A stretch of DNA of 64,000 nucleotides, from NCBI GenBank assembly GCA_026401055.1, contig JAPLNP010000236.1, forward strand, positions 1 to 64,000, given 5' to 3'. The notes below the pieces were generated by a model. It saw only the letters and a list, made by a program, of their open reading frames with translations, searched no databases and was not told where the DNA came from. A program made the translations under genes and the position numbers. The DNA comes from Planctomycetia bacterium. Lineage in GTDB: Bacteria; Planctomycetota; Planctomycetia; Pirellulales; Thermoguttaceae. Every line of letters begins with the position of its first letter. Within the stretch, counting starts at the first letter, position 1. This document shows, piece by piece, positions 1 through 64,000 of this stretch.

Positions 1-1
1 A

Positions 2-91
2 CCCCGCGTGCTGAAACGCCGTCGCCATCGCTACCCGCTAATGCAAGAACCTCGCGACATATTGCGAAGCCAACTATTGGAATGTAAGTAG
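2..91 (+). CDS. C-terminal fragment of a possible IS4-type transposase
   Basis: An open frame enters from the left edge and stops at TAG 89-91, leaving 29 residues. They are very basic at the start (PRVLKRRRHRYP) and end LECK. The pattern Pro-Arg-Val-x-Lys-Arg followed by a Tyr-Pro-Leu-Met stretch resembles, from memory, the tails of planctomycete IS4-family DDE transposases. No catalytic residues lie inside the window, so the call rests on tail similarity only. A GGGACTGTCCCC word sits 38 bases downstream at 130-142. The upstream sequence would settle it. Confidence 0.35.
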   Translation, partial: PRVLKRRRHRYPLMQEPRDILRSQLLECK

Positions 92-150
92 TTATGTGAC
101 GATAAGTTACGAATTCGACAGTGCCATTCGGGACTGTCCCCCTCGTGCCG

Positions 151-600
151 CTACCGCAAGAACTGCTGGCACCAGTAGATCGTGCCGTCGTCGGTCCGAT
201 AGGCGGCCACGCCGATCCGGGCGTGGCCGGCGTTGAGAATGTTCGCGCGGTGGCCGGACGAACTCATCCACGCCCGGACCACCTCCGGACTCGTCGGTTG
301 GCCCGCCGCGATGTTCTCGGCGACCGACTGCCGCGTGTGTCGCAGCGTCCGGTTCGTCGCCATCCAGATGGCGTGTTGCCGGGCGGAGCGAACCAGGCCT
401 TGGTCGATCAACAGCGGCGCCAGACCATGACGCGCGCGCTGCTCGTTCGTGTACGTCACGATGTTCTTCTCGATCTGAAGGAGCGCGAGATCGGTTTCCT
501 TCGCGCCGGGGTCGACCGGCGCCTCGCGTGATCCGTCGTTCGCCACCGCGAGGCCGCACGTCAGAAGCAACGCGGCGCAGATTGCCAGCCGTGTCGTCAT
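151..600 (-). CDS. CAP-domain (SCP/PR-1-like) secreted protein
   Basis: 149 residues. An N-terminal signal peptide (MTTRLAICAALLLTCGLAVA) is followed by a CAP/allergen V5 domain. The hallmark blocks are visible: NEQRARHGLAPL near the start, ARQHAIWMA, SVAENIA, and WMSSSGHRANILNAGHARIGVA, ending with a short YWCQQFL strand. CAP proteins of this bacterial type are exported and often found around the envelope, but their substrate is generally unknown. The start at 600 is chosen because it begins exactly at the signal peptide; the frame stays open upstream without a plausible start. The stop lies nine bases from a GGGACTGTCCCC repeat word (130-142). Membership is confident, function is not. Confidence 0.85.
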   Translation of the reverse strand: MTTRLAICAALLLTCGLAVANDGSREAPVDPGAKETDLALLQIEKNIVTYTNEQRARHGLAPLLIDQGLVRSARQHAIWMATNRTLRHTRQSVAENIAAGQPTSPEVVRAWMSSSGHRANILNAGHARIGVAAYRTDDGTIYWCQQFLR

Positions 601-797
601 GGGAAGTCTCCTCTGTTCTCGTTCCGATTGGCTCAAACGGGCGGCGTCCGATCGGGTTGCCGCCGTGCCAAGACCGTCGCCAACATAGCCGACCGGCGCC
701 GGCGGTGCATAGAGGCGGAACGAAAAAAAGGAAAGCGGGAAATACCCCCATTTAGAAGGGGGTCGGCCGAGCCAACCGGAGCCTGCCGCCGCGAATG

Positions 798-1280
798 CTA
801 CCCACCCCCGGAGCGAATGTCCAGGATCTCGTAGTTGAGCGTTCCGGCGGGCACGGGAATCGAGACCCTCTCCCCCTTCTTCTTGCCCAACAACCCCTGC
901 CCGATCGGGCTGGTGATCAGAATCTTCCCCGTGTCGTAGTCCTCTTCGCCCGCCCCCACCAACGTGTACTGCTCCTCTTCGTCCATGTCCAGGTCCTTCA
1001 GGACGACGGTCGCGCCGAAGGCCACTTCGCCCTTGGGCATCTTCGAGGGGTCGAGCATCACGGCGCGGGCAAGCTTGTCGCGGATCAGGTTGATCTTGGC
1101 CTGCAACATGCCCTGGCTTTCCCGGGCGCCGTGGTACTCGGCGTTTTCGCTGAGATCGCCTTCGAGCCGGGCCTTGCCGATGCGATTCTCGATGATGGGC
1201 ATCTCGACCGTCTCGAGGCGGTTCAATTCCTCGCGGAGCTTGCGGTAGCCCTCGCTGGTCATCGGGATCGCGTCGGACAT
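798..1280 (-). CDS. greA: Transcription elongation factor GreA
   Basis: 160 residues, the usual GreA length. It has the N-terminal coiled-coil of paired helices ([12 protein letters not shown]...[21 protein letters not shown]), carrying the acidic tip Asp-Leu-Ser-Glu-Asn-Ala-Glu that enters the RNA polymerase secondary channel. The C-terminal FKBP-like domain follows ([24 protein letters not shown]). GreA stimulates cleavage of backtracked nascent RNA. It stands alone, divergent from the Fe-S protein at 1601. It has no overlap with neighbours, so it probably has its own promoter in the 1281-1600 gap. Confidence 0.97.
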
Positions 1281-1510
1281 GGTTCACCTTCCCCGGGGGC
1301 CAAAAAAAACGCGACCTCCGTGCATGCCGAGGCCGCCAGTGATCGAGAGACAAACGAACGCCAGCGGTCATTCTGCGCGATTCGCGCCCGGGTGTAAAGC
1401 CCAGAGCCCGACCACCCCAGAGCCCGACAACCCCGACTTGGCGGCCGCTCGATATGGGGGGCGACATTGCCACATGTGCCCATCCGCGATGCGTGCGGCC
1501 GAAGATGCCC

Positions 1511-1537
1511 TTGTACCGACCGCCAATCGGCTATAAT
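1511..1537 (+). promoter_or_regulatory. Possible promoter in the greA / Fe-S protein divergent gap
   Basis: The 320-base gap 1281-1600 separates two divergent genes. A perfect TATAAT lies at 1532-1537, with TTGTAC at 1511-1516; the 15-base spacer is short. It faces the Fe-S protein that starts at 1601. Nothing else was recognised in the gap apart from a short direct duplication (agagcccgac, near 1401 and 1421). Confidence 0.35.
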
Positions 1538-1600
1538 CCAAGGCAAGCCTCGTCGCGGCGGTCGCCCGGCGAAGAACCCAGATGAAGGGACGGGTCTGTC

Positions 1601-2905
1601 ATGGGCCACATCGTCAATCCGGACCGCGAGTACCGGCTCCTGCAACGCCGGATGGACCGCAACGTCACCGGCGCGCCGGACTCGCCCACGCTGACCAAAA
1701 TCCTCCGGTTGCTCTTCTCGCCCGAGGAAGCCGAACTGGCCAGAAAGATTCCCGGCCGACTGACCTTGTTGGACGACCTCTCCGCCCAAGTGAACGTCCC
1801 GCCGGAGGAACTCGACGGCATGATGACCGATTGGGCCCGACGCGGCCTCGTGGTCGACCTCGAGTGCGGCGGCCGGCGCTACTTCGCGCTGCCGCCGATT
1901 GTCCTGGGATTGTTCGAGTTCGTGTTCATGCGGGCGCGGGACGAGCTGCCGATGGCCGAGTTGGCCAAACTCTTCGACGACTACATGAACGAGGGCCGTT
2001 TCATGCGATCGGCGTTCGCCGGCCAGACCCAGGTTGGCCGCGCGCTGGTCCGCGAAGAGGCACTGCCCGCGGAGGATCACGCCGAGGTCCTCGACTGGGA
2101 GCGGGCGAGCCGCCTGGTGCGGTCGGCCGAGCCGGTCGGCGTGTCGCTCTGCTCCTGCCGCCACAAGGCCCAGCACCTGGGCAAGGCGTGCGACGCGCCG
2201 CGTCGGGTGTGCCTCTCGTTGAACTACGCCGCCGGCATTCTGATCCGAGGCCGTCTGGCCGAGCGCGTCTCGACCGACGAGGCGCTGGGCATCCTGGCCG
2301 AGTGCAAGGACGCCGGGCTGGCCCAGATCGGCGACAACGTCCGGCGCAAGGTGTCCTACATCTGCAACTGCTGCGGCTGCTGCTGCGAAATGCTCCGGGC
2401 GATCCGCGAGTTCGACCTTCGCGGGGCGGTCGTCACGTCGAACTGGATCGCGCGGATCGACGCCGAGGCCTGCACCGGCTGCGGACTCTGCGTCGAGGCC
2501 TGCCCGGTCCGGGCCCTCCACCGCGTCGACCGGATCGAGGGCGACAAGATCCGAAAGGCCTCCGTCTGCGACGACAGCCTCTGCCTGGGCTGCGGCGTGT
2601 GCTATTCGTCATGCCGCCGGGGGGCCATTCACATGGAATCCCGGGCCCAGCGGGTCCACACGCCCGAGAGCGTCTTCGATCGCGTCGTCACCATGGCCAT
2701 CGAACGCGGGAAGCTCGGCGAGTTGATCGGCGACGCGCCCGATCGCCTGGGCCACCGCGCGCTGGGACGCATCGTCACGATCCTCGAACGCACCGGGTTG
2801 GTGAAGGCGTCGCTGGCCATCAAGCCCCTGCGGTCCGCCTTCCTCGACGGCGTGATCCGCCAGGCCAAGCGGGACATGGGCCCCGCCGCGCGACTGCTTG
2901 AATGA
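1601..2905 (+). CDS. Winged-helix / double 4Fe-4S cluster protein
   Basis: 434 residues. Residues 25-110 look like a winged-helix-type module (LTLLDDLSAQVNVPPEELDGM...RRYFALP). Next comes a cysteine-bearing region with C184, C186, C197 and C204, and then an unusual cluster CNCCGCCC at 255-262. Two ferredoxin motifs follow: CTGCGLCVEACP at 291-302 and CLGCGVCYSSC at 328-338. The first, with its terminal Pro, is a classic 4Fe-4S site; the second lacks that Pro. A soluble redox or sensor protein is likely; substrate and partner are unknown. It has its own TATAAT-like box upstream. The start at 1601 (ATG) is followed by continuous family-like sequence. The downstream neighbour is convergent, across a palindromic repeat. 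Confidence 0.8.
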   Translation: MGHIVNPDREYRLLQRRMDRNVTGAPDSPTLTKILRLLFSPEEAELARKIPGRLTLLDDLSAQVNVPPEELDGMMTDWARRGLVVDLECGGRRYFALPPIVLGLFEFVFMRARDELPMAELAKLFDDYMNEGRFMRSAFAGQTQVGRALVREEALPAEDHAEVLDWERASRLVRSAEPVGVSLCSCRHKAQHLGKACDAPRRVCLSLNYAAGILIRGRLAERVSTDEALGILAECKDAGLAQIGDNVRRKVSYICNCCGCCCEMLRAIREFDLRGAVVTSNWIARIDAEACTGCGLCVEACPVRALHRVDRIEGDKIRKASVCDDSLCLGCGVCYSSCRRGAIHMESRAQRVHTPESVFDRVVTMAIERGKLGELIGDAPDRLGHRALGRIVTILERTGLVKASLAIKPLRSAFLDGVIRQAKRDMGPAARLLE

Positions 2906-2911
2906 GCGCAT

Positions 2912-2995
2912 GGGTGGCACGCCCTGAAAGGGCATCGTCGAATCGCTGCCGATGCCGGCCACGCCCTTCGCCCAGGGCTCAGGGTCGTGCCACCC
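2912..2995. repeat. Palindromic intergenic repeat, GGGTGGCACG family (copy 1)
   Basis: The left arm GGGTGGCACGCCCTGA (2912-2927) is mirrored by a right arm ending in CGTGCCACCC (2978-2995), with a CACGCCCTTCGC word between them. A second copy with the same arms and the same internal word is at 15800-15893. It lies between the 3' ends of two convergent genes and could form a long hairpin in RNA. Confidence 0.8.
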
Positions 2996-3022
2996 GACCG
3001 CCGTTTCGCACCATCTGGCACG

Positions 3023-3784
3023 TCACTCGCCCTTTTCCGCCGCCACCAGCATCTCGAAATCGTCGGTCCCGAGCGCGTGTTCGCGGCTGAACTGGCCTAT
3101 CTCGCAGCCGAAAATGTCAACCTTCGCGAATCCCGCCGTCTCGAGCAGCCAACGCATTTCGGCGGGCGTGTAGTAGCGTTCGTCGGTCGTGATCGTTTGC
3201 GATTTGCCCGCGTCGTCGGTGAACGTCAACTCGGCGTGTTCGCGGAACGTCATCAAATCAAACGTCAGCTTATCGCTCGCCGCGCCGGACGCGCCGGCGT
3301 CAAGAAAGTCCTTCACTGAGTGAAACAGCGGAAACAAAGCATTGAGCGTTGTCAGGAGCAGCTTGCCGCCGGGACGCAGCTCCGCGGCGGCGTGCCTGAG
3401 AATGGCATGATTCTTCTCGTCGGTCTCCATCAACGGAAACGCGCCTTCGCAGAACATGATGGCGGCGTCGAACTCGTTGGTGAAATGCGGCTGAGTCGCG
3501 TCCCGACGTTGAAACTCAACACCAACGCCGGCCGCCGCCGCCTTTTCCCGGGCGCGGCGGAGCTGGCCCTCGGAGAGGTCGAAGCCAGTCACATGGTAGC
3601 CTCGCTTGGCAAGCTCGATGGCGTGGCGGCCCGTGCCGCAGCCGATGTCCAGGATTCGCTTGGACCGGTCGGCCCCAAGCTCCCGTTCGACAAAGTCCAC
3701 TTCGCCAACGGTTCCCTGCGTGAAGCACTCCTTGTCGTAAGATCCGGCGAAATTGGCGAAAAGCGTCTCGTACCATCGCGTCAT
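3023..3784 (-). CDS. Class I SAM-dependent methyltransferase
   Basis: 253 residues. The SAM-binding motif I is ILDIGCGTGRH at about 44-54. It is followed by motif II GYHVTGFDLS, the acidic RRDATQ loop, and a late [11 protein letters not shown] strand. A C-terminal mixed region (FTDDAGKSQTITTDERYYTPAEMRWLLE) is typical of small-molecule methyltransferases of the UbiE/type-11 group. It is the last gene of a minus-strand run, 32 bases after the deacetylase-like gene, and probably cotranscribed with it. Substrate unknown. The start codon at 3784 follows a weak purine-rich stretch. Confidence 0.85.
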   Translation of the reverse strand: MTRWYETLFANFAGSYDKECFTQGTVGEVDFVERELGADRSKRILDIGCGTGRHAIELAKRGYHVTGFDLSEGQLRRAREKAAAAGVGVEFQRRDATQPHFTNEFDAAIMFCEGAFPLMETDEKNHAILRHAAAELRPGGKLLLTTLNALFPLFHSVKDFLDAGASGAASDKLTFDLMTFREHAELTFTDDAGKSQTITTDERYYTPAEMRWLLETAGFAKVDIFGCEIGQFSREHALGTDDFEMLVAAEKGE

Positions 3785-3816
3785 GTCGGTGTTCCCGCGG
3801 AATTGGTGAAGTTGGG

Positions 3817-5034
3817 CTATACCCGGCCGCCCAAGAAGCCTTCGTGATAGAAAACCGGCTTGTAGCCGTGTTCGGTCACCCAGCGGAGCGTCGTGTCGAG
3901 CCGCTCGAAATGATCCGGAATGTAGGCCATGTAGAACGGCCAGAAGTATTGTTCGTGGGTCACGATATCGACAATTTCGGCGGTGTTGGGGTCCCGGGTC
4001 GCGGTTTCGAGGGCGGCGACGGTGCGATCCACCGGCACGAGATTGCAGCAGAAGCTGTTCAGCGAAAACACGATTCCGCTTTCAAAATCCTTCCAGGCGT
4101 TGTGCCGAGAGCAGTACTCACAGTGCACGTCGTCCCAGTTGTAGTTGATGTCCCACTTGTCGCCTTCGCGCCAAAAGCCGCCGGTCAGCACGTGAGTGCC
4201 TCGCTCGTACAGCGGCTTGAAGGCGGAATGACGTAGCATCGCCCAATGGATGACCGTGGGCGGAACGTACACCTCCTCGCCCGCAAAACGGCGAATCTCG
4301 GCCGCCACCAGGTCCAGGTCGGCAAGAAGCTTCTCCGGTGGAGCGTCTTGATACGGCCGGTCCGGCTTGTTGGCGTAAGCGTGGAAGGCGAGTCTCAACC
4401 AAGGGGCGTTGTCGCGCCACTCGCTCTTGTAGCGATCGGGGAATTGTGGAAGGCGGAAGTCGGTGTCGGTCGGGACCTTCGCGTCGTCGGCCGCCACATA
4501 ATAGATGTTCAGACAGAACTTCGTTCCGTACTTCTTGTTCAGATCCCGCAGCCCCTTCAGGTAGAAACAGTCGAAGAGCGAACGATAGTTCTTCTGGGCG
4601 ATGTCGCGCAAGAAGAAGCTGTTGTCGTCGATCATGAAGCGGTATCGCGGCTCGCTGTAGCGATCCCAGACCACGCGGGCGCGATGCTCTTGCCGCCCGG
4701 CGTCTCCCTCGGCCACCGCGACCAAATCGTTCTCGTGCTCGCGCAGGGCAACCTCGGCTTCGAACCGCTTGCCCTCGCGACGGCACGCCGCGCCGTTGAC
4801 GGTCACCCGATCGCCGGGCAGCGCCTCGCCCACGACGCGAATCGAAAGAGCGTCGGCCGTTTGCTTCCCGTGGCGGTGGTTCAGGACGGCGCCGTGAACC
4901 GGCTCGATGATCTTTACCGAAGACGTTGCCTCCGCGGCCATGGCGGTCCTCCCTCCCAACTCCCACATTCCGAAGGCCGCGCCGGCCGCGGCCGTTTGTA
5001 GAACACGACGTCGAGTGATCTTTTCGCGTGACAT
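3817..5034 (-). CDS. Tat-exported polysaccharide deacetylase-like protein
   Basis: 405 residues from the chosen start. It opens with a twin-arginine leader (KITRRRVLQTAAAGAAFG). A short beta-rich domain follows (KIIEPVHGAVLNHRHG...), then a catalytic-like domain containing FMIDDNSFFL, LAFHAYANKPDRPY and VTHEQYFWPFY. The paired Asp and the two His motifs are arranged as in polysaccharide-deacetylase (NodB-like) TIM barrels, though the similarity is distant. ATG 5034 has AGGAG eight bases upstream. An alternative ATG at 5055 would overlap the previous stop as ATGA. It follows two sialidase-like genes, suggesting degradation of complex glycans in the periplasm. Exact activity is inferred only. 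Confidence 0.7.
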   Translation of the reverse strand: MSREKITRRRVLQTAAAGAAFGMWELGGRTAMAAEATSSVKIIEPVHGAVLNHRHGKQTADALSIRVVGEALPGDRVTVNGAACRREGKRFEAEVALREHENDLVAVAEGDAGRQEHRARVVWDRYSEPRYRFMIDDNSFFLRDIAQKNYRSLFDCFYLKGLRDLNKKYGTKFCLNIYYVAADDAKVPTDTDFRLPQFPDRYKSEWRDNAPWLRLAFHAYANKPDRPYQDAPPEKLLADLDLVAAEIRRFAGEEVYVPPTVIHWAMLRHSAFKPLYERGTHVLTGGFWREGDKWDINYNWDDVHCEYCSRHNAWKDFESGIVFSLNSFCCNLVPVDRTVAALETATRDPNTAEIVDIVTHEQYFWPFYMAYIPDHFERLDTTLRWVTEHGYKPVFYHEGFLGGRV

Positions 5035-5051
5035 GGCGATGACTCCTGTAA

Positions 5052-6191
5052 TCATTTCCCCGCCGGCTTCTCGTACAGCCACGCGATCGGCAGTCGCGTG
5101 ATCCGGCTGGCGTTCAGTCCGTCTTCGACGCAGTGGCCCAAGAGGACGTGGTCGTCGACAAACTCGATCGCGGTGTAGCAGTAGCAGCCCGAGCGGTCGT
5201 CGCCGATCGTCTTGATGTTCTGCCACGTCTTGCCCTCGTCGGTGGATATGGCCGCGTTGAAGGGCGTTCGGCTGTCCTTCAGCGCCGGGTCGATCTTGTC
5301 GTGGTTGTTCCAGACCAACAGCAGGTCGCCGGTCGAGGGAATTCGCTCGATCGAGGCGGGCGAGCACGGCGAAAAGATCGCGGTCGGCTGGAACTCCGTC
5401 CACGTCTCGCCGGCGTCGGAGGAATGCGAGGCGTACTGGCTGCCGTGCGTGGTCCGGCAGAACGCCAACAGACGCCCGTCCGTCAGCTCGATCACGCCGG
5501 GCTCCTGCAAACAGTACTTCCGCGGCTCCCCGTCGTTTTGCACGCCGCGGCTGCGACGCCACGTCCGGCCGCTGTCGTCCGACAAGTAGCACATGAACAT
5601 GCCGTTGCCGTCGAAGGCCGGCCGCTCGGGCGACGCGTGCAAGACCACCGGCGCGACCACTCGGCCGCTCTTGAGCTGGACCGCCCGATCGTTGTTCATC
5701 ACGTAGTAGCCGATCTGCGAGTCGGGGATGACCTTGACCGGCTCGCCCCACGTCTTCGCCTCGTCGGTCGAAATCCGCATCACCGGCCGGCAATCGACCT
5801 GCGAGTTTTTGACCAGGTAGAACAGGGCGATCTCGCCGTTGGCCAGCCGCAGCAACGACACGGACATGACGTTCAAGCCCGCCGTGTTGGCGACGATCGG
5901 CACGTCGGTCGCGGTCCACGTCTTTCCGCCGTCGCTCGAAAGCCGGCCCGCCAGATGCGCGGCCGAGTCGTCGCCGCCGCCGCCTGTGAAGTGGGTGTAG
6001 ACGAACAGAATACGCCCGTCGCGCAGCCGGACGAAATCGCCCTCGCTGTTGCGGGGATTGCCGGGCGACGTGGTCAAACGCAGGACCGCGACCGGGCCTT
6101 CCTCGGCGCGGGCCGAAGGCGTCGCCACCCAAGTAGTCGCCGCCAGGGCCGCCAGGACGGACAGCGCGGTTAGAAAATGATGCCGTTTCAT
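5052..6191 (-). CDS. Secreted sialidase-like (BNR/Asp-box) protein
   Basis: 379 residues with a Sec signal peptide (MKRHHFLTALSVLAALAATT...SARA). Five Asp-box motifs of the S-x-D-x-G-x-T-W type are visible: SSDGGKTW, STDEAKTW, SDDSGRTW, SSDAGETW and STDEGKTW. They mark a six-bladed propeller of the exo-alpha-sialidase fold. An NGMFMCYLSDD region and several Arg-rich loops are present, but the sialidase Arg triad cannot be assigned by eye. The substrate may therefore be sialic acid or another uronic or sugar residue. ATG 6191 has AAGGAAAA upstream and overlaps the preceding gene as ATGA, which implies translational coupling. Second gene of the glycan operon. Confidence 0.85.
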   Translation of the reverse strand: MKRHHFLTALSVLAALAATTWVATPSARAEEGPVAVLRLTTSPGNPRNSEGDFVRLRDGRILFVYTHFTGGGGDDSAAHLAGRLSSDGGKTWTATDVPIVANTAGLNVMSVSLLRLANGEIALFYLVKNSQVDCRPVMRISTDEAKTWGEPVKVIPDSQIGYYVMNNDRAVQLKSGRVVAPVVLHASPERPAFDGNGMFMCYLSDDSGRTWRRSRGVQNDGEPRKYCLQEPGVIELTDGRLLAFCRTTHGSQYASHSSDAGETWTEFQPTAIFSPCSPASIERIPSTGDLLLVWNNHDKIDPALKDSRTPFNAAISTDEGKTWQNIKTIGDDRSGCYCYTAIEFVDDHVLLGHCVEDGLNASRITRLPIAWLYEKPAGK

Positions 6192-7471
6192 GGAGTTTTC
6201 CTTTCTTCGTGAGTGCCCATTCGGTAGAGGAACCATTGGTATTTGTCGCCGGGCAGCCATCGCTGCATCGGCAGGACGATGTCGCCGCTGGGCCGGTCCT
6301 CGAATGCGTAGAAGTTCGACAACTGCACGCCCGCCGGTTCGTCCGGCGATCGCGTGTCGATCGTGATCACGCTCTGTTTAATGAGCATCATGCTCTTCGG
6401 ATCGACTTCGCCGATCACCAGCGGCCAGCGCGGCGAGTTAGCCTGGCAGTTCTCCGGGCTGAGGTTGCCGATCCAGTAGAAACGCCCGTTGGAACCAGCG
6501 ATCAACTGCGACATGCTCGACGGCGAGAAGAACGGCTCGCCGCTGGAGTAGTGCCACGGTTCGGGCTTCGTCCAGTGCAATCCGCCATCGGTCGAAACGC
6601 TGTGCCATTTGTGGCTGGGCAGTTGGTGGTTCGGGTCCTTTTTGAGCCCGTTGCTGCCACGCATCACGCACAAGATCCGTCCGTCGGGCATCTCGGCCAG
6701 CGTCGGCTCGTAGAGGCCGCGAGCGGTCCGCGCCGGGTCGGCCGCGATCTGCTCCGACACCTGCCAGTCCAGGCGGCTGTCGTCCCTCCACGTTCCGACG
6801 AGCATCAGACTGTGGTAATAATCCCAGCCGCTGCCGAACGTCTCGATCTTGCCCTCGGCATTGAGGATCGTCATTTGGGCGGGCACGAGAATGTTCCCCT
6901 GCCGCGTCCGGATGGGGCGGCAGCCCATGTCGCCCAGGAATATCGCGTTCTTGCCCAGGTACAGGCCCGCAAGAGGATGCTTGAAATCGTAATCGCCTTT
7001 TTGAATAACCGGCTCGTCGAACAGGAACGTCTTGCCCCCGTCGAGCGACACGCGGTAACGGATGTAGCTGTCCGAGGCCGTTTCCGCCGGCTCCTCGATA
7101 TTGCGGTCGACGTCGGACCGGTCCATCGCGAACACGACCGTCAGCAGCCGGTTGTTGACCGGGTCGACAAAGCCTGGGTACGGGCTGCGGCGGAAGTTCG
7201 GCGACAAGCCGGCCTGGAAGTCGGGCTGGGGCTGATAGGAAGCCCACGTCGCGCCGTTGTCCGCCGACCGGGCACCGTAGGTCATCATCTCCACGCCGGA
7301 CTTGCTCACGTAAAACGCCCCCCGCAGCGGCGAGGGCTTTTCGAGCAATGTCTTCTCCTTGAGCGTCAACCCGCCCGTTGGGCCGTCCGACGAGGGAGCA
7401 TCGGCCCCGACGCTCGTTGCCGCCAGAGCCAGGACCAGGAGCGTCGCAGCAATTCCGTACCGTTTCCTCAT
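6188..7471 (-). CDS. Secreted sialidase-like (BNR/Asp-box) protein
   Basis: 427 residues with a Sec signal peptide (MRKRYGIAATLLVLALAATSVGA). Three Asp-box-like motifs are visible (SADNGATW, SLDGGKTF, STDGGLHW) in a propeller-type protein. It is divergent from its neighbour at 5052: the two are paralogues in fold rather than recent duplicates. Start 7471 is chosen for AAAGGAGAA eight bases upstream and for the signal peptide. It heads the minus-strand operon 7471-3023, and its stop overlaps the next start as ATGA. It is probably exported to the periplasm or surface and acts on glycans with the gene downstream. Catalytic competence not verifiable here. Confidence 0.8.
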   Translation of the reverse strand: MRKRYGIAATLLVLALAATSVGADAPSSDGPTGGLTLKEKTLLEKPSPLRGAFYVSKSGVEMMTYGARSADNGATWASYQPQPDFQAGLSPNFRRSPYPGFVDPVNNRLLTVVFAMDRSDVDRNIEEPAETASDSYIRYRVSLDGGKTFLFDEPVIQKGDYDFKHPLAGLYLGKNAIFLGDMGCRPIRTRQGNILVPAQMTILNAEGKIETFGSGWDYYHSLMLVGTWRDDSRLDWQVSEQIAADPARTARGLYEPTLAEMPDGRILCVMRGSNGLKKDPNHQLPSHKWHSVSTDGGLHWTKPEPWHYSSGEPFFSPSSMSQLIAGSNGRFYWIGNLSPENCQANSPRWPLVIGEVDPKSMMLIKQSVITIDTRSPDEPAGVQLSNFYAFEDRPSGDIVLPMQRWLPGDKYQWFLYRMGTHEERKTP

Positions 7472-7677
7472 GTGTCTTTCTCCTTTGCGGAGCGGCCACC
7501 GTCTTCCCACCGCCGCATCATAACGGATGGCGGCCCGGGTTTCCACTTGCTGTCTACGCTCCGCCTCCCGCTATCTGCCGACTGTCTTCCCACGAACAAC
7601 CAGTGGGTTATACTGTCAAACGTGTGTTCACGTCCCGTGAGCGGGACCAATGCCCCCAGAGAGGAGGAGATCTCCCC

Positions 7678-8211
7678 ATGCCCGAGTTGACCGGCCTGCA
7701 ATTGACGGACTATCTTCGCAGCGTAGCGGATTTTCCCAAGCCGGGGATCTTGTTTTGGGACATCACGCCGCTCTTGGCCGCGCCGGAGGCGTTTCGCGAG
7801 GCGGTCCGGCGGATGGCGGATCATTTTCGCGGTCGAAAGATCGACGTCATCGCGGCGGCCGAAGCCCGGGGATTCCTCTTCGCCGCCCCGTTGGCCATCG
7901 AGTTGGGCGCGGCGCTGGTGCCGATCCGCAAGCCGGGCAAGCTGCCTTACAAGACGCTCTCGCACACTTACGAGTTGGAATACGGCACGGACACGCTCCA
8001 GATGCACGCCGACGCGATCCCGCCCGGGGCCAGCGTGCTCGTGGTCGACGACCTCCTGGCCACCGGCGGCACGGTCGAGGCTTGTTGCCAAATGATCGAG
8101 AAGGCCGGCGGAGTGGTGGCCGGCTGCGCGTTTCTCATCGAGCTGACCGGCATGGGCGGGGCCGAGAAACTCGCCCGGTACGAGACCCTGAGTCTGATCC
8201 AGTGTGAGTGA
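7678..8211 (+). CDS. apt: Adenine phosphoribosyltransferase
   Basis: 177 residues, the normal size for APT. It converts adenine and PRPP to AMP for purine salvage in the cytosol. The PRPP-binding signature VLVVDDLLATGGT is intact near residue 121. The N-terminal DFPKPGILFWDITPLL and the AAEARGFLF block with RKPGKLP loop are typical of Apt rather than other PRTases. A strong ribosome site (GAGGAGGAGA) precedes ATG 7678. A TATACT box at 7609-7614 could serve as its -10 element. It is divergent from the sialidase operon and stands alone. Confidence 0.95.
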   Translation: MPELTGLQLTDYLRSVADFPKPGILFWDITPLLAAPEAFREAVRRMADHFRGRKIDVIAAAEARGFLFAAPLAIELGAALVPIRKPGKLPYKTLSHTYELEYGTDTLQMHADAIPPGASVLVVDDLLATGGTVEACCQMIEKAGGVVAGCAFLIELTGMGGAEKLARYETLSLIQCE

Positions 8212-8220
8212 GCCACGGAA

Positions 8221-8294
8221 GGGGACAGGTCCATTTTTCGGCCGACGCTTTCTCGCAAAACACGTCTTCTCGCCGAAAATATGGACCAGTCCCC
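8221..8294. repeat. Palindromic repeat, GGGGACAGGTCC family (copy 1)
   Basis: The left arm GGGGACAGGTCCATTTTTCG (from 8221) is mirrored by a right arm ending CATGGACC-like AGTCCCC at 8272-8294, with a few mismatches. The loop is about 30 bases. It begins 10 bases after apt. Related copies: 16766-16840 and 34537-34611; a shorter cousin is at 36680-36760. Confidence 0.8.
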
Positions 8295-8413
8295 GGCCTC
8301 CTACAATCCGACCAACCGGCACAACTGGACCGCGCATCCGGCATATTCCGCGCCGCCGGTCTCTCTCGTTCCTGTCCGGCCACCTCGGCGAACGATCAAT
8401 ATCCAAGGGCGAA

Positions 8414-8485
8414 TGTGGCCCAGCCGCCCTCGGCTGAGATGATCGTGGCCGGCGCCACAACACCGCCGAGGGCGGCGGTGCCACA
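8414..8485. repeat. Palindromic repeat, GCCGCCCTCGGC family
   Basis: The arms AGCCGCCCTCGGC and GCCGAGGGCGGCGGTGCCAC lie at either end, ending 19 bases before the next start codon. The 293-base gap between apt and the gene at 8505 is largely made of this and the GGGGACAGGTCC element. Seen once in the window. Confidence 0.6.
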
Positions 8486-8504
8486 ACAGATGAGAGGATC
8501 CGTC

Positions 8505-8843
8505 ATGTCATGCCGTGGTTTGCCGGTGATCGCCGCGTCGATGCTGCTCCTGGGCAGCGTGTTTCCAGGCCCCGTGTCCGCCGGTGAACTCTCCCGCATT
8601 CTCGGAGCCCGAACCCATCAGCCGATGCCGGACAGCGTGGCCACGCCGCAGGGATCCTCGGCCGGAATTCCGACACCCTACCGTTACCCGGGCGCTCCCC
8701 AATCGGCTCCCTGGTACGGCTACGGATTCGGCGTGCCGACGTACAGTTGGGGTTGGTTCGGCGTGAAGTACCGGCCCGCGGTCATTTGCCACCGCGGCTA
8801 CTACGACGATTTCTATCAGTGGGGATACCGGCAGGGATATTAG
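8505..8843 (+). CDS. Small secreted Gly/Tyr-rich protein
   Basis: 112 residues. A signal peptide (MSCRGLPVIAASMLLLGSVF...VSAG) is followed by a Pro/Ser linker and an aromatic, glycine-rich tail (YGYGFGVPTYSWGWFGVKYRP... GYYDDFYQWGYRQGY). I do not recognise a domain. Short exported Gly/Tyr/Trp-rich proteins of this style are frequent in planctomycetes and may be envelope components, but this is inference. ATG 8505 has AGAGG eight bases upstream; an in-frame ATG at 8490 is an alternative. It is convergent with the barrel gene and only six bases from that gene's stop. Confidence 0.6.
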   Translation: MSCRGLPVIAASMLLLGSVFPGPVSAGELSRILGARTHQPMPDSVATPQGSSAGIPTPYRYPGAPQSAPWYGYGFGVPTYSWGWFGVKYRPAVICHRGYYDDFYQWGYRQGY

Positions 8844-8849
8844 GGCCGA

Positions 8850-10532
8850 CTACCGCGTGAAGCCGACGAAGAAGCTGAACGTCTCGATGTCGTCGAACTT
8901 GTTGCGGGCGACCGGGAAGGCGAAGTCCAACGCGATCGGGGCCGGGCCCATCGCCGGGACGACGATCCGCAGGCCGAAGCCCGGCGCGATGCGGTACTTG
9001 TCGTCCCATTGGTTAAAGTCCTTCTCGACCGTGCCGGTGTCGCAGAAGACCACGCCGCGGAGCATGTCGTCGGCCGTAATCGGGAAGAGATACTCGACCG
9101 ACGCGAGCACTTCGACCTGACCGCCCACGCGAACGCCCGTCGCCTGGTCGACCGGCGAAGCCCCGCGGAAGTCGAAGCCGCGGATGGTCGAGAAGCCGCC
9201 GGCAAAGTAGTTCTCGTAGATCGGCGTGTTGTCGCCCGTGTAGGCAAAATGCCCGTTGACGCTCAGCACGTGCCGCCCGGAGCCGTCGGGCCGCTCGTGC
9301 ATGAGGAAGTATTTTCGGGCGTCCACCTCGAATCGCGGGTAGCTCCAGGTGCCGACGACCTGCTCGGCGGAGGCTTCGATCACGTGGCCCTCGGTGGCCA
9401 GGAAGCTGCTGTCTCGGGTATCGTGGGCGAGGTTCAACTGGAAGCCGTAGAGGGCCGAATTGCCTTTGGCGTCGAGGAGTTCCTGGGGCGCGGGATCGAT
9501 GAGGTCGAAGATGCCGACTTTCATTCCGCGGAAGGCGAGACTGCCGGTCAGGGCGTGGGTGAAGTGGTAGCCCAGCGCCACGCGGCCGCCCACGCGGTTC
9601 TCGTGCCATTCGGTGTATTGCCGCGTGTAGTAGAACCCGCTCAACCCCAGGCTCGACTCGTAGCCGAGCACGTCCATGTACGGTTCCTGGAAATTGATCA
9701 TGTAGCGTTGGACTTCGGTGCCGGGCACGGCCTCGATGCGCAGGTGCTGGCCGGCCCCGCGCCATGCGGTGGCGTTGCGGATCTCTTCAAAGCTTCGCGG
9801 GAATCGGGTCCAGTTGAAGTTCTGTTCGTCCAGGATGATCGAGCCCATCACGCCCTGGTCCGAGTTCACCCCCACGCCGAACATCAGCCGCCCGGTCTGC
9901 GATTCCTGCAGATTGGGGAACAGCGGAATGAATCGGGTCGGGTCTTCCCAATACGGATCGTTGCCGACCGGGCGCAACTCGTCCAGCACGCCCCGGCCCG
10001 TGAGATTCCCGCCGTTCACGTCCGCGCCCAGCGGCGGCGGTCCGAACTCCGGGTCGCTGCCGTAGGCCGGCGACGTCGGCGCCGATTGGTACGCCGTCGA
10101 GGCGGATTGGCCGGATGGCGTTTGGGCGGGTTGCCTCGTCGGAGTCGGATACATCGACGGAACGGATCGTCCCTCGCCGCCGCCCAACTGGGCGCGGATG
10201 ACCGGCGAATTGACCCGGCGCGGCTCGGGCGGCGCCACCGGCCGCGCCTGGAGGGCGGCGTGCCGGTCGAACACGTCGTTCGCGCGGTTGAATCGCCAGT
10301 CGTCGGCCCGGACGGCGCCGGAGCCCACGGCGGCGAACCAGCCGATCGCGACGAGCAAGGACCATTTGACGAGCGGCAAATCGATAGCGGTCGAATAGTC
10401 GCCTTTCGCTCCGCGAAAGTAGCGGCCTTCTGCTCCGCGAGAGACCACCGCTTCCGTGCCGCGGAGGATCGCCACTTTCGCGGAGCGAAAGGCGACTTTC
10501 GTTGCCGTGATAATCCGTGCCGGCCCGATCAT
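8850..10532 (-). CDS. Omp85/BamA-family outer-membrane barrel protein
   Basis: 560 residues. The C-terminal ~370 residues have alternating beta-strand patterning and the conserved lid motif STIRGFDF (IRGF), with repeated aromatic strand ends. This is the barrel half of BamA/TamA-type insertases. There is no POTRA domain here; five lie in the gene directly upstream (10536-12140). ATG 10532 follows GGAGGT by five bases and comes 3 bases after the previous stop, in the same frame. A hydrophobic signal-like segment (KWSLLVAIGWFAAVGSGAVRA) only begins at residue 56. Residues 12-46 are encoded by an inverted-repeat element (10397-10497), so the N-terminus is an inserted extension. A TTG at 10379 could give a start nearer to the signal segment. 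Confidence 0.85.
   Translation of the reverse strand: MIGPARIITATKVAFRSAKVAILRGTEAVVSRGAEGRYFRGAKGDYSTAIDLPLVKWSLLVAIGWFAAVGSGAVRADDWRFNRANDVFDRHAALQARPVAPPEPRRVNSPVIRAQLGGGEGRSVPSMYPTPTRQPAQTPSGQSASTAYQSAPTSPAYGSDPEFGPPPLGADVNGGNLTGRGVLDELRPVGNDPYWEDPTRFIPLFPNLQESQTGRLMFGVGVNSDQGVMGSIILDEQNFNWTRFPRSFEEIRNATAWRGAGQHLRIEAVPGTEVQRYMINFQEPYMDVLGYESSLGLSGFYYTRQYTEWHENRVGGRVALGYHFTHALTGSLAFRGMKVGIFDLIDPAPQELLDAKGNSALYGFQLNLAHDTRDSSFLATEGHVIEASAEQVVGTWSYPRFEVDARKYFLMHERPDGSGRHVLSVNGHFAYTGDNTPIYENYFAGGFSTIRGFDFRGASPVDQATGVRVGGQVEVLASVEYLFPITADDMLRGVVFCDTGTVEKDFNQWDDKYRIAPGFGLRIVVPAMGPAPIALDFAFPVARNKFDDIETFSFFVGFTR
10397..10497. repeat. MITE-like inverted-repeat element inside the barrel gene (copy 1)
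   Basis: 101 bases with perfect 24-base terminal inverted repeats at 10397-10420 and 10474-10497. The left arm begins AGTCGCCTTTCGCTCCGCG; the right arm is its exact complement. The element keeps the reading frame of the barrel gene open on the minus strand. Other copies: 27907-27959, 33212-33295 and 44623-44707. No transposase of matching type is in the window, so it would be non-autonomous. Confidence 0.9.
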
Positions 10533-10535
10533 CTG

Positions 10536-12140
10536 CTACCTCCGTCTCGTAAAGAAGGGCCAGGCGCCTTGCCGGCTCGGCTCGAGCCAGCCGTCCGTCG
10601 CCGGTTCCGCCTCGTCGGGACTCTGGCCGCGGAAGCCGTCCGGGCGGCTCGGCGGCCGGGCGATTCCGTGCTCGGTGGCCTTGTCGGGGTCGATCGGCTG
10701 GGCATCCACCGGGCTGAAGACGATCTTGGGCTTCACGCCCTCCTGCGGGTTGACCTCGAAGAGGCCGCACGCCTGGAGCCGCCGTTCGCTGGCGCGCAGC
10801 TCGCGGATGTCGACGATGTCGCCCGGCTGAAGCGAGATGCGATTGAGCACCGTGGTGATCTTGGTGTGGGGATACTCGCCTTTGATTTCGGGGAGGATTT
10901 TTCCGACGCGGTAGCGGTCGCCCTCGCTGAATTCGTAGACGATGTCCAGTTCGCCGGGCCGTTCGAGGAACCGGGGCTCGGCCTTGACGTCGGTGAAGAT
11001 ATAGCCCACGCTGCCGTACTTCTCCTCGAGCGCGCGGATGTCGGCGTCCATCTTGGCCTGGTTGAAGTATTCACCGCCCCGGAGCTTGAGTTTTTCGACC
11101 AGGTCGTCGGTGAGGAATTTCGTGTTGCCGATGCAGGAGATGTCGCGAATCGTGTAGCGCGGCCCCTCGTCGATCACGAAGGTGACGAAGGCCCATTCCT
11201 GGCTGGCGCTGAAGGTAACCTCGTCTCCGACCCGGGCGCGGAAGAACCCCAGCCCGCGGTAATAGGCGGTCAGGCGGTTCTTGTCTTCCTCGATTTCCTT
11301 GCGGCTGAACTCGCCCTTGAACACCCAGAAGATGCCCTGCTTCGACTGGATCTGGGTCCGCAGGCGGTCGTCGTTGGCGATCGTATTGCCGATGAAGCCC
11401 GTCCACGCCACCTTCTGCTTGGGCCCTTCGTGAATCACGAATATGGCGCCGCGATCGCCGGGCTTGTTGCCTTCCTTGATCGTGACGCGGGCCAGGCCGA
11501 AGCCCTTCTCGTGGTAGTACTCTTCGAGGGTTCGCCGTGCCTCCTCGACCGCGTAGGGGTCGGCCGCCGCGCCCGCCTTCAGCCCGCTCTCCTTCGCAAG
11601 CGTTTTCTCCTTGACCTTCTGCCAGCCGACGTACTTGACGTAGCGGAGCGTGGGCCGCTCGACGACCTCGAAGATGACCACCCGGCCGCCCGGCACCTCC
11701 TGGTACGAGGTGCGGATGTCGACGAACAGGCCGGTCTTGTTCAACTCGCGAACGTCGCGCTCGATCACGTCCATGCGGAAGGGTCGGTCGGCGCGGGTGC
11801 GAATGTGCTGGAGCACCTGGTCGGTCTTCACCGTCTCGGTGCCGACGCTCCGCACCTCGACCACCTGCGGCTCGACCAGCACGGCGGCGCCGGGCGTCGG
11901 GTCGATCGGAACCGCGCCGGGCGCCGCGGGTGTGAGCGTCCCGGCGTCCGGGTAGGGCGGCACGGGTTGCCCGGCGTAGGGCGGCGAGGGCGCGATCGGA
12001 CCGGCGTTCGGCGGGCCCAAGGGCGGCTCCAGACGGGGTCCTTGTGCCGGGGCCATCGCCACCGAATTCGCGCAGACGAGCCAGGCGAGAACGATCGCCC
12101 AGAATCCCCGTCGGATTGAAGTCACTGAGCGACCCACCAT
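10536..12140 (-). CDS. POTRA-domain protein (periplasmic half of BamA)
   Basis: 534 residues. A signal peptide (IRRGFWAIVLAWLVCANSVAMA) and a proline-rich linker to about residue 90 are followed by about five consecutive POTRA units. Their boundaries are marked by repeats of the type EVRSVG, RYVKYVGWQKV, VAWTGFIGN, IRDISCIGNTKF and RVGKILPEI, each with the helix-helix-strand pattern. It ends with a short charged tail and has no barrel. In most bacteria these units are fused to the barrel; here the barrel is the next gene in the same frame after TAG CAG. Start 12140 is chosen for AAGGAACC upstream; ATG 12164 is an alternative. The two products presumably assemble together for outer-membrane protein insertion. 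Confidence 0.85.
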   Translation of the reverse strand: MVGRSVTSIRRGFWAIVLAWLVCANSVAMAPAQGPRLEPPLGPPNAGPIAPSPPYAGQPVPPYPDAGTLTPAAPGAVPIDPTPGAAVLVEPQVVEVRSVGTETVKTDQVLQHIRTRADRPFRMDVIERDVRELNKTGLFVDIRTSYQEVPGGRVVIFEVVERPTLRYVKYVGWQKVKEKTLAKESGLKAGAAADPYAVEEARRTLEEYYHEKGFGLARVTIKEGNKPGDRGAIFVIHEGPKQKVAWTGFIGNTIANDDRLRTQIQSKQGIFWVFKGEFSRKEIEEDKNRLTAYYRGLGFFRARVGDEVTFSASQEWAFVTFVIDEGPRYTIRDISCIGNTKFLTDDLVEKLKLRGGEYFNQAKMDADIRALEEKYGSVGYIFTDVKAEPRFLERPGELDIVYEFSEGDRYRVGKILPEIKGEYPHTKITTVLNRISLQPGDIVDIRELRASERRLQACGLFEVNPQEGVKPKIVFSPVDAQPIDPDKATEHGIARPPSRPDGFRGQSPDEAEPATDGWLEPSRQGAWPFFTRRR

Positions 12141-12552
12141 TTCGGTTCCTTCCGTCGGGCCCATTTACGCTGGTAGAAGAGGAACGGTTCAAAGAACCCT
12201 GGCACGGCCTGCCCGATTCCCGCTCTCTAGACGGCCATCGCGCGGCGCGAGCGCACCACAAACCGCCGAGCGGGAAATAAGGTCGCGTAGAAATACAGGA
12301 ATCGCCGGATTTCGGCAAGGTGAGTTCAGCAAAGAGACCGCGATTCGCTGCAAGCGGCCCTTCGCGAGCCAAGATGGCTTTGCCGTGGTCGGAGCGGTTT
12401 TCTCGGGTTTCCGGTCCGAAAACCGTCAAGTGAGGCAACTCAGGCAGAATGCGAAGCCGAGGCAGACTTTCCCCCTCTGCGTCTCAGCGCCTCCGCGCGT
12501 TTTTCTACTCTCGCGCAGAGACGTCGAGACGCCGAGGGAAAGCACGGCGCGA
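12141..12552. other. Intergenic leader of the split BamA genes
   Basis: This 412-base gap lies upstream of the POTRA gene and after the stop of the small zinc-ribbon gene at 12553, both on the minus strand. It contains a low-complexity word group resembling CTCTGCGTCTCAGCGCCTCCGCG (12474-12500) and its partial complement (12515-12540). A similar word occurs at 52320-52340. No gene or convincing promoter was recognised. Confidence 0.5.
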
Positions 12553-12801
12553 TCAGCGCGGGCGCTGCACGCGGTTGCGGGCGGCGTTTTCGTTCGCGGT
12601 GCCCTGCAAAAGCGCTTCGGCGCGGAGCAAAATCGACTGGGCCGGGTCAATGATCGGACCGTCCGCGGCGGCGGGGTCGCGGGCCTCCAACTTCCCATGA
12701 CAGTGCTGACACACCACCTTCTTGCCAAGATACTCAACACGGATGTGCAGGTGGCGGCCGCACGTCGGACACTCCCGGACAAAAAAGACGTGTTTCGACA
12801 T
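12553..12801 (-). CDS. Small zinc-ribbon protein
   Basis: 82 residues. Two paired-cysteine knuckles, CPTCGRH and CQHCHGK, are separated by about 18 residues (HIRVEYLGKKVV). This is the arrangement of a rubredoxin-like zinc ribbon, with an acidic Pro/Ala-rich tail. Comparable ribbons (CP.C...L.....GK...C..C) form the N-terminus of many planctomycete proteins, including the one at 33331. ATG 12801 has GGAGG eight bases upstream. Function unknown; perhaps a nucleic-acid or protein binder. Stands alone on the minus strand. Confidence 0.7.
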   Translation of the reverse strand: MSKHVFFVRECPTCGRHLHIRVEYLGKKVVCQHCHGKLEARDPAAADGPIIDPAQSILLRAEALLQGTANENAARNRVQRPR

Positions 12802-13043
12802 GGGCGGCGCCTCCGTTACCAACGATGCATCCGTTTCAGCCCCGTCATCTTACAACGCTTTCCGCGCTCGTTCAACAAGATCTTTGTCTTGACCTAAACT
12901 TTTATTGCAGAAGACCCCCGCGCAAGTGTGACGATCAAGGTGGACGAACGCGCACGCCCTGATCGTTATCGGCGCGGAATCAGACCGCCGGTCAGAGAAA
13001 GTCCATTAGTGGCCTATCCGTTACGTGAAGAAAGGGCTCGCCC

Positions 13044-13751
13044 ATGGACCGCTACACCCTCCGAGTCAGGTCGGCGCTCGCCATACCAATCATCCTGAGC
13101 TTCCTGTGTTGCGCAGCTCTCGCAGACGACCAAGTTCGCGTAAACGCTGCCGCCAAGCCAGAGAAGTCTCTGCCCGCGTTCGCGGATGCAAAGAAGGTGA
13201 TCATTGGCTACTTCGAGGGGCTGCCTGGCTATCAGCCCGGCGGAATCCTTGCCCGCGGCGAAGTCGAGCCCCTCTTTGAGCACCTCAATCTCATGGGCTG
13301 GCAGGTGGCCGAGCAGAAAGCGATCACGGACCGCGTGCCGGCCGACGACAGCTTCCTGGTGCGTCAACTCCGCACGCCCGAGGGCCGAAAGTTCGTGACC
13401 CAGGTCTGCCAGTACCCGCTGGGCTACGACCGGTTGGATCGTCTCGCGAAGCTTCCCCGGGGGCCGGAACTCATCCGCCAGTTCATTCGCGGCCCCGAAG
13501 GCTACAAGATGATCGAGTACATGACGGAGACCCCCAACGGCAAGAACCTCGGCGCCATGCTCCCCCAATCGCCCGACGGCAAGAACTTCAACAAGCCGAC
13601 CGGGCAGATCTACACGGTTGACTCGCTGTTGGACATCCTCAAGGATCGCTACGACGCGGCCAAGCAGGCGAGAGAGAAGGGCCAAGCGGCCAAGAGGTCG
13701 GGCCAGCGGCCGGCCGCGACCGCTACCGCTCCACCCGGCGGATCGAATTGA
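13044..13751 (+). CDS. Secreted protein of unknown function
   Basis: 235 residues. A signal peptide (MDRYTLRVRSALAIPIILSFLCCAALA) precedes a compact helical domain: KVIIGYFEGLPGYQPGGI, a DSFLVRQLRTPEGRKFVTQV block, LIRQFIRGPEGYKMIEYM, and a basic Ala/Lys tail. I do not recognise the family. Pairs of RxPEG motifs (LRTPEGRKF, IRGPEGYKM) suggest an internal duplication. Its 3' end overlaps the last 29 bases of the convergent peptidyl-prolyl isomerase gene (13723-13751), an unusual coding overlap. AAGAAAGGG precedes the ATG at a workable distance. Confidence 0.7.
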   Translation: MDRYTLRVRSALAIPIILSFLCCAALADDQVRVNAAAKPEKSLPAFADAKKVIIGYFEGLPGYQPGGILARGEVEPLFEHLNLMGWQVAEQKAITDRVPADDSFLVRQLRTPEGRKFVTQVCQYPLGYDRLDRLAKLPRGPELIRQFIRGPEGYKMIEYMTETPNGKNLGAMLPQSPDGKNFNKPTGQIYTVDSLLDILKDRYDAAKQAREKGQAAKRSGQRPAATATAPPGGSN

Positions 13752-14442
13752 TCACGACCGGCTCGACCGGCACCGCTTGAAAGGGCGAACCGTCCGGCGC
13801 GGGCACGTCGTGGACCGCGACGTTGCCGATCTTCTCCAGTACGTCCATCCCCTCGACAACCTCGCCGAAGACCGTGTAGCCATAGCCCTTGGGCGTGTCG
13901 TCTTTGTAGTCCAGATCGGCGTTGTCGGCCAGGTTGAAGAAGAACTGCCGCGTGACGCTGTCGATGTCGTCCTCCCGTCGGGCCATCGCAATCGTGCCGC
14001 GACGGTTTTTGCGCCCATTGCGGGCTTCGTTGCGGATCGGAATGCGGCTGGGCTTGGGGCTCATGTCTTTGGCGAAAGCGCCGCCCAGGACGGCGTAACC
14101 CTTGTTCACCTGGTGGAAGATCGTCCCCGCGTACTCGTAGTTGTCGACGTATTGCAGGAAGTTGTCGACGGTCAACATGGCGTTTTCGGCGTCGAGTCGG
14201 ACCTTGATGTTACCCAGCGAGGTCTCGATCACCACCAGCGGATGCAATCGGTTGCCGGTCTTGGCCTTCCGGGGGTTCTCGGCATCGGCCGGCGCGGTGC
14301 TGGGCGATTGGCCCTCGCCGGGGTCGTTGGCCGACTCGGTGGATGCCTGCTCAGCCCCCCCGTTCTTGTTCCCACAACCCACCACGGCCAGAATCATTGC
14401 CAAAGCCAGGCATGTTTCGGCCAGAAGGCGGATGGTCTGCAT
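13723..14442 (-). CDS. Lipoprotein peptidyl-prolyl cis-trans isomerase (cyclophilin type)
   Basis: 239 residues. Lipobox AVVGC puts the lipid-modified cysteine at residue 23, so the protein is membrane-anchored. After an acidic linker comes a cyclophilin-type domain: VVIETSLGNIKVRLDAENAMLTVDNFLQYV, GTIFHQVNKGYAVLGGAF, RGTIAMARREDDIDSVTRQFFFNLADNADLDY and GYTVFGEVVEGMDVLEKI. The signature FHQV replaces the usual FHRV, so the Arg that matters for isomerase activity may be absent here. AAGGAG precedes ATG 14442. Likely a periplasmic folding helper. Its tail overlaps the convergent gene at 13044-13751. Confidence 0.85.
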   Translation of the reverse strand: MQTIRLLAETCLALAMILAVVGCGNKNGGAEQASTESANDPGEGQSPSTAPADAENPRKAKTGNRLHPLVVIETSLGNIKVRLDAENAMLTVDNFLQYVDNYEYAGTIFHQVNKGYAVLGGAFAKDMSPKPSRIPIRNEARNGRKNRRGTIAMARREDDIDSVTRQFFFNLADNADLDYKDDTPKGYGYTVFGEVVEGMDVLEKIGNVAVHDVPAPDGSPFQAVPVEPVVINSIRRVER

Positions 14443-14693
14443 CGCATAGTCTCCTTGGGCGTCACGTCGCAACAATCTGACGGTCTTCCGGCGACCGCGG
14501 GAGGCGACTCCGTCGCCGACGGCACATCATCCGCAGATTTGCCATTCGATGCAACCTCGATTTCCGCCCAAGAATGCCGATCTTGCGATAAACCGAGCCG
14601 CGACCGTGAGGGAACGCCCGTAACAAACCGAGCCGCGACCGTGACGGGAGCGGTATCGTTCGGCGTGGGGCCACCACCGCTCCCTCACGGTCG

Positions 14694-14778
14694 CGGCTCG
14701 GTTCTTCGCGCGGCTCGGTTCTTCGCGCGGCTCGGTTCTTCGCGTGGCTCGGTTCTTCGCGTGGCTCGGTTCTTCGCG
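14694..14778. repeat. 17-base tandem array and flanking palindromes
   Basis: Five consecutive near-identical units of CGGCTCGGTTCTTCGCG, the last two with T for the first C, fill 14694-14778. The same CGGCTCGGTT word is present inverted upstream at about 14593 and 14635 (ACCGAGCCGCGACCGTGA) and direct at 14682-14702, so the array grew from one arm of a palindrome. The 441-base gap 14443-14883 otherwise holds a GGAGGCGACTCCGTCGCC word (14499-14516). A TATAAT box at 14852-14857 may serve the gene at 14884. Confidence 0.85.
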
Positions 14779-14883
14779 GCGGCTCGGTTTGCCGCCCCCC
14801 TAGCGTGGACAATGCGGTGCTCCCCGTGTGGGCAACTCCGCGACAATGCGGTATAATCGACCGTAGCCGGGCAGAACGGGAGC

Positions 14884-15783
14884 ATGGCCATGTACGGCCG
14901 ATGGTTCAATCTCGCCGTGATTGTCCTTTGGCTGGCCACGATGACGTGGCTGGTGAAGGAGAAGGTGCTTCCGCCGTTGTGGATCGGCGAGCCGCCCAGC
15001 CAGCGGCAGATCCTCGAAGCCCGGCAAAACGAACCGCCCGTCGCCTGGCGGCTGCAATGGAACCATCGTCCGATGGGCTGGGCTCTGAGCACGACCGAAT
15101 CCCTCCCCGACCGATCGACCCAGATTCGCAGTCGTGTCCATTTCGACGATTTGCCCGTGGGCGACATGACGCCGGGCTGGCTTCGCGGCCTCTTCCGGCT
15201 GCTGGATGAGTCGCGCGCGAAGATGGAAACCGACACCCGAAGCGTGCTCTCGGTCGATTCCGAGGGACGCCTTCGCCGGATCCGATCGACGGTCGAGTTC
15301 AAACCGATCGGCGAGGCCATTTCGATGGACGCAACGGTCGAGCAAAGCGATCTTCGACTCTCGGTCCGCTCGCGAGAACTGTCCTATCAGACCAGCATCC
15401 CCATCGACCCGAACACCCTCTTGGGCGACAGCCTCTCGCCGCAGACCCAGTTGCCCGGCTTGCGCGAAGGCCAGTCCTGGAACGTCGAGGTCTGCAGCCC
15501 GTTGCACTATCCCAACCGCCCGCTGGAAATCCTCCAGGCGAAGGTCCAGGGGGTGGAGAATCTGCGGTGGAACGAGCGCGACGTGCCGACGTGGCTGGTC
15601 GAATACCACGGCAATTCGGGCTTTGAGTTGGGCAGGGACCGGAAGCCGCGCGGCCGGCTCTGGGTCGACCTCGACGGCGCCGTCCTGAAACAGGAGATGG
15701 CCCTGTTCGACTCGACCATGACCTTCGTCCGCATGACGCCGGACGACGCCGCCGCGCTGGCGCAAGAGCAGGGGCAGGAATAG
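14884..15783 (+). CDS. Membrane-anchored protein of unknown function
   Basis: 299 residues. One N-terminal membrane anchor (WFNLAVIVLWLATMTWLV) is followed by an extracytoplasmic domain without cysteine pairs or metal motifs. The domain is rich in beta segments (RIRSTVEFKPIGEAISMDATVEQSDLRLSVRS). Its layout recalls proteins that measure or shape a secreted substrate, but I do not recognise it. It lies upstream of an ABC exporter ATPase and permease in the same direction, separated by two repeat blocks. A functional link is possible but unproven. TATAAT 14852-14857 gives a likely start site about 27 bases upstream. Confidence 0.7.
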   Translation: MAMYGRWFNLAVIVLWLATMTWLVKEKVLPPLWIGEPPSQRQILEARQNEPPVAWRLQWNHRPMGWALSTTESLPDRSTQIRSRVHFDDLPVGDMTPGWLRGLFRLLDESRAKMETDTRSVLSVDSEGRLRRIRSTVEFKPIGEAISMDATVEQSDLRLSVRSRELSYQTSIPIDPNTLLGDSLSPQTQLPGLREGQSWNVEVCSPLHYPNRPLEILQAKVQGVENLRWNERDVPTWLVEYHGNSGFELGRDRKPRGRLWVDLDGAVLKQEMALFDSTMTFVRMTPDDAAALAQEQGQE

Positions 15784-15799
15784 TAGACGGTAGACGGTT

Positions 15800-15893
15800 G
15801 GGTGGCACGTCCCTGAGCCCCAGGCGAAGGGCGTGGCCGATCGCGGCGGCGATTCAACCACGCCCTTCGCTTAGTGCTCAGGGCGTGCCACCC
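15800..15893. repeat. Palindromic intergenic repeat, GGGTGGCACG family (copy 2)
   Basis: The arms GGGTGGCACGTCCCTGAGC (15800-15818) and GCTCAGGGCGTGCCACCC (15876-15893) enclose an inner palindrome built on AGGCGAAGGGCGTGG and CCACGCCCTTCGCTT. It matches the element at 2912-2995. Confidence 0.85.
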
Positions 15894-15904
15894 GAACGTT
15901 CGCA

Positions 15905-15965
15905 GGTACTCTAACCCCCAACCCCCAACCCCCAATCCCCAATCTCTAATCCCCAATCCCTAATC
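15905..15965. repeat. Degenerate CCCCAATC simple-sequence tract
   Basis: A run of seven to nine short units related to AACCCCCAAC/AATCCCTAATC ends three bases before the ATG of the ABC ATPase. It therefore replaces the usual ribosome-binding region of that gene on the coding strand. Confidence 0.8.
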
Positions 15966-15966
15966 C

Positions 15967-16740
15967 ATGATCGAACTGACTGACGTGACGCGGACTTACG
16001 GACGCAAGGTGGCGGTCGATCGGCTTTCGATGACGATTCCGCCGGGCGAGTTGTTTGCGTTCTTGGGGCCCAACGGCGCGGGGAAAACGACCACGATCAA
16101 GATGATCGTCGGGCTGTTGCGGCCCACTTCGGGCGCCGTCCGCGTCTGCGGCCACGACACGCTGTCCGAGCCCCAGGAGGCGGCGCGGCTGTTGGGCTAC
16201 GTGCCCGAGGAACCGTTTCTCTACGAAAAGCTCTCCGGCCGCGAGTTTCTCGAGTTCACCGGGCGGATGCGGGGTTTCAGCCCGGCGGAAACGACCCAAC
16301 GGATCGCCCGGCAGACCGAGGCTTTCGTCATGGCCGACTTCGTTGATACGTTGGTCGAGACGTACTCGCACGGCATGCGCCAGCGGCTGGCGTTTGCCTC
16401 GGCGATGCTGCACGATCCGGCGGTGCTCGTGGTCGACGAGCCGACCGTGGCGCTCGATCCGCGGAGCGTGCGGCTGCTGAAGGATCTTCTGCGCGAGAAG
16501 GCGTCGGGCGGGACGACGGTTTTCGTGTCGACGCACACGCTGGCGCTGGCCGAGGAGATCGCCGATCGGATCGGCATCGTCGATTGCGGCCGGCTTGCGT
16601 TTCTCGGAACCCGGGACGACGCCCGGCGACAGGCCTCCTCGCCGGAGATGTCTCTGGAGCGACTGTTCCTGGACCTGACCGAGGGGGGCAACGGGCGCGA
16701 GTCGTCCGGCGGTCGGTTGCCGGCGCGGAGCGAGGAGTAG
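15967..16740 (+). CDS. ABC transporter ATP-binding protein
   Basis: 257 residues. Walker A GPNGAGKTT is near residue 36. The ABC signature is degenerate: YSHGMRQRL replaces LSGGQ. Walker B AVLVVDEPTVALD and the H-loop STHTLALAEE are present. The form (ELTDVTRTYGRKVAVDRLSMTIPPGELFAFLGPNGAGKTT) is that of ABC-2-type exporters. The gene encoding a large multi-span membrane protein follows after seven bases and should be its permease. No purine-rich ribosome site is visible because a CCCCAATC tract abuts the ATG; expression may rely on leaderless or weak initiation. Confidence 0.93.
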   Translation: MIELTDVTRTYGRKVAVDRLSMTIPPGELFAFLGPNGAGKTTTIKMIVGLLRPTSGAVRVCGHDTLSEPQEAARLLGYVPEEPFLYEKLSGREFLEFTGRMRGFSPAETTQRIARQTEAFVMADFVDTLVETYSHGMRQRLAFASAMLHDPAVLVVDEPTVALDPRSVRLLKDLLREKASGGTTVFVSTHTLALAEEIADRIGIVDCGRLAFLGTRDDARRQASSPEMSLERLFLDLTEGGNGRESSGGRLPARSEE

Positions 16741-16747
16741 TCCGACC

Positions 16748-18568
16748 GTGAACGCCGCCGGGGAAGAAAAAGGGGACAGGTCCAATTTGCCCCAGCGGCC
16801 CGAAGGGTGCTGCGCACCAATTGGACCTGTCCCCTTTTTCCCGGACCCCTTTGTCGCCCGGCCGCCGCTGCTCTCCCCGGCCAACGAAGCCCGCGTCTTC
16901 TGGCGAATGCGAACACAAATGGCCGCGACAAACGTCCGGCAGATCCTCTCGCGGTCCCGGCTTCGGCTGACGTTGATCGTGGTGCTGAGCGTGCTGTTGT
17001 GGGCGGGCATGTTCTGGCTGTTCGCCGACGGGTTTACCTTCCTCAAAACGGCGCTCCCCTACGCCGCCACCTACGACCGCACGATCCACGCCGTCTTCTC
17101 GATGTTCTTCGCCGCGTTGATGGTCATGCTGGTCTTCTCCTCGGCCATCCTGCTTTACGGGGCGCTCTTTCGCGCCGAGGACGTGCCGCTCTTGTTGAGC
17201 ATGCCGGCCCGAACCGAACGCGTCTTCCTGCACAAATCGCAGGAGGCGATCCTGTTCAGCAGTTGGGCGTTCTTGCTGCTGGGTAGCCCGATGTTGTTGG
17301 CCTACGGCATTATCGAGGGCGCGCCGTGGTACTACTACGCCCTGCTGCTGCCCTTCCTGGTGGCGTTCATCTACGTGCCCGCGGGCATCGGGGCCGCAAT
17401 CTGCCTGCTGGTGATGCGCTGGATGCCGCGGCACCGGAACCACGTCTTGGTCCTGGCCGTGGCCGCCGTCCTGGCCGCGGCCGCGTGGATCTCCTGGTCG
17501 CTGGCCAGCGGTCCGCGAGGCACGCTGCTCACGCCGATGTGGTTTCAGCAGGTTCTCTCCCGGGCGCGATTCAGCCAACAACAACTGCTGCCGAGTTGGT
17601 GGCTCAGCACGGGTCTGTTGGAGGCCGCGCGGGGCGAGTGGGACCAGGGCGTCCTGTTCCTCTGTCTGCTGGTGGCCAACGCCCTGATGTTCCGCCAACT
17701 GTCGATCTGGATCGCCGGCCGCGTCTATCGAAAGACCTACGACCAACTGCAAGGCAAGGACTCTCGCGCCCGGGCGACCAGGCCCTCGCGGTTGGACGGC
17801 GCGATCCTGCGGCTCGTGCCGCTGCCGCTTGAGATGCGGCTCTTGCTGGTGAAAGATTTTCGGCTCTTCCGGCGCGACCCGGTCCAGTGGTCGCAGTTTC
17901 TCGTCTTCTTCGCCCTGTTGGCGCTCTACTTCCTGAACATCCGCCGCTTCGGCTCGAACATGTATCAGGTCGGCTGGGTCAATATCGTCAGTTTCCTCAA
18001 CGTGTCGGTCGTTGGGCTGATCCTCTCGACGCTCACCACGCGATTTATCTTCCCGATGATGAGCCTCGAAGGGCGGCGATTCTGGATGCTCGGCCTCCTG
18101 CCGGTGCGGCGCGAACGGATCCTCTGGAGCAAGTTCTGCTTCGCCGTCGGGGGCACGCTCGTGCCGTGCTCGCTCTTGGTGCTCTTTAGCGACACGATGC
18201 TCGGCGTGCCGCTGTTCGTTGTGGCCAGCCACCAGTTGACCTGCGTGCTCTTGTCGGTGGGGCTCTCGGGCATCGCCGTGGGGCTGGGGGCGAAGATGCC
18301 GAATCTCAAGGACCAATCGCCCGCCCGAATCGCCGCCGGCTTTGGCGGAACCCTGAACCTCGTCACGAGCGCCTTGTACATTCTGGCGGTGGTGGCGTTG
18401 ACGGCGTTGCCGTGCCACTCGTACTTCCTTGCCCACCACTCGTTCGCCTCGGCCCTGGTGGCCACCCGGCCCGACCTCGCCCGCTGGCTCAACCTCTGGC
18501 TGGTCCTGGGCACGCTGGGCACCAGTCAGATTTGGCCGGCGGCCGAGCCCGACCGGGCGTCACGGTAG
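16748..18568 (+). CDS. ABC-type exporter permease with repeat-encoded N-terminus
   Basis: 606 residues with about twelve hydrophobic segments, starting at LRLTLIVVLSVLLWAGMFWLFA and ending LARWLNLWLVLGTLGT. It is the likely membrane partner of the ATPase seven bases upstream; the substrate cannot be read. GTG 16748 lies ten bases after GAGGAG. Residues 7-31 are encoded by a perfect 22-base inverted repeat pair (16766-16787, 16819-16840) that is translated in frame. The native-looking N-terminus resumes at RPPLLSPANEARVFWRMR. An internal ATG at 16907 could give a product without the insert. Confidence 0.85.
   Translation: MNAAGEEKGDRSNLPQRPEGCCAPIGPVPFFPDPFVARPPLLSPANEARVFWRMRTQMAATNVRQILSRSRLRLTLIVVLSVLLWAGMFWLFADGFTFLKTALPYAATYDRTIHAVFSMFFAALMVMLVFSSAILLYGALFRAEDVPLLLSMPARTERVFLHKSQEAILFSSWAFLLLGSPMLLAYGIIEGAPWYYYALLLPFLVAFIYVPAGIGAAICLLVMRWMPRHRNHVLVLAVAAVLAAAAWISWSLASGPRGTLLTPMWFQQVLSRARFSQQQLLPSWWLSTGLLEAARGEWDQGVLFLCLLVANALMFRQLSIWIAGRVYRKTYDQLQGKDSRARATRPSRLDGAILRLVPLPLEMRLLLVKDFRLFRRDPVQWSQFLVFFALLALYFLNIRRFGSNMYQVGWVNIVSFLNVSVVGLILSTLTTRFIFPMMSLEGRRFWMLGLLPVRRERILWSKFCFAVGGTLVPCSLLVLFSDTMLGVPLFVVASHQLTCVLLSVGLSGIAVGLGAKMPNLKDQSPARIAAGFGGTLNLVTSALYILAVVALTALPCHSYFLAHHSFASALVATRPDLARWLNLWLVLGTLGTSQIWPAAEPDRASR
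16766..16840. repeat. GGGGACAGGTCC-family repeat inserted in a permease gene (copy 2)
   Basis: Perfect inverted arms of 22 bases at 16766-16787 and 16819-16840 (core AAAGGGGACAGGTCCAATT) with a 31-base loop. The 75-base length is a multiple of three, so the permease frame is preserved. Confidence 0.9.
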
Positions 18569-18570
18569 GC

Positions 18571-18660
18571 TGGTGGGGCTCGCAAGCCGGTCACTCGGCA
18601 AGTCTCCCGCTTCGACAAGAATGACGCTCCACCGGAGTCGCGGCTTGCTCGACCCACCCC
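18571..18660. repeat. Palindromic repeat, GGTGGGTCGAGCAAGCC family (copy 1)
   Basis: The arm TGGTGGGGCTCGCAAGCCGG (18571-18590) faces CGGCTTGCTCGACCCACCCC (18641-18660). It fills the gap between convergent genes. A second copy lies at 44729-44831, also at a gene end. Confidence 0.8.
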
Positions 18661-18678
18661 ACATGAGAGCACTCGGCG

Positions 18679-20610
18679 CTACGCGGCGGCACGGCGCTCG
18701 GCGGGCTCGGGTGAGCGGTGGAAGGCGGGCACGAGCTGCCCGAGGTGTTCGATTACCATCGCGGAACTCTCGTCGGCGACGGCCTGAAGGCGCTCGATCG
18801 CGGCCAGCACCGCGGCAGGGTCGCGGCGCTTGCGGTCGGCGACCGTGATCTTGGGGTGCCGCGTGGGAAGATCCGTCTCGCCCGCGATGTGCAACTCTTC
18901 GTAAAGCTTCTCGCCCGGGCGAATACCCGTGAACGCGATCTCGATGTCCTCGCCGAGGCGAAGGCCGGACAGGCGGACCATGTCGGCGGCGAGGTCGACG
19001 ATGTGGACCGGCTCGCCCATGTCCAACAGCAGGATCTCGCCTCCGTTGCCGATCGCGCCGGCTTGGATTACCAGTCCGGCGGCCTCGGGGATGGTCATGA
19101 AATAGCGCGTCATGGCGGGATCGGTCACGGTGACCGGGCCGCCGTTGCGGATCTGCTCGCGGAAGACCTGGACGACGCTGCCGGCCGAATCGAGCACGTT
19201 TCCGAACCGGACGGTGACGAAGCGGCACGGCGATAACTCGGCCAGCGATTGGACGTAAAGTTCCGCCGCCCGCTTGCACGCGCCCATCACGCTCGTGGGT
19301 TGAACGGCCTTGTCGGTCGAGATCATCACGAAGGATTGGACGCCGGCGGCCATGGCCAGATCGGCGAGCCGGCGGGTGGCCGTGACGATGTTCTTGACCG
19401 CTTCGCCCGGATGGGACTCCATCAGCGGAACGTGCTTGTAGGCGGCGGCGTGGAAGATGATGTCGGGCCGGTGGCGCCGGAGCACCTCGCGCATCCGGGT
19501 TTCGTCGAGGATGTCGGCGATCGCGACGTCGAGCTCGACGCCGCCGGCCTTGGCGAGCAAGTCGCGCTGGAGGAAGAACTGGCCCGTCTCCGAACGGTCG
19601 ACCAGCACGATCCGCTTGGGCGAGAACCGCAGCAACTGGCGGCAGATTTCCGACCCGATGCTGCCGGCGCTGCCGGTCACCAGCAGCACGCGGTCGTCGA
19701 TCCACTGGCGGATGTCTTCGATGTCGAGTTGGACGGGTTCGCGGCGCAGCAGGTCCTCGATGGCCACGGGCCGCGGCTGCAAGGCGACCGTGCCGGCGAT
19801 CAACTGTTCGTAGCTGGGGAGGACCTTGACTCGGATGTTGTGCTCTTGTGTTTCGTCGACCAGCTCGCGGACCTGGCGACCCGACAATTCGCCCGCCGCG
19901 ATCAGCACCTCGCGGACGCCGCGCTCTTGGGCCAGGCGGCAGGTCTGCTCGAGCGTGCCGATTACCGGCACGCCGTTGATCCGCGTGCCGAGGCACTTGA
20001 CGCCGGCGTCGATGAACCCGACGACGCGGTAGGTGAGCGAGCCGTTGCGGATGATCGACCGCAGAATCGCCTCGCCGGCGCCGTTGGCGCCGACAATCAA
20101 CGTCGGCACCTTGTTGAGGGGCATGAGCAGCGTCCATGTCCGCTCGTCGATCATCCGGACGACGGCGCGGATGCCGCCAAGCGTGACGACGGTCGCTCCC
20201 CAATCGAGCGGGTAGATGCTTCGGGGGATGGCGTGATCGGGCCAAAGGAAGAGGTCGACCAGGACGATGGCGAGCGTGCCGACGGTCACCGCTTGGATCA
20301 GAACCATGAGGTCATAGAAGGTCACGAAGCTCCGCCACCCGCGATGAAGCCGGAACCAGCCAAAAACGGCCAGCTTGATCAAGACGACCCAGGCGACCGT
20401 CTCGGAGAAGTTGCCCATGCCGGTTTCGCCCAATTGGCCCTCGAAGCGAAGCCAATGGCTGACGTAGTAGACCGCCAGCAGGATCGGCGCCAAGATGGCG
20501 AGGCCGGCGAGGTGCCGTCCGAACCGTCGAGAACCGTCGATCCACCCGGCACGCCGCGCGGCCCGGCGGACCGCGGTCGATGCCCGGCGGTCGCAATCAC
20601 TCCTTGTCAA
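18679..20610 (-). CDS. Membrane nucleoside-diphosphate-sugar 4,6-dehydratase/epimerase (FlaA1/CapD type)
   Basis: 643 residues, the long form of the WbpM/PglF/CapD group. Several N-terminal membrane spans (LAGLAILAPILLAVYYVSHWL, VAWVVLIKLAVFGWF, LMVLIQAVTVGTLAIVLVDLFLW) precede a first Rossmann-like domain with VPTLIVGANGAGE. The catalytic SDR domain has GSAGSIGSE for NAD(P) binding and DILDETRM. ISTDKAVQPTSVMGACK holds Ser and Lys, with Met in place of the usual Tyr, as in the large SMK-type dehydratases. It likely modifies UDP-GlcNAc-type sugars for surface glycans. No glycan transferase genes adjoin it here. ATG 20610 is the furthest in-frame start. Confidence 0.93.
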   Translation of the reverse strand: MTRSDCDRRASTAVRRAARRAGWIDGSRRFGRHLAGLAILAPILLAVYYVSHWLRFEGQLGETGMGNFSETVAWVVLIKLAVFGWFRLHRGWRSFVTFYDLMVLIQAVTVGTLAIVLVDLFLWPDHAIPRSIYPLDWGATVVTLGGIRAVVRMIDERTWTLLMPLNKVPTLIVGANGAGEAILRSIIRNGSLTYRVVGFIDAGVKCLGTRINGVPVIGTLEQTCRLAQERGVREVLIAAGELSGRQVRELVDETQEHNIRVKVLPSYEQLIAGTVALQPRPVAIEDLLRREPVQLDIEDIRQWIDDRVLLVTGSAGSIGSEICRQLLRFSPKRIVLVDRSETGQFFLQRDLLAKAGGVELDVAIADILDETRMREVLRRHRPDIIFHAAAYKHVPLMESHPGEAVKNIVTATRRLADLAMAAGVQSFVMISTDKAVQPTSVMGACKRAAELYVQSLAELSPCRFVTVRFGNVLDSAGSVVQVFREQIRNGGPVTVTDPAMTRYFMTIPEAAGLVIQAGAIGNGGEILLLDMGEPVHIVDLAADMVRLSGLRLGEDIEIAFTGIRPGEKLYEELHIAGETDLPTRHPKITVADRKRRDPAAVLAAIERLQAVADESSAMVIEHLGQLVPAFHRSPEPAERRAAA

Positions 20611-20905
20611 GGTTGGTCTCCCTTGGCATTACTGCCCCTGATGCCGTCATCGTTCGCGTCGGCGGAGCGGACGCGTCCACGGCCGCTCGACCCGGACGGC
20701 GGGCGCGCGGCCTGTGCGCCGGCGGACTCGGGAACCGTCTTCCCGCGCAGCAACGACGGACCACGGACGTGGAAACGTCGAAGGTATTCCCGCAAAGGAT
20801 GAGGGGGCGGTAAATACCAGGAAACTCCGCCCGGCGTCAACACCAGTTTCGAGGCGGGTGGACCGCGGGGAAACACCCCCCCAACACTACCGGACTTTGC
20901 CGCCC

Positions 20906-20933
20906 TTGCGTCGGCCGGTCGAGCGGATATACT
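20906..20933 (+). promoter_or_regulatory. Likely rpmB promoter
   Basis: TTGCGT (20906-20911) and TATACT (20928-20933) are separated by 16 bases, placing transcription about 65 bases upstream of rpmB. It sits in the 394-base divergent gap 20611-21004, which otherwise shows no gene. Confidence 0.5.
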
Positions 20934-21004
20934 TTAAGGTTCGCCCGGCGGGCCCTCGCCCGGATTGTTCACCCTCTTAATCTCGCGATGTGTGGAGCGG
21001 ACTG

Positions 21005-21289
21005 ATGACTCAAGCATGTGAAGTGTGTGGCAAGGCCCCCGCAATGGGTAATTCCGTGACTCATCGTGGTAAGGCCAAGTACCTCGGCGGGGTGGGCACC
21101 AAGATCACCGGCATCAGCCGGCGTCAGTTCCGACCGAACTTGCAGAATGTCCACGTGACCACGCCCAACGGGACCCACAAGACGATTCGGGTCTGCACCC
21201 AGTGCATCCGTAGCGGCGCGGTCACCAAGACCGTGCGTCGCGCCCCGTTCCGCCTGCCCGCCGGCGAGACCGCCAAGGCGAAATCCTAG
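21005..21289 (+). CDS. rpmB: 50S ribosomal protein bL28
   Basis: 94 residues. The N-terminus CEVCGKAPAMGNSVTHRGKA and the C-terminal CTQCIRSGAVTK supply two Cys pairs, so this is the zinc-binding (C+) form of bL28. The central RRQFRPNLQNVHV block is diagnostic for the family. ATG 21005 follows GGAG by seven bases; a GTG at 20990 would add five residues and is less likely. It opens a plus-strand group with gatC and gatA; gatC starts 12 bases later. Structural protein of the large subunit. Confidence 0.97.
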   Translation: MTQACEVCGKAPAMGNSVTHRGKAKYLGGVGTKITGISRRQFRPNLQNVHVTTPNGTHKTIRVCTQCIRSGAVTKTVRRAPFRLPAGETAKAKS

Positions 21290-21301
21290 GCCGCCGATCC
21301 C

Positions 21302-21595
21302 ATGGCCCTTTCCCGTGAAGAAGTCGAAAAGGTCTCGCTCCTGGCCCGGCTCCAGTTGTCCGAGGACGAACTGGACACGATGACGGCTCAGTTGGGCGAC
21401 GTCCTGGACTACGTCGAGTTGCTCGGCGAACTAAAGACCGACGACGTCGAGCCGATGGCCCATGCCTTGGACGTCTCGGACGTCTTTCGCGAGGATCGGG
21501 CGCGGCCGAGTCTCGATCGCGCCCGGGCGCTGGCCAACGCGCCGAACCTCGACGGCGAGTGCTATCGGGTGCCGGCCGTGCTGGGCGAAGTCTGA
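21302..21595 (+). CDS. gatC: Asp-tRNA(Asn)/Glu-tRNA(Gln) amidotransferase subunit C
   Basis: 97 residues, the usual GatC size. It has the LSREEVEKVSLLARLQLSEDELDTM helix, the LDYVELLGELKTDDVEPMAHALD region and the FREDRARPSL motif of the family. GatC stabilises the GatA/GatB complex that makes Gln-tRNA and Asn-tRNA by transamidation. It starts 12 bases after rpmB and gatA follows after eight bases, so rpmB-gatC-gatA is probably one transcript. Confidence 0.95.
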   Translation: MALSREEVEKVSLLARLQLSEDELDTMTAQLGDVLDYVELLGELKTDDVEPMAHALDVSDVFREDRARPSLDRARALANAPNLDGECYRVPAVLGEV

Positions 21596-21603
21596 GCTGT
21601 CCC

Positions 21604-23145
21604 ATGTCTCTCGTCGAACTCTCCGCCACCGAACTGCTCGGACAACTCCACGCCGGCCGGGTTACCTCCGCCGAAGCGACCCAGGCTTTCTTGGACCGGA
21701 TCGAGGCGTGTGACAAGCGGGTCCACGCCTTTCTGCGCGTGGACCGCTCCGCCGCGCTGGCCCGGGCCGAAGAGATCGACTCGCGGCGGCGCGGCGACGC
21801 GCCGGTGGGCCGTTTGGCCGGGCTGCCGGTCGCCGTCAAGGACTTGCTTTGCACCGAGGGCGAGCCGACCACCTGCGCGTCGCGGATGCTCGAACACTTC
21901 CGCCCGCCGTACGACGCCACCGTGATCGCGAAGCTCAGGGCCGCCGACGCCGTGTTGATCGGCAAGACGAACATGGACGAGTTCGCCATGGGCGGCTCGA
22001 ACGAGAACTCGGCCTTCGGCCCGACGCGAAACCCCTGGGACCTCACGCGCATCCCCGGCGGCTCCAGCGGCGGCTCCGCGGCGGCGGTCGCCGCGCGGAT
22101 GAGTCCCTTGGCCGTCGGAAGCGACACCGGCGGATCGATCCGCTGTCCGGCGGCGATGTGCGGCGTGACGGGAATGAAGCCGACCTACGGCCGGGTGAGC
22201 CGCTACGGGCTGGTCGCGTTCGCCAGCAGTCTCGATCAGATCGGCCCGATGGGGCACACGGCCCGGGACGCCGCGTTGCTCCTGGAGGTGCTCGCCGGCC
22301 ACGATCCGCTGGATTCCACCTCCGTCGACGTGCCCGTGCCGGAGTATTCCAGGACCGTGACCCAGCCGCTGGACGGTCTTCGGCTCGGGCTGGTGCGGGA
22401 GCATTTCGGCGAGGGGCTCGACGGCGAGGTCGAGGCGGCCGTCCGCGAGGCGGTTCGGGTCTACGAGTCGCTCGGCGCGACGGTCAAGGAAATCTCGCTG
22501 CCACACGGCAAGTACGCCGTGGCGACGTACTACATCATCGCCCCGAGCGAGGCCTCGGGCAATCTCGCCCGATACGACGGCGTCCACTACGGCCACCGAC
22601 CCGATCTCGGGGCGATGGCCGCCGAGTGGGAGGCCGAGCGCAAACGTCTCGAAGCCGCTGGCGACACCGCCGCGTTGGCCGACATGGACAACGCCTTGAT
22701 CCGGATGTACCGCCGCAGCCGCGCCGAGGGTTTTGGGCCCGAGGTGAAACGCCGCATCATGCTGGGCACCTACGCCCTGAGTGCCGGCTACTACGACGCC
22801 TACTATCTGAAGGCCCTGAAGGTCCGCCGCCTGATCCGCCAAGATTTCGACAAGGCGTTCGAGTCGGTCGATCTCGTGGCCGGGCCGGTCGCGCCCACGC
22901 CGGCATTCAAGATCGGCGAGAAGGTGAACGACCCCTTGTCGATGTACCTGTTCGACCTCTATACGATCAGCGCCAACCTGGCCGGCATCGGCGGCATTTC
23001 GATCCCCTGCGGCTTCAGTACAGGCGGCCTGCCGATCGGCTTGCAGTTGCAGGCCCCGCCGTTTGAAGAGGAGCGACTTTTGCGGGCTGCCCACATGTTC
23101 CAGACGGCGACCGATTGGCACACTCGCCGTCCGCCGCTGGATTGA
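21604..23145 (+). CDS. gatA: Asp-tRNA(Asn)/Glu-tRNA(Gln) amidotransferase subunit A
   Basis: 513 residues with the amidase-signature core. The Lys of AVKDLL, the GGSSGGSAAAVAA Ser loop and GSDTGGSIRCPAA (cis-Ser and nucleophile Ser) form the Ser-cisSer-Lys triad that releases ammonia from glutamine. Length and the C-terminal IPCGFSTGGLPIGLQLQAPPFEE are typical of GatA. ATG 21604 lies eight bases after gatC. The partner gatB is not directly next to it: 2.2 kb of unrelated genes intervene (23146-25339). Confidence 0.97.
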   Translation: MSLVELSATELLGQLHAGRVTSAEATQAFLDRIEACDKRVHAFLRVDRSAALARAEEIDSRRRGDAPVGRLAGLPVAVKDLLCTEGEPTTCASRMLEHFRPPYDATVIAKLRAADAVLIGKTNMDEFAMGGSNENSAFGPTRNPWDLTRIPGGSSGGSAAAVAARMSPLAVGSDTGGSIRCPAAMCGVTGMKPTYGRVSRYGLVAFASSLDQIGPMGHTARDAALLLEVLAGHDPLDSTSVDVPVPEYSRTVTQPLDGLRLGLVREHFGEGLDGEVEAAVREAVRVYESLGATVKEISLPHGKYAVATYYIIAPSEASGNLARYDGVHYGHRPDLGAMAAEWEAERKRLEAAGDTAALADMDNALIRMYRRSRAEGFGPEVKRRIMLGTYALSAGYYDAYYLKALKVRRLIRQDFDKAFESVDLVAGPVAPTPAFKIGEKVNDPLSMYLFDLYTISANLAGIGGISIPCGFSTGGLPIGLQLQAPPFEEERLLRAAHMFQTATDWHTRRPPLD

Positions 23146-23262
23146 TCACGCCGCTCGCTGTGGGGGGATCCCGCTATACGGGGGAACGGTTGCGCGGTAG
23201 AATAGGGGTGTGGCAAGCGCGTGATGGGGCGACGCGGCCCGAAAAGGATGGAGGACGGCACG

Positions 23263-23493
23263 ATGTTGAAGTCGGTGCAAGGTGTCTACCGCGAAGGCAG
23301 AGTTGAACTACTCGAATCTCCACCGCAAGGAGCGGAGGGGCGAGTGATCGTGACATTCCTTGCCGAGGCCGAATCGGTCGACCTAGCCGACCGCGGCATC
23401 GACCGCGATCAGGCCGGGGATCTCCGTCGCGGATTGGCGTCCTTTGCGGAAGACTGGCAACGTCCGGAAATGGATGTGTACGATGCGTCCTAG
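23263..23493 (+). CDS. Antitoxin-like protein of a decayed MazF-type module
   Basis: 76 residues. It begins MLKSVQGVYREGRVELLES, followed by GRVIVTFLAE, DLADRGIDRDQAGDLRRGLASFAEDW and EMDVYD. This matches, from memory, small antitoxins encoded just before MazF/PemK toxins in cyanobacteria and planctomycetes; these have a beta-strand binding head and a toxin-wrapping tail with the FAEDWxxPEM block. GAGGA precedes ATG 23263. The last codons overlap the start of a 19-codon toxin remnant (23483). Whether it still binds DNA or a toxin elsewhere cannot be told. Confidence 0.65.
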   Translation: MLKSVQGVYREGRVELLESPPQGAEGRVIVTFLAEAESVDLADRGIDRDQAGDLRRGLASFAEDWQRPEMDVYDAS

Positions 23494-23542
23494 TCGCGGC
23501 GATGTGGTGCTTGTTTTGTCTTCGGATGCCCGAGCGAAGTGA
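23483..23542 (+). pseudogene. Remnant of a MazF/PemK-like toxin
   Basis: The 19-codon frame reads MRPSRGDVVLVL then SSDARAK and a stop. The first part matches the N-terminal strand of MazF-family ribonucleases (RGDVVLV). SSDAR resembles the conserved strand about 30 residues further on (VVQSDA). An internal deletion of the core, joining these two ends, would explain it. It starts inside the antitoxin gene's last codons, as an intact operon would. Confidence 0.5.
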
Positions 23543-23552
23543 GGAGCGACTC

Positions 23553-24272
23553 GTGGGAAAACGAAGCGTCGTTGGAGACCTGATCAACTTCCGCGGCTTC
23601 GTTTATGGCCCTGTCAACGAGATGGGCGTCGTCGCGTTGTTCGCCATGCTGTCCGAGGAACTAGGCTTTATCATCGAGGAAGTGCGCTCGGAATTCCCTG
23701 ACTGCATTGCGCGGCGCAAGGTTACTCGGGGTTGGGAGCGAGTGACGATCGAATTTGAGTACAAAAGCAGCAGCTTCCGGCGGCACGGTCACGACTCAAG
23801 TTCGTGCGATCTGATCGTCTGCTGGGAACATGACTGGGACGCATGTCCCGTGCCGGTTCTGGCACTCAAGGCACACCTCACGGACTCCCAGGCCAATGTA
23901 CCCGGAGGTTTGCGCCGCCCGCACGTTAATGAGCCCCTTGAAATCCGAACGGCAAGAGTCACAGCGGGAGGCATCAGGAATGGCTATATCCGCCTTGGGC
24001 TGATCGATTCCTTCTGGCCTCAAGAATGCCTCGGCGGGAACGTCAAGCCAGCTGCAAAGCACTTGATCGTCGACTTTGAAGGTATCGGACGGATCACGAC
24101 CGACATTTCCGGTAGGCACAAGACGTTTCGGTCTGCGCATGCGCACGTGAAGGAATTCATGCGTGCTCACAAGTTGAGGGCCGGGGACATCGTGGAAATA
24201 GTCCGTATTGCGAAGCACGAGTACAAGGTGCGCCCAGCAGAAGCCGCGCGAAAGAGCGATTGTCCCCGATGA
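23553..24272 (+). CDS. PD-(D/E)XK nuclease-like protein of unknown function
   Basis: 239 residues from GTG 23553, which follows GAGGAG by seven bases. The region SVVGDLINFRGFVYGPVNEMGVVALFAMLSEEL leads to FPDC, then IEFEYKSSSF and HDSSSCDLIVCWEHDW. A Pro-Asp followed by Glu-Tyr-Lys is the spacing of a PD-(D/E)XK fold, and CDLIVCWEHD is a conserved strand in proteins of this type as I remember them. The C-terminal ~90 residues form a separate domain (HLIVDFEGIGRITTDISGRHKTFRS...AGDIVEIVRI), possibly nucleic-acid binding. Base composition looks less GC-rich than gatA and gatB. Plausibly defence-related; no activity known. Confidence 0.6.
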   Translation: MGKRSVVGDLINFRGFVYGPVNEMGVVALFAMLSEELGFIIEEVRSEFPDCIARRKVTRGWERVTIEFEYKSSSFRRHGHDSSSCDLIVCWEHDWDACPVPVLALKAHLTDSQANVPGGLRRPHVNEPLEIRTARVTAGGIRNGYIRLGLIDSFWPQECLGGNVKPAAKHLIVDFEGIGRITTDISGRHKTFRSAHAHVKEFMRAHKLRAGDIVEIVRIAKHEYKVRPAEAARKSDCPR

Positions 24273-24299
24273 ACGAGAGGCGGAAGAGGGGCCCTGCTT

Positions 24300-24701
24300 A
24301 TGATTCCCAAATTCAACGAAGACGGCTACTTGCCCCCGGGACTGCACCGCGCGAGCTTGGATGAAATCGCGCGAAGGTTCGGCCAACAATCCGAACTTCG
24401 ACGCGTCCAGATGGAATCGCTGCGGTGGCTCGTCGACGCGGCCGTGCGAGCGGGCGTCAGACGCGTCGTCGTCAACGGGAGTTTCGTTACCGATGTCGTG
24501 GAGCCTGATGACGTGGATTGCGTGCTGTTGATCGAGGCAGCCTTTCCGAAGGATACGGTTGCAGAGACAGAACTGCGCATCGGCTTCCCCTTCTTGGATG
24601 TTCAACTCGCGGACGCCGATACTTTTGACAAGCTGGTTGGCCGCTTCTTTGCGACAGATCGGTACTTGAATCCAAAGGGCATGATCGAGGTAATCCTATG
24701 A
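24300..24701 (+). CDS. Nucleotidyltransferase-like protein (DUF6932-like)
   Basis: 133 residues. It starts MIPKFNEDGYLPPGLHRASLDEIARRFG, then VVVNGSFVTDVVEPDDVDCVLLI. The latter is the G-S-x(9-12)-D-x-D signature of minimal nucleotidyltransferases, and a later Asp in LDVQLADADTFDK could complete the metal triad. Overall layout resembles the DUF6932 group (recalled, not searched). The stop overlaps the start of the 69-residue coiled-coil gene as ATGA, so the two are translationally coupled. By analogy with MNT-type antitoxins and AbiE-like toxins this may be half of a two-component module, but that is inference. Confidence 0.6.
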   Translation: MIPKFNEDGYLPPGLHRASLDEIARRFGQQSELRRVQMESLRWLVDAAVRAGVRRVVVNGSFVTDVVEPDDVDCVLLIEAAFPKDTVAETELRIGFPFLDVQLADADTFDKLVGRFFATDRYLNPKGMIEVIL

Positions 24702-24907
24702 ATCTCCAAAGTGTGCGTGAACTGGAGGTCACTCGAGAGAAGTTGCAGATGCTCGAGGACCAGTATGAGGCAACTCGAACGAAACCGAGCCCGGACGAAC
24801 ATGTGCGAGAGCTGGCGCTGCTCTCGCTCAAGAAGCTGATCAATCAACTCAAAGAAGAGATTGCCCGCTTCGAGGCGCATATGGTAAAGCCGGCCCAATC
24901 TGGGTAG
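24698..24907 (+). CDS. Small coiled-coil partner of the nucleotidyltransferase-like gene
   Basis: 69 residues, almost entirely helical: VRELEVTREKLQMLEDQYEAT, then LALLSLKKLINQLKEEIARFEAHM, with Leu heptads in both halves. It has no signal peptide and no metal motif. The start overlaps the preceding stop (ATGA), implying a fixed product ratio and probably a complex. Such a small partner could be an antitoxin, a scaffold or a regulator. I do not recognise the family beyond its recurring pairing with DUF6932-like genes, which is from memory. Confidence 0.55.
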   Translation: MNLQSVRELEVTREKLQMLEDQYEATRTKPSPDEHVRELALLSLKKLINQLKEEIARFEAHMVKPAQSG

Positions 24908-24938
24908 GTCCTGCCATGAATCAACGGAGGAGCGTGCA

Positions 24939-25343
24939 CTGTCGTTACCCAACCCCTACGAATCGCCCGAGGCACCGGCAACCGTGCCTTCTGATAATGA
25001 CCAGAAGGTCCACCCGACCAGGATACGGGCGGCACTGGCGGGTATGTGGCGAGGAGCGAAACTGGGCTTTTGGACGGTCTCGATCATCTTCTGGACGATT
25101 GGGCTGGTGATACTCCTGGTTGGAGCCTTGATTCCCGCATTCCGGAGCGAAGTGATCCCAGGGACCACGGCTGTCGAAATCGCGCTCAGTCTTGGCAAGA
25201 ACCTCTTCGTGTTGTTTGTAATGATTCCGCTGGGTGGAGTTCTGTACGGTTCTCTCCCCGGTGGTTTGATCATGGGGCTCGCCGCGGCGATCCGTTGGCG
25301 GCGCCCGACAGATTTCGAGAATCCCACGACACTGGTCTTATGA
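24939..25343 (+). CDS. Small membrane protein with NPYESP leader, coupled to gatB
   Basis: About 134 residues if read from CTG 24939, which lies six bases after GGAGGAG. The N-terminus would be SLPNPYESPEAP, a leader typical of small planctomycete membrane proteins, so CTG (or another non-ATG codon) is preferred over GTG 24984. Two hydrophobic hairpins follow: FWTVSIIFWTIGLVILLVGALI and LFVLFVMIPLGGVLYGSLPGG. Its TGA overlaps the ATG of gatB (ATGA at 25340-25343), so gatB translation is probably coupled to it. Function unknown; its effect on gatB expression may matter more than its own role. Confidence 0.6.
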   Translation: MSLPNPYESPEAPATVPSDNDQKVHPTRIRAALAGMWRGAKLGFWTVSIIFWTIGLVILLVGALIPAFRSEVIPGTTAVEIALSLGKNLFVLFVMIPLGGVLYGSLPGGLIMGLAAAIRWRRPTDFENPTTLVL

Positions 25344-26815
25344 GCAACGAACTTCCTTACACCATCGTCATCGGCCTGGAAGTCCACGTCCAACTGGCGA
25401 CCGAGAGCAAGATGTTCTGCGCTTGCGGCACGCTCTTCGGCGAGCCGCCGAACACCCAGACGTGCCCCGTGTGCATCGGCATGCCCGGCTCGCTGCCGGT
25501 GATGAATCGCCGGGCGTTCGAGCTGGCGCTGAAGACGGCCGTCGCGCTGGACTGCGAGATCCCCCGGTTCACCAAGTGGGACCGCAAGCAGTACTATTAT
25601 CCCGACCTGCCCAAGGGCTACCAGATCAGCCAGTTCGACCTGCCCTTGAGCCGCAACGGCTATCTGCCGATCAGCGATCCCAAGGGCGAGTTCGAGCCCA
25701 AGCGGGTCGGGATCATCCGGGCGCATCTGGAGGAGGACGCGGGCAAGAGCATGCACGACGAAGTGGCCGGCCGGGCGGACAGCCGCATCGATCTGAACCG
25801 GACCGGAACGCCGCTCTTGGAGATCGTCAGCGAGCCCGACATGCGCTCGCCCGGCGAGGCCAAAGCCTACCTGACCGAACTGAAGCTCCTGCTGAACTAC
25901 CTGGCCGTCTCCGACTGCAACATGCAGGAGGGCAGCCTCCGGGTGGACGCGAACGTCAATCTTCACATCGACACGCCCGAGGGCCCCCTCGCCACGCCGA
26001 TCGTCGAGGTGAAGAACATGAACAGCTTCCGCGCGGTCGAGCGGGCGCTGGCTTACGAAGCGCAGCGTCAGTACGAAGTCTGGCGGGAGACGGGCAACCG
26101 CCTCGGCGACGTGCCCAAGCAGACCCGGGGCTGGGACGAGGACGCCGAGATTACACGGCCACAGCGCTCGAAGGAAGAATCGAGCGACTACCGCTACTTC
26201 CCCGACCCCGACCTCGTGCCGGTCACCACGACCGACGAGCAGGTCCGGGAGATTCGCGCAGCGCTGGGCGAACTGCCCGCCGCGTTGCGGACGCGGCTCC
26301 AGCGCACCTACGAAATCACGCCCTACGACGCCGACGTGCTGGTGAATCAAGGCCGGGCGGTGGTGGATTATTACATCGAACTGGCCGACCGCTCGGGCGA
26401 CGGCAAGTTGGCGGCCAACTGGGTCCAGCAAGATGTCCTGCGGACGCTCAACGAACGGCAAATCACGATCGACGCCTTCGCCGTTTTCCCCCCCTCGCTG
26501 GCCGAGTTGCTGGGAAAGGTCCAGGCCGGACGGCTTACGACCAGCCGCGGTCGCGAGGTTCTGGCCGAAATGCTCGCCTCGGGCACGTCGGTCGAGGGGG
26601 CAATGAAGGCGATGGGCATCGAGGAGGTCGACCAGTCGGAACTCGAGGCCCTTTGCCGCGAACTGCTTGACGCCAACCCCAAGATTGTCCAGGATGTCAA
26701 AGAAGGTAGAATGAAAGCGGCGGCTTCTCTCATCGGCCAGGCGAAGAAGAAGAACCCGAACGTCAACCCGGGCCAGGTCCGGGACCTGTGCCTCCAACTG
26801 ATCGAGAAGATGTGA
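25340..26815 (+). CDS. gatB: Asp-tRNA(Asn)/Glu-tRNA(Gln) amidotransferase subunit B
   Basis: 491 residues. It starts MSNELPYTIVIGLEVHVQL with the family hallmark GLEVHVQL. Also present are CPVCIGMPGSLPV, the YYYPDLPKGYQISQFDLPL kinase-like region, HLEEDAGKS, and a C-terminal YqeY-like helical tail (MKAAASLIGQAKKKNPNVNPGQV). GatB activates the tRNA-bound Glu or Asp by phosphorylation and receives ammonia from GatA. It is separated from gatC-gatA by the accessory genes 23263-25343, but follows without a gap through an ATGA overlap. Its own stop overlaps the next gene. Confidence 0.97.
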   Translation: MSNELPYTIVIGLEVHVQLATESKMFCACGTLFGEPPNTQTCPVCIGMPGSLPVMNRRAFELALKTAVALDCEIPRFTKWDRKQYYYPDLPKGYQISQFDLPLSRNGYLPISDPKGEFEPKRVGIIRAHLEEDAGKSMHDEVAGRADSRIDLNRTGTPLLEIVSEPDMRSPGEAKAYLTELKLLLNYLAVSDCNMQEGSLRVDANVNLHIDTPEGPLATPIVEVKNMNSFRAVERALAYEAQRQYEVWRETGNRLGDVPKQTRGWDEDAEITRPQRSKEESSDYRYFPDPDLVPVTTTDEQVREIRAALGELPAALRTRLQRTYEITPYDADVLVNQGRAVVDYYIELADRSGDGKLAANWVQQDVLRTLNERQITIDAFAVFPPSLAELLGKVQAGRLTTSRGREVLAEMLASGTSVEGAMKAMGIEEVDQSELEALCRELLDANPKIVQDVKEGRMKAAASLIGQAKKKNPNVNPGQVRDLCLQLIEKM

Positions 26816-27597
26816 GCGTCATCACTCTGACGACCGATTTCGGCGCCGGCAGCCCTTACGTCGCGGCCATCAAGGGCGTGATCCTGTCGATCAATCCGGC
26901 GGCCACGCTGGTCGACATCACGCACGACGTTCCGTCGCACGACGTCCGCGAGGCCGCCCTGGTGCTGGACGACGTCGCCGAACGCTTCCCCGACGAGACG
27001 ATCCACGTCGTCGTGGTCGACCCGGGCGTCGGCACTGATCGGGCGATTCTTTACGCGAAGATCGGCCGGCAGCGTTACGTCGCGCCGGACAACGGGCTGT
27101 TGAGCCGTCTGACCGCGCGGACGCGGCCGTCGCGGACGATCCGCCTGGAGAACGCCAGGTACTGGCTCGATCCGGTCTCGGCGACGTTCCACGGCCGGGA
27201 CATCATGGCCCCGGTGGCCGCCCATCTGAGTCTGGGCGTCGATCCGGGCGAGTTCGGCCCGGAGCACCTCGCCCTGAGCACGCTCGATTGGCCGGTGCCG
27301 ATCCAGCGCCGCGACCGCGTCGAGGGCGTCGTTTTGAAGATCGACTCGTTCGGCAACCTGATCACCAACATCGCCGTCGACATGCTCGCGGGCCGGCCGA
27401 CCGACGAACGTGCCTGCATCGTCTGCAACATCTACGAAACCTGGGGCGTCTTCCGCACCTACTCCGACCGCCCTCGCGGGACGCTCATCGCCCTGATCGG
27501 GTCCCACGGCTGCGTCGAGATCGCCATCGTCGGCGAATCCGCCGCCGAGCGCCTCGGCATCCACATCGGCTCGCCGGTCGTCGTGGCGTGGGATTGA
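26812..27597 (+). CDS. S-adenosyl-L-methionine hydroxide adenosyltransferase family protein
   Basis: 261 residues from GTG 26812, which overlaps the gatB stop as GTGA. The family motifs are visible: ITLTTDFGAGSPYVAAIKG, ITHDVPSHDV, VVVVDPGVGT, YVAPDNGLLS, ATFHGRDIMAPVAAHLSLG and IDSFGNLITNI. Members cleave SAM to adenosine and methionine with water, or make fluorinated or chlorinated adenosine when specialised. This short form without halogenase-type insertions is most likely the hydroxide enzyme. Overlap with gatB indicates cotranscription, though no metabolic link is obvious. Confidence 0.93.
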   Translation: MSVITLTTDFGAGSPYVAAIKGVILSINPAATLVDITHDVPSHDVREAALVLDDVAERFPDETIHVVVVDPGVGTDRAILYAKIGRQRYVAPDNGLLSRLTARTRPSRTIRLENARYWLDPVSATFHGRDIMAPVAAHLSLGVDPGEFGPEHLALSTLDWPVPIQRRDRVEGVVLKIDSFGNLITNIAVDMLAGRPTDERACIVCNIYETWGVFRTYSDRPRGTLIALIGSHGCVEIAIVGESAAERLGIHIGSPVVVAWD

Positions 27598-27670
27598 GCG
27601 AGACGTCTGTAACGGTGTTGTTCATCCACCTCGTTCCCGAGCGAAAAGGAGGAGAGTATAGCGAATTGCC

Positions 27671-27832
27671 GTGCGCGAGAAGATGGTGGCCAACCTGAAA
27701 GTGATCGAGAAAGCCGCCGAGATGCAGCAGCGCATGGGAACGACGACGCCCGACACGTTACTACGAGCCAAGGCGGCTCGTCTGAAGGCGGAGGCCCAGT
27801 TGTTGCGCGAGAAGACCGGCGACGGGAAGTAA
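27671..27832 (+). CDS. Short helical ORF, possibly coding
   Basis: A 53-residue frame starts at GTG 27671: VREKMVANLKVIEKAAEMQQRMG, then TLLRAKAARLKAEAQLLREKTG. It would be strongly helical and basic, like small coiled-coil regulators. AAGGAGGAGAG at 27645-27655 is too far from this GTG (about 15 bases) but well placed for an ATT at 27665. Codon use looks like that of the neighbours. It could be a small protein of the same lineage or a chance frame. No stronger evidence is available. Confidence 0.35.
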   Translation: MREKMVANLKVIEKAAEMQQRMGTTTPDTLLRAKAARLKAEAQLLREKTGDGK

Positions 27833-27906
27833 GCGTCGTGAGACGCGGCCGGGCGGCGTGCCCCGAGCAGCGACGGGCGTGGTGGAATCGCCGCGGATTC
27901 TCGCAT

Positions 27907-27959
27907 TGTCGCCTTTCGCTCCGCGAAAGCAGCGTTCTTGCGCGGAGCGAAAGGCGACA
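27907..27959. repeat. MITE-like inverted-repeat element (copy 2, short form)
   Basis: Terminal arms TGTCGCCTTTCGCTCCGCG (27907-27925) and the exact complement ending at 27959 enclose a short core. It sits 50 bases upstream of the beta-helix protein start, inside its likely 5' leader. Confidence 0.9.
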
Positions 27960-28008
27960 CTTGTTTCCGCGCCGATCGTATCGCAAACCACAAAGGAGTT
28001 CCAACGAA

Positions 28009-29355
28009 ATGAGTTACTTCTCCCCTCGTCATGTCCGAAGACTGGCCACGGTGGCGGTCCTTCTCGGGATCATAACGCCGGCGGCAACGCTCGAACTTGC
28101 CAACGCGGCCGAGGAGATCGCGCCGGGCGTGGTCGGCGACGGCGTCCACGACGACACCGCCGGTTTGCAGGCCCTTCTGGACTCCGGCACGAGCGACGTC
28201 CACTTCCCCTCACCGCCGGTTCGGTTGTTGATCAGCAAGACGTTGAAGATTCATTCGGGCCAGACGCTCACCTTGGCACGCCACGCCGTGGTTCGTCTGA
28301 AGGAACACGCGGACCAGATCCTGATCGCCAACGCCGATCAGGACCGCGGCGACGAGAACATCACGCTCGTCGGCGGCGTCTGGGACATGGACAACGTGAA
28401 CCAGTCGATGGCCGAATACCAGAAGACCCACAACTGGAATCGCCCCTACGATCCCGCCTTCTATCTTGGCGTCCTGATGCGGTTTGACAAGGTCAAGAAC
28501 CTGTGCATCCGCGGGCTGACGCTGAGGGACCCCGTGACGTTCGGAATGCAGCTTGGAAACCTGCGGCAATTCACCATCGAAGACATCACGTTCGACTACA
28601 ACCTCCAGCGGACGAACATGGACGGCGTACACGTCCACGGAAACTCGCGATGGGGACGCATCGCCAACCTCAAAGGCACGACCAACGACGACCTGGTGGC
28701 GCTCAATGCCGACGATGCCGCCATGTTCGAGATGAGCCGCGGTCCGATCGAGGACGTGTCCGTCGACGGAGTCTTTTCCCAGAACGGCTACACGGCCGTG
28801 CGGCTCCTGTCGGCCGGGTCGCCCGTCCGGCGCGTAAGACTGGCGAACATTTTCGGCGACTATCGCTACAACGTTGTCTCGTTCACAAACCACCGGGTTC
28901 ATCCGGGCAGCGCGAGCACGTTCGAAGACATCTCGATCGACGGCGTGTTCTGCTCGAAGTCCGCCGAGGGGATGAAAGTCGACGTGAATTCGTCGGGGCC
29001 GGCCTGCATCTGGATTGACGGGCCGGCCGTGGTCAGCTCCCTTACGATCTCCGATTACCACCGGACCGAGAGCGTCTGGGCGGCCGAGAACATCCTGATT
29101 TCCCCCGGGGCAACGGTCGAGACGCTGCTGCTGAGCAACGTGTCGCTTGTCAATCGCACGCCCGGCGCGATCGACGTTCTGACGAATCAAGGCAAGATCG
29201 GATGCCTCGGCATGGCGAACGTTTGCGCAAGGGCCGAAGGGGGAACTCCGCGCGGCGCCGTCCTGCGCGGCGCCGGCGCCGTGAGGCAGCAAAGCCGGCA
29301 ACAGGTGCTCTCCGTCAACCTGGAGCCCGAGAAAGAAACGCCGATCGAGAAGTAG
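28009..29355 (+). CDS. Exported pectate-lyase-like right-handed beta-helix protein
   Basis: 448 residues. A signal-like leader (RRLATVAVLLGIITPAATLELANA) precedes GDGVHDDTAGLQALLDSG, the hallmark opening of GH28/pectate-lyase-type beta-helices. A series of repeated turns follows (ENITLVGGVWDMDN, NLCIRGLTLRDP, FTIEDITFDYN, GRIANLKGTTNDDLVALNADD, PIEDVSVDGVF). NTNDDLVALN-type Asp pairs resemble the GH28 catalytic Asp region, so a polysaccharide hydrolase or lyase is likely; substrate unknown. CAAAGGAGTT precedes ATG 28009. An inverted-repeat element lies in its leader. Stands alone. Confidence 0.8.
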   Translation: MSYFSPRHVRRLATVAVLLGIITPAATLELANAAEEIAPGVVGDGVHDDTAGLQALLDSGTSDVHFPSPPVRLLISKTLKIHSGQTLTLARHAVVRLKEHADQILIANADQDRGDENITLVGGVWDMDNVNQSMAEYQKTHNWNRPYDPAFYLGVLMRFDKVKNLCIRGLTLRDPVTFGMQLGNLRQFTIEDITFDYNLQRTNMDGVHVHGNSRWGRIANLKGTTNDDLVALNADDAAMFEMSRGPIEDVSVDGVFSQNGYTAVRLLSAGSPVRRVRLANIFGDYRYNVVSFTNHRVHPGSASTFEDISIDGVFCSKSAEGMKVDVNSSGPACIWIDGPAVVSSLTISDYHRTESVWAAENILISPGATVETLLLSNVSLVNRTPGAIDVLTNQGKIGCLGMANVCARAEGGTPRGAVLRGAGAVRQQSRQQVLSVNLEPEKETPIEK

Positions 29356-29449
29356 CCTGCCTTCTCGTTGCCCTTCGCGGGCCGAGAAGGGGTAAGCGAT
29401 CACGGGACGCGGCGAGGAAGGGGACGGTTCCCCTTTCCGGGACCATCTC

Positions 29450-30304
29450 TCACTCCGTCTTGCCGTTGCGGAGGCAGCGGTCGAGGAACTTCTTGCCCGC
29501 CTCGATGGCCGAGCGGTCAACGAAGCAACCGAGGTGGCCCACGTTCTCGATGGCGAACACCTCGGCGTGGCCGCCCAGCTTGTTGAGATCCTCGGCCATC
29601 GTGTTGGGTTGCTCGATGGGCACGAGGGAGTCTTCTTTGCCGTGGTAGAAGAAGATCGGCGGGTCGTCGGCCGAGAGGAATTGCGCCGGAGAGGCGTCGC
29701 GGTACGGTTCGGGGTTGTTGCGCCGGGTGTCGCCGAGCCAGAAGACCAGATAGGGATTGTCGGGCGGCATCGGGCGGAAATCGCACGGCGCGCCGCCGGC
29801 CACGACCGCCGCCAGACCCGGCGTCGTCACGCCCAACAACGCCGCCAGGTGCCCGCCGGACGAATAGCCCCAAGCGGCCAACCGCGTCGGGTCGATGTGG
29901 TACTCGGCCGCGTGCTGGCGCATCCAGCGCAAAGCGTCACGGCAGTCCTCCAGTTGCGCCGGAAACTGGTGCTTCGGCGCCAGGCGGTAATTGATCGCGA
30001 CAACCGCGTAACCGTGGCCGGCCAGAAACCGGGCGATGAAGTCCAACTGGCTCTTGTTGCCCGCCGTCCACGCCCCGCCGTGAACCAGCAACACCGCCGC
30101 ATGAGCCCCCGCGCCCGCCGGCTCGTACACGTCCGCCAGAAGCTGCTCGCCCTCGTGCTGCTGGTAGACCACGTCGCGGATCGTCTCGTACGTCGTCTCG
30201 GCCGGCGCGGGACCGGGCAGGACAACCGACAGGAGGAGCATCGCGACGAAAGCCGAGAACATCGTCCGGTCGCGACCGGCAGTCCGGAGTTGAAGGTAAC
30301 GCAT
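29450..30304 (-). CDS. Secreted alpha/beta hydrolase (carboxylesterase type)
   Basis: 284 residues. A signal peptide precedes the hydrolase domain. The oxyanion motif HGGAW is near residue 75. The nucleophile is in GYSSGGHLAAL, the acid is likely in FYHGKEDSLVPIEQ, and the catalytic His is in ENVGHLG. This is the architecture of the esterase/lipase or acetyl-xylan-esterase group. Start 30304 is the furthest ATG; ATG 30262 (MFSAFVAMLLLSVVLPG) begins nearer the signal peptide and may be the real one. Its 3' end faces the beta-helix gene across a short region with a GGGGACGGTTCCCC palindrome (29420-29433). It may deacetylate plant or algal polysaccharides, as inferred from the neighbourhood. Confidence 0.85.
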   Translation of the reverse strand: MRYLQLRTAGRDRTMFSAFVAMLLLSVVLPGPAPAETTYETIRDVVYQQHEGEQLLADVYEPAGAGAHAAVLLVHGGAWTAGNKSQLDFIARFLAGHGYAVVAINYRLAPKHQFPAQLEDCRDALRWMRQHAAEYHIDPTRLAAWGYSSGGHLAALLGVTTPGLAAVVAGGAPCDFRPMPPDNPYLVFWLGDTRRNNPEPYRDASPAQFLSADDPPIFFYHGKEDSLVPIEQPNTMAEDLNKLGGHAEVFAIENVGHLGCFVDRSAIEAGKKFLDRCLRNGKTE

Positions 30305-30387
30305 CGCCTCTACTCGTGCCTATACTCGTGGTCGAGGTCCTGGAAATGCCGGGGCCGAGGGCCTACAATGAATACGGGGACATCACA

Positions 30388-30487
30388 CTCCCCCTCCGGG
30401 AGAGGGGCTTTCAGGATATTTAGATAACCCTCACCCTGCCCACTCCCGCAGGGAGAGGAGACGGGGCGGACCCTCTCCCAGAGGGGG
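30388..30487. repeat. Palindromic CTCTCCC/GGGAGAGG repeat (copy 1)
   Basis: CTCCCCCTCCGGGAGAGGGG at 30388-30407 is followed by CCCTCACCCTGCCC, CCGCAGGGAGAGG and CCCTCTCCCAGAGGGGG, an alternation of complementary words. It occupies most of the first third of the 377-base gap upstream of ribBA (30305-30681). A second copy lies at 43984-44083. No FMN riboswitch was recognised in the rest of the gap. Confidence 0.8.
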
Positions 30488-30681
30488 TCGTGGTTACCGG
30501 ATCCCGCCAGACTCCAAGTATACAGGACTCCAAGTGTAACTGTAAGCAGACCACCGCGGCTGGGCAAGCGTTCGTGGCCCCCCGGTTCGGGTGTTCCCTC
30601 GGGGACGGCGGAGCCCGCGCCCCTTGTTGTATTTCGGTTGCGGACGTCCGGTGTTGGACGCCTTTTTCGGGAGAATCATTC

Positions 30682-31887
30682 GTGTCAGACAGGCTTTCCA
30701 CCGTCGACGAGGCCATCGACGCCATCGCCCAGGGGCAAATCGTCATCATGATGGATGATGAGGACCGGGAGAACGAGGGCGATTTCGTTTGCGCCGCCGA
30801 AACGGTGACCCCCGAAATCGTCAACTTCATGATCACGCACGGCCGCGGCCAACTCTGCATGCCCGTGCTGCCGGAAGTCTGCCAGCGGCTCGATCTGCGG
30901 CCGATGGTCGAGGACAACACCTGCCCCTTGGGCACCGGCTTTACGGTGCCGATCGACCACCGCAACTGTCGCACGGGCATCACCGCGCCGGAGCGGGCAA
31001 TGACGATCCTGGCGGCGGTCGATCCCGAGAGCAAGCCGGGCGACTTCGTCCGGCCCGGCCACCTCTTTCCGCTCGTGGCCAAGGAAGGCGGCGTGCTGCG
31101 ACGGGCGGGCCACACCGAGGGCACGGTCGACCTGACGCGGCTGGCGGGCCTGCAGCCGGCCGGCGTGCTCTGCGAAATCCTGGGCGCCGGCGGCGATCGG
31201 GCCTCGCGCGAGGAACTCTTCGCTCTGGCCGAGCGGTTTGACCTTCGCATCATCACGATCGAGCAGTTGATCCGTTACCGCCGCCGGAGCGAGAAGCTCG
31301 TTTACCGGATGGCCGAGGCCGATCTGCCCACCAAGGTCGGCACCGGTCGCATCTACGCCTACGGCGTCCGCTACGAGACGCAGCAGCCGGTGGCAGTCGT
31401 CTGGGGCGATCCGACCAAAGTGGCCGCCCCGCTGGTTCGGCTCCACTCGTCCTGTTTCACCGGCGATTTGCTCGCTTCGTTGCGGTGCGATTGCGGCGAC
31501 CAACTGCGGATGGCGATGGAGATGATGGGCGACGAGGGCGCCGGCGTGTTGGTCTATTTGCCCCAGGAGGGCCGCGGCATCGGACTGGTCGAGAAGATCA
31601 AGGCCTACGCCCTGCAAGACGAGGGTCTCGACACGGTCGAGGCGAACATCGCCCTGGGCCACCAGTCCGACCTGCGCGACTACGGCGTCGGCATCCAGAT
31701 CCTCAAGGACCTCGGGCTGTCGAGAATCCGACTGTTGACGAACAACCCCAAAAAGACCGACGCCTTCATCTACGGCGGCTTCGACCTCGAGGTCGTCGAC
31801 CAGGTCCCCATCGTCGGCCCGGTCAACGAGCACAACCAGCGCTATCTCGAAACGAAGCGCGACAAGATGGGCCACAAGCTGCCGTGA
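30682..31887 (+). CDS. ribBA: Bifunctional 3,4-dihydroxy-2-butanone-4-phosphate synthase / GTP cyclohydrolase II
   Basis: 401 residues. The first half is RibB: MMDDEDRENEGD (metal-binding acidic loop), HGRGQLCMP and RRAGHTEGTVDL. The second half is RibA: LHSSCFTGDLLASLRCDCGDQ with the three zinc cysteines, YLPQEGRGIGL and LLTNNPKKTDAF. Together they make the two entry precursors of riboflavin from ribulose 5-phosphate and GTP. GTG 30682 follows GGGAGAA by eight bases. It stands alone in the window, with no other rib gene nearby. It is preceded by the CTCTCCC repeat block. Confidence 0.97.
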   Translation: MSDRLSTVDEAIDAIAQGQIVIMMDDEDRENEGDFVCAAETVTPEIVNFMITHGRGQLCMPVLPEVCQRLDLRPMVEDNTCPLGTGFTVPIDHRNCRTGITAPERAMTILAAVDPESKPGDFVRPGHLFPLVAKEGGVLRRAGHTEGTVDLTRLAGLQPAGVLCEILGAGGDRASREELFALAERFDLRIITIEQLIRYRRRSEKLVYRMAEADLPTKVGTGRIYAYGVRYETQQPVAVVWGDPTKVAAPLVRLHSSCFTGDLLASLRCDCGDQLRMAMEMMGDEGAGVLVYLPQEGRGIGLVEKIKAYALQDEGLDTVEANIALGHQSDLRDYGVGIQILKDLGLSRIRLLTNNPKKTDAFIYGGFDLEVVDQVPIVGPVNEHNQRYLETKRDKMGHKLP

Positions 31888-31938
31888 GGAAGCTGCACAG
31901 AGACCGTTACCGGCAACCGACCACTTGCCGTCCACCGC

Positions 31939-31967
31939 TTGCCCCCGCTTTTCGTGGCCGTTATACT
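31939..31967 (+). promoter_or_regulatory. Likely dprA promoter
   Basis: TTGCCC (31939-31944) and TATACT (31962-31967) are spaced by 17 bases, about 58 bases upstream of the chosen dprA start. Confidence 0.45.
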
Positions 31968-32025
31968 ACCCTCTGGACCGACGCCAAGTGCCATGCGTCT
32001 TCTCGACTTCACCTCGGGCGGCACG

Positions 32026-33165
32026 ATGATGACTCTCCCCGACGACGAACTGCGGCAACAGCGGGACGACGCCCTGGTCGAGTCGTTGCGGCTGTCGCTG
32101 ATACCCGGCGTGGGGCCGCTGACGCGCCGGGCGCTCTTGGCGCGATTCGGCTCGCCCGAGGCCGTCTTCCGCGCCGCGCCGGACGAGTTGCGGAGCGTAC
32201 ACGGCGTCGGGCCCAAGTTGATGCGGAGCATCGTCGCCGCCGGGGACGAGATCGACCCGGAGAGCGAAATCGCTCTCTGCCGCGCTAACGACGTGGCGAT
32301 CCTCACCGAGGCCGACGAGGCCTATCCCCGGATGCTCCGCGAGATCCACGATCCGCCCGGCGTGCTGTTCGTCCGGGGTGAGTTGCTGCCGCAAGACGCC
32401 CTGGCGGTGGCGATTGTGGGCACGCGCCATGCCACTCAATACGGCTTGCGGCAAGCGGAACTGCTGGCCGGCAGCCTCGCCCGCGCCGGGTTGACCATCG
32501 TCAGCGGTCTCGCCCGGGGAATCGACGCGGCGGCCCATCGCGGGGCGCTGGGGGCTGGAGGGCGGACGATCGCCGTGTTGGCCAGCGGCGTGCTGAACAT
32601 CTATCCGCCCGAACATAAAGAGCTGGCCCGGCAGGTGATCGCCCACGGAGCGCTCTTGAGCGAGTCGCCGCCGCGATTCGCTCCGCTGAGCGGGGCCTTT
32701 CCGCAGCGGAACCGCCTCATCAGCGGGCTGGCCCTGGGGGCGATCATCGTCGAAGCGGCCGAGCGAAGCGGGGCCCTGATTACTGCCCGGCTCGCCGCCG
32801 AGCAGGACCGCGAGGTGTTCGCCGTGCCCGGCCACATCGATTCGCGCACCGCCCGGGGCTGCCACCGCCTGATCCGCGACGGGGCCAAACTGGTCGAATC
32901 GGCCGACGACGTGCTCGAGGAACTCGGACCCCTGGTCCAGGCCACGCCCCGCGCGGACGGCCAGATCGTCCATCATCCCGCGGAACTCTTGCTCAACGAG
33001 CCGGAAAAAGCGGTGCTCGCCGCCATCGACGGCGAGGCCACGTCGATCGACCAGATCGTCGTCGACACGGGCATGGCGGTCGCTCAGGTGCTCTCGACGC
33101 TCAGCGTGCTGGAGATGCGCCGTCTGATCCGCCGCCTCAGCGGCTCGACGGTCGTCCGGGTTTGA
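32026..33165 (+). CDS. dprA: DNA-processing protein DprA
   Basis: 379 residues. An N-terminal helix-hairpin-helix-like region (LSLIPGVGPLTRRALLARFGSPEAVF...VHGVGPKL) precedes the Rossmann-type core. Core motifs are VAIVGTRHATQYGLRQAELLAGSLARAGLTIVSGLARGIDAAAHRGAL, VLASGVLNIYPPEH and FPQRNRLISGLALGAIIVEAAERSGALITARLA. A C-terminal winged-helix-like domain (LLNEPEKAVLAAIDGEATSIDQIV) closes it. DprA loads RecA on incoming single-stranded DNA in transformation. Start 32026 fits the family N-terminus; ATG 31993 is possible and 32029 is equivalent. Confidence 0.95.
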   Translation: MMTLPDDELRQQRDDALVESLRLSLIPGVGPLTRRALLARFGSPEAVFRAAPDELRSVHGVGPKLMRSIVAAGDEIDPESEIALCRANDVAILTEADEAYPRMLREIHDPPGVLFVRGELLPQDALAVAIVGTRHATQYGLRQAELLAGSLARAGLTIVSGLARGIDAAAHRGALGAGGRTIAVLASGVLNIYPPEHKELARQVIAHGALLSESPPRFAPLSGAFPQRNRLISGLALGAIIVEAAERSGALITARLAAEQDREVFAVPGHIDSRTARGCHRLIRDGAKLVESADDVLEELGPLVQATPRADGQIVHHPAELLLNEPEKAVLAAIDGEATSIDQIVVDTGMAVAQVLSTLSVLEMRRLIRRLSGSTVVRV

Positions 33166-33211
33166 CGGTAAGTGGTTGGTGGTGAGTGGTTAGGATTGGC
33201 ACGGAAACGAG

Positions 33212-33295
33212 TGTCGCCTTTCGCTCCGCGAAAGCAGCGGCCTTTCGTGGAGCGAAAGACAACAGATCGCTACTTTCGCGGAGCGAAAGGCGACA
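33212..33295. repeat. MITE-like inverted-repeat element (copy 3)
   Basis: 84 bases. The outer arms TGTCGCCTTTCGCTCCGCG... and complement are near-perfect to 24 bases. An inner smaller palindrome (CCTTTCGTGGAGCGAAAG) lies between them. It lies 36 bases upstream of the zinc-ribbon membrane protein start. Confidence 0.9.
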
Positions 33296-33330
33296 AAGGT
33301 TGGTGGCTGATTGTTCCACGGGTTACTCGC

Positions 33331-34521
33331 ATGACTGATCTTGGCGAGCAGTACGTCGACTTCCAATGCCCCCGCTGTGGGGCGGGTCTGAGAGCCCGGG
33401 TGTCGAAGGGCGGCAGGAAACTGCCATGTCCGAAATGCACTTTGCCCGTCGAAGTCCCGCAGTCCGATCCTCCGGACATCGAGTGGGACGGGCAGGAGGA
33501 ATACGCGCTTCGCGGGATGAACGACGTGGCCGGCACGATCCCCGCCGAGCAGCACTCCGGCGCGGTGATCCCGGTTTCCTTGCCGCCGGAGGAACCGCCC
33601 GGCCAGCCCCGCGCGAACGAGCCCGCGGAGAAACGCGCCGAGCCGGCCGCGGGCTACTCGGAGCGCCCAAAACTGCCGCGTCACCCGATGATTACCGGCG
33701 TGCTGAGCTTCTTGTTCCAGATGGGGACGGTGGTTTTCGCCATCGTCCTGTCGGTTCTGGCGGCCGTGGTGCTGGGGGCTGGCGTGATGGCCCTGGGTAT
33801 GGGGACGGTTGCGAATCCGTTCACCTGGATCAGCAGCATGTTGATGACCGGCATGACCCTCGTGCTCGGCGTGATATGGCTTATCGCGGCCTCGGGGTGT
33901 CTGCTGTGCATTTTGCAGGACTCGGCGGCCGGCAACACGCGGATCGAGAACTGGCCCGACGCCGTTTGGCTCGACTGGATCGGCGATTCGTTCTACATCA
34001 TCACGAGCGGCGTGGGTTCCGCGGGCATCGGTTTGGGGGCGGTGTGGTTGTGCGGTCGCATTGAGGTGCAAACGCAGATTCCACTGCCGCTGGGCGTTTT
34101 CGTGTTCTTTCCCATCCTGTTGCTGTCAACGCTCGAGACGCAGTCGCCGCTGGTGCCGATCTCGCCCATCGTCCTGCGAAGCATGTTCCGAAGCTGGTCG
34201 GCCTGGGCGGCGTTCTATTTCGAGACGGCCTTTGTCGTCGTGGTTCCCGCCGGTCTGCTCGCGCTGACCAGCGTGCTGGGAAGCAGCGCGGACCTCGGCG
34301 GCGTCGGGATGCAAGTCCTCGTGCTGGCGATCTCGGCGACGGCGACGGCGGTCGTCATCTCGGCAATGGTCTACTTCCGCCTGCTCGGACGGCTCGCCTG
34401 GGTCTGTGCCGAAGACCTCCGCGCCGCCCAGAAGGAAGACGAGGATTTCGACAGCGAGGGGAGCGATGAGGACGAGGACGAGGCCCCCGATATCCGACCC
34501 ACGCCGGTGAATGACTTCTGA
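33331..34521 (+). CDS. Zinc-ribbon integral membrane protein
   Basis: 396 residues. A zinc ribbon at the very start (C13-x2-C16 and C33-x2-C36) has the knuckles CPRCG and CPKCT. An acidic, Pro-rich linker follows, then about six to seven membrane spans (MGTVVFAIVLSVLAAVVLGAG, MTLVLGVIWLIAASGCLLCIL, LPLGVFVFFPILLLSTLE and others). The C-terminus is a strongly acidic tail. The ribbon-plus-membrane layout recurs in planctomycetes; function unknown. ATG 33331 has no strong ribosome site, since the leader is mostly the repeat element at 33212-33295. The frame is open back through the repeat but the ribbon marks the true start. Confidence 0.75.
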   Translation: MTDLGEQYVDFQCPRCGAGLRARVSKGGRKLPCPKCTLPVEVPQSDPPDIEWDGQEEYALRGMNDVAGTIPAEQHSGAVIPVSLPPEEPPGQPRANEPAEKRAEPAAGYSERPKLPRHPMITGVLSFLFQMGTVVFAIVLSVLAAVVLGAGVMALGMGTVANPFTWISSMLMTGMTLVLGVIWLIAASGCLLCILQDSAAGNTRIENWPDAVWLDWIGDSFYIITSGVGSAGIGLGAVWLCGRIEVQTQIPLPLGVFVFFPILLLSTLETQSPLVPISPIVLRSMFRSWSAWAAFYFETAFVVVVPAGLLALTSVLGSSADLGGVGMQVLVLAISATATAVVISAMVYFRLLGRLAWVCAEDLRAAQKEDEDFDSEGSDEDEDEAPDIRPTPVNDF

Positions 34522-34536
34522 CCGTATCTACCCGTC

Positions 34537-34611
34537 GGGGACTGGTCCATTTTTCGGCGGGAAGGCGTCTTTTGCGAGCCCAACGATGGCCGAAAACATG
34601 GACCTGTCCCC
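34537..34611. repeat. GGGGACAGGTCC-family repeat (copy 3)
   Basis: The arms GGGGACTGGTCCATTTTTCG (from 34537) and GCCGAAAACATGGACCTGTC (34589-34611) are nearly complementary. The loop is 30 bases. It lies between the zinc-ribbon membrane gene and the SGNH hydrolase gene. Confidence 0.85.
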
Positions 34612-34650
34612 TTGCGTTGCGAGCCCCCGGTTTAGAAAGGAAGAAGTGAC

Positions 34651-35859
34651 ATGAATCGCAAGCTCCCGGTTCCAATGGCCGTGCCAATCATCATGCTGCT
34701 TTGCTGGCTGGCGGTTCCCGCCGCGCTGATGCCGCGCGGCGCGTGCCCCAGCGCCGAGGAAAACGTGCCCGGTCCCGTGCGGCTGTGCCTGCCCCCGGTG
34801 ATCCACGCCGTCGTGGGCGTCGAGATGAACGTCTACTTCGACAACGTCGTGCTGGCGATCCGGCCGGAGGCCTACGCTTTCGACGTCAACTGCCCGCTGG
34901 GCATCCAGCAGAACGAGCGATGGACGTTGACGCCCTCGGCCGACCAGGTCGGCAGCCAGCCGTTTGAACTGACGGTCCGCGACGACCGGAACCAGGTCTT
35001 GGCCCGGGGTCGCTCGATCATCAACGTCGTGCCCGCCGACGCCGGCGTCGATCGGCCGGTGACGATGCTGGTGATCGGCGACAGCCTCACGCACGCCTCG
35101 GTCTACACCCAGCGGGTGTTGGACTTGTGCAAGACGCCGGGCAATCCGAAGCTGACCCTGGTTGGCTCGTTTCATCCCGCCGATCCGACGGGCGCAAACC
35201 GTCACGAGGGCTACGGCGGTTGGACGGCCGAGCGTTTTGCGACGTTCTACCGCGACACGGCCCGGCAAGGCGACGTCGGCCAGCGCGGCAGTCCGTTCCT
35301 CTACCAAGAGCCCGGCGGCCAGCCGAAGCTGGATTTCGCCCGATACTGCAAGGAATTCAACGGCGGCTCGGGCCCCGACTTCGTCGCCATCCTACTGGGC
35401 TGCAACGACACGTTCAGCGATACGGACGAGACGATCGAAGGCCGGATCGACGGGGTGCTCCGGCATTACGACACGCTGATCGGCATGATCCACGGCGTGC
35501 GTCCGGACACGCGAATCGGCCTGATGCTGACCGTGCCGCCGGCGGCCACGCAAGACCCCTTCGGCGACGACTACCGTTGCGGCCAGACTCGATGGCAATA
35601 CAAGCGGAACCAGCACCGGCTGGTCGAGCGGCTGCTGGCGAAATACGCCGGCCGCGAGGCGGAACACGTTTACGCCGTGCCGACCGAGGTCAACCTCGAC
35701 TGCCTGCACAACTACCCCACGCGCACGGCGAAGTGCAATGCCCAGTCCGAGGAGGAAACCGTGCGGCTGGCCAATGGCGTGCATCCTGCCGCGTCCGGAT
35801 ACCGCCAGATCGGCGACACCCTTTATGCCTGGCTCAAGGCGGGCCTGGGGTCGCGGTAG
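34651..35859 (+). CDS. Exported SGNH/GDSL hydrolase
   Basis: 402 residues. A signal peptide ([19 protein letters not shown]) and an N-terminal beta domain of about 100 residues precede the SGNH core. Block I is [12 protein letters not shown] (catalytic Ser), then [17 protein letters not shown] (Gly block), LLGCNDTF (Asn block) and [12 protein letters not shown] (catalytic Asp-His replaced by the VHP arrangement). Enzymes of this type deacetylate or esterify secreted polysaccharides or lipids. AAAGGAAGAAG precedes ATG 34651. The 3' neighbour cysC has its own promoter, so it is probably a single-gene unit. Confidence 0.88.
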
Positions 35860-35903
35860 CGGCAAGACGCGACGACCCCTTCCAATGGATGGGCAATCCT
35901 GCG

Positions 35904-35932
35904 TTGCTCGGATTCCCCAACTTCCGTATAAT
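35904..35932 (+). promoter_or_regulatory. Likely cysC promoter
   Basis: TTGCTC (35904-35909) and TATAAT (35927-35932) are separated by 17 bases, about 55 bases upstream of cysC. Confidence 0.55.
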
Positions 35933-35986
35933 CGCGGCTCCAGCGATTCGGAAACAAACACATTGGCAATAGGAGTTACGCCCGCG

Positions 35987-36640
35987 ATGAACGAGCCCCA
36001 GGTTCAGGTCCATTGGCACGAACACGCAGTCTCCCGCCAAGAGAGGGAGGTGCTTAACGGTCACAAGGGGTGTGTCGTCTGGTTCACCGGCCTCAGCGCG
36101 TGTGGGAAGAGCACCGTGGCCAACTTGCTGGACCACAAGCTTCACTCAGCGGGCGCGAGGAGCTTCGTGCTCGACGGAGACAACATCCGCCATGGCCTGA
36201 ACGCCGGGCCCGGCATGTTGAAAGGGCGGCACGGCGAAGCATTCGCGATGCGGTTCGGACTCGGCTTTTCGGCCGAGGACCGCGAGGAGAACATCCGGCG
36301 GATCGGAACCGTGGCGGGGCTGTTCTGCAACGCCGGCATCATCGCGATCACGGCGTTCATCAGTCCGTATCGGGTCGATCGCAATCGCGTCCGCGAGTCG
36401 CTCGCCGAGGGTGACTTCATCGAGGTCTTCGTTGATGCCCCCTTGGAGGTGTGCGAGAAGCGGGATCCCAAGGGTCTGTACAAGAAAGCCCGGGCGGGGG
36501 AACTCAAGGGCTTTACGGGAATCGACGACCCGTATGAGGCACCCGAGAACCCGGAGATCGTGTTGGACGCCGGGAGCAAGTCGGCCGAGGCGCTCGCCGA
36601 GGAGGTTTTTGGATATTTGAGGGCGGCAGGTAAGATTTGA
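35987..36640 (+). CDS. cysC: Adenylyl-sulfate kinase
   Basis: 217 residues. P-loop [11 protein letters not shown] is at residues 34-43, with Ala in place of the usual Gly. The rest of the family is present: [81 protein letters not shown]. It phosphorylates APS to PAPS for sulfate assimilation or for sulfation of glycans. An insertion of about 18 residues (73-90, [16 protein letters not shown]) lies between HGLN and LGF; normal proteins have one or two residues here. No other sulfate genes are adjacent. AGGAG lies 11 bases upstream. Confidence 0.93.
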
Positions 36641-36679
36641 CGGCGCGGCGGTTGCCCGGCGTCTGCTCGCGTGATGCGA

Positions 36680-36760
36680 GGGGGACAGTCCCCTTTTCGC
36701 GGCGAAGGCGTCCGTTGGCGGCGCAACATGGCCCGCGCCTCGAGAATCGGGACAGTCCCC
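36680..36760. repeat. GGGGACAGTCCCC repeat pair upstream of BON genes
   Basis: GGGGGACAGTCCCC at 36680-36693 and GGGACAGTCCCC at 36749-36760 flank a 55-base region. The same core is at 130-142 and 42688-42704 (GGGGACTGTCCCCCTCG). A TTGACG / TACATT pair at 36798-36827 may be a promoter for the gene at 36989. The 348-base gap 36641-36988 has no other recognised content. Confidence 0.65.
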
Positions 36761-36988
36761 TGCCGGGGCGTCGATTGCTCCGGATTTGTCTGAAGGGGGT
36801 TGACGGCATGGGGGTGTTGGTACTACATTTACGGTTGTGAGGGAATCGCTTGCTTTACCCTGCAGCGATTGCAGAGACAAAAAGGCCGGCCCGGCCGCCC
36901 GATGATCGTGGCGACTCTTGACGCACTCCCGGGCCGGACGGCCATAGGGTTGACGACTACCTGTTCCAGGGAAGGGCCTCAGGTTCTC

Positions 36989-37234
36989 ATGACGGAAGTG
37001 GCGGCGAAGGATATTCGGTCGCGCGCTTTGGCGGCGTTGGCTTCGAGTGCGATCTTTGATTTGCGCGCCGTGCGAATCGAGCAACATGAGGGGAGCCTGG
37101 TGATGTCCGGCTCGGTTGCCCGGTTTTATTACAAGCAGCTCGCCCAGGAACTCGTGCTGGGGGTCTGCGGCAAGGTCGATCTGATCAACGCGATCGACGT
37201 GCGCGAACCGATCCGCTGCCCTGCGGCGCAATGA
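36989..37234 (+). CDS. BON-domain-like small protein
   Basis: 81 residues. One compact alpha/beta unit: SRALAALASSAIFDLRAVRIEQHEGSLVMSGSVARFYYKQLAQELVLGVCGKVDLINAIDV. It follows the BON pattern (helix, strand, GxV turn, helix, final hydrophobic strand). BON domains bind phospholipid or other surfaces in stress- and envelope-related proteins, but no signal peptide is visible. ATG 36989 was chosen because it is five bases after AGG; ATG 36902 upstream is in frame. A related gene lies 106 bases downstream with the same YYxKQLAQ core. Confidence 0.7.
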   Translation: MTEVAAKDIRSRALAALASSAIFDLRAVRIEQHEGSLVMSGSVARFYYKQLAQELVLGVCGKVDLINAIDVREPIRCPAAQ

Positions 37235-37340
37235 CGCCGACAGGGCCGGCGAGAACCACAAGGGGCTCCGCGACGTTTCTGCCTCGGACGCGGGAACGTC
37301 GAGCAGGGAAAGCGTCACCATGGCGGGCAAGGAGGAACTC

Positions 37341-37616
37341 ATGAGGAATCGTCCTGGCGGGAACGGATACGGCGCCGATCCCCTGGACTATCCGTTGCCG
37401 GAAACGGTGGCGGAGGCGGAGCGATTGGCCGCGTCGATTGAGCGGGCGGTCCAGCGCTCCACGGGCGGGGGCGTCAGGAATCTTCGCGTCGAAATCGACC
37501 GCGGCGGGGTCCGCTTGGAAGGCCGCTGCAACACCTACTACTGCAAGCAGTTGGCCCAGCAAGCCGCGATGGGCCTTTCGGGCGACCGCCTGACCAACGA
37601 GATCGAGGTCTCCTGA
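37341..37616 (+). CDS. BON-domain-like small protein, paralogue of its neighbour
   Basis: 91 residues from ATG 37341, which lies five bases after AAGGAGGAAC; ATG 37320 would add seven residues. A Gly/Asp-rich start precedes one BON-type unit (VRNLRVEIDRGGVRLEGRCNTYYCKQLAQQAAMGLSGDRLTNEIEV). It shares TYYCKQLAQ with FYYKQLAQ in the gene at 36989, so both derive from one ancestor. They probably form a two-gene unit. Function unknown. Confidence 0.7.
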   Translation: MRNRPGGNGYGADPLDYPLPETVAEAERLAASIERAVQRSTGGGVRNLRVEIDRGGVRLEGRCNTYYCKQLAQQAAMGLSGDRLTNEIEVS

Positions 37617-37679
37617 AGCGATCGATCTCGGCGGCGCGGGGGCGTTCTTGGTCGCACCCCGCGAATGCTAGCAGTGCTG

Positions 37680-38432
37680 TCACGACCGCGGGCGCGTGGC
37701 CTCGTAGATGTGGCCGTTCCACGCCATTCGTGAGCCCCGCTGCCGAAGCTTCGCCAGGAGCGACGGCGGCAGACAGCACCTGACGACGTCGTACTCTTCG
37801 TCGGAAAGCGGGAACCAAACGTCGACCTTGCGAACGAGGCTCTCGAAGCACGCTTCGGCGGCGGCCGTGATCTTCTCGTCGTCCGACAGCCCCACGGCGA
37901 TCGGGAAATACAGCCTGCCCCCGACGCGCAGCCGCCGGTGCGATTGGCGAAGCAACTCGACGATCACCTCCGTGCCGTCGCCGCCCCCGGCGGGCACCTC
38001 CGAGGAATACCACCCCAGCGCCCTGCCCGGGGCGTCGGCGATCCCCGACACGTCGCCGATAATGACGTCGGCGGTGAGCCCGTCGGGCAAGGGGTCAAAA
38101 AGGCTGCCCCGCAGGGCTTGCAGCTTGCCGTCCACGGCGTACCGCCGCGCGTTGCGGGCGGCGAGTTCGCAGTGCTCCCAAACGGGGTCGACCGCATAGA
38201 CGCGGCGGCACGGATGAAGCGCCGCCCAAACGGCCAGCACGCCCGTCCCGGTCCCAATGTCGAAAACCGTATCGCCTTCGCCGATCTCGACGACCTTCGA
38301 GAAGAGCCGCGAGACCGCGTTGGGCACGAAGAGATGTTCCGGCGACACGTAGAGGTCCAAGGCGTGATCCTTCAGCGCGAACGCGCGAAGCACCACGTCC
38401 TCGACCATGGCCTTCTCACCATGAACCAGCAT
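37680..38432 (-). CDS. Class I methyltransferase of the small/HemK-like group
   Basis: 250 residues. SAM motif VFDIGTGTGVLAVWAALHPCRRVYAVDP lies near residues 56-83. An acidic loop and DVIIGDVSGIAD follow, where N6-adenine and glutamine methyltransferases have NPPY. The sequence here keeps the position but not the catalytic NPPY residues, so substrate class is unclear. AAGGGGG precedes ATG 38432. It is convergent with the BON gene, and the next gene upstream on the same strand is 178 bases away. Function unknown. Confidence 0.75.
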   Translation of the reverse strand: MLVHGEKAMVEDVVLRAFALKDHALDLYVSPEHLFVPNAVSRLFSKVVEIGEGDTVFDIGTGTGVLAVWAALHPCRRVYAVDPVWEHCELAARNARRYAVDGKLQALRGSLFDPLPDGLTADVIIGDVSGIADAPGRALGWYSSEVPAGGGDGTEVIVELLRQSHRRLRVGGRLYFPIAVGLSDDEKITAAAEACFESLVRKVDVWFPLSDEEYDVVRCCLPPSLLAKLRQRGSRMAWNGHIYEATRPRS

Positions 38433-38610
38433 GGACGACCCCCTTGCGCATCAATTGTGCGGACGATCCAATCTACACAACATGGGCTGAATAGCGGGGT
38501 GGCAACATGGGCCGAACCCGATAAGCAAGAGCGCCGCGGCGTGGACGCCGCGACCCCCTCGCAACGCCACGGTTCACCCTAGCAGAAAACCGCCGGCGAG
38601 TAAAGCAGCC

Positions 38611-39510
38611 TCAGACCCCCGCCGACGCGATCGACCGCATTTTTTCAAACAGCACCCGCTGTCGGGTGAGTTCCGCGACGGGGTCCTTGGGGGCCGGCGT
38701 GCTACACTCCATCAGGAGCCAGCCGTCATAATCCATTTTAGCCATCAGGTCCAACAGTTTCTGGAACGGGTAGCCCCCGTCGTCCAGGGTGCGAATGTGG
38801 CACGTCGCGCCGAACCGGTCCTTCAGTAGATTGAAGTTCGCCTCCAGTCCCAGGCCTTCCTGGTCCGCCCGATTCGAGTTCCAGCAAATCGTCACGTTCG
38901 GATGGTCGGCGACGTCCATGATCTGTTTCATCACGGGCGGCGGGCTGCACTCGCCGTGAACCTCCAGGCGGATTTGCTGGCCGCAGTCGGCCGCGAATTT
39001 GCCCACGGTGTTGAGCGAACGGCCGATCTGCTCGATCGTCTTCTCGCGCGGCACGTCTTTGTGAAAACCGTTCGGCTTGACCTTCACGCCGCCGGCGCCG
39101 ACGTCGTGGCCGAGCTTCACGAACGCCTTGGTCGCCTCGATTGCCTTGGCCAGCACGGCCGGGTCGGGATCGTCGTAACACTCGTTGCTGCCCAGGCCGA
39201 CCAGCTTCACCGGCGAATCGTCGAAGCGGCGTTTGATCTCGCCGCGCTGTTGGGCGTTGAGGCTGGGCTCGATGCCATGGGCGTGCGTCGTCCTCGGCTC
39301 GATGCCCAGCACGCCGGATGCCTCGAGATGATGCAAAATGGTCGCCACGTCCCAGTCCTTCGCCCACTGGTACGTGACCAGGCCGAGCTTCATCTTCGAC
39401 CCCCGTGGATCCGCTCCCCAGGCCAACCTCTCTCCCAGCGGTCCGGCGGCCAAGGCAGCGCTCAGCAAAGCGGTTCGTTTCAGAAAATCACGGCGTTCGA
39501 GTCGGCTCAT
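38611..39510 (-). CDS. Tat-exported sugar phosphate isomerase/epimerase-like protein
   Basis: 299 residues. A twin-arginine leader (ERRDFLKRTALLSAALAAG) is followed by an AP-endonuclease-2-type TIM barrel: LGLVTYQWAKDWDVATILHHLEASGVLGIEPR, KLVGLGSNECYDDPD, VKVKPNGFHKDVP, LEVHGECSPP, CWNSNRADQEG and LLMECSTPAP. Glu and His ligands for a divalent metal are plausible at these positions. Related proteins isomerise or epimerise sugars in catabolic clusters. It shares its strand with a large protein of unknown function 85 bases upstream, with which it may be cotranscribed. Confidence 0.82.
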   Translation of the reverse strand: MSRLERRDFLKRTALLSAALAAGPLGERLAWGADPRGSKMKLGLVTYQWAKDWDVATILHHLEASGVLGIEPRTTHAHGIEPSLNAQQRGEIKRRFDDSPVKLVGLGSNECYDDPDPAVLAKAIEATKAFVKLGHDVGAGGVKVKPNGFHKDVPREKTIEQIGRSLNTVGKFAADCGQQIRLEVHGECSPPPVMKQIMDVADHPNVTICWNSNRADQEGLGLEANFNLLKDRFGATCHIRTLDDGGYPFQKLLDLMAKMDYDGWLLMECSTPAPKDPVAELTRQRVLFEKMRSIASAGV

Positions 39511-39595
39511 CGTGCGATTCCTCTGTCAGTTGTCGGTTGCCAGTTGCCGGTTGTCAGTTCCGCTTTTCTATTGGTCATTGGTGCTTGGTCCTTCG

Positions 39596-41026
39596 TCATT
39601 TTCTTTGCGCCGAGACGTGTTCGGCCCAACTGGCGTACCAAGGCATCGGCGAGAACTTTCGGGCGAAGACGTTAAGCTGCGGCCCCAGCCCCCAGAGGCC
39701 CCGGTGGATCTGCTCGCGAACCGCCCAGAATTGATCGACCAGGGCCAACCGCTCGGGCGTCCACTCCTTGCCCTTGGCAATTTCGCCGTGCAGGCGGAAC
39801 AATTCCAGTTTAAGCTCCCACTGGCGTCGCCGCCAGTCGCCCTTGGGCGTCTTGGCCAGGAGGGCATCGAGTTGCGTTCGCGCCGCCGCGGTGTCGACGT
39901 CGTACGGTTTGCCCCAGGCGGCCAGCCACTCGCCCCATTGGCCGGCCGTCTCGTCGTCGGCGCCGAAATAGCGTTTGGCATAGGCGCGGAGCACCTCGTC
40001 GGACGTGCGGAACTTGCCCGAGGCCAGGCCCGCGTAAAGCGCCTTGTTCACGTCGTCCAGAACGCCCTCGCTGTAGGCCATCAGTTCGGTGACGCCTTGC
40101 TTCGCCAGATCGTCGAGTGTCCGGGGCAGGCGTTCGGGGGCAATCACCGGACCCAGTTGTCCGTAGATGTCGATGGGGGCGTGCTGGTCGCTGTAGCCGA
40201 TGTGGACGAATGCGCCTCGCCGGCAGCCGCTCGGCAAGGTGACGTCGTCGACGGTCGTCCGGCCGTACGGGATGTGCAGGAAGTTCGTCTTGGTCGCTCC
40301 GGAAATCTCGCGATCCGCCCATTCGGTCAACAGGCGGTGCTCCTCGACCTTCCACCACCAGCCGATGTGCCGGACCTCCACGCCCGGATGATGCCGCTTG
40401 CACACGGCGTGGATGTCCTGGACCAATTTCGCGTAGGTCAGGATCCACGGCTTGCATTTCTCGCAGGCACAGCCGCCGTAGTCATAAGGGCAACAGCACA
40501 AGGCCGAGAGACGAACGCCCGAGCGGGCCAAATCGGCGAACAGGTTCTCGTAGTTCTTGAGGATAATCGCGCGGGCCTCGGGCTTCGAGGGGCAGATCAA
40601 TTGGCCGAAGATGTGCGGGTCGGTTTCGGCCCGCAGTCCCGGCACGCACTGGTCGAGGTACACGTGGTTGGGCGTGACGATCAGATCGCACGGCAGCCCG
40701 AGCGCCTGGGCCGAGCGGAAGTTCGCCTTCTTCGCGTCCCACAGCGCGTGCCCCTGGTTGACGAAACGCTCCTCGGCGAACGGATCGGCGCAGTCGATCG
40801 TGTCGAACCAGTCGCCGTAGCGGTTGAAGCCCCAGAAGACGGCTTCTTCGAGCACCCGGCGCATCTCGTTCTCGCCCATCACCTCGTAACTGTTGCCGAA
40901 ATGGCCCGGCGCGTACAGTTCTACGACGGCGAACCGCGGCGCGGCGGCCTCGGGCTCGCCCCGGGCCGGCGCGGCGAGAGTCACCGCGAGGCACGCAAGG
41001 ACCGGTAGCAGCGCGGAAAATCGCAT
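39596..41026 (-). CDS. Secreted protein of unknown function, glycoside-hydrolase-like
   Basis: 476 residues. A signal peptide (ALLPVLACLAVTLAAPARG) precedes a domain with TIM-barrel-like alternation (FWGFNRYGDWFDTIDCAD, LGLPCDLIVTPNHVYLDQCVPG, SGVRLSALCCCPYDYGGCACEKCKPW). The Cys cluster near residue 180 is unusual for a secreted protein. A helical C-terminus (DWRRRQWELKLELFRLHGEIAKG) follows. The layout resembles beta-hexosaminidase-like or uncharacterised GH-clan proteins of planctomycetes, but I cannot name the family. It lies directly upstream of the sugar isomerase-like gene on the same strand, so joint action on sugars is plausible. Confidence 0.55.
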   Translation of the reverse strand: MRFSALLPVLACLAVTLAAPARGEPEAAAPRFAVVELYAPGHFGNSYEVMGENEMRRVLEEAVFWGFNRYGDWFDTIDCADPFAEERFVNQGHALWDAKKANFRSAQALGLPCDLIVTPNHVYLDQCVPGLRAETDPHIFGQLICPSKPEARAIILKNYENLFADLARSGVRLSALCCCPYDYGGCACEKCKPWILTYAKLVQDIHAVCKRHHPGVEVRHIGWWWKVEEHRLLTEWADREISGATKTNFLHIPYGRTTVDDVTLPSGCRRGAFVHIGYSDQHAPIDIYGQLGPVIAPERLPRTLDDLAKQGVTELMAYSEGVLDDVNKALYAGLASGKFRTSDEVLRAYAKRYFGADDETAGQWGEWLAAWGKPYDVDTAAARTQLDALLAKTPKGDWRRRQWELKLELFRLHGEIAKGKEWTPERLALVDQFWAVREQIHRGLWGLGPQLNVFARKFSPMPWYASWAEHVSAQRK

Positions 41027-41048
41027 GGCAGTCTCCAGTTGTCGGTTG

Positions 41049-42572
41049 TCAGTGGTCAGTCTGTAGTTTCGTAGGGTGCGTCATCGCGAATCGGAGAGTC
41101 TCTTCTCGAACGGCGGCAATGTAGGTCGCGAGCTCGGCGGCGGTGGTGGCGGGGTCCCAGCCCAGGGCCTCGGCCATCCAGCCGGCGACGCTCGGGGCAA
41201 TCTCCTGGCGATCGGCACGGTAGTGGTGCCAGTAGGTGCGCCGGATCATCACGTCGTGCAAGTGTCTCGCCCATTCGTTGTGGCAGTAGTGTTTCACGGC
41301 ACGTTCGGTCACCGGCGGCGGGATGACGGCGCTGAGACCCTCAGTTTCCGCCGCGGGAAGCAGCGGTTCCTCGGCCGTGCGGCAGGGCGGAGATTGGCGC
41401 CCCAGCGCGCGGACGACTTGGTCGACGGTCTGTTCGGCCATGAGGCGGTAGGTGGTCAGCTTGCCGCCGGTGACGTCCCACCAGCCGGGCTCGCCCATCG
41501 TGATCTCGTGGCGGCGCGAAATGTCCGACGGGTTGCCGTGGCGGTCGGCCACCAGCGGACGCAGGCCTGCCCAAAAGCCGATGACGTCCGCTCTGCTGAT
41601 CCCGGCTTCCGGAAACGCCACGGCGAGGACGTCGAGAATGTAGTCGATATCGTCGTCGTCGCAGCTTGGCGACTCCATCGGGCCGTCGTAGTCGGTGTCG
41701 GTCGTGCCCAGGATCACCCGCTCGCCCCAAGGGATCGCGAACAGGATCCGGGAGCCCTCGGTCAGCACCACGGCGTCGGGGATTGGCAGCCGCCGGCGGT
41801 CGATCACCAGGTGGACGCCCTTGGTCAGCCGCAGCCGGGTATGGCTGTGGGGGATTCGATCCGACCACGGGCCGGTGGCGTTGACGACCTGTCGGGCGCG
41901 AATTTCGATTTCGTTGCCGGCAACGTCGTCCCGGGCGCGGCAGCGCCAGAGGCCGCCCTGAAGCTCGGCGTCGAGGAAACCGCAGTAGTTCGCCACGATC
42001 GCCCCATGGCTCGCCGCCGAGCGAATGGTGTCGATCACCAGCCGCGCGTCGTTGGTCAGGCCGTCGTAATAGCGGACCGCCCCGGTGATGTCGTTTCTTG
42101 TCAGGCCGGGCAGCAGGTCGTAGACCTCGCGTCGGCCGAGCGTGCTCGATGCGCCCAGGTTGCGCCGGCCGCAGAGCAGGTCGTACAACCTGACGCCGAC
42201 GCTGAGCTTCCATTTTGCCCAGGCCCAGCCGGGCCGGGTGGGAAAGACAAAAGCCAGCGGGTCGGCCAGGTGCGGGGCGATCCGGTGGATCACCCGCTTC
42301 TCCATGCTCGCCTCGTGTACCAACCGGAGGTACCCCTGGGCGAGGTATCGCAAGCCCCCGTGCAGGAGGTGGCTCGATCGGCTGCTCGTGCCGGACGCGA
42401 AATCGGACTGCTCGACCAGCCCAACGCGAAGGCCGCGCATCGCCGCGTCCCGGGCGACTCCGGATCCGACGATCCCGCCGCCGAGAACCAAAACGTCCAG
42501 CAAGTCCTCGCCGAGTCGGCCCAGGGCTTGTTGACGACGCTGGTGTGGATTGTCCTCAGGCGGGTCTCGCAT
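41049..42572 (-). CDS. glpD: FAD-dependent glycerol-3-phosphate dehydrogenase
   Basis: 507 residues. The FAD-binding VLVLGGGIVGSGVARDAAMRG is near residues 28-48. Then come SRSSHLLHGGLRYL, a long substrate domain, VVNATGPWSD, KGVHLVIDRRRLP, ILGTTDTDYDG and the GGKLTTYRLMAEQTVD stretch of GlpD. A C-terminal accessory domain (VKHYCHNEWARHLHDVMIRRTYWHH) is also typical. It oxidises glycerol 3-phosphate to dihydroxyacetone phosphate at the membrane, feeding quinones. It is divergent from prfB, and no glycerol-uptake genes lie next to it. Confidence 0.95.
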   Translation of the reverse strand: MRDPPEDNPHQRRQQALGRLGEDLLDVLVLGGGIVGSGVARDAAMRGLRVGLVEQSDFASGTSSRSSHLLHGGLRYLAQGYLRLVHEASMEKRVIHRIAPHLADPLAFVFPTRPGWAWAKWKLSVGVRLYDLLCGRRNLGASSTLGRREVYDLLPGLTRNDITGAVRYYDGLTNDARLVIDTIRSAASHGAIVANYCGFLDAELQGGLWRCRARDDVAGNEIEIRARQVVNATGPWSDRIPHSHTRLRLTKGVHLVIDRRRLPIPDAVVLTEGSRILFAIPWGERVILGTTDTDYDGPMESPSCDDDDIDYILDVLAVAFPEAGISRADVIGFWAGLRPLVADRHGNPSDISRRHEITMGEPGWWDVTGGKLTTYRLMAEQTVDQVVRALGRQSPPCRTAEEPLLPAAETEGLSAVIPPPVTERAVKHYCHNEWARHLHDVMIRRTYWHHYRADRQEIAPSVAGWMAEALGWDPATTAAELATYIAAVREETLRFAMTHPTKLQTDH

Positions 42573-42624
42573 GACGCGAGGCCTCCTGGCAATGTCGCCG
42601 GCCCTGGGGGTGTGGAAAACCCCC

Positions 42625-42653
42625 TTGTTCCCTCCGAATCGCGGCCGTATTAT
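42625..42653 (+). promoter_or_regulatory. Likely prfB promoter
   Basis: TTGTTC (42625-42630) and TATTAT (42648-42653) are separated by 17 bases, in the glpD/prfB divergent gap. A GGGGACTGTCCCCCTCG word (42688-42704) lies between it and the start. Confidence 0.5.
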
Positions 42654-42734
42654 GGACCGTCCGCCCGGGCCCTGTCAACGGGCCGCGGGGACTGTCCCCC
42701 TCGCGCGGCACAATCACCCCCAAGGAATGAAATC

Positions 42735-43836
42735 GTGGACCGAGAATTGACCGATCGGGCGGAAATGATCCAGAAGCGGATCCTCCAGTTGCGGGACTCT
42801 CTTTGACTACGAGGGCAAGAAGGCCCAGGTCGAAGCCATCGAGCAACGGATGGCCGAGGCCAATTTCTGGAGCAATCAGGAGAAAGCCCAGGAGGTCGTC
42901 GCCGAACTCAAGCCGCTGAAGGCCCTGCTCAAGCCGCTGGGCACGGTGATCCGCGGCGGCGATGACCTGGAGGCCATGATCGACATGGCCGAAGAGGACG
43001 CCAGTTTCGAGTCCGAGGTGCCCGGCGAGGTCGAACGGCTCGAAACGCTGCTGGACGAGTTGGAGGTTCGCTCACTTTTGGACGGTCCGTTCGACGCGAA
43101 CGCCGCGATCTTGACGATCAACGCGCGCGACGGCGGCACGGACGCCAACGACTGGGCAGAGATGCTCCTGCGGATGTACACCGCCTGGGCCGGGAAGAAC
43201 GACTACCACGTCGAGCTTCTCGACCGCCAGGACAACGAAGAGGCCGGCATCAACAGCGCCAGCATTGCCGTCCGCGGGCCAATGGCCTATGGTTACCTCA
43301 AGGGCGAGACGGGCATGCACCGCCTCGTGCGGATCAGCCCATTTAATTCCGAAGGAAAACGCCAGACCAGCTTCGCCGCCGTGGACGTCGCGCCGGAGGT
43401 GTCCGACGCGATCGACATCGAGCTTAACGACGACGACATTCGCGAAGACGTGTTCCGCGCCAGCGGCGCGGGCGGCCAGCACGTCAATAAGACGTCCAGC
43501 GCGATCCGGTTGACCCATCTGCCGACCGGCATCGTCGTGCAGTGTCAGAACGAACGCAGCCAGCACAAGAATCGGGCGACGGCGCTAAAGATGCTTCGCG
43601 CGCGGATGGCGCGGGTGGAGGAAGAGCGGCGCGAGGCCGAGCAGGCGGCCAAGTATCACGAGAGGCCCAAGGTCGGCTTCGGCTCACAGATACGCAACTA
43701 TTTCCTTCACCCCGACCAGCGCGTCAAGGACGCCCGCACCGGCTGCCTCGTCGGCAGTTTCCACAGCGTGCTGGACGGAAACATCCAGGAGTTTCTGGAT
43801 GCGTACCTGCGGTGGCGGGTGGGGAAGAAGGAATAG
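42735..43836 (+). CDS. prfB: Peptide chain release factor 2 with programmed +1 frameshift
   Basis: Zero frame: GTG 42735 to TGA 42804-42806 (23 codons, ending ...LQLRDSL). A +1 shift at CTT TGA C (42801-42807) leads into DYEGKKAQVEAIEQRMAEANFW and the remainder, ending 43836. Full product is about 366 residues, the normal RF2 size. ISPFNSEGKR holds the SPF tripeptide of RF2, and SGAGGQHVNKTSSAIRLTHLPTG holds the GGQ loop. CUU UGA C is the classical autoregulatory site: RF2 shortage favours the shift. The Shine-Dalgarno-like stimulator upstream (GCGGGA) is weaker than in E. coli. AAGGA lies nine bases before GTG 42735. Confidence 0.95.
42801..42807 (+). promoter_or_regulatory. Programmed +1 frameshift site in prfB
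   Basis: The heptamer CTTTGAC encodes CUU UGA C, with the in-frame UGA that RF2 itself recognises. Reading resumes at GAC 42805-42807. It regulates RF2 production by its own activity. Confidence 0.93.
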
Positions 43837-43983
43837 TGGCCGGTTGTCGACCCGCCGCGGGCGGACGCAGCCGAGAAACGGGCGGTCGGGGAAGCTTCTC
43901 GAAAGAAAGCGGCCCCGGCGGCCGAGAAAGAGAAGAGGGAGGATCTCTCCCCGACGCGGCGCGCCCGGTTGGAGAAAGAGAGC

Positions 43984-44083
43984 CTATCCCCTCTCCCTCC
44001 GGGGGAAGGTTAGGGTGAGGGCTTTGCCTTTACCGGTCGACCCAGCTACCCTCACCCCAACCCTCTCCCAGAGGGAGGACAAC
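43984..44083. repeat. Palindromic CTCTCCC/GGGAGAGG repeat (copy 2)
   Basis: CCCCTCTCCCTCCGGGGGAAGG is mirrored by CCCTCTCCCAGAGGGAGG, around a CCCTCACCC word and its complement GGGTGAGGGC. It matches 30388-30487 in words and order. Confidence 0.75.
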
Positions 44084-44129
44084 TGTAAGTCCCCCTCGGC
44101 GTGGACCACAATCACCGGAGAAAACGCTC

Positions 44130-44612
44130 ATGTCCAACCCCTATGCATTCCCCGTCGCCGAACCGCGGCAGCGAAGCTGGTTCGGGCGGAACTGGTGGTG
44201 GGTCCTCCTCGTCGCGCTGGCCCTGTTCCTGCTGATTTGCTGCGGGGTCTGTGGAGGTTTTTTCTTGACCGGCGTCACGGTGTTCAAGAACAGCGAGCCG
44301 TACCAGCTCGCGCTGGAAAAAGTCAAGCAAGATCCCGAGGTCGTCAAGCGGCTGGGCGAACCGATCGAAGACGGCTTCATTCCCCAGGGCAACGTCAATA
44401 TCAACAACGACCGCGGCGACGCCACCCTGAATTTTGACGTCACGGGCCCCAACGGCACGGCCCACGTGATGAGCCAGTCGCGACTCATCAACGGCAAATG
44501 GGGACTAACTCAACTCGGTGTCACCTTCGACGACGGCCAGCGGATCACGATTGACACCGTCGGCGGCGGCGACGCCAATGATCCCGGCGAGGCCCCGCCC
44601 TGGAAGCCGTAG
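44130..44612 (+). CDS. Small membrane protein with Coa1-like extracytoplasmic domain
   Basis: 160 residues. The N-terminus NPYAFPVAEPRQRSW is the planctomycete NPY leader. One membrane span (WWWVLLVALALFLLICCGVCGGF) follows. The soluble part (YQLALEKVKQDPEVVKRLGEPIEDGFIPQGNVNINNDRGDATLNFDVTGPNGTAHVMSQSRLINGKW) looks like the Coa1 (cytochrome-oxidase assembly-like) fold, recognisable by LxxVKxDPxVxxxLG and the terminal GxW. Cellular role unknown. The start has no strong ribosome site and a C-terminal acidic tail ends the gene. An inverted-repeat element follows within 11 bases. Confidence 0.7.
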   Translation: MSNPYAFPVAEPRQRSWFGRNWWWVLLVALALFLLICCGVCGGFFLTGVTVFKNSEPYQLALEKVKQDPEVVKRLGEPIEDGFIPQGNVNINNDRGDATLNFDVTGPNGTAHVMSQSRLINGKWGLTQLGVTFDDGQRITIDTVGGGDANDPGEAPPWKP

Positions 44613-44622
44613 AACAAACGAG

Positions 44623-44707
44623 TGTCGCCTTTCGCTCCGCGAAAGTAGCGTTCTTTGGCCTTTCGCTGGAGCGAAGGACCGCTACTTTCGCGGAGCGAAA
44701 GGCGACA
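44623..44707. repeat. MITE-like inverted-repeat element (copy 4)
   Basis: 85 bases with perfect 28-base terminal inverted repeats, TGTCGCCTTTCGCTCCGCGA and complement (44623-44650 and 44680-44707). An inner word CCTTTCGCTGGAGCGAAGG forms a second small palindrome. It is the clearest copy in the window. Confidence 0.92.
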
Positions 44708-44728
44708 ATTATTGATCCGCCGGTCCTT

Positions 44729-44831
44729 GGTGGGCCTCGCGAGCCGGTCTTTCGTCGATTTGCGGTTGCCGCGAGATCCGCGTTGGACGGACGGTCGAGA
44801 CCGACCGGGATTCCGGCTTGCTCGACCCACC
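44729..44831. repeat. Palindromic repeat, GGTGGGTCGAGCAAGCC family (copy 2)
   Basis: The arm GGTGGGCCTCGCGAGCCGG (44729-44747) faces CCGGCTTGCTCGACCCACC (44813-44831). It reaches to within a base of the nadA stop and may serve as its 3' structure. First copy at 18571-18660. Confidence 0.75.
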
Positions 44832-45977
44832 CTACTTCACTTCCAGCATTCTCTCCAGCGAAACCAGCGCCCACCGGGCGATTTCGTCGTCCACCCGGAT
44901 GACGTTGACCGGAGTGCCGGCGGCCAGGTTCTCCAGCGACCAGCACAGGTGCGGCAGGTCAATCCGATACATCGTCGTACACATGCAGAACGTCGGCGAC
45001 AGAAAATGAATCTCCTGCTCGGGATGCTCGTGCTTGAGCCGCTCGACCAGGTGAATCTCGGTGCCGATGGCCCATCGCGTCCCCGGCGGGGCGGACTCGA
45101 CTGCCTGGATGATCTTGCCCGTCGAGCCGATCTCGTCCGCGGCGTCGACCACCGCCCTCATGCACTCGGGATGGACGATGACGCGAATGCCGGGATATTC
45201 CGCGCGGAACCGCTGAACGTGGCCGGGCAGGAACTCCTGGTGGACGCTGCAACAGCCCTGCCAGAGCATCACGCGGCCGTCGCGGATCTCCTGTTCCGTG
45301 TTGCCGCCCAGGGGACCCCGGTTCGGGTCCCAGAGGGGCATTTCGGCCGTCGCAATGCCCATCCGCAGCGCCGTGTTGCGGCCCAAGTGCTGATCCGGAA
45401 AGAACAGCACGCGGCTACGCCGGGCCAGCGCCCATCGCAGCACCGCGGCGGCGTTGGATGACGTGCAGACGATCCCGCCGTGGAGCCCGCAGAACGCCTT
45501 CAAGTCGGCGGCCGAGTTGATGTACGTGACCGGCGTCACGTCCTCGGTGTCGATCACCGCGGACAATTGCCGCCAGCAATCCTCGACCTGCCCGATTTCG
45601 GCCATGTCGGCCATCGGGCAGCCGGCCGCCAGGTCGGGCAGGATCACCGAGACCCGCCGGCCGTCGCGCTTGGCCAGTCGCTCGGGCCGGTTCGCCAGGA
45701 CGTCGGCCGTCTCGGCCATGAAATGGACCCCGCAGAACGCGATCGCCTGGCAGTCCTCGCTCGCGGCGGCCAGCTCGCTGAGCTTGTAGCTATCGCCGCG
45801 GAAATCGGCCAAGGCGATTACCTCGTCCTGCTGGTAGTGGTGTCCGAGGATCACCAGCCGCTTGCCCCACTCACGGCGGACCGCCTGGATCCGCGCGGTC
45901 AGTTCGCCGCTGTCGAGCGATCGGTACGGCTCCAATTCATAAGCCGGCGGCTGGGTTGCGTTCGGGGCGATGGACAT
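44832..45977 (-). CDS. nadA: Quinolinate synthase A
   Basis: 381 residues. VILGHHYQQDEVIALADFRGDS is the opening of the fold. The 4Fe-4S ligands are likely C82 (FCGVHFMAET), the Cys of GGIVCTSSNA and the Cys of HPEC. NadA condenses iminoaspartate with dihydroxyacetone phosphate to quinolinate for NAD synthesis. GKRLVILGHH and VSVILPDLAAGCPMAD support the family, and an extra C-terminal LSPTFCMCTTM adds two further Cys. nadB and nadC are not in the window. Just upstream of its ATG there is a 14-base tandem array instead of a ribosome site. Confidence 0.95.
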   Translation of the reverse strand: MSIAPNATQPPAYELEPYRSLDSGELTARIQAVRREWGKRLVILGHHYQQDEVIALADFRGDSYKLSELAAASEDCQAIAFCGVHFMAETADVLANRPERLAKRDGRRVSVILPDLAAGCPMADMAEIGQVEDCWRQLSAVIDTEDVTPVTYINSAADLKAFCGLHGGIVCTSSNAAAVLRWALARRSRVLFFPDQHLGRNTALRMGIATAEMPLWDPNRGPLGGNTEQEIRDGRVMLWQGCCSVHQEFLPGHVQRFRAEYPGIRVIVHPECMRAVVDAADEIGSTGKIIQAVESAPPGTRWAIGTEIHLVERLKHEHPEQEIHFLSPTFCMCTTMYRIDLPHLCWSLENLAAGTPVNVIRVDDEIARWALVSLERMLEVK

Positions 45978-45981
45978 GGCA

Positions 45982-46037
45982 GGGGACAGGGATCAGGGGA
46001 CAGGGATCAGGGGACAGGGATCAGGGGACAGGGACCA
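45982..46037. repeat. 14-base tandem repeat abutting the nadA start
   Basis: Four direct units of GGGGACAGGGATCA (last one GGGGACAGGGACCA) at 45982-46037, on the strand opposite nadA. They lie from 5 bases upstream of the nadA ATG. On the nadA strand the units read TGATCCCTGTCCCC, with no purine-rich ribosome site. Confidence 0.9.
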
Positions 46038-46514
46038 GAAAGCGGGGAGGTTTCTCGGCGACAAAAAACGCCCGCCGACTGCGTCGGCGGCGTCGAAGGT
46101 GGAAAGACAGCCACGCGGCGGAAGCCCGCGGTTGACGCCGCCTTTCGCTTTTCCATCACCCCCCAAGTATATGCGCCGGCAGCCGCGCAAGACAGGGCCT
46201 ATCCGCTGTCGTCGGCGTCTGGCGAGTCGACGTCGATCCTCCGTTCGCGCACATCCTTCTCGCATGGCGAATTTGGCGTAATCGGCCGATCCTGCCGATT
46301 CGATTGACTGAAGTGGATGCAGACGCTTTGACGATTGTATGAAATAGGATGGCCGCGACTCTCGCGGGGGGTATCTGATACAGCACCTCGTCGCCACGCG
46401 AACGCCCGCGTGAAGGACGTCTGAACACACCCCGGGGCGACAGGCAGTGGTCATTCGACCCGGCAACACCATCCGACCCCTTCACGACCGCGCGTCGCGC
46501 GGCAAGGAGGAATC
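46038..46514. other. Intergenic region upstream of the outer-membrane-like gene
   Basis: This 477-base stretch lies between the nadA-proximal array and the gene at 46515. It includes GTCGGCGGCGTC-type low-complexity words and a palindrome-like GCCGCGACTCTCGCGGGGGG. No gene or promoter of good quality was recognised. A ribosome site (GGCAAGGAGGAATC) at its end belongs to the gene at 46515. Confidence 0.4.
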
Positions 46515-47456
46515 ATGGGCCAACGCGGACGTCTGATCGTGGGTCTGGTTGTCCTCGGATTCTCCTGTTGGACGCCGATCGCGGCTGTTTCGCAGGATGG
46601 CGTCATCGGCGCGGTCAACGTCGATGACGACCGGAGCCGGGAACTGGACGACTTGCGAGCGAGGGTGGCCGCGCTGGAGTCTGCCGGGGGTGCTTGCGAC
46701 GGTTGTGTTCATGGATCCGGCCGGCGCGACGACGGATGCGACCGCGAGCCGGCGTCTTGTGGCCGGACCGTGTGTCCTGGCCTGGTGGGCGGGGCGGAGA
46801 TCGGCTTTCTCAGGCCGTTCTTCTCCGACGGCCACGACGCGGGCTCGGCGTTCGACTACGAGGCAACGCCCCGGTTCTGGTTGGGATACGTCATGGCCGG
46901 CGGCCTGGGGATTCGTGCTCGCTATTGGGACTTCGATCATCGGGGCGTCAGCGACCCGGAGGGTGGCGGCTATCGCCTCGACACCGGCGTGTTGGACCTC
47001 GAGGCGACCGACACGATCGCGCTCGGTTCGCGATGGGACTTGGCGGTGAGCGCCGGCTGGCGTCACGTCGAGTTCGAGTTTCTCAACGGCGAGGCGCCCA
47101 ACATCGAGGGCACGCGGAACTCCAGCAACGGTCTCACGACGGCCCTGGAGTTGCGTCGCACGCTGCCGCGCGGCCTTGCCCTGTTTGGCGGCGCTCGATG
47201 GTCTTGGCTCTATGGCGACGTGAGCTATCGCGCTCCGTGGCTGGAAACCGGCCGGATCGATTGGGAAGGCGCCACGCAATGGATGGCCGAGACCCAATTG
47301 GGAGCCGAATGGACGCGCCGCTTGGCTTCCGGGCGGGCGAGCCTCGAGGCCCGAGCCGGCGTCGAGGCCCAGTGGTGGGACGGCATCACCGGCGCCATGG
47401 ACGCCCCGCAGTTCGGCCTGTTCGGGTACTTTGTCACCGTGGGCATATCTCGCTAG
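46515..47456 (+). CDS. Exported outer-membrane-like beta protein of unknown function
   Basis: 313 residues. A signal-like leader (MGQRGRLIVGLVVLGFSCWTPIAAVS) precedes a short helix (LDDLRARVAALES) and a Cys-bearing stretch (GGACDGCVHGSG...CGRTVCPGLVGGAE). Alternating beta segments follow that look like barrel strands (GYVMAGGLGIRARYWDFDH, LGSRWDLAVSAGWRHVEFEF, RASLEARAGVEAQWWDGITG). The overall style resembles outer-membrane proteins that carry a helical trimer-like start, as in Lpg1974-type proteins, but this is only resemblance. AAGGAGGAAT precedes ATG 46515. Confidence 0.65.
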   Translation: MGQRGRLIVGLVVLGFSCWTPIAAVSQDGVIGAVNVDDDRSRELDDLRARVAALESAGGACDGCVHGSGRRDDGCDREPASCGRTVCPGLVGGAEIGFLRPFFSDGHDAGSAFDYEATPRFWLGYVMAGGLGIRARYWDFDHRGVSDPEGGGYRLDTGVLDLEATDTIALGSRWDLAVSAGWRHVEFEFLNGEAPNIEGTRNSSNGLTTALELRRTLPRGLALFGGARWSWLYGDVSYRAPWLETGRIDWEGATQWMAETQLGAEWTRRLASGRASLEARAGVEAQWWDGITGAMDAPQFGLFGYFVTVGISR

Positions 47457-47508
47457 TCCCATCGCCAAATGGGGCACTTGGCGTAATGGTCGCAAGGGGG
47501 AAGTTGCC

Positions 47509-49869
47509 ATGAGGCGACTGTTGGCATGGTTTGGTGATTCCAAGCGACCGGGCCGATCGGCCGGCGGCCGTTCGCTCGGGCGTGACGCATCCGAAGGCTG
47601 GCGACTCGCGCGGCTCGAACAACTCGAAGACCGCCGGATGCTCAGTTGGACCGTCATGGTCTACATGGACGGCGACGATGCCGGCCCCGCAAGACTCGCC
47701 ACGCAAATCCCCGGCAATTTCCAGGAGTTGGCCGCCGTCGGCTCGACGGACGACGTCCATTTCGTCGCCCAGATCGACAGCATCGGCTGTCCCACCGTCT
47801 TCGGCGGACAAAAGGGCGCCCGACGCGGTCTGATCCAGCAGGGCAACACCCCAAGCACGTCCTGGGGAACGCGATTGGGCAACGTCGATTCGGGCGATCC
47901 CGACTCGCTCATCGGCTTCGTCCAGTGGGCCATCCAGGACTACCCGGCCGACAACTACGCCTTGATCCTTTGGGACCATGGGGCGGGCCACGCCGGAGTC
48001 TGTTGGGACGACACGAGCGGCACCCATTTGTCGATGATGGGGTTGACCGAAGCGCTCAACGTGATTCCATACATGGACGTGCTGGCGTTTGACGCCTGTC
48101 TGATGGGCATGGTCGAGGTCGCCTCTCAAGTGGCCGGCGAGGCCGACGTCATGGTCGCCTCCGAAGAGCTTGTGCCCGGCGCCGGATACGACTACAGCTT
48201 CGTGAGCCAGCTTGTGGTCGATCCGTCGATGAGCGCGGCTTCGCTGGCCAACAATATGGTCCAATACTACGGCGACTACTACGCGACGCGAGAGCCTCGC
48301 GCGACGCTGTCCGCCGTCAATCTCTCGAAGATCGGCGACTCGACCACGGGGCTGGTCGGCGCCTTGGAGACGCTTGCCAACACGATGACCATGTCGGCGA
48401 CGCAGGGCGACTGGAACGCGCTGGCCGCCGCGCGCAACGCCGCCTACAAATACGGCAAATGGAGCCCCACGTCCCTTCCCTTCCCCAGCCACGACGTCGT
48501 CGACCTCTTGACGCGGCTGTGCGACACGCCCGGCGTCTCGGCGTCCGTCGTCGCGGCGGCTACCGGCGTCATCTCCGCGCACGCCGACGCCATCATCGCG
48601 TGCCGCCGCGGATCTCAAGCCACGGCCAACGGGCTGGCGATCTACAGCCCCGCTCCGGGCGACGAAGACCGATCGGCCGACTACAACTACGACCTGAACT
48701 TCCTGGTCGACACGCAATGGGCCGAGGTCGCCAACGGCATCGGTCCGCAACGCGCGACCGGCGCCTACGTGGCGGCCGACCAATGGTTCCCCGGCCAAAC
48801 CGCCCTGCGGGTCTACGGCACCGACGGCGACGACCGGTTCACCTTCGAGCAAGTCTCCGGCGGCGGCATCCAACTGACCACGTCGATGCCCGGCTGGTCC
48901 AAGGTCTATTATCCTCCGGCGGGCAAATACATCGCCCGCGTCTACGTCTACGCCTACGGTGGAAACGACACCATTACGTTCGACGAGAACATGACCCGGC
49001 CCGGCGTCATTTACGGCGGACCGGACGACGACCGGATCACGACCCAACTGGGCAACGACACGCTCGTCGGCGGCCCGGGCGACGACGTGCTCGACGCGGG
49101 CGAGGGCAACGATCGAATCGCCGGCGGCGACGGCGCCGACCGACTCTACGGCCAAGAGGGCAACGATCGCCTCTTCGGCGGCAAGGGCAACGATTCGATC
49201 GTCGGAGGCAGCGGCAACGACCTGCTCTTCGGGGGACGAGACGCCGACACGCTTTGGGGCGACGCCGGCAACGACACGCTCATCGGCGGACTTGCGGCCG
49301 ATCAACTCGTCGACTCCGGCGGCGCCAATCGGTTGCTCGGCGGCAAAGGCGACGACCGACTCTGGGGCGGCGACGGAAAGGACCTGCTCCACGGTGGAGC
49401 GGGCGACGACGTCCTCTACGGCAAAGCGGGCGACGACCGCCTCTACGGCGGCGTGGGCAACGACTATCTCGATGGACAGGCCGGAAACGACCAACTCTTC
49501 GGCGAGGCCGGCAACGATCGGCTCTTCGGCGGACTGGGACGCAACCTGCTCGTCGGCGGATGGGGCGCCGACCAACTCCGCGCCAGCGGCGCCGGCGACG
49601 TCCTCATCGGCGGCCTCACCAGTTATGACTTCAACACCGCCGCCTTGGCCGCCATCATGGCCGAATGGACCGGCAATTCCCCGTTGAACACGCGAACTCG
49701 CCACCTCAACGGAACCCTGGCCAAGGGACGCAACGGGCAGACCTTCCTTCGCATGAACGCGCCGTCCAAAACCGTCTACAACGACAACGCGGTCAACGAC
49801 CTCTATGCCGACAGCAGCCAGGACTGGAGCCTGGCGTTTGCACAGGATCAGCGGCATCCACGCGGATAG
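47509..49869 (+). CDS. C11-family (clostripain-like) cysteine peptidase with RTX calcium repeats
   Basis: 786 residues. The N-terminus carries LEQLEDRRMLS at about 37-46, the planctomycete sorting-type motif. The C11 core has WDHGAGHAGVCWD (His 157) and LAFDACLMGMVEVA (Cys 197), the His/Cys dyad. At about 503-703 a tandem block of RTX nonapeptides (GGxGxDxLxG: NDRLFGGKGND, GDDVLYGKAGDD, GNDYLDGQAGND) would bind calcium. The end departs from the normal C-terminus and is short. AAGGGGG lies eight bases before ATG 47509. A secreted, calcium-dependent peptidase or surface protein is likely. Confidence 0.9.
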   Translation: MRRLLAWFGDSKRPGRSAGGRSLGRDASEGWRLARLEQLEDRRMLSWTVMVYMDGDDAGPARLATQIPGNFQELAAVGSTDDVHFVAQIDSIGCPTVFGGQKGARRGLIQQGNTPSTSWGTRLGNVDSGDPDSLIGFVQWAIQDYPADNYALILWDHGAGHAGVCWDDTSGTHLSMMGLTEALNVIPYMDVLAFDACLMGMVEVASQVAGEADVMVASEELVPGAGYDYSFVSQLVVDPSMSAASLANNMVQYYGDYYATREPRATLSAVNLSKIGDSTTGLVGALETLANTMTMSATQGDWNALAAARNAAYKYGKWSPTSLPFPSHDVVDLLTRLCDTPGVSASVVAAATGVISAHADAIIACRRGSQATANGLAIYSPAPGDEDRSADYNYDLNFLVDTQWAEVANGIGPQRATGAYVAADQWFPGQTALRVYGTDGDDRFTFEQVSGGGIQLTTSMPGWSKVYYPPAGKYIARVYVYAYGGNDTITFDENMTRPGVIYGGPDDDRITTQLGNDTLVGGPGDDVLDAGEGNDRIAGGDGADRLYGQEGNDRLFGGKGNDSIVGGSGNDLLFGGRDADTLWGDAGNDTLIGGLAADQLVDSGGANRLLGGKGDDRLWGGDGKDLLHGGAGDDVLYGKAGDDRLYGGVGNDYLDGQAGNDQLFGEAGNDRLFGGLGRNLLVGGWGADQLRASGAGDVLIGGLTSYDFNTAALAAIMAEWTGNSPLNTRTRHLNGTLAKGRNGQTFLRMNAPSKTVYNDNAVNDLYADSSQDWSLAFAQDQRHPRG

Positions 49870-49955
49870 CAAAACGGTTCAGGACGATTTGCCCCGCTCA
49901 GCGGCGCTCTCGTCTCGTTCAATGCTATGCCCGCGTCGCGGCGGAACCCAGCGGC

Positions 49956-50420
49956 CTATCCGCCATCGTCGCTCTCGCGCGCCTCGACGTCGATCACCCG
50001 GGCGTCGATCACGCGGTCATGCCTGGGGCCATCGTCATGGTTCTGACGGCGCATCACGACCATCCTCGCACGAATCCGCCGGCCAAGATAGCGTCGAAAG
50101 GCTCGGCGAACGGGGGGCACCAGGAGGCTACACCCGGCCAGATCGGTCAACACGCCGGGCGCGATCAACAGCGCCCCGGCCACGAGGATCAGCAGCCCAT
50201 CGAGAAGCGAATCGGTCGGCAATTCCCCCCGGCGGATCCTCTCCTGGGCCGCAAGCCAACACCGCAGCCCCTCGTGCCGCGCCAGCGCCGCGCCGAGGAA
50301 GCCGGTCCCAAGCACGATCCCCAGCGTCGGCAGCAAGCCGATGTGCCCACCGATCCAGATCAACAGCCCCAGTTCGATCAGCGGAACGAGCGTAAACAGC
50401 AATAGCAGACGCAATAGCAC
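49956..50420 (-). CDS. fxsA: FxsA family membrane protein
   Basis: 154 residues from GTG 50420, with AGGGAA upstream. The family layout is clear: LLLLFTLVPLIELGLLIWIGGHIGLLPTLGIVLGTGFLGAALARHEG, QERIRRGELPTDSLLDGLLILVAGALLIAPGVLTDLAGC, then a basic cytoplasmic tail. FxsA-type proteins are small inner-membrane proteins with an unclear role, first noted as suppressors of phage exclusion. The tail is Arg/Asp-rich. It is on the same strand as the PQQ-propeller gene and starts 17 bases after that gene's stop, so cotranscription is plausible. Confidence 0.88.
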   Translation of the reverse strand: MLLRLLLLFTLVPLIELGLLIWIGGHIGLLPTLGIVLGTGFLGAALARHEGLRCWLAAQERIRRGELPTDSLLDGLLILVAGALLIAPGVLTDLAGCSLLVPPVRRAFRRYLGRRIRARMVVMRRQNHDDGPRHDRVIDARVIDVEARESDDGG

Positions 50421-50436
50421 GGCGATTCCCTGCGGA

Positions 50437-52074
50437 CTACTTTCCTTCGGCGGCAATGGCGAACAGCCGGGTTCGGGTCGAGATGAACAGGGTGTTGCCG
50501 GCGACGACCGGCGCGCTGTAGACCGAGTCGGCCATGCTGTTCTCGGCCAGGAGCTTCTTCTTGGCCGAGAGTTCAAAGACCGCCACGTCGCCGTCCTCGT
50601 CGCCGAGGTAGATTTTGCCGTCGACCACCAGCGGCGAGCCCCAGACGGTGGCCATCATGTCGTGCGTCCAGTGGAGCCGTCCGGTCTTCGCGTCGAGACA
50701 GTGAACCAGGCCGGCGAGGTCGGCGACCACGAGGATGTTGTCCTTGACGGCGACCATGCCCAGAGCCCGGTGCATCCGCTCCTCGAACGCCAACTGGCCG
50801 TCGCCGTTGGCGTCATTTCCGGTGTACTCCCACACCGCCGCGATGTTCGGGTTCGGACGCACGACGTCGCCCGCGGCGGCGTCGGCGGCCTGAATACGTC
50901 GCGGCGCCACGGGCTTGCCTTGTTTGTCGAAGACCAAGGTCGGGCTGACGTCGCCGCGCCGGCTCGGGTCGATGCACCAGAGCCGGCCGTTCGCCTCGCC
51001 GAACTCCGGGTCGTGACCCATGACGACGTACACGCGACCGTCGCAAACCACCGGCGTCGAGATGATGTCCGTCCGATCGCCTTGGCCGTTGCCCTCCCAG
51101 ACCGACTCCTTGGGGTTGGCGTCGAATTTCCAGAGTAGCTCCGGCTTGCCCGACGGACTCGGCTGGGCCAGAAAACTGTAGACCCAGCCGTCGCCGCCCG
51201 CGAAGATCGCCTGGGGCACTCCGCCCACGACTGCCACCGCCGGCGACGACCACTGGCCGTGCAGGATGTTCTTGCCCGGTGAGTTGTCGGCCCAGACGAG
51301 CTTGCCGGTCCGCTTGTCCAGGGCGATGAAGCTGGGGGCATCGGGGGCGGGGATGTTGTCGTGCGACTCGTCGACGCCGTTGGACGTGCTCACCAGTAGC
51401 AGGTCCCCCACGGTGGTGACCGAGCAGCAGGCCATGTTGTGCTGCATCGTGCCGAGCTTGCCCATCATGTCAAACGACCAGACGACGTCCGCTTCGTCGG
51501 GCGCGGTGGCCGCCTCGGAGGTGAACGGCCCGTCGTTCTCGTTGTCCAGGAAGCCCTCGGTGTCGAGGCAGACGACTTCGCCGCGATTAGTGACGATCCA
51601 GAGCCGGTCGCCCTCGACCAAGGGGCTATCGCAGATTCCCTGTTGCGGCCAGTCGACGGCCCTGCCGGCGGCGAGCTTCTCGGCCGAGTACTGCCAGAGG
51701 AACTTGCCGTCGGCGCGGCGAAAGGCCATCAGGCAGCCCAGGTCGACGTTGGCCGGGTAGCGCTGGAGCCGGCCGGCCCCGTTGTTGGTGGCGCAGAAGA
51801 CCTTGTCCCCGGCGACGATCGGCGTGCCGTAGGTCTGCGAGCCGAGTTGGGCGACCCAGCGGACGTTCTCGGCGGAGGTCTTGTCCCACGCCCCGGTCTT
51901 GCGATCGAAGGAACCGACGTTCCACTCGGCCGGGATGTTCGTGCCCCGCGGCGCGTTGTTGCGACCGGGCGAGCCGCCCCATTGCGGACAATCGGCGGTT
52001 GCGGTTGTCGCGTCGTCGGCAGGCAATGCGAGCGGAGCGACCCAAGCCACCAACAGGACCCCCAGGGTCGACAC
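50437..52074 (-). CDS. Exported PQQ-binding-like beta-propeller protein
   Basis: 545 residues if GTG 52074 is used, which places a signal peptide (VSTLGVLLVAWVAPLALPA) at the start. ATG 52140 would add 22 residues that read as a low-complexity repeat block. Propeller blades are visible from repeated Ala/Gly-Asp-Gly-Lys and Trp motifs: YGTPIVAGDKVFCA, GDRLWIVTNRGEVVCLD, SVTTVGDLLLVST, SFIALDKRTGKLVWAD and LHCLDAKTGRLHWTHD. Such PQQ-like domains without a quinoprotein active site are abundant in planctomycetes as exported scaffolds or sugar-binding proteins. AAGGK is the C-terminal end. Confidence 0.82.
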   Translation of the reverse strand: MSTLGVLLVAWVAPLALPADDATTATADCPQWGGSPGRNNAPRGTNIPAEWNVGSFDRKTGAWDKTSAENVRWVAQLGSQTYGTPIVAGDKVFCATNNGAGRLQRYPANVDLGCLMAFRRADGKFLWQYSAEKLAAGRAVDWPQQGICDSPLVEGDRLWIVTNRGEVVCLDTEGFLDNENDGPFTSEAATAPDEADVVWSFDMMGKLGTMQHNMACCSVTTVGDLLLVSTSNGVDESHDNIPAPDAPSFIALDKRTGKLVWADNSPGKNILHGQWSSPAVAVVGGVPQAIFAGGDGWVYSFLAQPSPSGKPELLWKFDANPKESVWEGNGQGDRTDIISTPVVCDGRVYVVMGHDPEFGEANGRLWCIDPSRRGDVSPTLVFDKQGKPVAPRRIQAADAAAGDVVRPNPNIAAVWEYTGNDANGDGQLAFEERMHRALGMVAVKDNILVVADLAGLVHCLDAKTGRLHWTHDMMATVWGSPLVVDGKIYLGDEDGDVAVFELSAKKKLLAENSMADSVYSAPVVAGNTLFISTRTRLFAIAAEGK

Positions 52075-52482
52075 CGTGATCCAGTTCTCCCCCACTCCCC
52101 ACTTTCCGCTGTCCGCTCTCCGCTTTCTGTCGTTGCTCATCGGCGCTCGGTCCCCAGTCATTGGCGATTCTCGCGGTTTTATCCCAAAAGGTTGCCGTCA
52201 CACGCTTTACGTCATTTTCATTGTCGCCGCCGCCAGCAGCGGTGTCAAGATGCACTCTCCTTCCCGCCTCCGCATCCGCGCATCGCTGCAAGAGAATACG
52301 GAAGAAACAGGGCACGGAGACGCGCGGACGCAGAGGACCGACGCCATAGGGGCGACGGAATTGACACGCCCCCCGCCCGGTCGTTATCATGGCGATGTAA
52401 GTTGGGCTCCCCGTGATGCCCACTTTCACCACCAACGTTCGTTCCCCGCTTCCCACCGAACGCCACAATGGAGGAGTTTCCG
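52075..52482. other. Divergent intergenic region with repeat words
   Basis: This 408-base gap holds a GGAAAGTGGGGAGTGGG-type low-complexity block (52088-52135). At 52250-52345 it holds CTCCGCATCCGCGCATCGCTGCAAGAG and complementary CGGACGCAGAGG words. No gene, and no promoter of convincing quality, was seen. The ribosome site GGAGGAGTTTCCG near its end belongs to the gene at 52483. Confidence 0.4.
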
Positions 52483-53589
52483 ATGGCCGACAGGCTCAAT
52501 CGTCGAGAGTTCGTGCGCGACACGGCCGTTGCCGCCGCCGCGGTAGCCACCGGGCTGACCGCCACGTACACCGTCCGCGCCGGCAACCCGGAGAAGGCCG
52601 ACACCGCCAAAATCCTCAACTACAACCCCGACATGGAGTACCGCCGCTGCGGCAAGACCGAGTGGATGACCTCGGTGGTGTGTCTCGGCGGGCACTGGAA
52701 ACAGCTCAACGCCGTGGTCCCCGGTCTGTTCGAGGGCGGCAATTGGCTCGGCGTCGACGTGAACAACCGCGCGTTCGAAAAGAACCGCTACGACGTCGTC
52801 ACCCGGTGCATCGAACGGGGCATCAACTACATCGACGCCTGCACCTCGCAGGAGGTCATCATGTACGCCAAGGCGCTGAAGGACCGCCGCGACAAGATGC
52901 ACCTGGGCTACTCCTGGTATCAGAACGAGATCCGCTTCGAACAGTGGCGCTCGTTCGACAAGCTCAAGGAGAGCTTCGACACCGGGCTCAAGACCGCCGG
53001 GCTGGAGTACGTCGACCTGTGGCGGATCACCATGATCGACCAGAGCGCCCAGCACTCCAAGGCCGAAGTCGAACAGATGATGCAGGCGCTGGCCTGGGCC
53101 AAGAAGAGCGGCCGCGCTCGATTCACCGGCATCTCCTCCCACGACCGCCCCCACATCAAGTGGATGATCGAAACCTTCCCCGAAACCTTCGACGTCATCG
53201 TCACCCCCTACACGACCAACACCCGCGTGGTCGAAGACGAGACCGGACTCTGGGCCGCCATGAAGAAGCTCGACGTCGGCTGGTTCGGAATCAAACCCTA
53301 CGCCAGCGGGTCGTTGTTCAAAGGCGACGGCACGCCGGCCAGCCCCCACGCCGAGGAGGACAACCGTATCGCGAGGCTCACGCTCCGCCACATCCTCTGC
53401 AACCCGGCCATCACCGCTCCCATTCCCGGCATGATCACGCCCGAACAGGTCGACAACGCGGCGCTGGCCGTCATGGAACGCCGCCAACTCGACGCCGAAG
53501 AGAAGGCCGAACTCGATCGCGCGACCCAACGAGCGTTCGCCAACTTGCCCTATCACTATCAATGGCTGAACGACTGGAACGTCGTGTGA
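52483..53589 (+). CDS. Tat-exported aldo/keto reductase family protein
   Basis: 368 residues. A twin-arginine leader (NRREFVRDTAVAAAAVATGL) precedes an aldo/keto-reductase-type barrel: YRRCGKTEWMTSVVCLGG (family start), CIERGINYIDACTSQEVIMYAKAL, HLGYSWYQNEIRF, VDLWRITMIDQ and GRARFTGISSHD. The usual catalytic Tyr is not evident where DACTSQEV stands, so redox activity may be altered or the barrel reused. It overlaps a tetraheme cytochrome gene by its stop (GTGA), which suggests an electron partner in the periplasm. GGAGGAG lies six bases upstream. Confidence 0.85.
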   Translation: MADRLNRREFVRDTAVAAAAVATGLTATYTVRAGNPEKADTAKILNYNPDMEYRRCGKTEWMTSVVCLGGHWKQLNAVVPGLFEGGNWLGVDVNNRAFEKNRYDVVTRCIERGINYIDACTSQEVIMYAKALKDRRDKMHLGYSWYQNEIRFEQWRSFDKLKESFDTGLKTAGLEYVDLWRITMIDQSAQHSKAEVEQMMQALAWAKKSGRARFTGISSHDRPHIKWMIETFPETFDVIVTPYTTNTRVVEDETGLWAAMKKLDVGWFGIKPYASGSLFKGDGTPASPHAEEDNRIARLTLRHILCNPAITAPIPGMITPEQVDNAALAVMERRQLDAEEKAELDRATQRAFANLPYHYQWLNDWNVV

Positions 53590-54167
53590 TCCGATTGATG
53601 CATCGAGTGTTGCCGGCCCTGCTGGGCGTCGCGGCGCTGGTGGTGCTCGCCGTGATGGCGACGCGGGCGGCGGAGGAGGCCCCGGCCAAGAAGGCCGGCG
53701 GTCCGCCCCCGCTGCGCGTCGATCGGTCGGCGCCCTTGCTGTTGAACGAGCCCGGCGGGGCGAAAGGGCCGCCGCCCGGGCCGGTTGCCGACAATCTGGC
53801 CTGCTATTGCTGCCACGCCAACTACAAGGAAGAACCGTTCGTCCAGACGCACGCCAAGGCGAACGTCGGTTGCGTGAAGTGTCACGGGGCGTCGAACGCC
53901 CATCGCAACGACGAACACAACATCACGCCGCCGGACGTGATGTTCCCGCCGGAGCGGATTGCCGAAGGCTGCAAGGCTTGCCATGCGACCCACGACGTCG
54001 CGGCCGTGAAGCTCATCGCCCGATGGCAAGAGCAATGCCCCAAGACCGACCCCGCCAAGATCGTCTGCACCGACTGCCACGGACGCCACCGTCTGACGTC
54101 GCGTAAGGTCCGGTGGGACAAGAAAACGGGCGAGCAGTTGCCGAAAACGGAAAGCGGTGGACGGTAA
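53586..54167 (+). CDS. Tetraheme c-type cytochrome
   Basis: 193 residues from GTG 53586, overlapping the preceding stop. A membrane anchor or signal (MHRVLPALLGVAALVVLAVMA) precedes a Pro/Gly-rich linker. Four heme c attachment motifs of the CxxCH form follow: CYCCH, CVKCH, CKACH and CTDCH. Additional His residues (HNITPP, HGRH) could be distal ligands. The end is basic (KVRWDKKTGEQLPKT). The pairing with an exported aldo/keto-reductase-like protein is conserved in operon style, so electrons may flow between them. ATG 53598 is an alternative start. Confidence 0.88.
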   Translation: MIRLMHRVLPALLGVAALVVLAVMATRAAEEAPAKKAGGPPPLRVDRSAPLLLNEPGGAKGPPPGPVADNLACYCCHANYKEEPFVQTHAKANVGCVKCHGASNAHRNDEHNITPPDVMFPPERIAEGCKACHATHDVAAVKLIARWQEQCPKTDPAKIVCTDCHGRHRLTSRKVRWDKKTGEQLPKTESGGR

Positions 54168-54177
54168 GTGGCAAGTA

Positions 54178-54534
54178 CTACTCTGCCACGACCTCGTCCT
54201 CCGGATCGAACTTGGGCAGGACGAAGATCAGCACCGTCATCCGACCGACGGCGCGATGGACGGTGCCGGGCGGAATCAGGATGCACGTGCCGGGCCGGAC
54301 CGGCACCAGCTCGTCGTCCAACTGCATCCGCGCATCGCCGTCGCAATCGAGGACGTAGTACGTCTCGGTCAGGTGCCGGTGGTAGTGCGGCTTGGCGTCG
54401 ACGCTGATCTCGGTTCGATGGACCGTGGCGGGGTAGTCCGGCCGATCGGCGAACGCCCGGCGTGCCGCGCCGCAGGGGCACGGCGTGGGCGAAATCCGGT
54501 CGAAATCGACGATCTGATACCGCGGGGCGTTCAT
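54178..54534 (-). CDS. Cupin-domain protein
   Basis: 118 residues. A conserved double-stranded-helix cupin: KPHYHRHLTETYYVLDCDGDARMQLD (metal-ligand His-His-Glu motif), then PVRPGTCILIPPGTVHRAVGRMTVLIFVLPKFDPEDE with the second His. This is the compact single-domain form found in small sugar- or metabolite-binding enzymes and regulators. GGAGGG precedes ATG 54534. It is convergent with the cytochrome gene and ends ten bases after that gene's stop. Substrate unknown. Confidence 0.88.
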   Translation of the reverse strand: MNAPRYQIVDFDRISPTPCPCGAARRAFADRPDYPATVHRTEISVDAKPHYHRHLTETYYVLDCDGDARMQLDDELVPVRPGTCILIPPGTVHRAVGRMTVLIFVLPKFDPEDEVVAE

Positions 54535-55260
54535 GGTCGGCCCTCCGAGCGTGGCATGGCGCGGTCGCGCGCCGCAAGGGGTACAGTCCGGTCTGCCGGG
54601 CATCGCGGCCAGCATACCAGACCGGCTTGACCGGTGCCACAAAGTCTTCGTTGGCGACAGAGTCGCCTCCCACGGGGGCGATGCAGCGGCCTCCCGCAGG
54701 CAGTGTCGGCGGGCGGGTAGGCAGGATGCGACGGAGGTTGACGCCGGATAGCGGTTGGATAAGCGTGGGAGACTTTGTCGATCACGGCCGGTTTGCGGAG
54801 GGGATCCACCGTCGACGGGGCCCGATAATCATCAAGGTTTCACTGGCTTACATGGGCTGCAAATCTTGCCCAGCACGAGCCGTAACCCTTTTAATGAAAA
54901 TTACTTCCGCATACTCAAGCGTTCTTCCGCGCGGTGCCGATATCGACTCTGACCCTTGATGAGCGCGCGTGCCGATGCGACGCGCGCCAAGGGGGCGTCA
55001 GGCGAACCGGATTTGCGATTATCGGGTCAAGGAGTGGCTCGACGGCCCTGATGCAACAACCCGTGTGAACTGCGGGAGCTGACCCACCTTTCCCGACACG
55101 ACCGTGGCCCCACCCTGCGTCGGTTCTTGCCCATGGGAGAACCCACTCACGGAACAGGGAGCAATACGATGTGCTCCGGTTGCACGTAGTGCTCCGAGTT
55201 GTTGGTCGAGCGTCCGGGATGCGAGCTGCCCAGTTCAACTGTAAAAGGAGACGTTGCTCG
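54535..55260. other. Long untranslated region upstream of the Cys-rich gene
   Basis: This 726-base gap has no good gene. At 54648-54676 a palindromic GGCGACAGAGTCGCC word recurs (also at 14499 and 56876). The rest is not repetitive. Around 55150-55200 a GAGCAATACGATGTGCTC imperfect palindrome and TACGAT box precede the highly structured Cys-rich gene and could be its promoter region. AAAAGGAGACG before 55261 is a strong ribosome site. Confidence 0.45.
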
Positions 55261-56019
55261 ATGAAAGGAAGAATGGTTGTTGGAACGCTCATGTTGAGCG
55301 TGGCCCTGGTCAGCCAGGGGTTCGGATTCGAACTCCTGCACGGCCTGATGGGCGTGAACCGCGGCTGCTCGACTTGTGGCGAGCCCGCCTGTGCCAATGC
55401 TTGCGAGCCGGCTTGTCCGGCCCCCTGCGCCAAGGCCTGCGAGCCGGCGTGCGAGCCGGCCTGTAACACCTGCTGTGCGCCGCGTTGTGATCTGTTCGCC
55501 GGCCTGAAGGGCCTGTTCGCCTGCAAGTCGTGCGGCGGCTGCGAGCCCGCCTGCAATGCGTGCTGCGAGCCCAAGTGCTGCGCCCCCGAGCCGAAGTGCT
55601 GCGAGCCCGCCTGTGCCAAGGCCTGTGAGCCCGCTTGTGCCAAGGCCTGCGAGCCCGCCTGTGCCAAGGCCTGCGAGCCCGCCTGCTGCGAACCGGCTTG
55701 TGAGCCCGCCTGCGAGCCTCGCTGCTCGAAGCGATGCTGCACCCCGGTGTTGGACTTCCTGAATGATTTGTGCAGCCTGCGGATTCGCGTCTACAAAGAG
55801 AGATGCCGCACCACGTGCTGCGAGTCGACTTGTGGCGAAGCAAGCTGCGGAAGCTGCAACGGCTGTGGCGCCGAGGGCGCCGCTCCGGCTGCCGCCCCGA
55901 AAGCCGCTCCGGCCGAGGAAGCCGCTCCGTTGCCGAAGGCCCCCAAGGCCGATCCCTCGGCTTCGATGCACCGCACCCGTAGCGTCTATCAGGCTAGCCG
56001 AAGCATCGTTCGCAACTAG
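55261..56019 (+). CDS. Secreted cysteine-rich repeat protein
   Basis: 252 residues. A signal peptide (MKGRMVVGTLMLSVALVSQGFGF) is followed by about 150 residues with 43 cysteines. Eleven EPAC words occur, mostly as CEPACAKA repeats, with pairs of CC. A short conserved core LDFLNDLCSLRIRVYKERC breaks the pattern, and the C-terminus is Ala/Pro/Lys-rich. Such proteins fit the disulfide-rich surface layers reported for planctomycete cell walls, but the direct link here is inference. Strong ribosome site AAAAGGAGA; a very strong terminator follows. Expected to be abundantly expressed. No partner protein adjoins it. Confidence 0.85.
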   Translation: MKGRMVVGTLMLSVALVSQGFGFELLHGLMGVNRGCSTCGEPACANACEPACPAPCAKACEPACEPACNTCCAPRCDLFAGLKGLFACKSCGGCEPACNACCEPKCCAPEPKCCEPACAKACEPACAKACEPACAKACEPACCEPACEPACEPRCSKRCCTPVLDFLNDLCSLRIRVYKERCRTTCCESTCGEASCGSCNGCGAEGAAPAAAPKAAPAEEAAPLPKAPKADPSASMHRTRSVYQASRSIVRN

Positions 56020-56046
56020 ATTGTCGATTCCAAGATAGTTGACCCG

Positions 56047-56088
56047 CGGGTCTGTCCGGCAACTGGCCGGACAGACCCGTTCTTTTTT
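56047..56088 (+). terminator. Rho-independent terminator
   Basis: Stem CGGGTCTGTCCGGC (56047-56060), loop AACT, and complement GGCCGGACAGACCCG (56065-56079), followed by TTCTTTTTT. It is the best terminator in the window and ends the Cys-rich gene. Confidence 0.92.
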
Positions 56089-56218
56089 GGCGTCTCGCGT
56101 GGTACGATAGCCGACAACTGCAACCGACCCCGCCGATGCAATCGGCGGGCGTTCCCACCGCGGAAGCGGCCACGGCTCGTGCCCCTGATCCCCGGTCCCT
56201 AGTCTCTGCCCCCTATTC

Positions 56219-56872
56219 ATGGGCCACTTTCATCAACTGCGGTTTGTGACGCAATACGCTGCGTCGTTGGACGGTCCGTACTTGGAGGCGGGAGCGAAAG
56301 ACTATGGCAACACTCAGGATTTGCGGCCCCTTTTCGCCGGCCGTGGCCCCTACGTCGGCGTCGACATGGACCCCGGCCCTGGCGTCGACGTTGTCTTGGA
56401 CCTGACCGACGATTTCGACCGCCTCGACACCGAACTCGGCGGCGTCCGCTTCGGCACGATCTTCTGTCTGAGCGTCCTGGAGCACTGCCGGCGGCCGGCC
56501 GTGATGGCTGAGAACCTCACGCGACTGCTCCGGCCAGGCGGCAGACTCTACGTCTCCGCCCCCTTCGCGTTCAAGATCCACGCCTACCCCAGCGACTATT
56601 GGCGGTTTACGCCCGAGGGAATCCGGGCCCTCTTCCCCGAACTGGAATTCCGGGATAAAGACGGGGTATGGGTCTCCACCCAGTCCGGGCACTTCCGGCC
56701 GCTCGATGAGCAGCTTGGGAAGATCCCGCTGGCGACCAGGCCCTACTGGCGGGAGGGCCGGTTCCTGCGGGGGCTGTCGGCCAAGTTGCTCCGATGGTTC
56801 ACCGGCTACCGCTACGTTCTGGCCCCGACGGATATTATGATGATAGGAATGCGGCGTCCGCCGCCAGCGTAG
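56219..56872 (+). CDS. SAM-dependent methyltransferase of the type-11 group
   Basis: 217 residues. Motif I is degenerate (LEAGAKDYGNTQDLRPLF). GPYVGVDMDPGPGVDVV and FGTIFCLSVLEHCRRPAVMAENLTRLLRPGGRLYVSAPF follow the methyltransferase pattern of a type-11 enzyme with an LRPGG loop. The substrate is not evident. The downstream gene is an ABC ATPase on the same strand after 69 bases, with a palindromic GTCGCCGACGG word between them. The start codon follows low-complexity sequence, so its position is moderately certain. Confidence 0.75.
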   Translation: MGHFHQLRFVTQYAASLDGPYLEAGAKDYGNTQDLRPLFAGRGPYVGVDMDPGPGVDVVLDLTDDFDRLDTELGGVRFGTIFCLSVLEHCRRPAVMAENLTRLLRPGGRLYVSAPFAFKIHAYPSDYWRFTPEGIRALFPELEFRDKDGVWVSTQSGHFRPLDEQLGKIPLATRPYWREGRFLRGLSAKLLRWFTGYRYVLAPTDIMMIGMRRPPPA

Positions 56873-56941
56873 GTGGCGGCTCGGTCGCCGACGGAGTCGC
56901 CCCCCACGGCCAACCGACTTGCCACTCTCGTGAACTCGCCG

Positions 56942-57616
56942 ATGCCCAAGCTCCTGGTGGAGAACGTCAGCAAGCAGTTTCCCACCCGGGCGGAGCCACT
57001 GGTGGTGCTCGATCGGGTGTCGCTGGAGCTGGCCGCCGGCGAGAACGTGGCGATTGTCGGCCCCAGCGGGTCGGGCAAGAGCACGTTGCTCAGCGTGATC
57101 GGGACGCTCGAACCCCCCACGGCCGGCCGCGTCACGCTCGACGGCCAGGACCCGTTCGGCCTGGACGAGCCGGGCCTAGCCCGGTTCCGGAGCCGGAATA
57201 TCGGATTCGTCTTTCAAGACCACTGCTTGTTGCCCCAGTGCTCCGTTTTGGAGAACGTCCTGGTGCCGACCATGGCCGCCGGGGGTACCTCGGCCGAGAG
57301 TGTCCGGCGAGGCCGGGCGCTGTTGGATCGCGTCGGGCTGGGCAACCGGCTCGATCACCGCCCCGCCGAACTCTCCGGCGGCGAGCGCCAACGCGCGGCG
57401 CTGGCCCGGGCGCTGGTGAACCGGCCGATGCTCCTTCTGGCCGATGAGCCCACCGGCAACCTGGACCGCGCGACGGGCACAAGGGTGGGCGAGCTGCTGC
57501 TGGAACTGCAACAGCAACAGCGGATGATGCTCATCGTCGTCACCCACAGCGCCCGGCTGGCCGGAATGATGACCCGCCGCTTGCAGTTGGACCAGGGACG
57601 GCTGGAGGAGGAATGA
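56942..57616 (+). CDS. ABC transporter ATP-binding protein (LolD-like)
   Basis: 224 residues from ATG 56942, where the family begins ([40 protein letters not shown]). Walker A is [10 protein letters not shown], the signature is [15 protein letters not shown], and Walker B is [21 protein letters not shown] and the absence of an extra domain put it with LolD/MacB-type ATPases that work with FtsX-like permeases. No such permease adjoins it; hypD follows with a 4-base ATGA overlap, so it may be borrowed by the hyp operon for transcription. GTG 56873 is an alternative start. Confidence 0.85.
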
Positions 57617-58728
57617 CTTTGAAATTCATCGACGAATATCGCGGCGCCCGGCAGGTCCGGCAATTGGCCGACGAGATCCGGCGGAAAACGACCCGGCCGT
57701 GGAACATCATGGAGATCTGCGGCGGTCAAACCAACGCGATTCTCCGGTTCGGGCTGGACGAGCTCTTGCCGCGCGAGCTCACGTTGATCCACGGGCCCGG
57801 CTGTCCGGTGTGCGTCACGCCGATCGAGATGATCGACCGGGCGGTGGCCATCGCGTCGCGGCCGGACGCGATCTTCTGCTCGTTCGGCGACATGCTCCGC
57901 GTGCCCGGCTCCGAAAAGGATCTGCTCCGCGTGAAGTCCGAAGGCGGCGACGTGCGGATCGTCTACTCACCGATGGACGCGGTGGGGCTCGCCCGGGCGA
58001 ACCCCGACAGACAGGTCGTCTTCTTCGCGATCGGTTTCGAGACGACCGCGCCGGCCAACGCGATGGCGGTCGCTCAGGCGGCGAGGCTCGGCCTGGAGAA
58101 CTTCTCGGTCCTGGTGAGCCACGTGCTCGTGCCGCCGGCGATCCGCGCCGTGCTCGACTCGCCCCACTGCGTCGTGCAGGGTTTTCTTGCCGCGGGCCAC
58201 GTCTGCACGGTCATGGGCACCGGCGACTATTTGCCGATCGCCCGGCAGTATCACGTCCCCATCGTCGTCACCGGCTTCGAGCCGCTGGACATCTTGCGGG
58301 GCGTCTCGATGTGCGTCGAGCAATTGGAGCAGGGCCGCGCGGAGGTCGAGAACGCCTACGGCCGATGCGTTCGGCCCGAAGGAAACCCCGCGGCGATGGC
58401 TCAGATCGACGCCGTGTTCGAGACGGTGGACCGGAAGTGGCGAGGCATCGGTCTGATTCCCAGAAGCGGCTGGGCGCTCGGCGAGGCGTACCGCCGGTTC
58501 GACGCCGCGCGGCGTTTCGGGGTTGAAGGCATCGCGGCGGACGAGCCGGCCGAGTGCATCGCCGGCGAGGTGTTGCAGGGGCATCGCAAGCCGCGCGACT
58601 GCCCGATGTTCGCCGGCCGCTGCACGCCCGAGCACCCGCTCGGCGCCCCGATGGTCTCGGCCGAAGGCGCCTGCGCGGCGTACCATCGCTACCGGCGCCG
58701 CGCCGGCACAAGGGAAACGCATGAGTGA
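57613..58728 (+). CDS. hypD: Hydrogenase maturation protein HypD
   Basis: 371 residues. The conserved cysteines are C36 in CGGQT, and C64 and C67 in [10 protein letters not shown]. The C-terminal cluster motif is [28 protein letters not shown], which binds the 4Fe-4S. HypD is the scaffold on which HypC and HypE assemble the Fe(CN)2CO cofactor of NiFe-hydrogenases. It begins in an ATGA overlap with the ABC ATPase gene. hypE is not next: a decayed gene and an LRR gene intervene. hypC, hypF, hypA, hypB and the hydrogenase itself are not in the window. Confidence 0.96.
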
Positions 58729-59092
58729 TACGGGGTTGCCGGCGGATCTGCGGGAATCGCTGGTCCAGCGGGGAGCCGCCCTCGTGGCGTGCGCCGATGT
58801 CGGCCGACGCCCGGTGCCGGCTTTCCCGTGGCGTCTCGATCGGCGTGGCGCTGGCGACGGACGTCATCTCGGGCATTGCCGCCGGGCCGACCGACGCCTA
58901 TGCGCGAGAGTACGAGCGTGGGAGATCGCCGAGTTGGTCCGGCAGGCCGACCAGCCGTTGCACCTGAAGGACTTCGCGCAGCGCATCGGCACGAAGGACC
59001 CGTCGCGTGCCGCTCACCACGTGCGTCGGGCGGAGCAGACGGGGCTGATGCGGAAGATGGGCTGGGTCGGCGGCTGGGTGGCGATGGGGTAG
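58721..59092 (+). pseudogene. Decayed gene downstream of hypD
   Basis: The frame from 58721 opens with [26 protein letters not shown], a sensible start. It then loses sense, while another frame at 58830-58919 reads RGVSIGVALATDVISGIAAGPTDAYAREYER. The original frame resumes with WEIAELVRQADQPLHLKDFAQRIG...EQTGLMRKMGWVGGW. The first two pieces resemble the N-terminal region of double-cluster Fe-S proteins of the epoxyqueuosine-reductase type (from memory), which suggests frameshifts in a once-longer protein; the third may be winged-helix. It overlaps the hypD stop by eight bases. Confidence 0.55.
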
Positions 59093-59253
59093 GGCCGGTA
59101 GGCGCTGGTTCGCCTCGTACTTTCTGCCTCCTTCAATCCCTCGATAGAGGGCCCGACTTTGGCTGAAAATGGTTGACACGGTCGGCGGTTTCGTGGAGAA
59201 TCAGCACAGGGCAAGGGACGGCTCAAAGCCACTCTTGAAGAAGGGGGCATATC

Positions 59254-60846
59254 ATGGGCGCGTGGATTCTGCGCCGGACTCATTCTGAGGTCCGCACCAT
59301 CGTTGTTTTCTCCTGGGCACTTCTGGCTATTCCCGTCACCGACGCCAGGGCAATCACGTTTGGCGAGTGGGCCACCAACCAGGGCTGGCCCGCTGATTAT
59401 GAGATGCCAGCCAAGGTTGAGGCCGATTCCGCTTCCATCGACAGCCTCGCTGGTATCGGCAACTTCGACTGGATGGCAACACCGACCACGGCCCTGTATT
59501 TGAACGGCAACCAAATCACGAGCCTCGAATCGGGCGCCTTCACCGGCCTCGGCAACTTGAGAAGACTGTATTTGAAGAACAACCAAATCAGCAGCATCGA
59601 ATCCCGCGACTTCACCGGGCTGGACAATTTGACGATCCTGGATTTGGACTACAACCAAATCACGAACCTCGAACCGGGTGCCTTTGCCGAGTTGAGTAAT
59701 CTGACCAACCTGGATTTGGGGCACAACGAAATCAGGAGCCTCGGATCGGGTACCTTTACCGGGTTGGGGCATTTGATTTCTCTGAGTTTGTGGAACAACC
59801 AAATCACCAGCCTCGAATCGGGTGCCTTTGCCGGGTTGGGTAATCTGACTGGCCTGGATTTGGGGCACAACCAAATCACGAGCATCGGATCGGCTGCCTT
59901 TACTGGGTTGGGTAGTCTGACTGCCCTGGAATTGCGCGAGAACCAAATCACGAGCATCGACTCGGGCGACTTTGCCGGGTTAAGTAACTTGACGACCCTG
60001 AATTTGCTTTACAACCGCATCACGAGCCTCGAATCGGGTGCCTTCAGTGGCTTGGGCAGCTTGACGACCCTACGTATGTACCACAACCAAATCACGAGCA
60101 TCAAATCGGGTGCCTTTAACGGGTTGGGCGATTTGACGACCCTCGAGTTGGACGGCAATCAAGTCACCAGCCTCGAATCGGGCATCTTCACCGGGCTGGA
60201 CCATTTGACGCTCCTGAATTTGTGCTACAACCATATTACGAGCCTCGAATCAGGCGTCTTCAGCGGGCTGGGCAATTTGACGACCCTGTCTTTGCACCAC
60301 AACCGTACCTTGACGAATCTGAATCTCGAAGGAGCCGATTTCACTAGCTTGAACAGGTTCCTTGTGACATCCGATACTCTTGTCTCCCGTGTGTCGCTCA
60401 GAAACACCCGATTGAACCAGACCTCCTTGGCCGCACTCATCAACGGCAGCTATCGTGAGTGGGACATCGGCATCGGCGAGCTGCCCGGCGTCACCGAACT
60501 CGATCTCAGTGGTGTCGACTTTGCAGCAATCACGGACCTGTCGCCGCTGTATGTGATGGACGACCTGACCGACTTCTGGCTCGTCGACGTCGAGAACATG
60601 GACGCCAACGCGCTGGACGTCCTGCTCGACAACCTTGCCACGATGCAAGACCCGGGTATCGAAGGCACTCTCTACCTGACGCAGGCCGACTACGACGCTT
60701 TCAACACGGCCGGTGGCGGGAAACTAGCCATCTGGGACGCCGAGCCGGGGCACCACGTCCAGATCGTCCCCGAGCCGAGTAGCCTAGTCCTGTTGGCCGG
60801 GATCGCCGTGATGGGGATCATCTGCTTGCGGCGGCGGAAAGCGTAG
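59254..60846 (+). CDS. Secreted leucine-rich-repeat protein with PEP-CTERM anchor
   Basis: 530 residues. A signal peptide and a short N-terminal domain lead into eleven near-perfect 24-residue leucine-rich repeats (81 to about 344) of the LxLxxNQITSLESGxFxGL type. A variable region follows, and the end is VPEPSSLVLLAGIAVMGII then RRRKA, a PEP-CTERM sorting tail. Such proteins are processed by an exosortase, which is not in the window. The nucleotide repeats are 72 bases long (about 59494-60285) and highly alike, so recent expansion is likely. Base composition is less GC-rich than the hyp genes. It separates hypD from hypE. AAGAAGGGGG lies upstream. Confidence 0.88.
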   Translation: MGAWILRRTHSEVRTIVVFSWALLAIPVTDARAITFGEWATNQGWPADYEMPAKVEADSASIDSLAGIGNFDWMATPTTALYLNGNQITSLESGAFTGLGNLRRLYLKNNQISSIESRDFTGLDNLTILDLDYNQITNLEPGAFAELSNLTNLDLGHNEIRSLGSGTFTGLGHLISLSLWNNQITSLESGAFAGLGNLTGLDLGHNQITSIGSAAFTGLGSLTALELRENQITSIDSGDFAGLSNLTTLNLLYNRITSLESGAFSGLGSLTTLRMYHNQITSIKSGAFNGLGDLTTLELDGNQVTSLESGIFTGLDHLTLLNLCYNHITSLESGVFSGLGNLTTLSLHHNRTLTNLNLEGADFTSLNRFLVTSDTLVSRVSLRNTRLNQTSLAALINGSYREWDIGIGELPGVTELDLSGVDFAAITDLSPLYVMDDLTDFWLVDVENMDANALDVLLDNLATMQDPGIEGTLYLTQADYDAFNTAGGGKLAIWDAEPGHHVQIVPEPSSLVLLAGIAVMGIICLRRRKA

Positions 60847-61244
60847 CGGTCGCGGCCAGGATGCACGGTCGCTCAACACCAATCAGGCCATGAGCCGCCC
60901 AGGCTTGTGGCCTACTTCGCTTCCTGCTCCACGGTGGCTTCTGCACCCGGCTGCCATCGCTTCTACTCCTCGGCTTGAGACCCCCATAGGTTTCCGCAAA
61001 GTCGGACAGCCAGTCGCGGTGTACCCAAATCGCGAACACTTGTACCTGATCTGGGTACGGTCATCGGCCACCGTTCCCGCAGCCCGTCTGGCAGCCTACC
61101 CAAAAGGCGTGCGTCTACGTATCATTGCGGGAGGTCCGTCAACGGCAGACACGGCACATAATGCCACGAACGGCGGGTGTGCCATGCGCCACCTGACGGC
61201 GACTCGAGCCGTCTTCTTCCTCGCTGACTTCACCGGGTGCAACC
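60847..61244. other. Intergenic region between the LRR gene and hypE
   Basis: The 398-base gap has a TTGCGG/TACG-like area but no convincing promoter. The frame beginning at 60890 (starting MSRPGLWPTSL) reads into hypE and has no recognisable protein content. No terminator of the LRR gene was seen. Confidence 0.4.
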
Positions 61245-62306
61245 ATGACCGAGCACTCTCCCGAATTCACGCTCAGTTGCCCGACGCCGCTGGAGACGCA
61301 CGCGACGGTGCAGATGGCGCATGGGGGCGGGGGGCGGCTGATGCGGCGACTGATCGAGGACCTCTTCCTGCCCGGCTTCGGCACCGACCCCGCGGGAAAC
61401 CCGCCGCATGACAGCGCCGTGCTGGACGTGCCCGCCGGACGGCTGGCCTTCACGACCGACACGTTCGTCGTCAGCCCGTTGGTCTTTCCCGGCGGCGACA
61501 TCGGGCACCTGGCCGTCTACGGGACCGTCAACGATCTGGCGATGGCCGGGGCGCAGCCGCTGGCGCTGAGCGCGGGCTTCATTCTCGAAGAGGGGCTGCC
61601 GATCGAGATGCTCCGCCGCGTGGTCGACTCGCTGGGCCATGCGGCCGACGAGGTGGGCGAGCGGATCGTCACGGGTGATACCAAGGTCGTCGATCGCGGC
61701 CCGGGCGACGGCATTTTCATCAACACGGCCGGCGTCGGCCTGGTTCCGCCCGGAGTGAATATCTCGCCCCGTCGCGTCGCGCCCGGCGACGCGATCCTCC
61801 TAAGCGGCGACCTGGGCCGCCACGGCATCGCCATCATGTCGGTCCGCGAGGGGCTCGGTTTCGAAGGGGCGATCGCCAGCGATTGCGCGTCCTTGGCCGG
61901 GCTGGTCGCGGCGCTGGTCCAGGCCGATCCCGATGTCCATTGCCTCCGCGATCTGACCCGCGGGGGCTTGGCCGCGGCGCTGTGTGAAATCGCCGACGGC
62001 GCCCGCGTGGGAATCCAACTTCGCGAGGCGTCGATCCCCGTCTCCGCGCCGGTGGACGGCGCGTGCGAGCTGCTCGGACTGGACCCGCTCTATGTCGCCA
62101 ACGAGGGCCGGCTGGTGGCCTTCGTGCCCGCCCAAGCCGCCGAGCGGACGCTCGAAATCATGCGGGCGCACAAGGCCGCGCCCGAGCCGGCGGTGATCGG
62201 CACCGTGACGGCCGATCATCCCGGCACGGTCGAGCTTCGCAATTCGTTGGGCGGCAGCCGGGTGGTCGATCTCCTCTCCGGCGAGCAGATGCCCAGAATC
62301 TGTTGA
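61245..62306 (+). CDS. hypE: Hydrogenase maturation protein HypE
   Basis: 353 residues. VQMAHGGGGRLMRRLIEDLF is the typical start. The purM-like ATP-binding region continues with TDTFVVSPLVFPGGDIGHLAVYGTVNDLAMAGAQPLALSAGFILEEG, then DTKVV, ISGDLGRHGIAIM-like SGDLGRHGIAIMS, and RDLTRGGLAAALCE. The C-terminus is PRIC, the Cys that HypF carbamoylates and HypE dehydrates to a thiocyanate for the Fe ligands. It lies 2.5 kb after hypD instead of next to it. Convergent with lpxK, 16 bases apart. Confidence 0.97.
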   Translation: MTEHSPEFTLSCPTPLETHATVQMAHGGGGRLMRRLIEDLFLPGFGTDPAGNPPHDSAVLDVPAGRLAFTTDTFVVSPLVFPGGDIGHLAVYGTVNDLAMAGAQPLALSAGFILEEGLPIEMLRRVVDSLGHAADEVGERIVTGDTKVVDRGPGDGIFINTAGVGLVPPGVNISPRRVAPGDAILLSGDLGRHGIAIMSVREGLGFEGAIASDCASLAGLVAALVQADPDVHCLRDLTRGGLAAALCEIADGARVGIQLREASIPVSAPVDGACELLGLDPLYVANEGRLVAFVPAQAAERTLEIMRAHKAAPEPAVIGTVTADHPGTVELRNSLGGSRVVDLLSGEQMPRIC

Positions 62307-62322
62307 GGTCACGGACAACCAC

Positions 62323-63375
62323 TCACTTCCCCAGCACGTCGCGCAGTCGCGATTCAAACTCGTCCTGTCCGGCGAGCATGGCGATGTCGATCGACACCGC
62401 CCAGAGATCGTGGTGGCTGAGTTGGCCGACGTCGAGCTTGACGAGGTCCTTGTGGGTACACAGCACGGCGTCGACGTCCAATGCGTCGGCCCAGGCGGCG
62501 AGCGATTCGATGTCCGAGCGACTGTAGCGGTGATGGTCGGGAAACTCGCGGAACGCGGCCACGCGGAAGCCGCACTCGTCGAGCGTATGGCGGAAACCGG
62601 CCGGGTTGCCCAGCCCACAGAAAGCCGCCACTGCCCGGTCGCGCAGCGCATCGAGCGGCCGCTGTCGCCCGTCGTGGCCCAGCAGGCATTGCGGCGAGTG
62701 GGTCACTTCGAGCCAAAGGGCATCCGGCGCGAAACGCCGCGCCCGGCGGCAAATAGCTTCCCGCACCGGCGGCGCGAGCATGTCGGCACGCGCCAGCACG
62801 ATCACGTCGGCCCGGACCAATCCGGCCGGCGGCTCCCGGAGCGTGCCCCGGGGAAAGACGTGTCCGAAGCCGAACGGCTCCAGGGCGTCCAGCAACACGA
62901 CGTCCAGGTCCCGGGCAATCCGCCGATGCTGGAAGGCGTCGTCGAGCACGACGATCTGCGCGCCGAACTGCTCGACGGCCGCCCGGGCGGCTTCGACGCG
63001 GTCCGGGTTCTGCAAGTGCGGCACGTCTGGCAAGCTCTGCTGGAGTTCCAGAGCCTCGTCGTTCGCCGCGCCCTTTTCCGCCCCATAGCCGCGGCTCACC
63101 ACCGCGACGCGAACGCCTTGGCCGCGGAACCACCGGGCGATCCAGCGGACCATGGGCGACTTGCCGGTGCCGCCCAAGGAGAGATTGCCCACGCTAATCA
63201 CGGGCACGCCGGCGCGGTGGATTTCGGCCCTGCCGGTGTCATACCGCCAGTTTCGCCACCGGACCGCCGCGGCGTAGGGCGTCTCGGCCAGCCGCAGCCC
63301 GAGCCGCGCAAGACCGGCCGCGAGCCCCCGTCGCCGGCCGCTCACCACGTCTCGGAACTCGGAAGGGCTGAGCAT
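62323..63375 (-). CDS. lpxK: Tetraacyldisaccharide 4'-kinase
   Basis: 350 residues. P-loop VGNLSLGGTGKSP near residue 63. VVSRGYGAEKGAANDEALELQQ, VVLDDAFQHRRIARDLDVVLLDALEPFGFGHVFPRGTLREP and the FCGLGNPAGFRHTLDECGF block define LpxK. It phosphorylates the lipid A precursor, so it implies lipid A and an outer membrane. No other lpx gene lies nearby. It ends 16 bases from hypE and is convergent with it. Confidence 0.95.
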   Translation of the reverse strand: MLSPSEFRDVVSGRRRGLAAGLARLGLRLAETPYAAAVRWRNWRYDTGRAEIHRAGVPVISVGNLSLGGTGKSPMVRWIARWFRGQGVRVAVVSRGYGAEKGAANDEALELQQSLPDVPHLQNPDRVEAARAAVEQFGAQIVVLDDAFQHRRIARDLDVVLLDALEPFGFGHVFPRGTLREPPAGLVRADVIVLARADMLAPPVREAICRRARRFAPDALWLEVTHSPQCLLGHDGRQRPLDALRDRAVAAFCGLGNPAGFRHTLDECGFRVAAFREFPDHHRYSRSDIESLAAWADALDVDAVLCTHKDLVKLDVGQLSHHDLWAVSIDIAMLAGQDEFESRLRDVLGK

Positions 63376-63682
63376 GGAGTGGGAATGGGGAATGGACTAT
63401 CGAGACGCGGAGACAAGTTGGGGGTGGATGCCTTCGACCTTTTCAACCGCGAAAGCGCGAAGGGGCGAAATCGCGAAAAGGAGATTTGGGATCCGCGAAG
63501 ACTTGGACACTCCGTTGTGAACGAGTACCGCGTCAATGACAACAACACGGCTTCCGCTCTTGCGTTTCGCGTTTTCGCCCTTTCGTGTTTTCGCGATTCT
63601 TTTGGAGTTGCGCCGGATCGCGTCTGCCGGTCGGCATGGCCGAAGAAGTTGACGTGGCGGTTCCCAGTCCGGTTGGCCGGGT
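63376..63682. other. Intergenic region with GCGAAAGGGCGAAAACGCG words
   Basis: The 307-base gap holds a pair of low-complexity blocks, GCGAAAGCGCGAAGGGGCG (63449-63468) and GCGTTTTCGCCCTTTCGTGT (63573-63595), that are partly complementary. They resemble the family of TTTCGC-rich words but not the MITE-like element. No gene was recognised. Confidence 0.5.
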
Positions 63683-64000
63683 TCACGCGCCGGCTCGCGC
63701 CGCCAGGGCCCGGCCGACGCGGGCTCGAATGTCGTCCATTTCAGCGGTTTGCTCGAAGCCGACGATGATGGCGCTGATCGCGCCGAGTCCCATGGCGAAC
63801 CGGACCGATTGCTCCCGCTTCTCGTCATCGTCGCGCAGGTCGCCCTCGCCGATGATCTTCATGCCGATGATCCCCTTGCCCGCGGCGTGGACCTTCCGGA
63901 GCGCCGCCACGACATCCTCCGGCTTGCCGTCCATTTTGAGCCCGAAGGGATTGATCCGGGCGTGGACGACGTCGACCCAGGGCTCGGCCGCGGCGGCCTC
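63683..64000 (-). CDS. Aldo/keto reductase-like protein, C-terminal part
   Basis: The visible 105 residues run off the window edge, so the start is outside. VDVVHARINPFGLKMDGKPEDVVAALRKVHAAGKGIIGMKIIGEGDLRDDDEKREQSVRFAMGLGAISAIIVGFEQTAEMDDIRARV is the end of an aldo/keto-reductase barrel (IIGMKIIGEG and AMGLGAISAIIVGF are the typical last strands). Catalytic residues lie outside. The direction points away from lpxK, and no operon with it is implied. Confidence 0.75.
   Translation of the reverse strand, partial: EAAAAEPWVDVVHARINPFGLKMDGKPEDVVAALRKVHAAGKGIIGMKIIGEGDLRDDDEKREQSVRFAMGLGAISAIIVGFEQTAEMDDIRARVGRALAARAGA

What the first reader, a model, noticed from the sequence alone, without database searches (positions are those of the whole stretch)
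24300..24907. Nucleotidyltransferase-like gene coupled to a small coiled-coil gene
The first protein has a GSF...DDVD metal signature like minimal nucleotidyltransferases. The second is an acid/base-rich coiled coil starting in the stop of the first (ATGA). Such tight coupling is typical of two-component toxin-antitoxin or AbiE-like systems, but this architecture is not one I can match to a characterised module.
Basis: partly seen in the sequence, partly recalled or inferred. Interest (0 to 1): 0.75.

Follow-up and report, generated by a model that had tools for sequence, protein, structure and literature searches.

The report
Nucleotidyltransferase with bare coiled-coil antitoxin partner
This is a small two-gene cassette that probably encodes a growth-blocking nucleotide-adding enzyme and a short helical protein that holds it in check; the pair moves between bacterial genomes as a unit, its relatives sit in phages beside the lysogeny repressor, and nobody has yet shown what the enzyme modifies.

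Summary
Window 24300-24701 encodes a 133-aa DUF6932 protein (E 7.6e-23) with an invariant GSF...P-D-D-V-D signature and a confident nucleotidyltransferase (NTase) fold model (pLDDT 93). At 24698-24907 a 69-aa charged helical protein starts in its stop codon (ATGA). Seventeen planctomycete copies keep the overlapping pair with no neighbour common to the set. All 28 above-cut-off DUF6932 places sampled in the phylum have a helical partner; no convincing orphan coil was found.

The coil is homologous to the N-terminal domain of XRE-type regulators that follow other DUF6932 genes (reversed and shuffled controls negative); this lineage lacks the DNA-binding half. The pair lies in a 2.2-kb insert between gatA and gatB, a junction flush in about 20 relatives but holding recognised toxin-antitoxin genes (HicA, DUF433-DUF5615) in others. 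Lambdoid phages carry a DUF6932 pair just after cI, listed by PADLOC as candidate PDC-M63.

Most likely a toxin-antitoxin-like module: NTase toxin restrained by a bare coil. Toxicity, target and polarity are untested. A published deletion of E. coli PDC-M63AB showed no defence against ten phages. New variant of a catalogued but uncharacterised kind.

The parts
24300..24701 (+). Minimal nucleotidyltransferase, DUF6932 family, 133 aa (probable toxin/effector)
   Evidence: Pfam PF22014 E 7.6e-23; AF2 pLDDT 93; Foldseek nearest 2rff/8xeh/1no5 MNT proteins; 17-locus alignment
24477..24518 (+). GSF...P-D-D-V-D metal-binding signature, residues G60-D73
   Evidence: G60, S61, P69, D71, D73 invariant in 37 sequences
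24594..24611 (+). Strand 99-104 (LDVQLA) carrying the probable third carboxylate (D100 here; acidic at position 100 or 102 in 16 of 17 relatives)
   Evidence: alignment A1, column print-out, strand from AF2
24675..24680 (+). K126-G127 motif; G127 invariant and K126 nearly so, possible catalytic lysine (inference)
24698..24907 (+). 69-aa charged helical (coiled-coil) protein, probable antitoxin/partner, no DNA-binding domain
   Evidence: 17 relatives; homologous to N-terminal domain of XRE-type partners
24698..24701 (+). ATGA overlap of stop and start (translational coupling inferred)
23146..25339 (.). Insert between gatA and gatB that holds the pair and three other ORFs
   Evidence: gatA and gatB flush (-19 to 138 nt) in 20 relatives; gatA/gatB Pfam

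Best explanation
The pair is a mobile toxin-antitoxin-like module. The DUF6932 protein is a small Pol-beta-type nucleotidyltransferase that, when free, adds nucleotides to a cell component and stops growth; by analogy with MenT the likeliest target is the 3' end of tRNA. The 69-aa helical protein, probably translated in fixed ratio through the ATGA overlap, binds the enzyme and keeps it inactive. Because this coil is homologous to the N-terminal (presumably toxin-binding) domain of XRE-type partners but has no helix-turn-helix, this lineage probably neutralises without repressing its own operon. Release of the enzyme (coil loss, locus loss, or phage attack) would arrest the cell. Shown: homology, fold, invariant catalytic residues, obligate pairing, mobility, location among known TA modules. 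Inferred: toxicity, which protein is toxic, the target, the trigger.
For: Obligate pair: all 28 above-cut-off DUF6932 places in 392 phylum genomes are followed by, or in one case (L023) fused to, a helical-partner ORF, and all 17 close copies overlap. Reverse test: a coil profile finds only DUF6932-adjacent coils plus one marginal hit. Both genes vary mostly at third codon positions and co-vary (Mantel r 0.69, 0/5000 permutations). Mobile: 16 loci have no neighbour in common apart from two sporadic pairs; present in about 6% of phylum genomes. Junction evidence: gatA-gatB is flush in 20 relatives but holds HicA (7e-15), DUF433 + DUF5615 (1e-22/1e-26) or an AbiEii-like NTase in others. Coil is homologous to the N-terminal domain of XRE partners: hhalign score 44 vs 5 reversed and at most 6.9 shuffled. 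In L010 the DUF6932 gene precedes an HTH-peptidase like PD-Lambda-2 B (4e-93), part of a tested TA-like defence system (PMC9519451). Lambdoid phage pairs sit right after cI. Fold and catalytic residues.
Against: No toxicity, binding or activity has been measured. Deletion of PDC-M63AB (the longer version) from E. coli NILS69 changed nothing for ten phages (PMC12409345). The third catalytic carboxylate is not invariant. The coil lacks a DNA-binding domain, so classical autoregulation is absent. In PD-Lambda-2 it was the HTH-peptidase, not the HigB-like protein, that was toxic alone, so polarity cannot be assumed. Homology between the short coil and the phage 310-aa partner is not detectable by profile.
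Confidence: 0.6

Rival explanations
1. Reversed polarity, as in HEPN-MNT or PD-Lambda-2: the NTase is the neutraliser that modifies or restrains its partner, and the partner (coil, or coil plus extra domain) is the harmful component.
For: The nearest solved folds are MNT proteins, which are antitoxins that AMPylate HEPN toxins (PMC7641770 and PMC11586414 abstracts). In PD-Lambda-2 the HTH-peptidase was toxic.
Against: The minimal partner is a 65-80 aa helical protein with no conserved HEPN motif (RX4-6H) and no other enzymatic residues. In five loci a damaged NTase lies beside an intact partner (L015, L023, L025, L048, L059) and no opposite case was seen, which speaks against a toxic partner, though the sample is small.
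Confidence: 0.12
2. Two-subunit enzyme: the coil is an adaptor or dimerisation subunit for a non-toxic NTase, for example one that modifies a small molecule such as an antibiotic.
For: AadA and AAD(9) adenylyltransferases are among the structural matches. Pairing and co-variation would look the same.
Against: The partner's C-terminal half differs between XRE HTH, HTH-peptidase and long unknown domains, which fits regulation better than catalysis; residence at a junction that also receives TA genes and next to phage cI is not expected of a resistance enzyme.
Confidence: 0.15
3. Dedicated phage defence (abortive infection or superinfection exclusion) in which the coil or longer partner senses infection and unleashes the NTase. 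This overlaps the best explanation: it is the TA module with a fixed job.
For: Rex-like position downstream of cI in lambdoid phages with different repressors; PADLOC candidate PDC-M63; PD-Lambda-2-type partner in L010.
Against: NILS69 deletion without phenotype against ten phages; no defence neighbours established at the window locus; the coil-only form has no obvious sensor.
Confidence: 0.25
4. Ordinary housekeeping gene pair of Planctomycetota with no conflict role.
For: Recurrent, though patchy, in Planctomycetota MAGs.
Against: About 6% presence, no conserved neighbourhood, relatives on plasmids and in phages.
Confidence: 0.04

Closest known systems
DUF6932 (Pfam PF22014)
   Same: Window NTase is a member above the gathering cut-off.
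   Different: Pfam gives no function; no paper in the held library mentions the family.
PADLOC candidate PDC-M63 (PDC-M63A + PDC-M63B)
   Same: M63A is DUF6932; lambdoid phage pairs L104/L105 match both models strongly; same gene order, same 4-nt overlap.
   Different: M63B is about 310 aa with a large C-terminal part; the window partner is a 69-aa coil that does not match M63B, and a sister coil matches only at 0.006. The window NTase matches M63A weakly (29 bits).
XRE-type (HigA-like) regulators with an N-terminal helical domain
   Same: N-terminal 70 residues homologous to the window coil and encoded in the same place after DUF6932.
   Different: Window coil lacks the helix-turn-helix.
MenAT / AbiE (DUF1814/AbiEii nucleotidyltransferase toxins)
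   Same: Two-gene operon with NTase plus protein partner; DxD metal site and a lysine; translation-blocking NTase toxins exist (PMC10435456, PMC11375011).
   Different: No AbiEii Pfam match, different partner, no detectable sequence relation.
HEPN-MNT type VII toxin-antitoxin
   Same: Closest solved folds (2rff, 8xeh, 1no5); two small mobile genes.
   Different: Partner is not HEPN; no conserved RX4-6H.
PD-Lambda-2
   Same: L010 DUF6932 precedes an HTH-M78 peptidase matching PD-Lambda-2 B at 4e-93.
   Different: In PD-Lambda-2 the first gene is HigB-like, with a third gene; the window pair has neither HTH nor peptidase.

Membership tests
DUF6932 (PF22014) | Whole-protein score above Pfam gathering cut-off | tested here: met
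   81.9 bits vs 27
Pol-beta nucleotidyltransferase superfamily | G-S and DxD metal motif | tested here: met
   G60, S61, D71, D73 invariant in 37 sequences
Pol-beta nucleotidyltransferase superfamily | NTase fold | tested here: met
   AF2 pLDDT 93; best PDB match 2rff, E 3e-3, prob 1.00, TM 0.44/0.51; the list is mostly NTases. Similarity is distant.
Pol-beta nucleotidyltransferase superfamily | Third catalytic carboxylate | tested here: inconclusive
   D100 in the window; acidic at 100 or 102 in 16 of 17 relatives, absent in L031
PADLOC PDC-M63 | Match to PDC-M63A | tested here: inconclusive
   1.7e-7, 29 bits, residues 11-80 only
PADLOC PDC-M63 | Match to PDC-M63B partner | tested here: not met
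   no hit for window coil
Type II toxin-antitoxin module | Two small, overlapping, co-inherited, mobile genes | tested here: met
Type II toxin-antitoxin module | Antitoxin with DNA-binding domain for autoregulation (usual, not universal) | tested here: not met
   coil-only in all 17 close relatives; HTH present only in other lineages
Type II toxin-antitoxin module | One protein toxic alone, neutralised by binding of the other | not testable with these tools
   needs expression experiments
HEPN-MNT (type VII) | HEPN partner with RX4-6H | tested here: not met
   no Pfam HEPN match; motif not at a conserved position
AbiE / MenAT | AbiEii/DUF1814 NTase | tested here: not met
   no Pfam AbiEii match even at E 1
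AbiE / MenAT | AbiEi-type antitoxin partner | tested here: not met
   no Pfam match

The most novel reading that the evidence does not exclude
DUF6932 modules are an uncharacterised, widespread class of nucleotidyltransferase toxin with its own target, held by an N-terminal helical domain that is either carried on XRE repressors or HTH-peptidases or left bare; the planctomycete form is the reduced version in which neutralisation has been separated from transcriptional autoregulation.
Probability: 0.45. Interest if true: 0.72.

Novelty: new variant of a known kind. Interest (0 to 1): 0.5.

Why it matters
DUF6932 pairs occur in planctomycetes, cyanobacteria and their plasmids, archaea, acidobacteria and lambdoid phages; one version lies in 96 of 5426 complete E. 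coli genomes. Yet the family has no assigned function and no paper in the held library. The coil-only form is the smallest complete version (about 600 bp) and so a direct way to ask which protein is toxic, what the enzyme modifies, and what the shared helical domain does without its DNA-binding half. The rex-like position in phages makes superinfection exclusion testable in laboratory E. coli.

Tried and rejected
Rejected: AbiE/MenAT membership (no AbiEii match); HEPN-MNT membership; PDC-M63 membership of the coil-only form. tblastn of the window NTase finds no phage and the planctomycete alignment finds no IMG/VR relative; lambdoid phage relatives came only through a distant member. Broad alignment A3 was too diverse for a collection scan. 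AF2 of the 310-aa phage partner was poor (pLDDT 58; N-terminal hairpin about 75-80), so no fold search was made with it. Profile comparison of the coil with the phage partner N-terminus gave no signal above the reversed control. The 256-aa upstream ORF, the 90-aa ORF and the membrane ORF were considered as parts of the module, but none was found by tblastn in any relative locus held. The viral structure library gave no match below E 0.001. A promoter scan of the insert found nothing above chance.

Full report
Observation. The two ORFs are present as described: 24300-24701 (133 aa) and 24698-24907 (69 aa), joined by ATGA. The first matches Pfam DUF6932 at 7.6e-23. Its GSFVTDVVEPDDVD stretch carries residues that stay invariant in 37 diverse relatives: G60, S61, P69, D71, D73. 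AlphaFold with 24 sequences gives pLDDT 93 and pTM 0.87. Foldseek places the model nearest to the archaeal MNT protein 2rff (E 3e-3, probability 1.00, TM 0.44/0.51), then HEPN-MNT complexes, HI0073, DNA polymerases mu and beta, CCA-adding enzyme and AadA. The match is distant, but the list is almost all nucleotidyltransferases. The probable third carboxylate is D100 in the window; in 16 of 17 close relatives an acid sits at 100 or 102, two positions that face the same side of strand 99-104.

The pair is a unit. A scan of GTDB contigs found 22 relatives, and a scan of 392 genomes of the phylum found DUF6932 above cut-off in 23 genomes. Reading each locus in the right orientation shows a helical-partner ORF starting in or shortly after the stop of the NTase in all 28 above-cut-off places (in L023 the two are fused in frame; in L005 the partner ATG lies 72 nt downstream). 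In the 17 close copies (56-70% identical to the window protein) the overlap is 4 nt in 14 and 10 nt in 3, both genes vary mostly at third codon positions, and their distance matrices correlate (Mantel r 0.69, none of 5000 permutations). A profile of the coil finds, in the same 392 genomes, four places beside DUF6932 and one marginal 32-residue match in an unrelated locus. Sixteen loci with up to 5 kb flanks share no neighbour beyond two sporadic pairs.

Partner architectures. After other DUF6932 genes the partner begins with a helical stretch and continues into an XRE helix-turn-helix (for example L003, L011, L018, L050), an HTH plus an M78 peptidase (L004, L010), or a long domain with no Pfam match (L006, L009, L051, L054). 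Profile comparison of the window coil family with the first 71 residues of nine HTH-type partners gives hhalign probability 96%, E 3.8e-9 over 62 columns. The control matters because coiled coils align easily: the reversed profile scores 5 and twenty column shuffles score at most 6.9, against 44 for the real one. I therefore treat the window coil as the N-terminal domain of an XRE-type partner without its DNA-binding half. In a tree of 50 NTases the planctomycete coil-only group plus L030 is a clade (support 0.96), sister to a group that mixes HTH and coil-only partners (0.91). This is consistent with loss of the HTH, though gain cannot be excluded. Homology between the coil and the N-terminus of the long phage partner is not shown.

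Where it sits. In the window the pair lies in a 2.2-kb insert between gatA and gatB (Pfam). In 20 relatives gatA and gatB are flush or nearly so (gap -19 to 138 nt). In eight others, all of the same family, something lies between them: HicA/HicB-like genes plus an AbiEii-like NTase (L065), an AbiEii-like NTase (L085), DUF433 plus DUF5615 (L090, L091), DUF433 (L066), and other contents (L086, L089, L102). Pfam confirms HicA (7e-15), DUF433 (best 6e-24), DUF5615 (best 1.5e-26) and a weak AbiEii match (1e-4); the HicB-like partner scores below cut-off. DUF433-DUF5615 is, from my own knowledge, the VapBC45 type. The junction thus repeatedly receives toxin-antitoxin genes, which is circumstantial evidence for the nature of the window pair.

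Phages and plasmids. A distant relative (L051) finds DUF6932 in Escherichia phage PhiR30_1 and Erwinia phage vB_EhrS_59. In both, the NTase and a 310-aa partner overlap by 4 nt and lie directly downstream of cI in the same direction. Fifteen IMG/VR contigs carry relatives of the partner (L106-L120); the 12 inspected show the same order after several different repressors. This suggests a lysogeny-expressed accessory gene pair in the place where lambda has rexAB (comparison from own knowledge). The phage proteins match PADLOC PDC-M63A (8e-36) and PDC-M63B (4e-42). The same DNA is in 96 of 5426 complete E. coli genomes. Cyanobacterial plasmids carry further relatives (one inspected, L061, has an overlapping next gene). 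One Pantoea plasmid has DUF6932 fused to a C-terminal region with an alpha/beta-hydrolase-like AHSFG motif (motif reading only, no Pfam match).

What is known. No paper in the held library mentions DUF6932. PDC-M63AB was deleted from E. coli NILS69 and no change was seen with ten phages (PMC12409345). In L010 the partner matches PD-Lambda-2 B at 4e-93; in PD-Lambda-2 the HTH-peptidase was toxic alone and rescued by the HigB-like first protein (PMC9519451), a warning that polarity cannot be read from gene order. MenT toxins, which add nucleotides to tRNA 3' ends, show that small NTases can be toxins of two-gene systems (PMC10435456, PMC11541572), and MNT proteins show that they can be antitoxins (PMC7641770, PMC11586414).

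Mechanism. The best-supported reading is a toxin-antitoxin-like module in which the NTase is the harmful enzyme and the coil its direct inhibitor. In the minimal form the NTase is the only protein with enzymatic residues; the coil has no conserved HEPN motif. In five loci the NTase is damaged while the partner remains open (L015 truncated, L023 fused after loss of its C-terminal part, L025 frameshifted, L048 with a TAG codon, L059 lacking its core) and no opposite case was seen, but five cases are too few to be decisive and some may be assembly errors. Toxicity, binding, target and trigger are inferred, not shown. I put 0.6 on the TA-like reading; a dedicated defence role overlaps it.

Verdict. 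The module is not unmatched: it is DUF6932, and its phage form is PADLOC PDC-M63. The coil-only architecture is a reduced variant that I have not found described. Interest 0.5.

Noticed in passing
window 23146-25339; L065, L066, L085, L090, L091: The gatA-gatB junction in this planctomycete family is a recurrent insertion site for toxin-antitoxin genes (HicA, DUF433-DUF5615, AbiEii-like NTases), although it is flush in most relatives.
   Followed up: partly
window 23502-24272: 256-aa ORF 27 nt upstream of the NTase, no Pfam match; EFEYKSSSFRRHGHD...CDLIVCWEHDW looks like a PD-(D/E)XK-type nuclease core (reading by eye). Weak relative on Bradyrhizobium plasmids.
   Followed up: partly
window 23221-23493: 90-aa ORF (true start probably inside) that resembles small antitoxins of PIN or MazF toxins from memory (KSVQGVYREGRVELLESPP...DWQRPEMDVYDAS), with no toxin beside it and no Pfam match.
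   Followed up: partly
window 24984-25343: 119-aa membrane ORF ending next to gatB; a short similar stretch (MWRGAKxGF) lies in the gatA-gatB gap of L089, so it may be an old resident of the junction.
   Followed up: no
L104 3025-4379, L105 3091-4379, L106-L120: DUF6932 pair directly downstream of cI in lambdoid phages with different repressor types, a rex-like position.
   Followed up: yes
L060 1-1200 (Pantoea agglomerans plasmid NZ_CP126684.1): DUF6932 fused in one 399-aa ORF to a C-terminal region with an alpha/beta-hydrolase-like AHSFG motif instead of a coil partner.
   Followed up: partly
L015, L023, L025, L048, L059: Damaged NTase genes beside intact partner ORFs; no locus with the opposite damage was seen.
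   Followed up: partly
G000 C486 19767-20174 (L002/L032): The same genome holds a second, diverged DUF6932 gene with its own overlapping coil-like ORF.
   Followed up: partly
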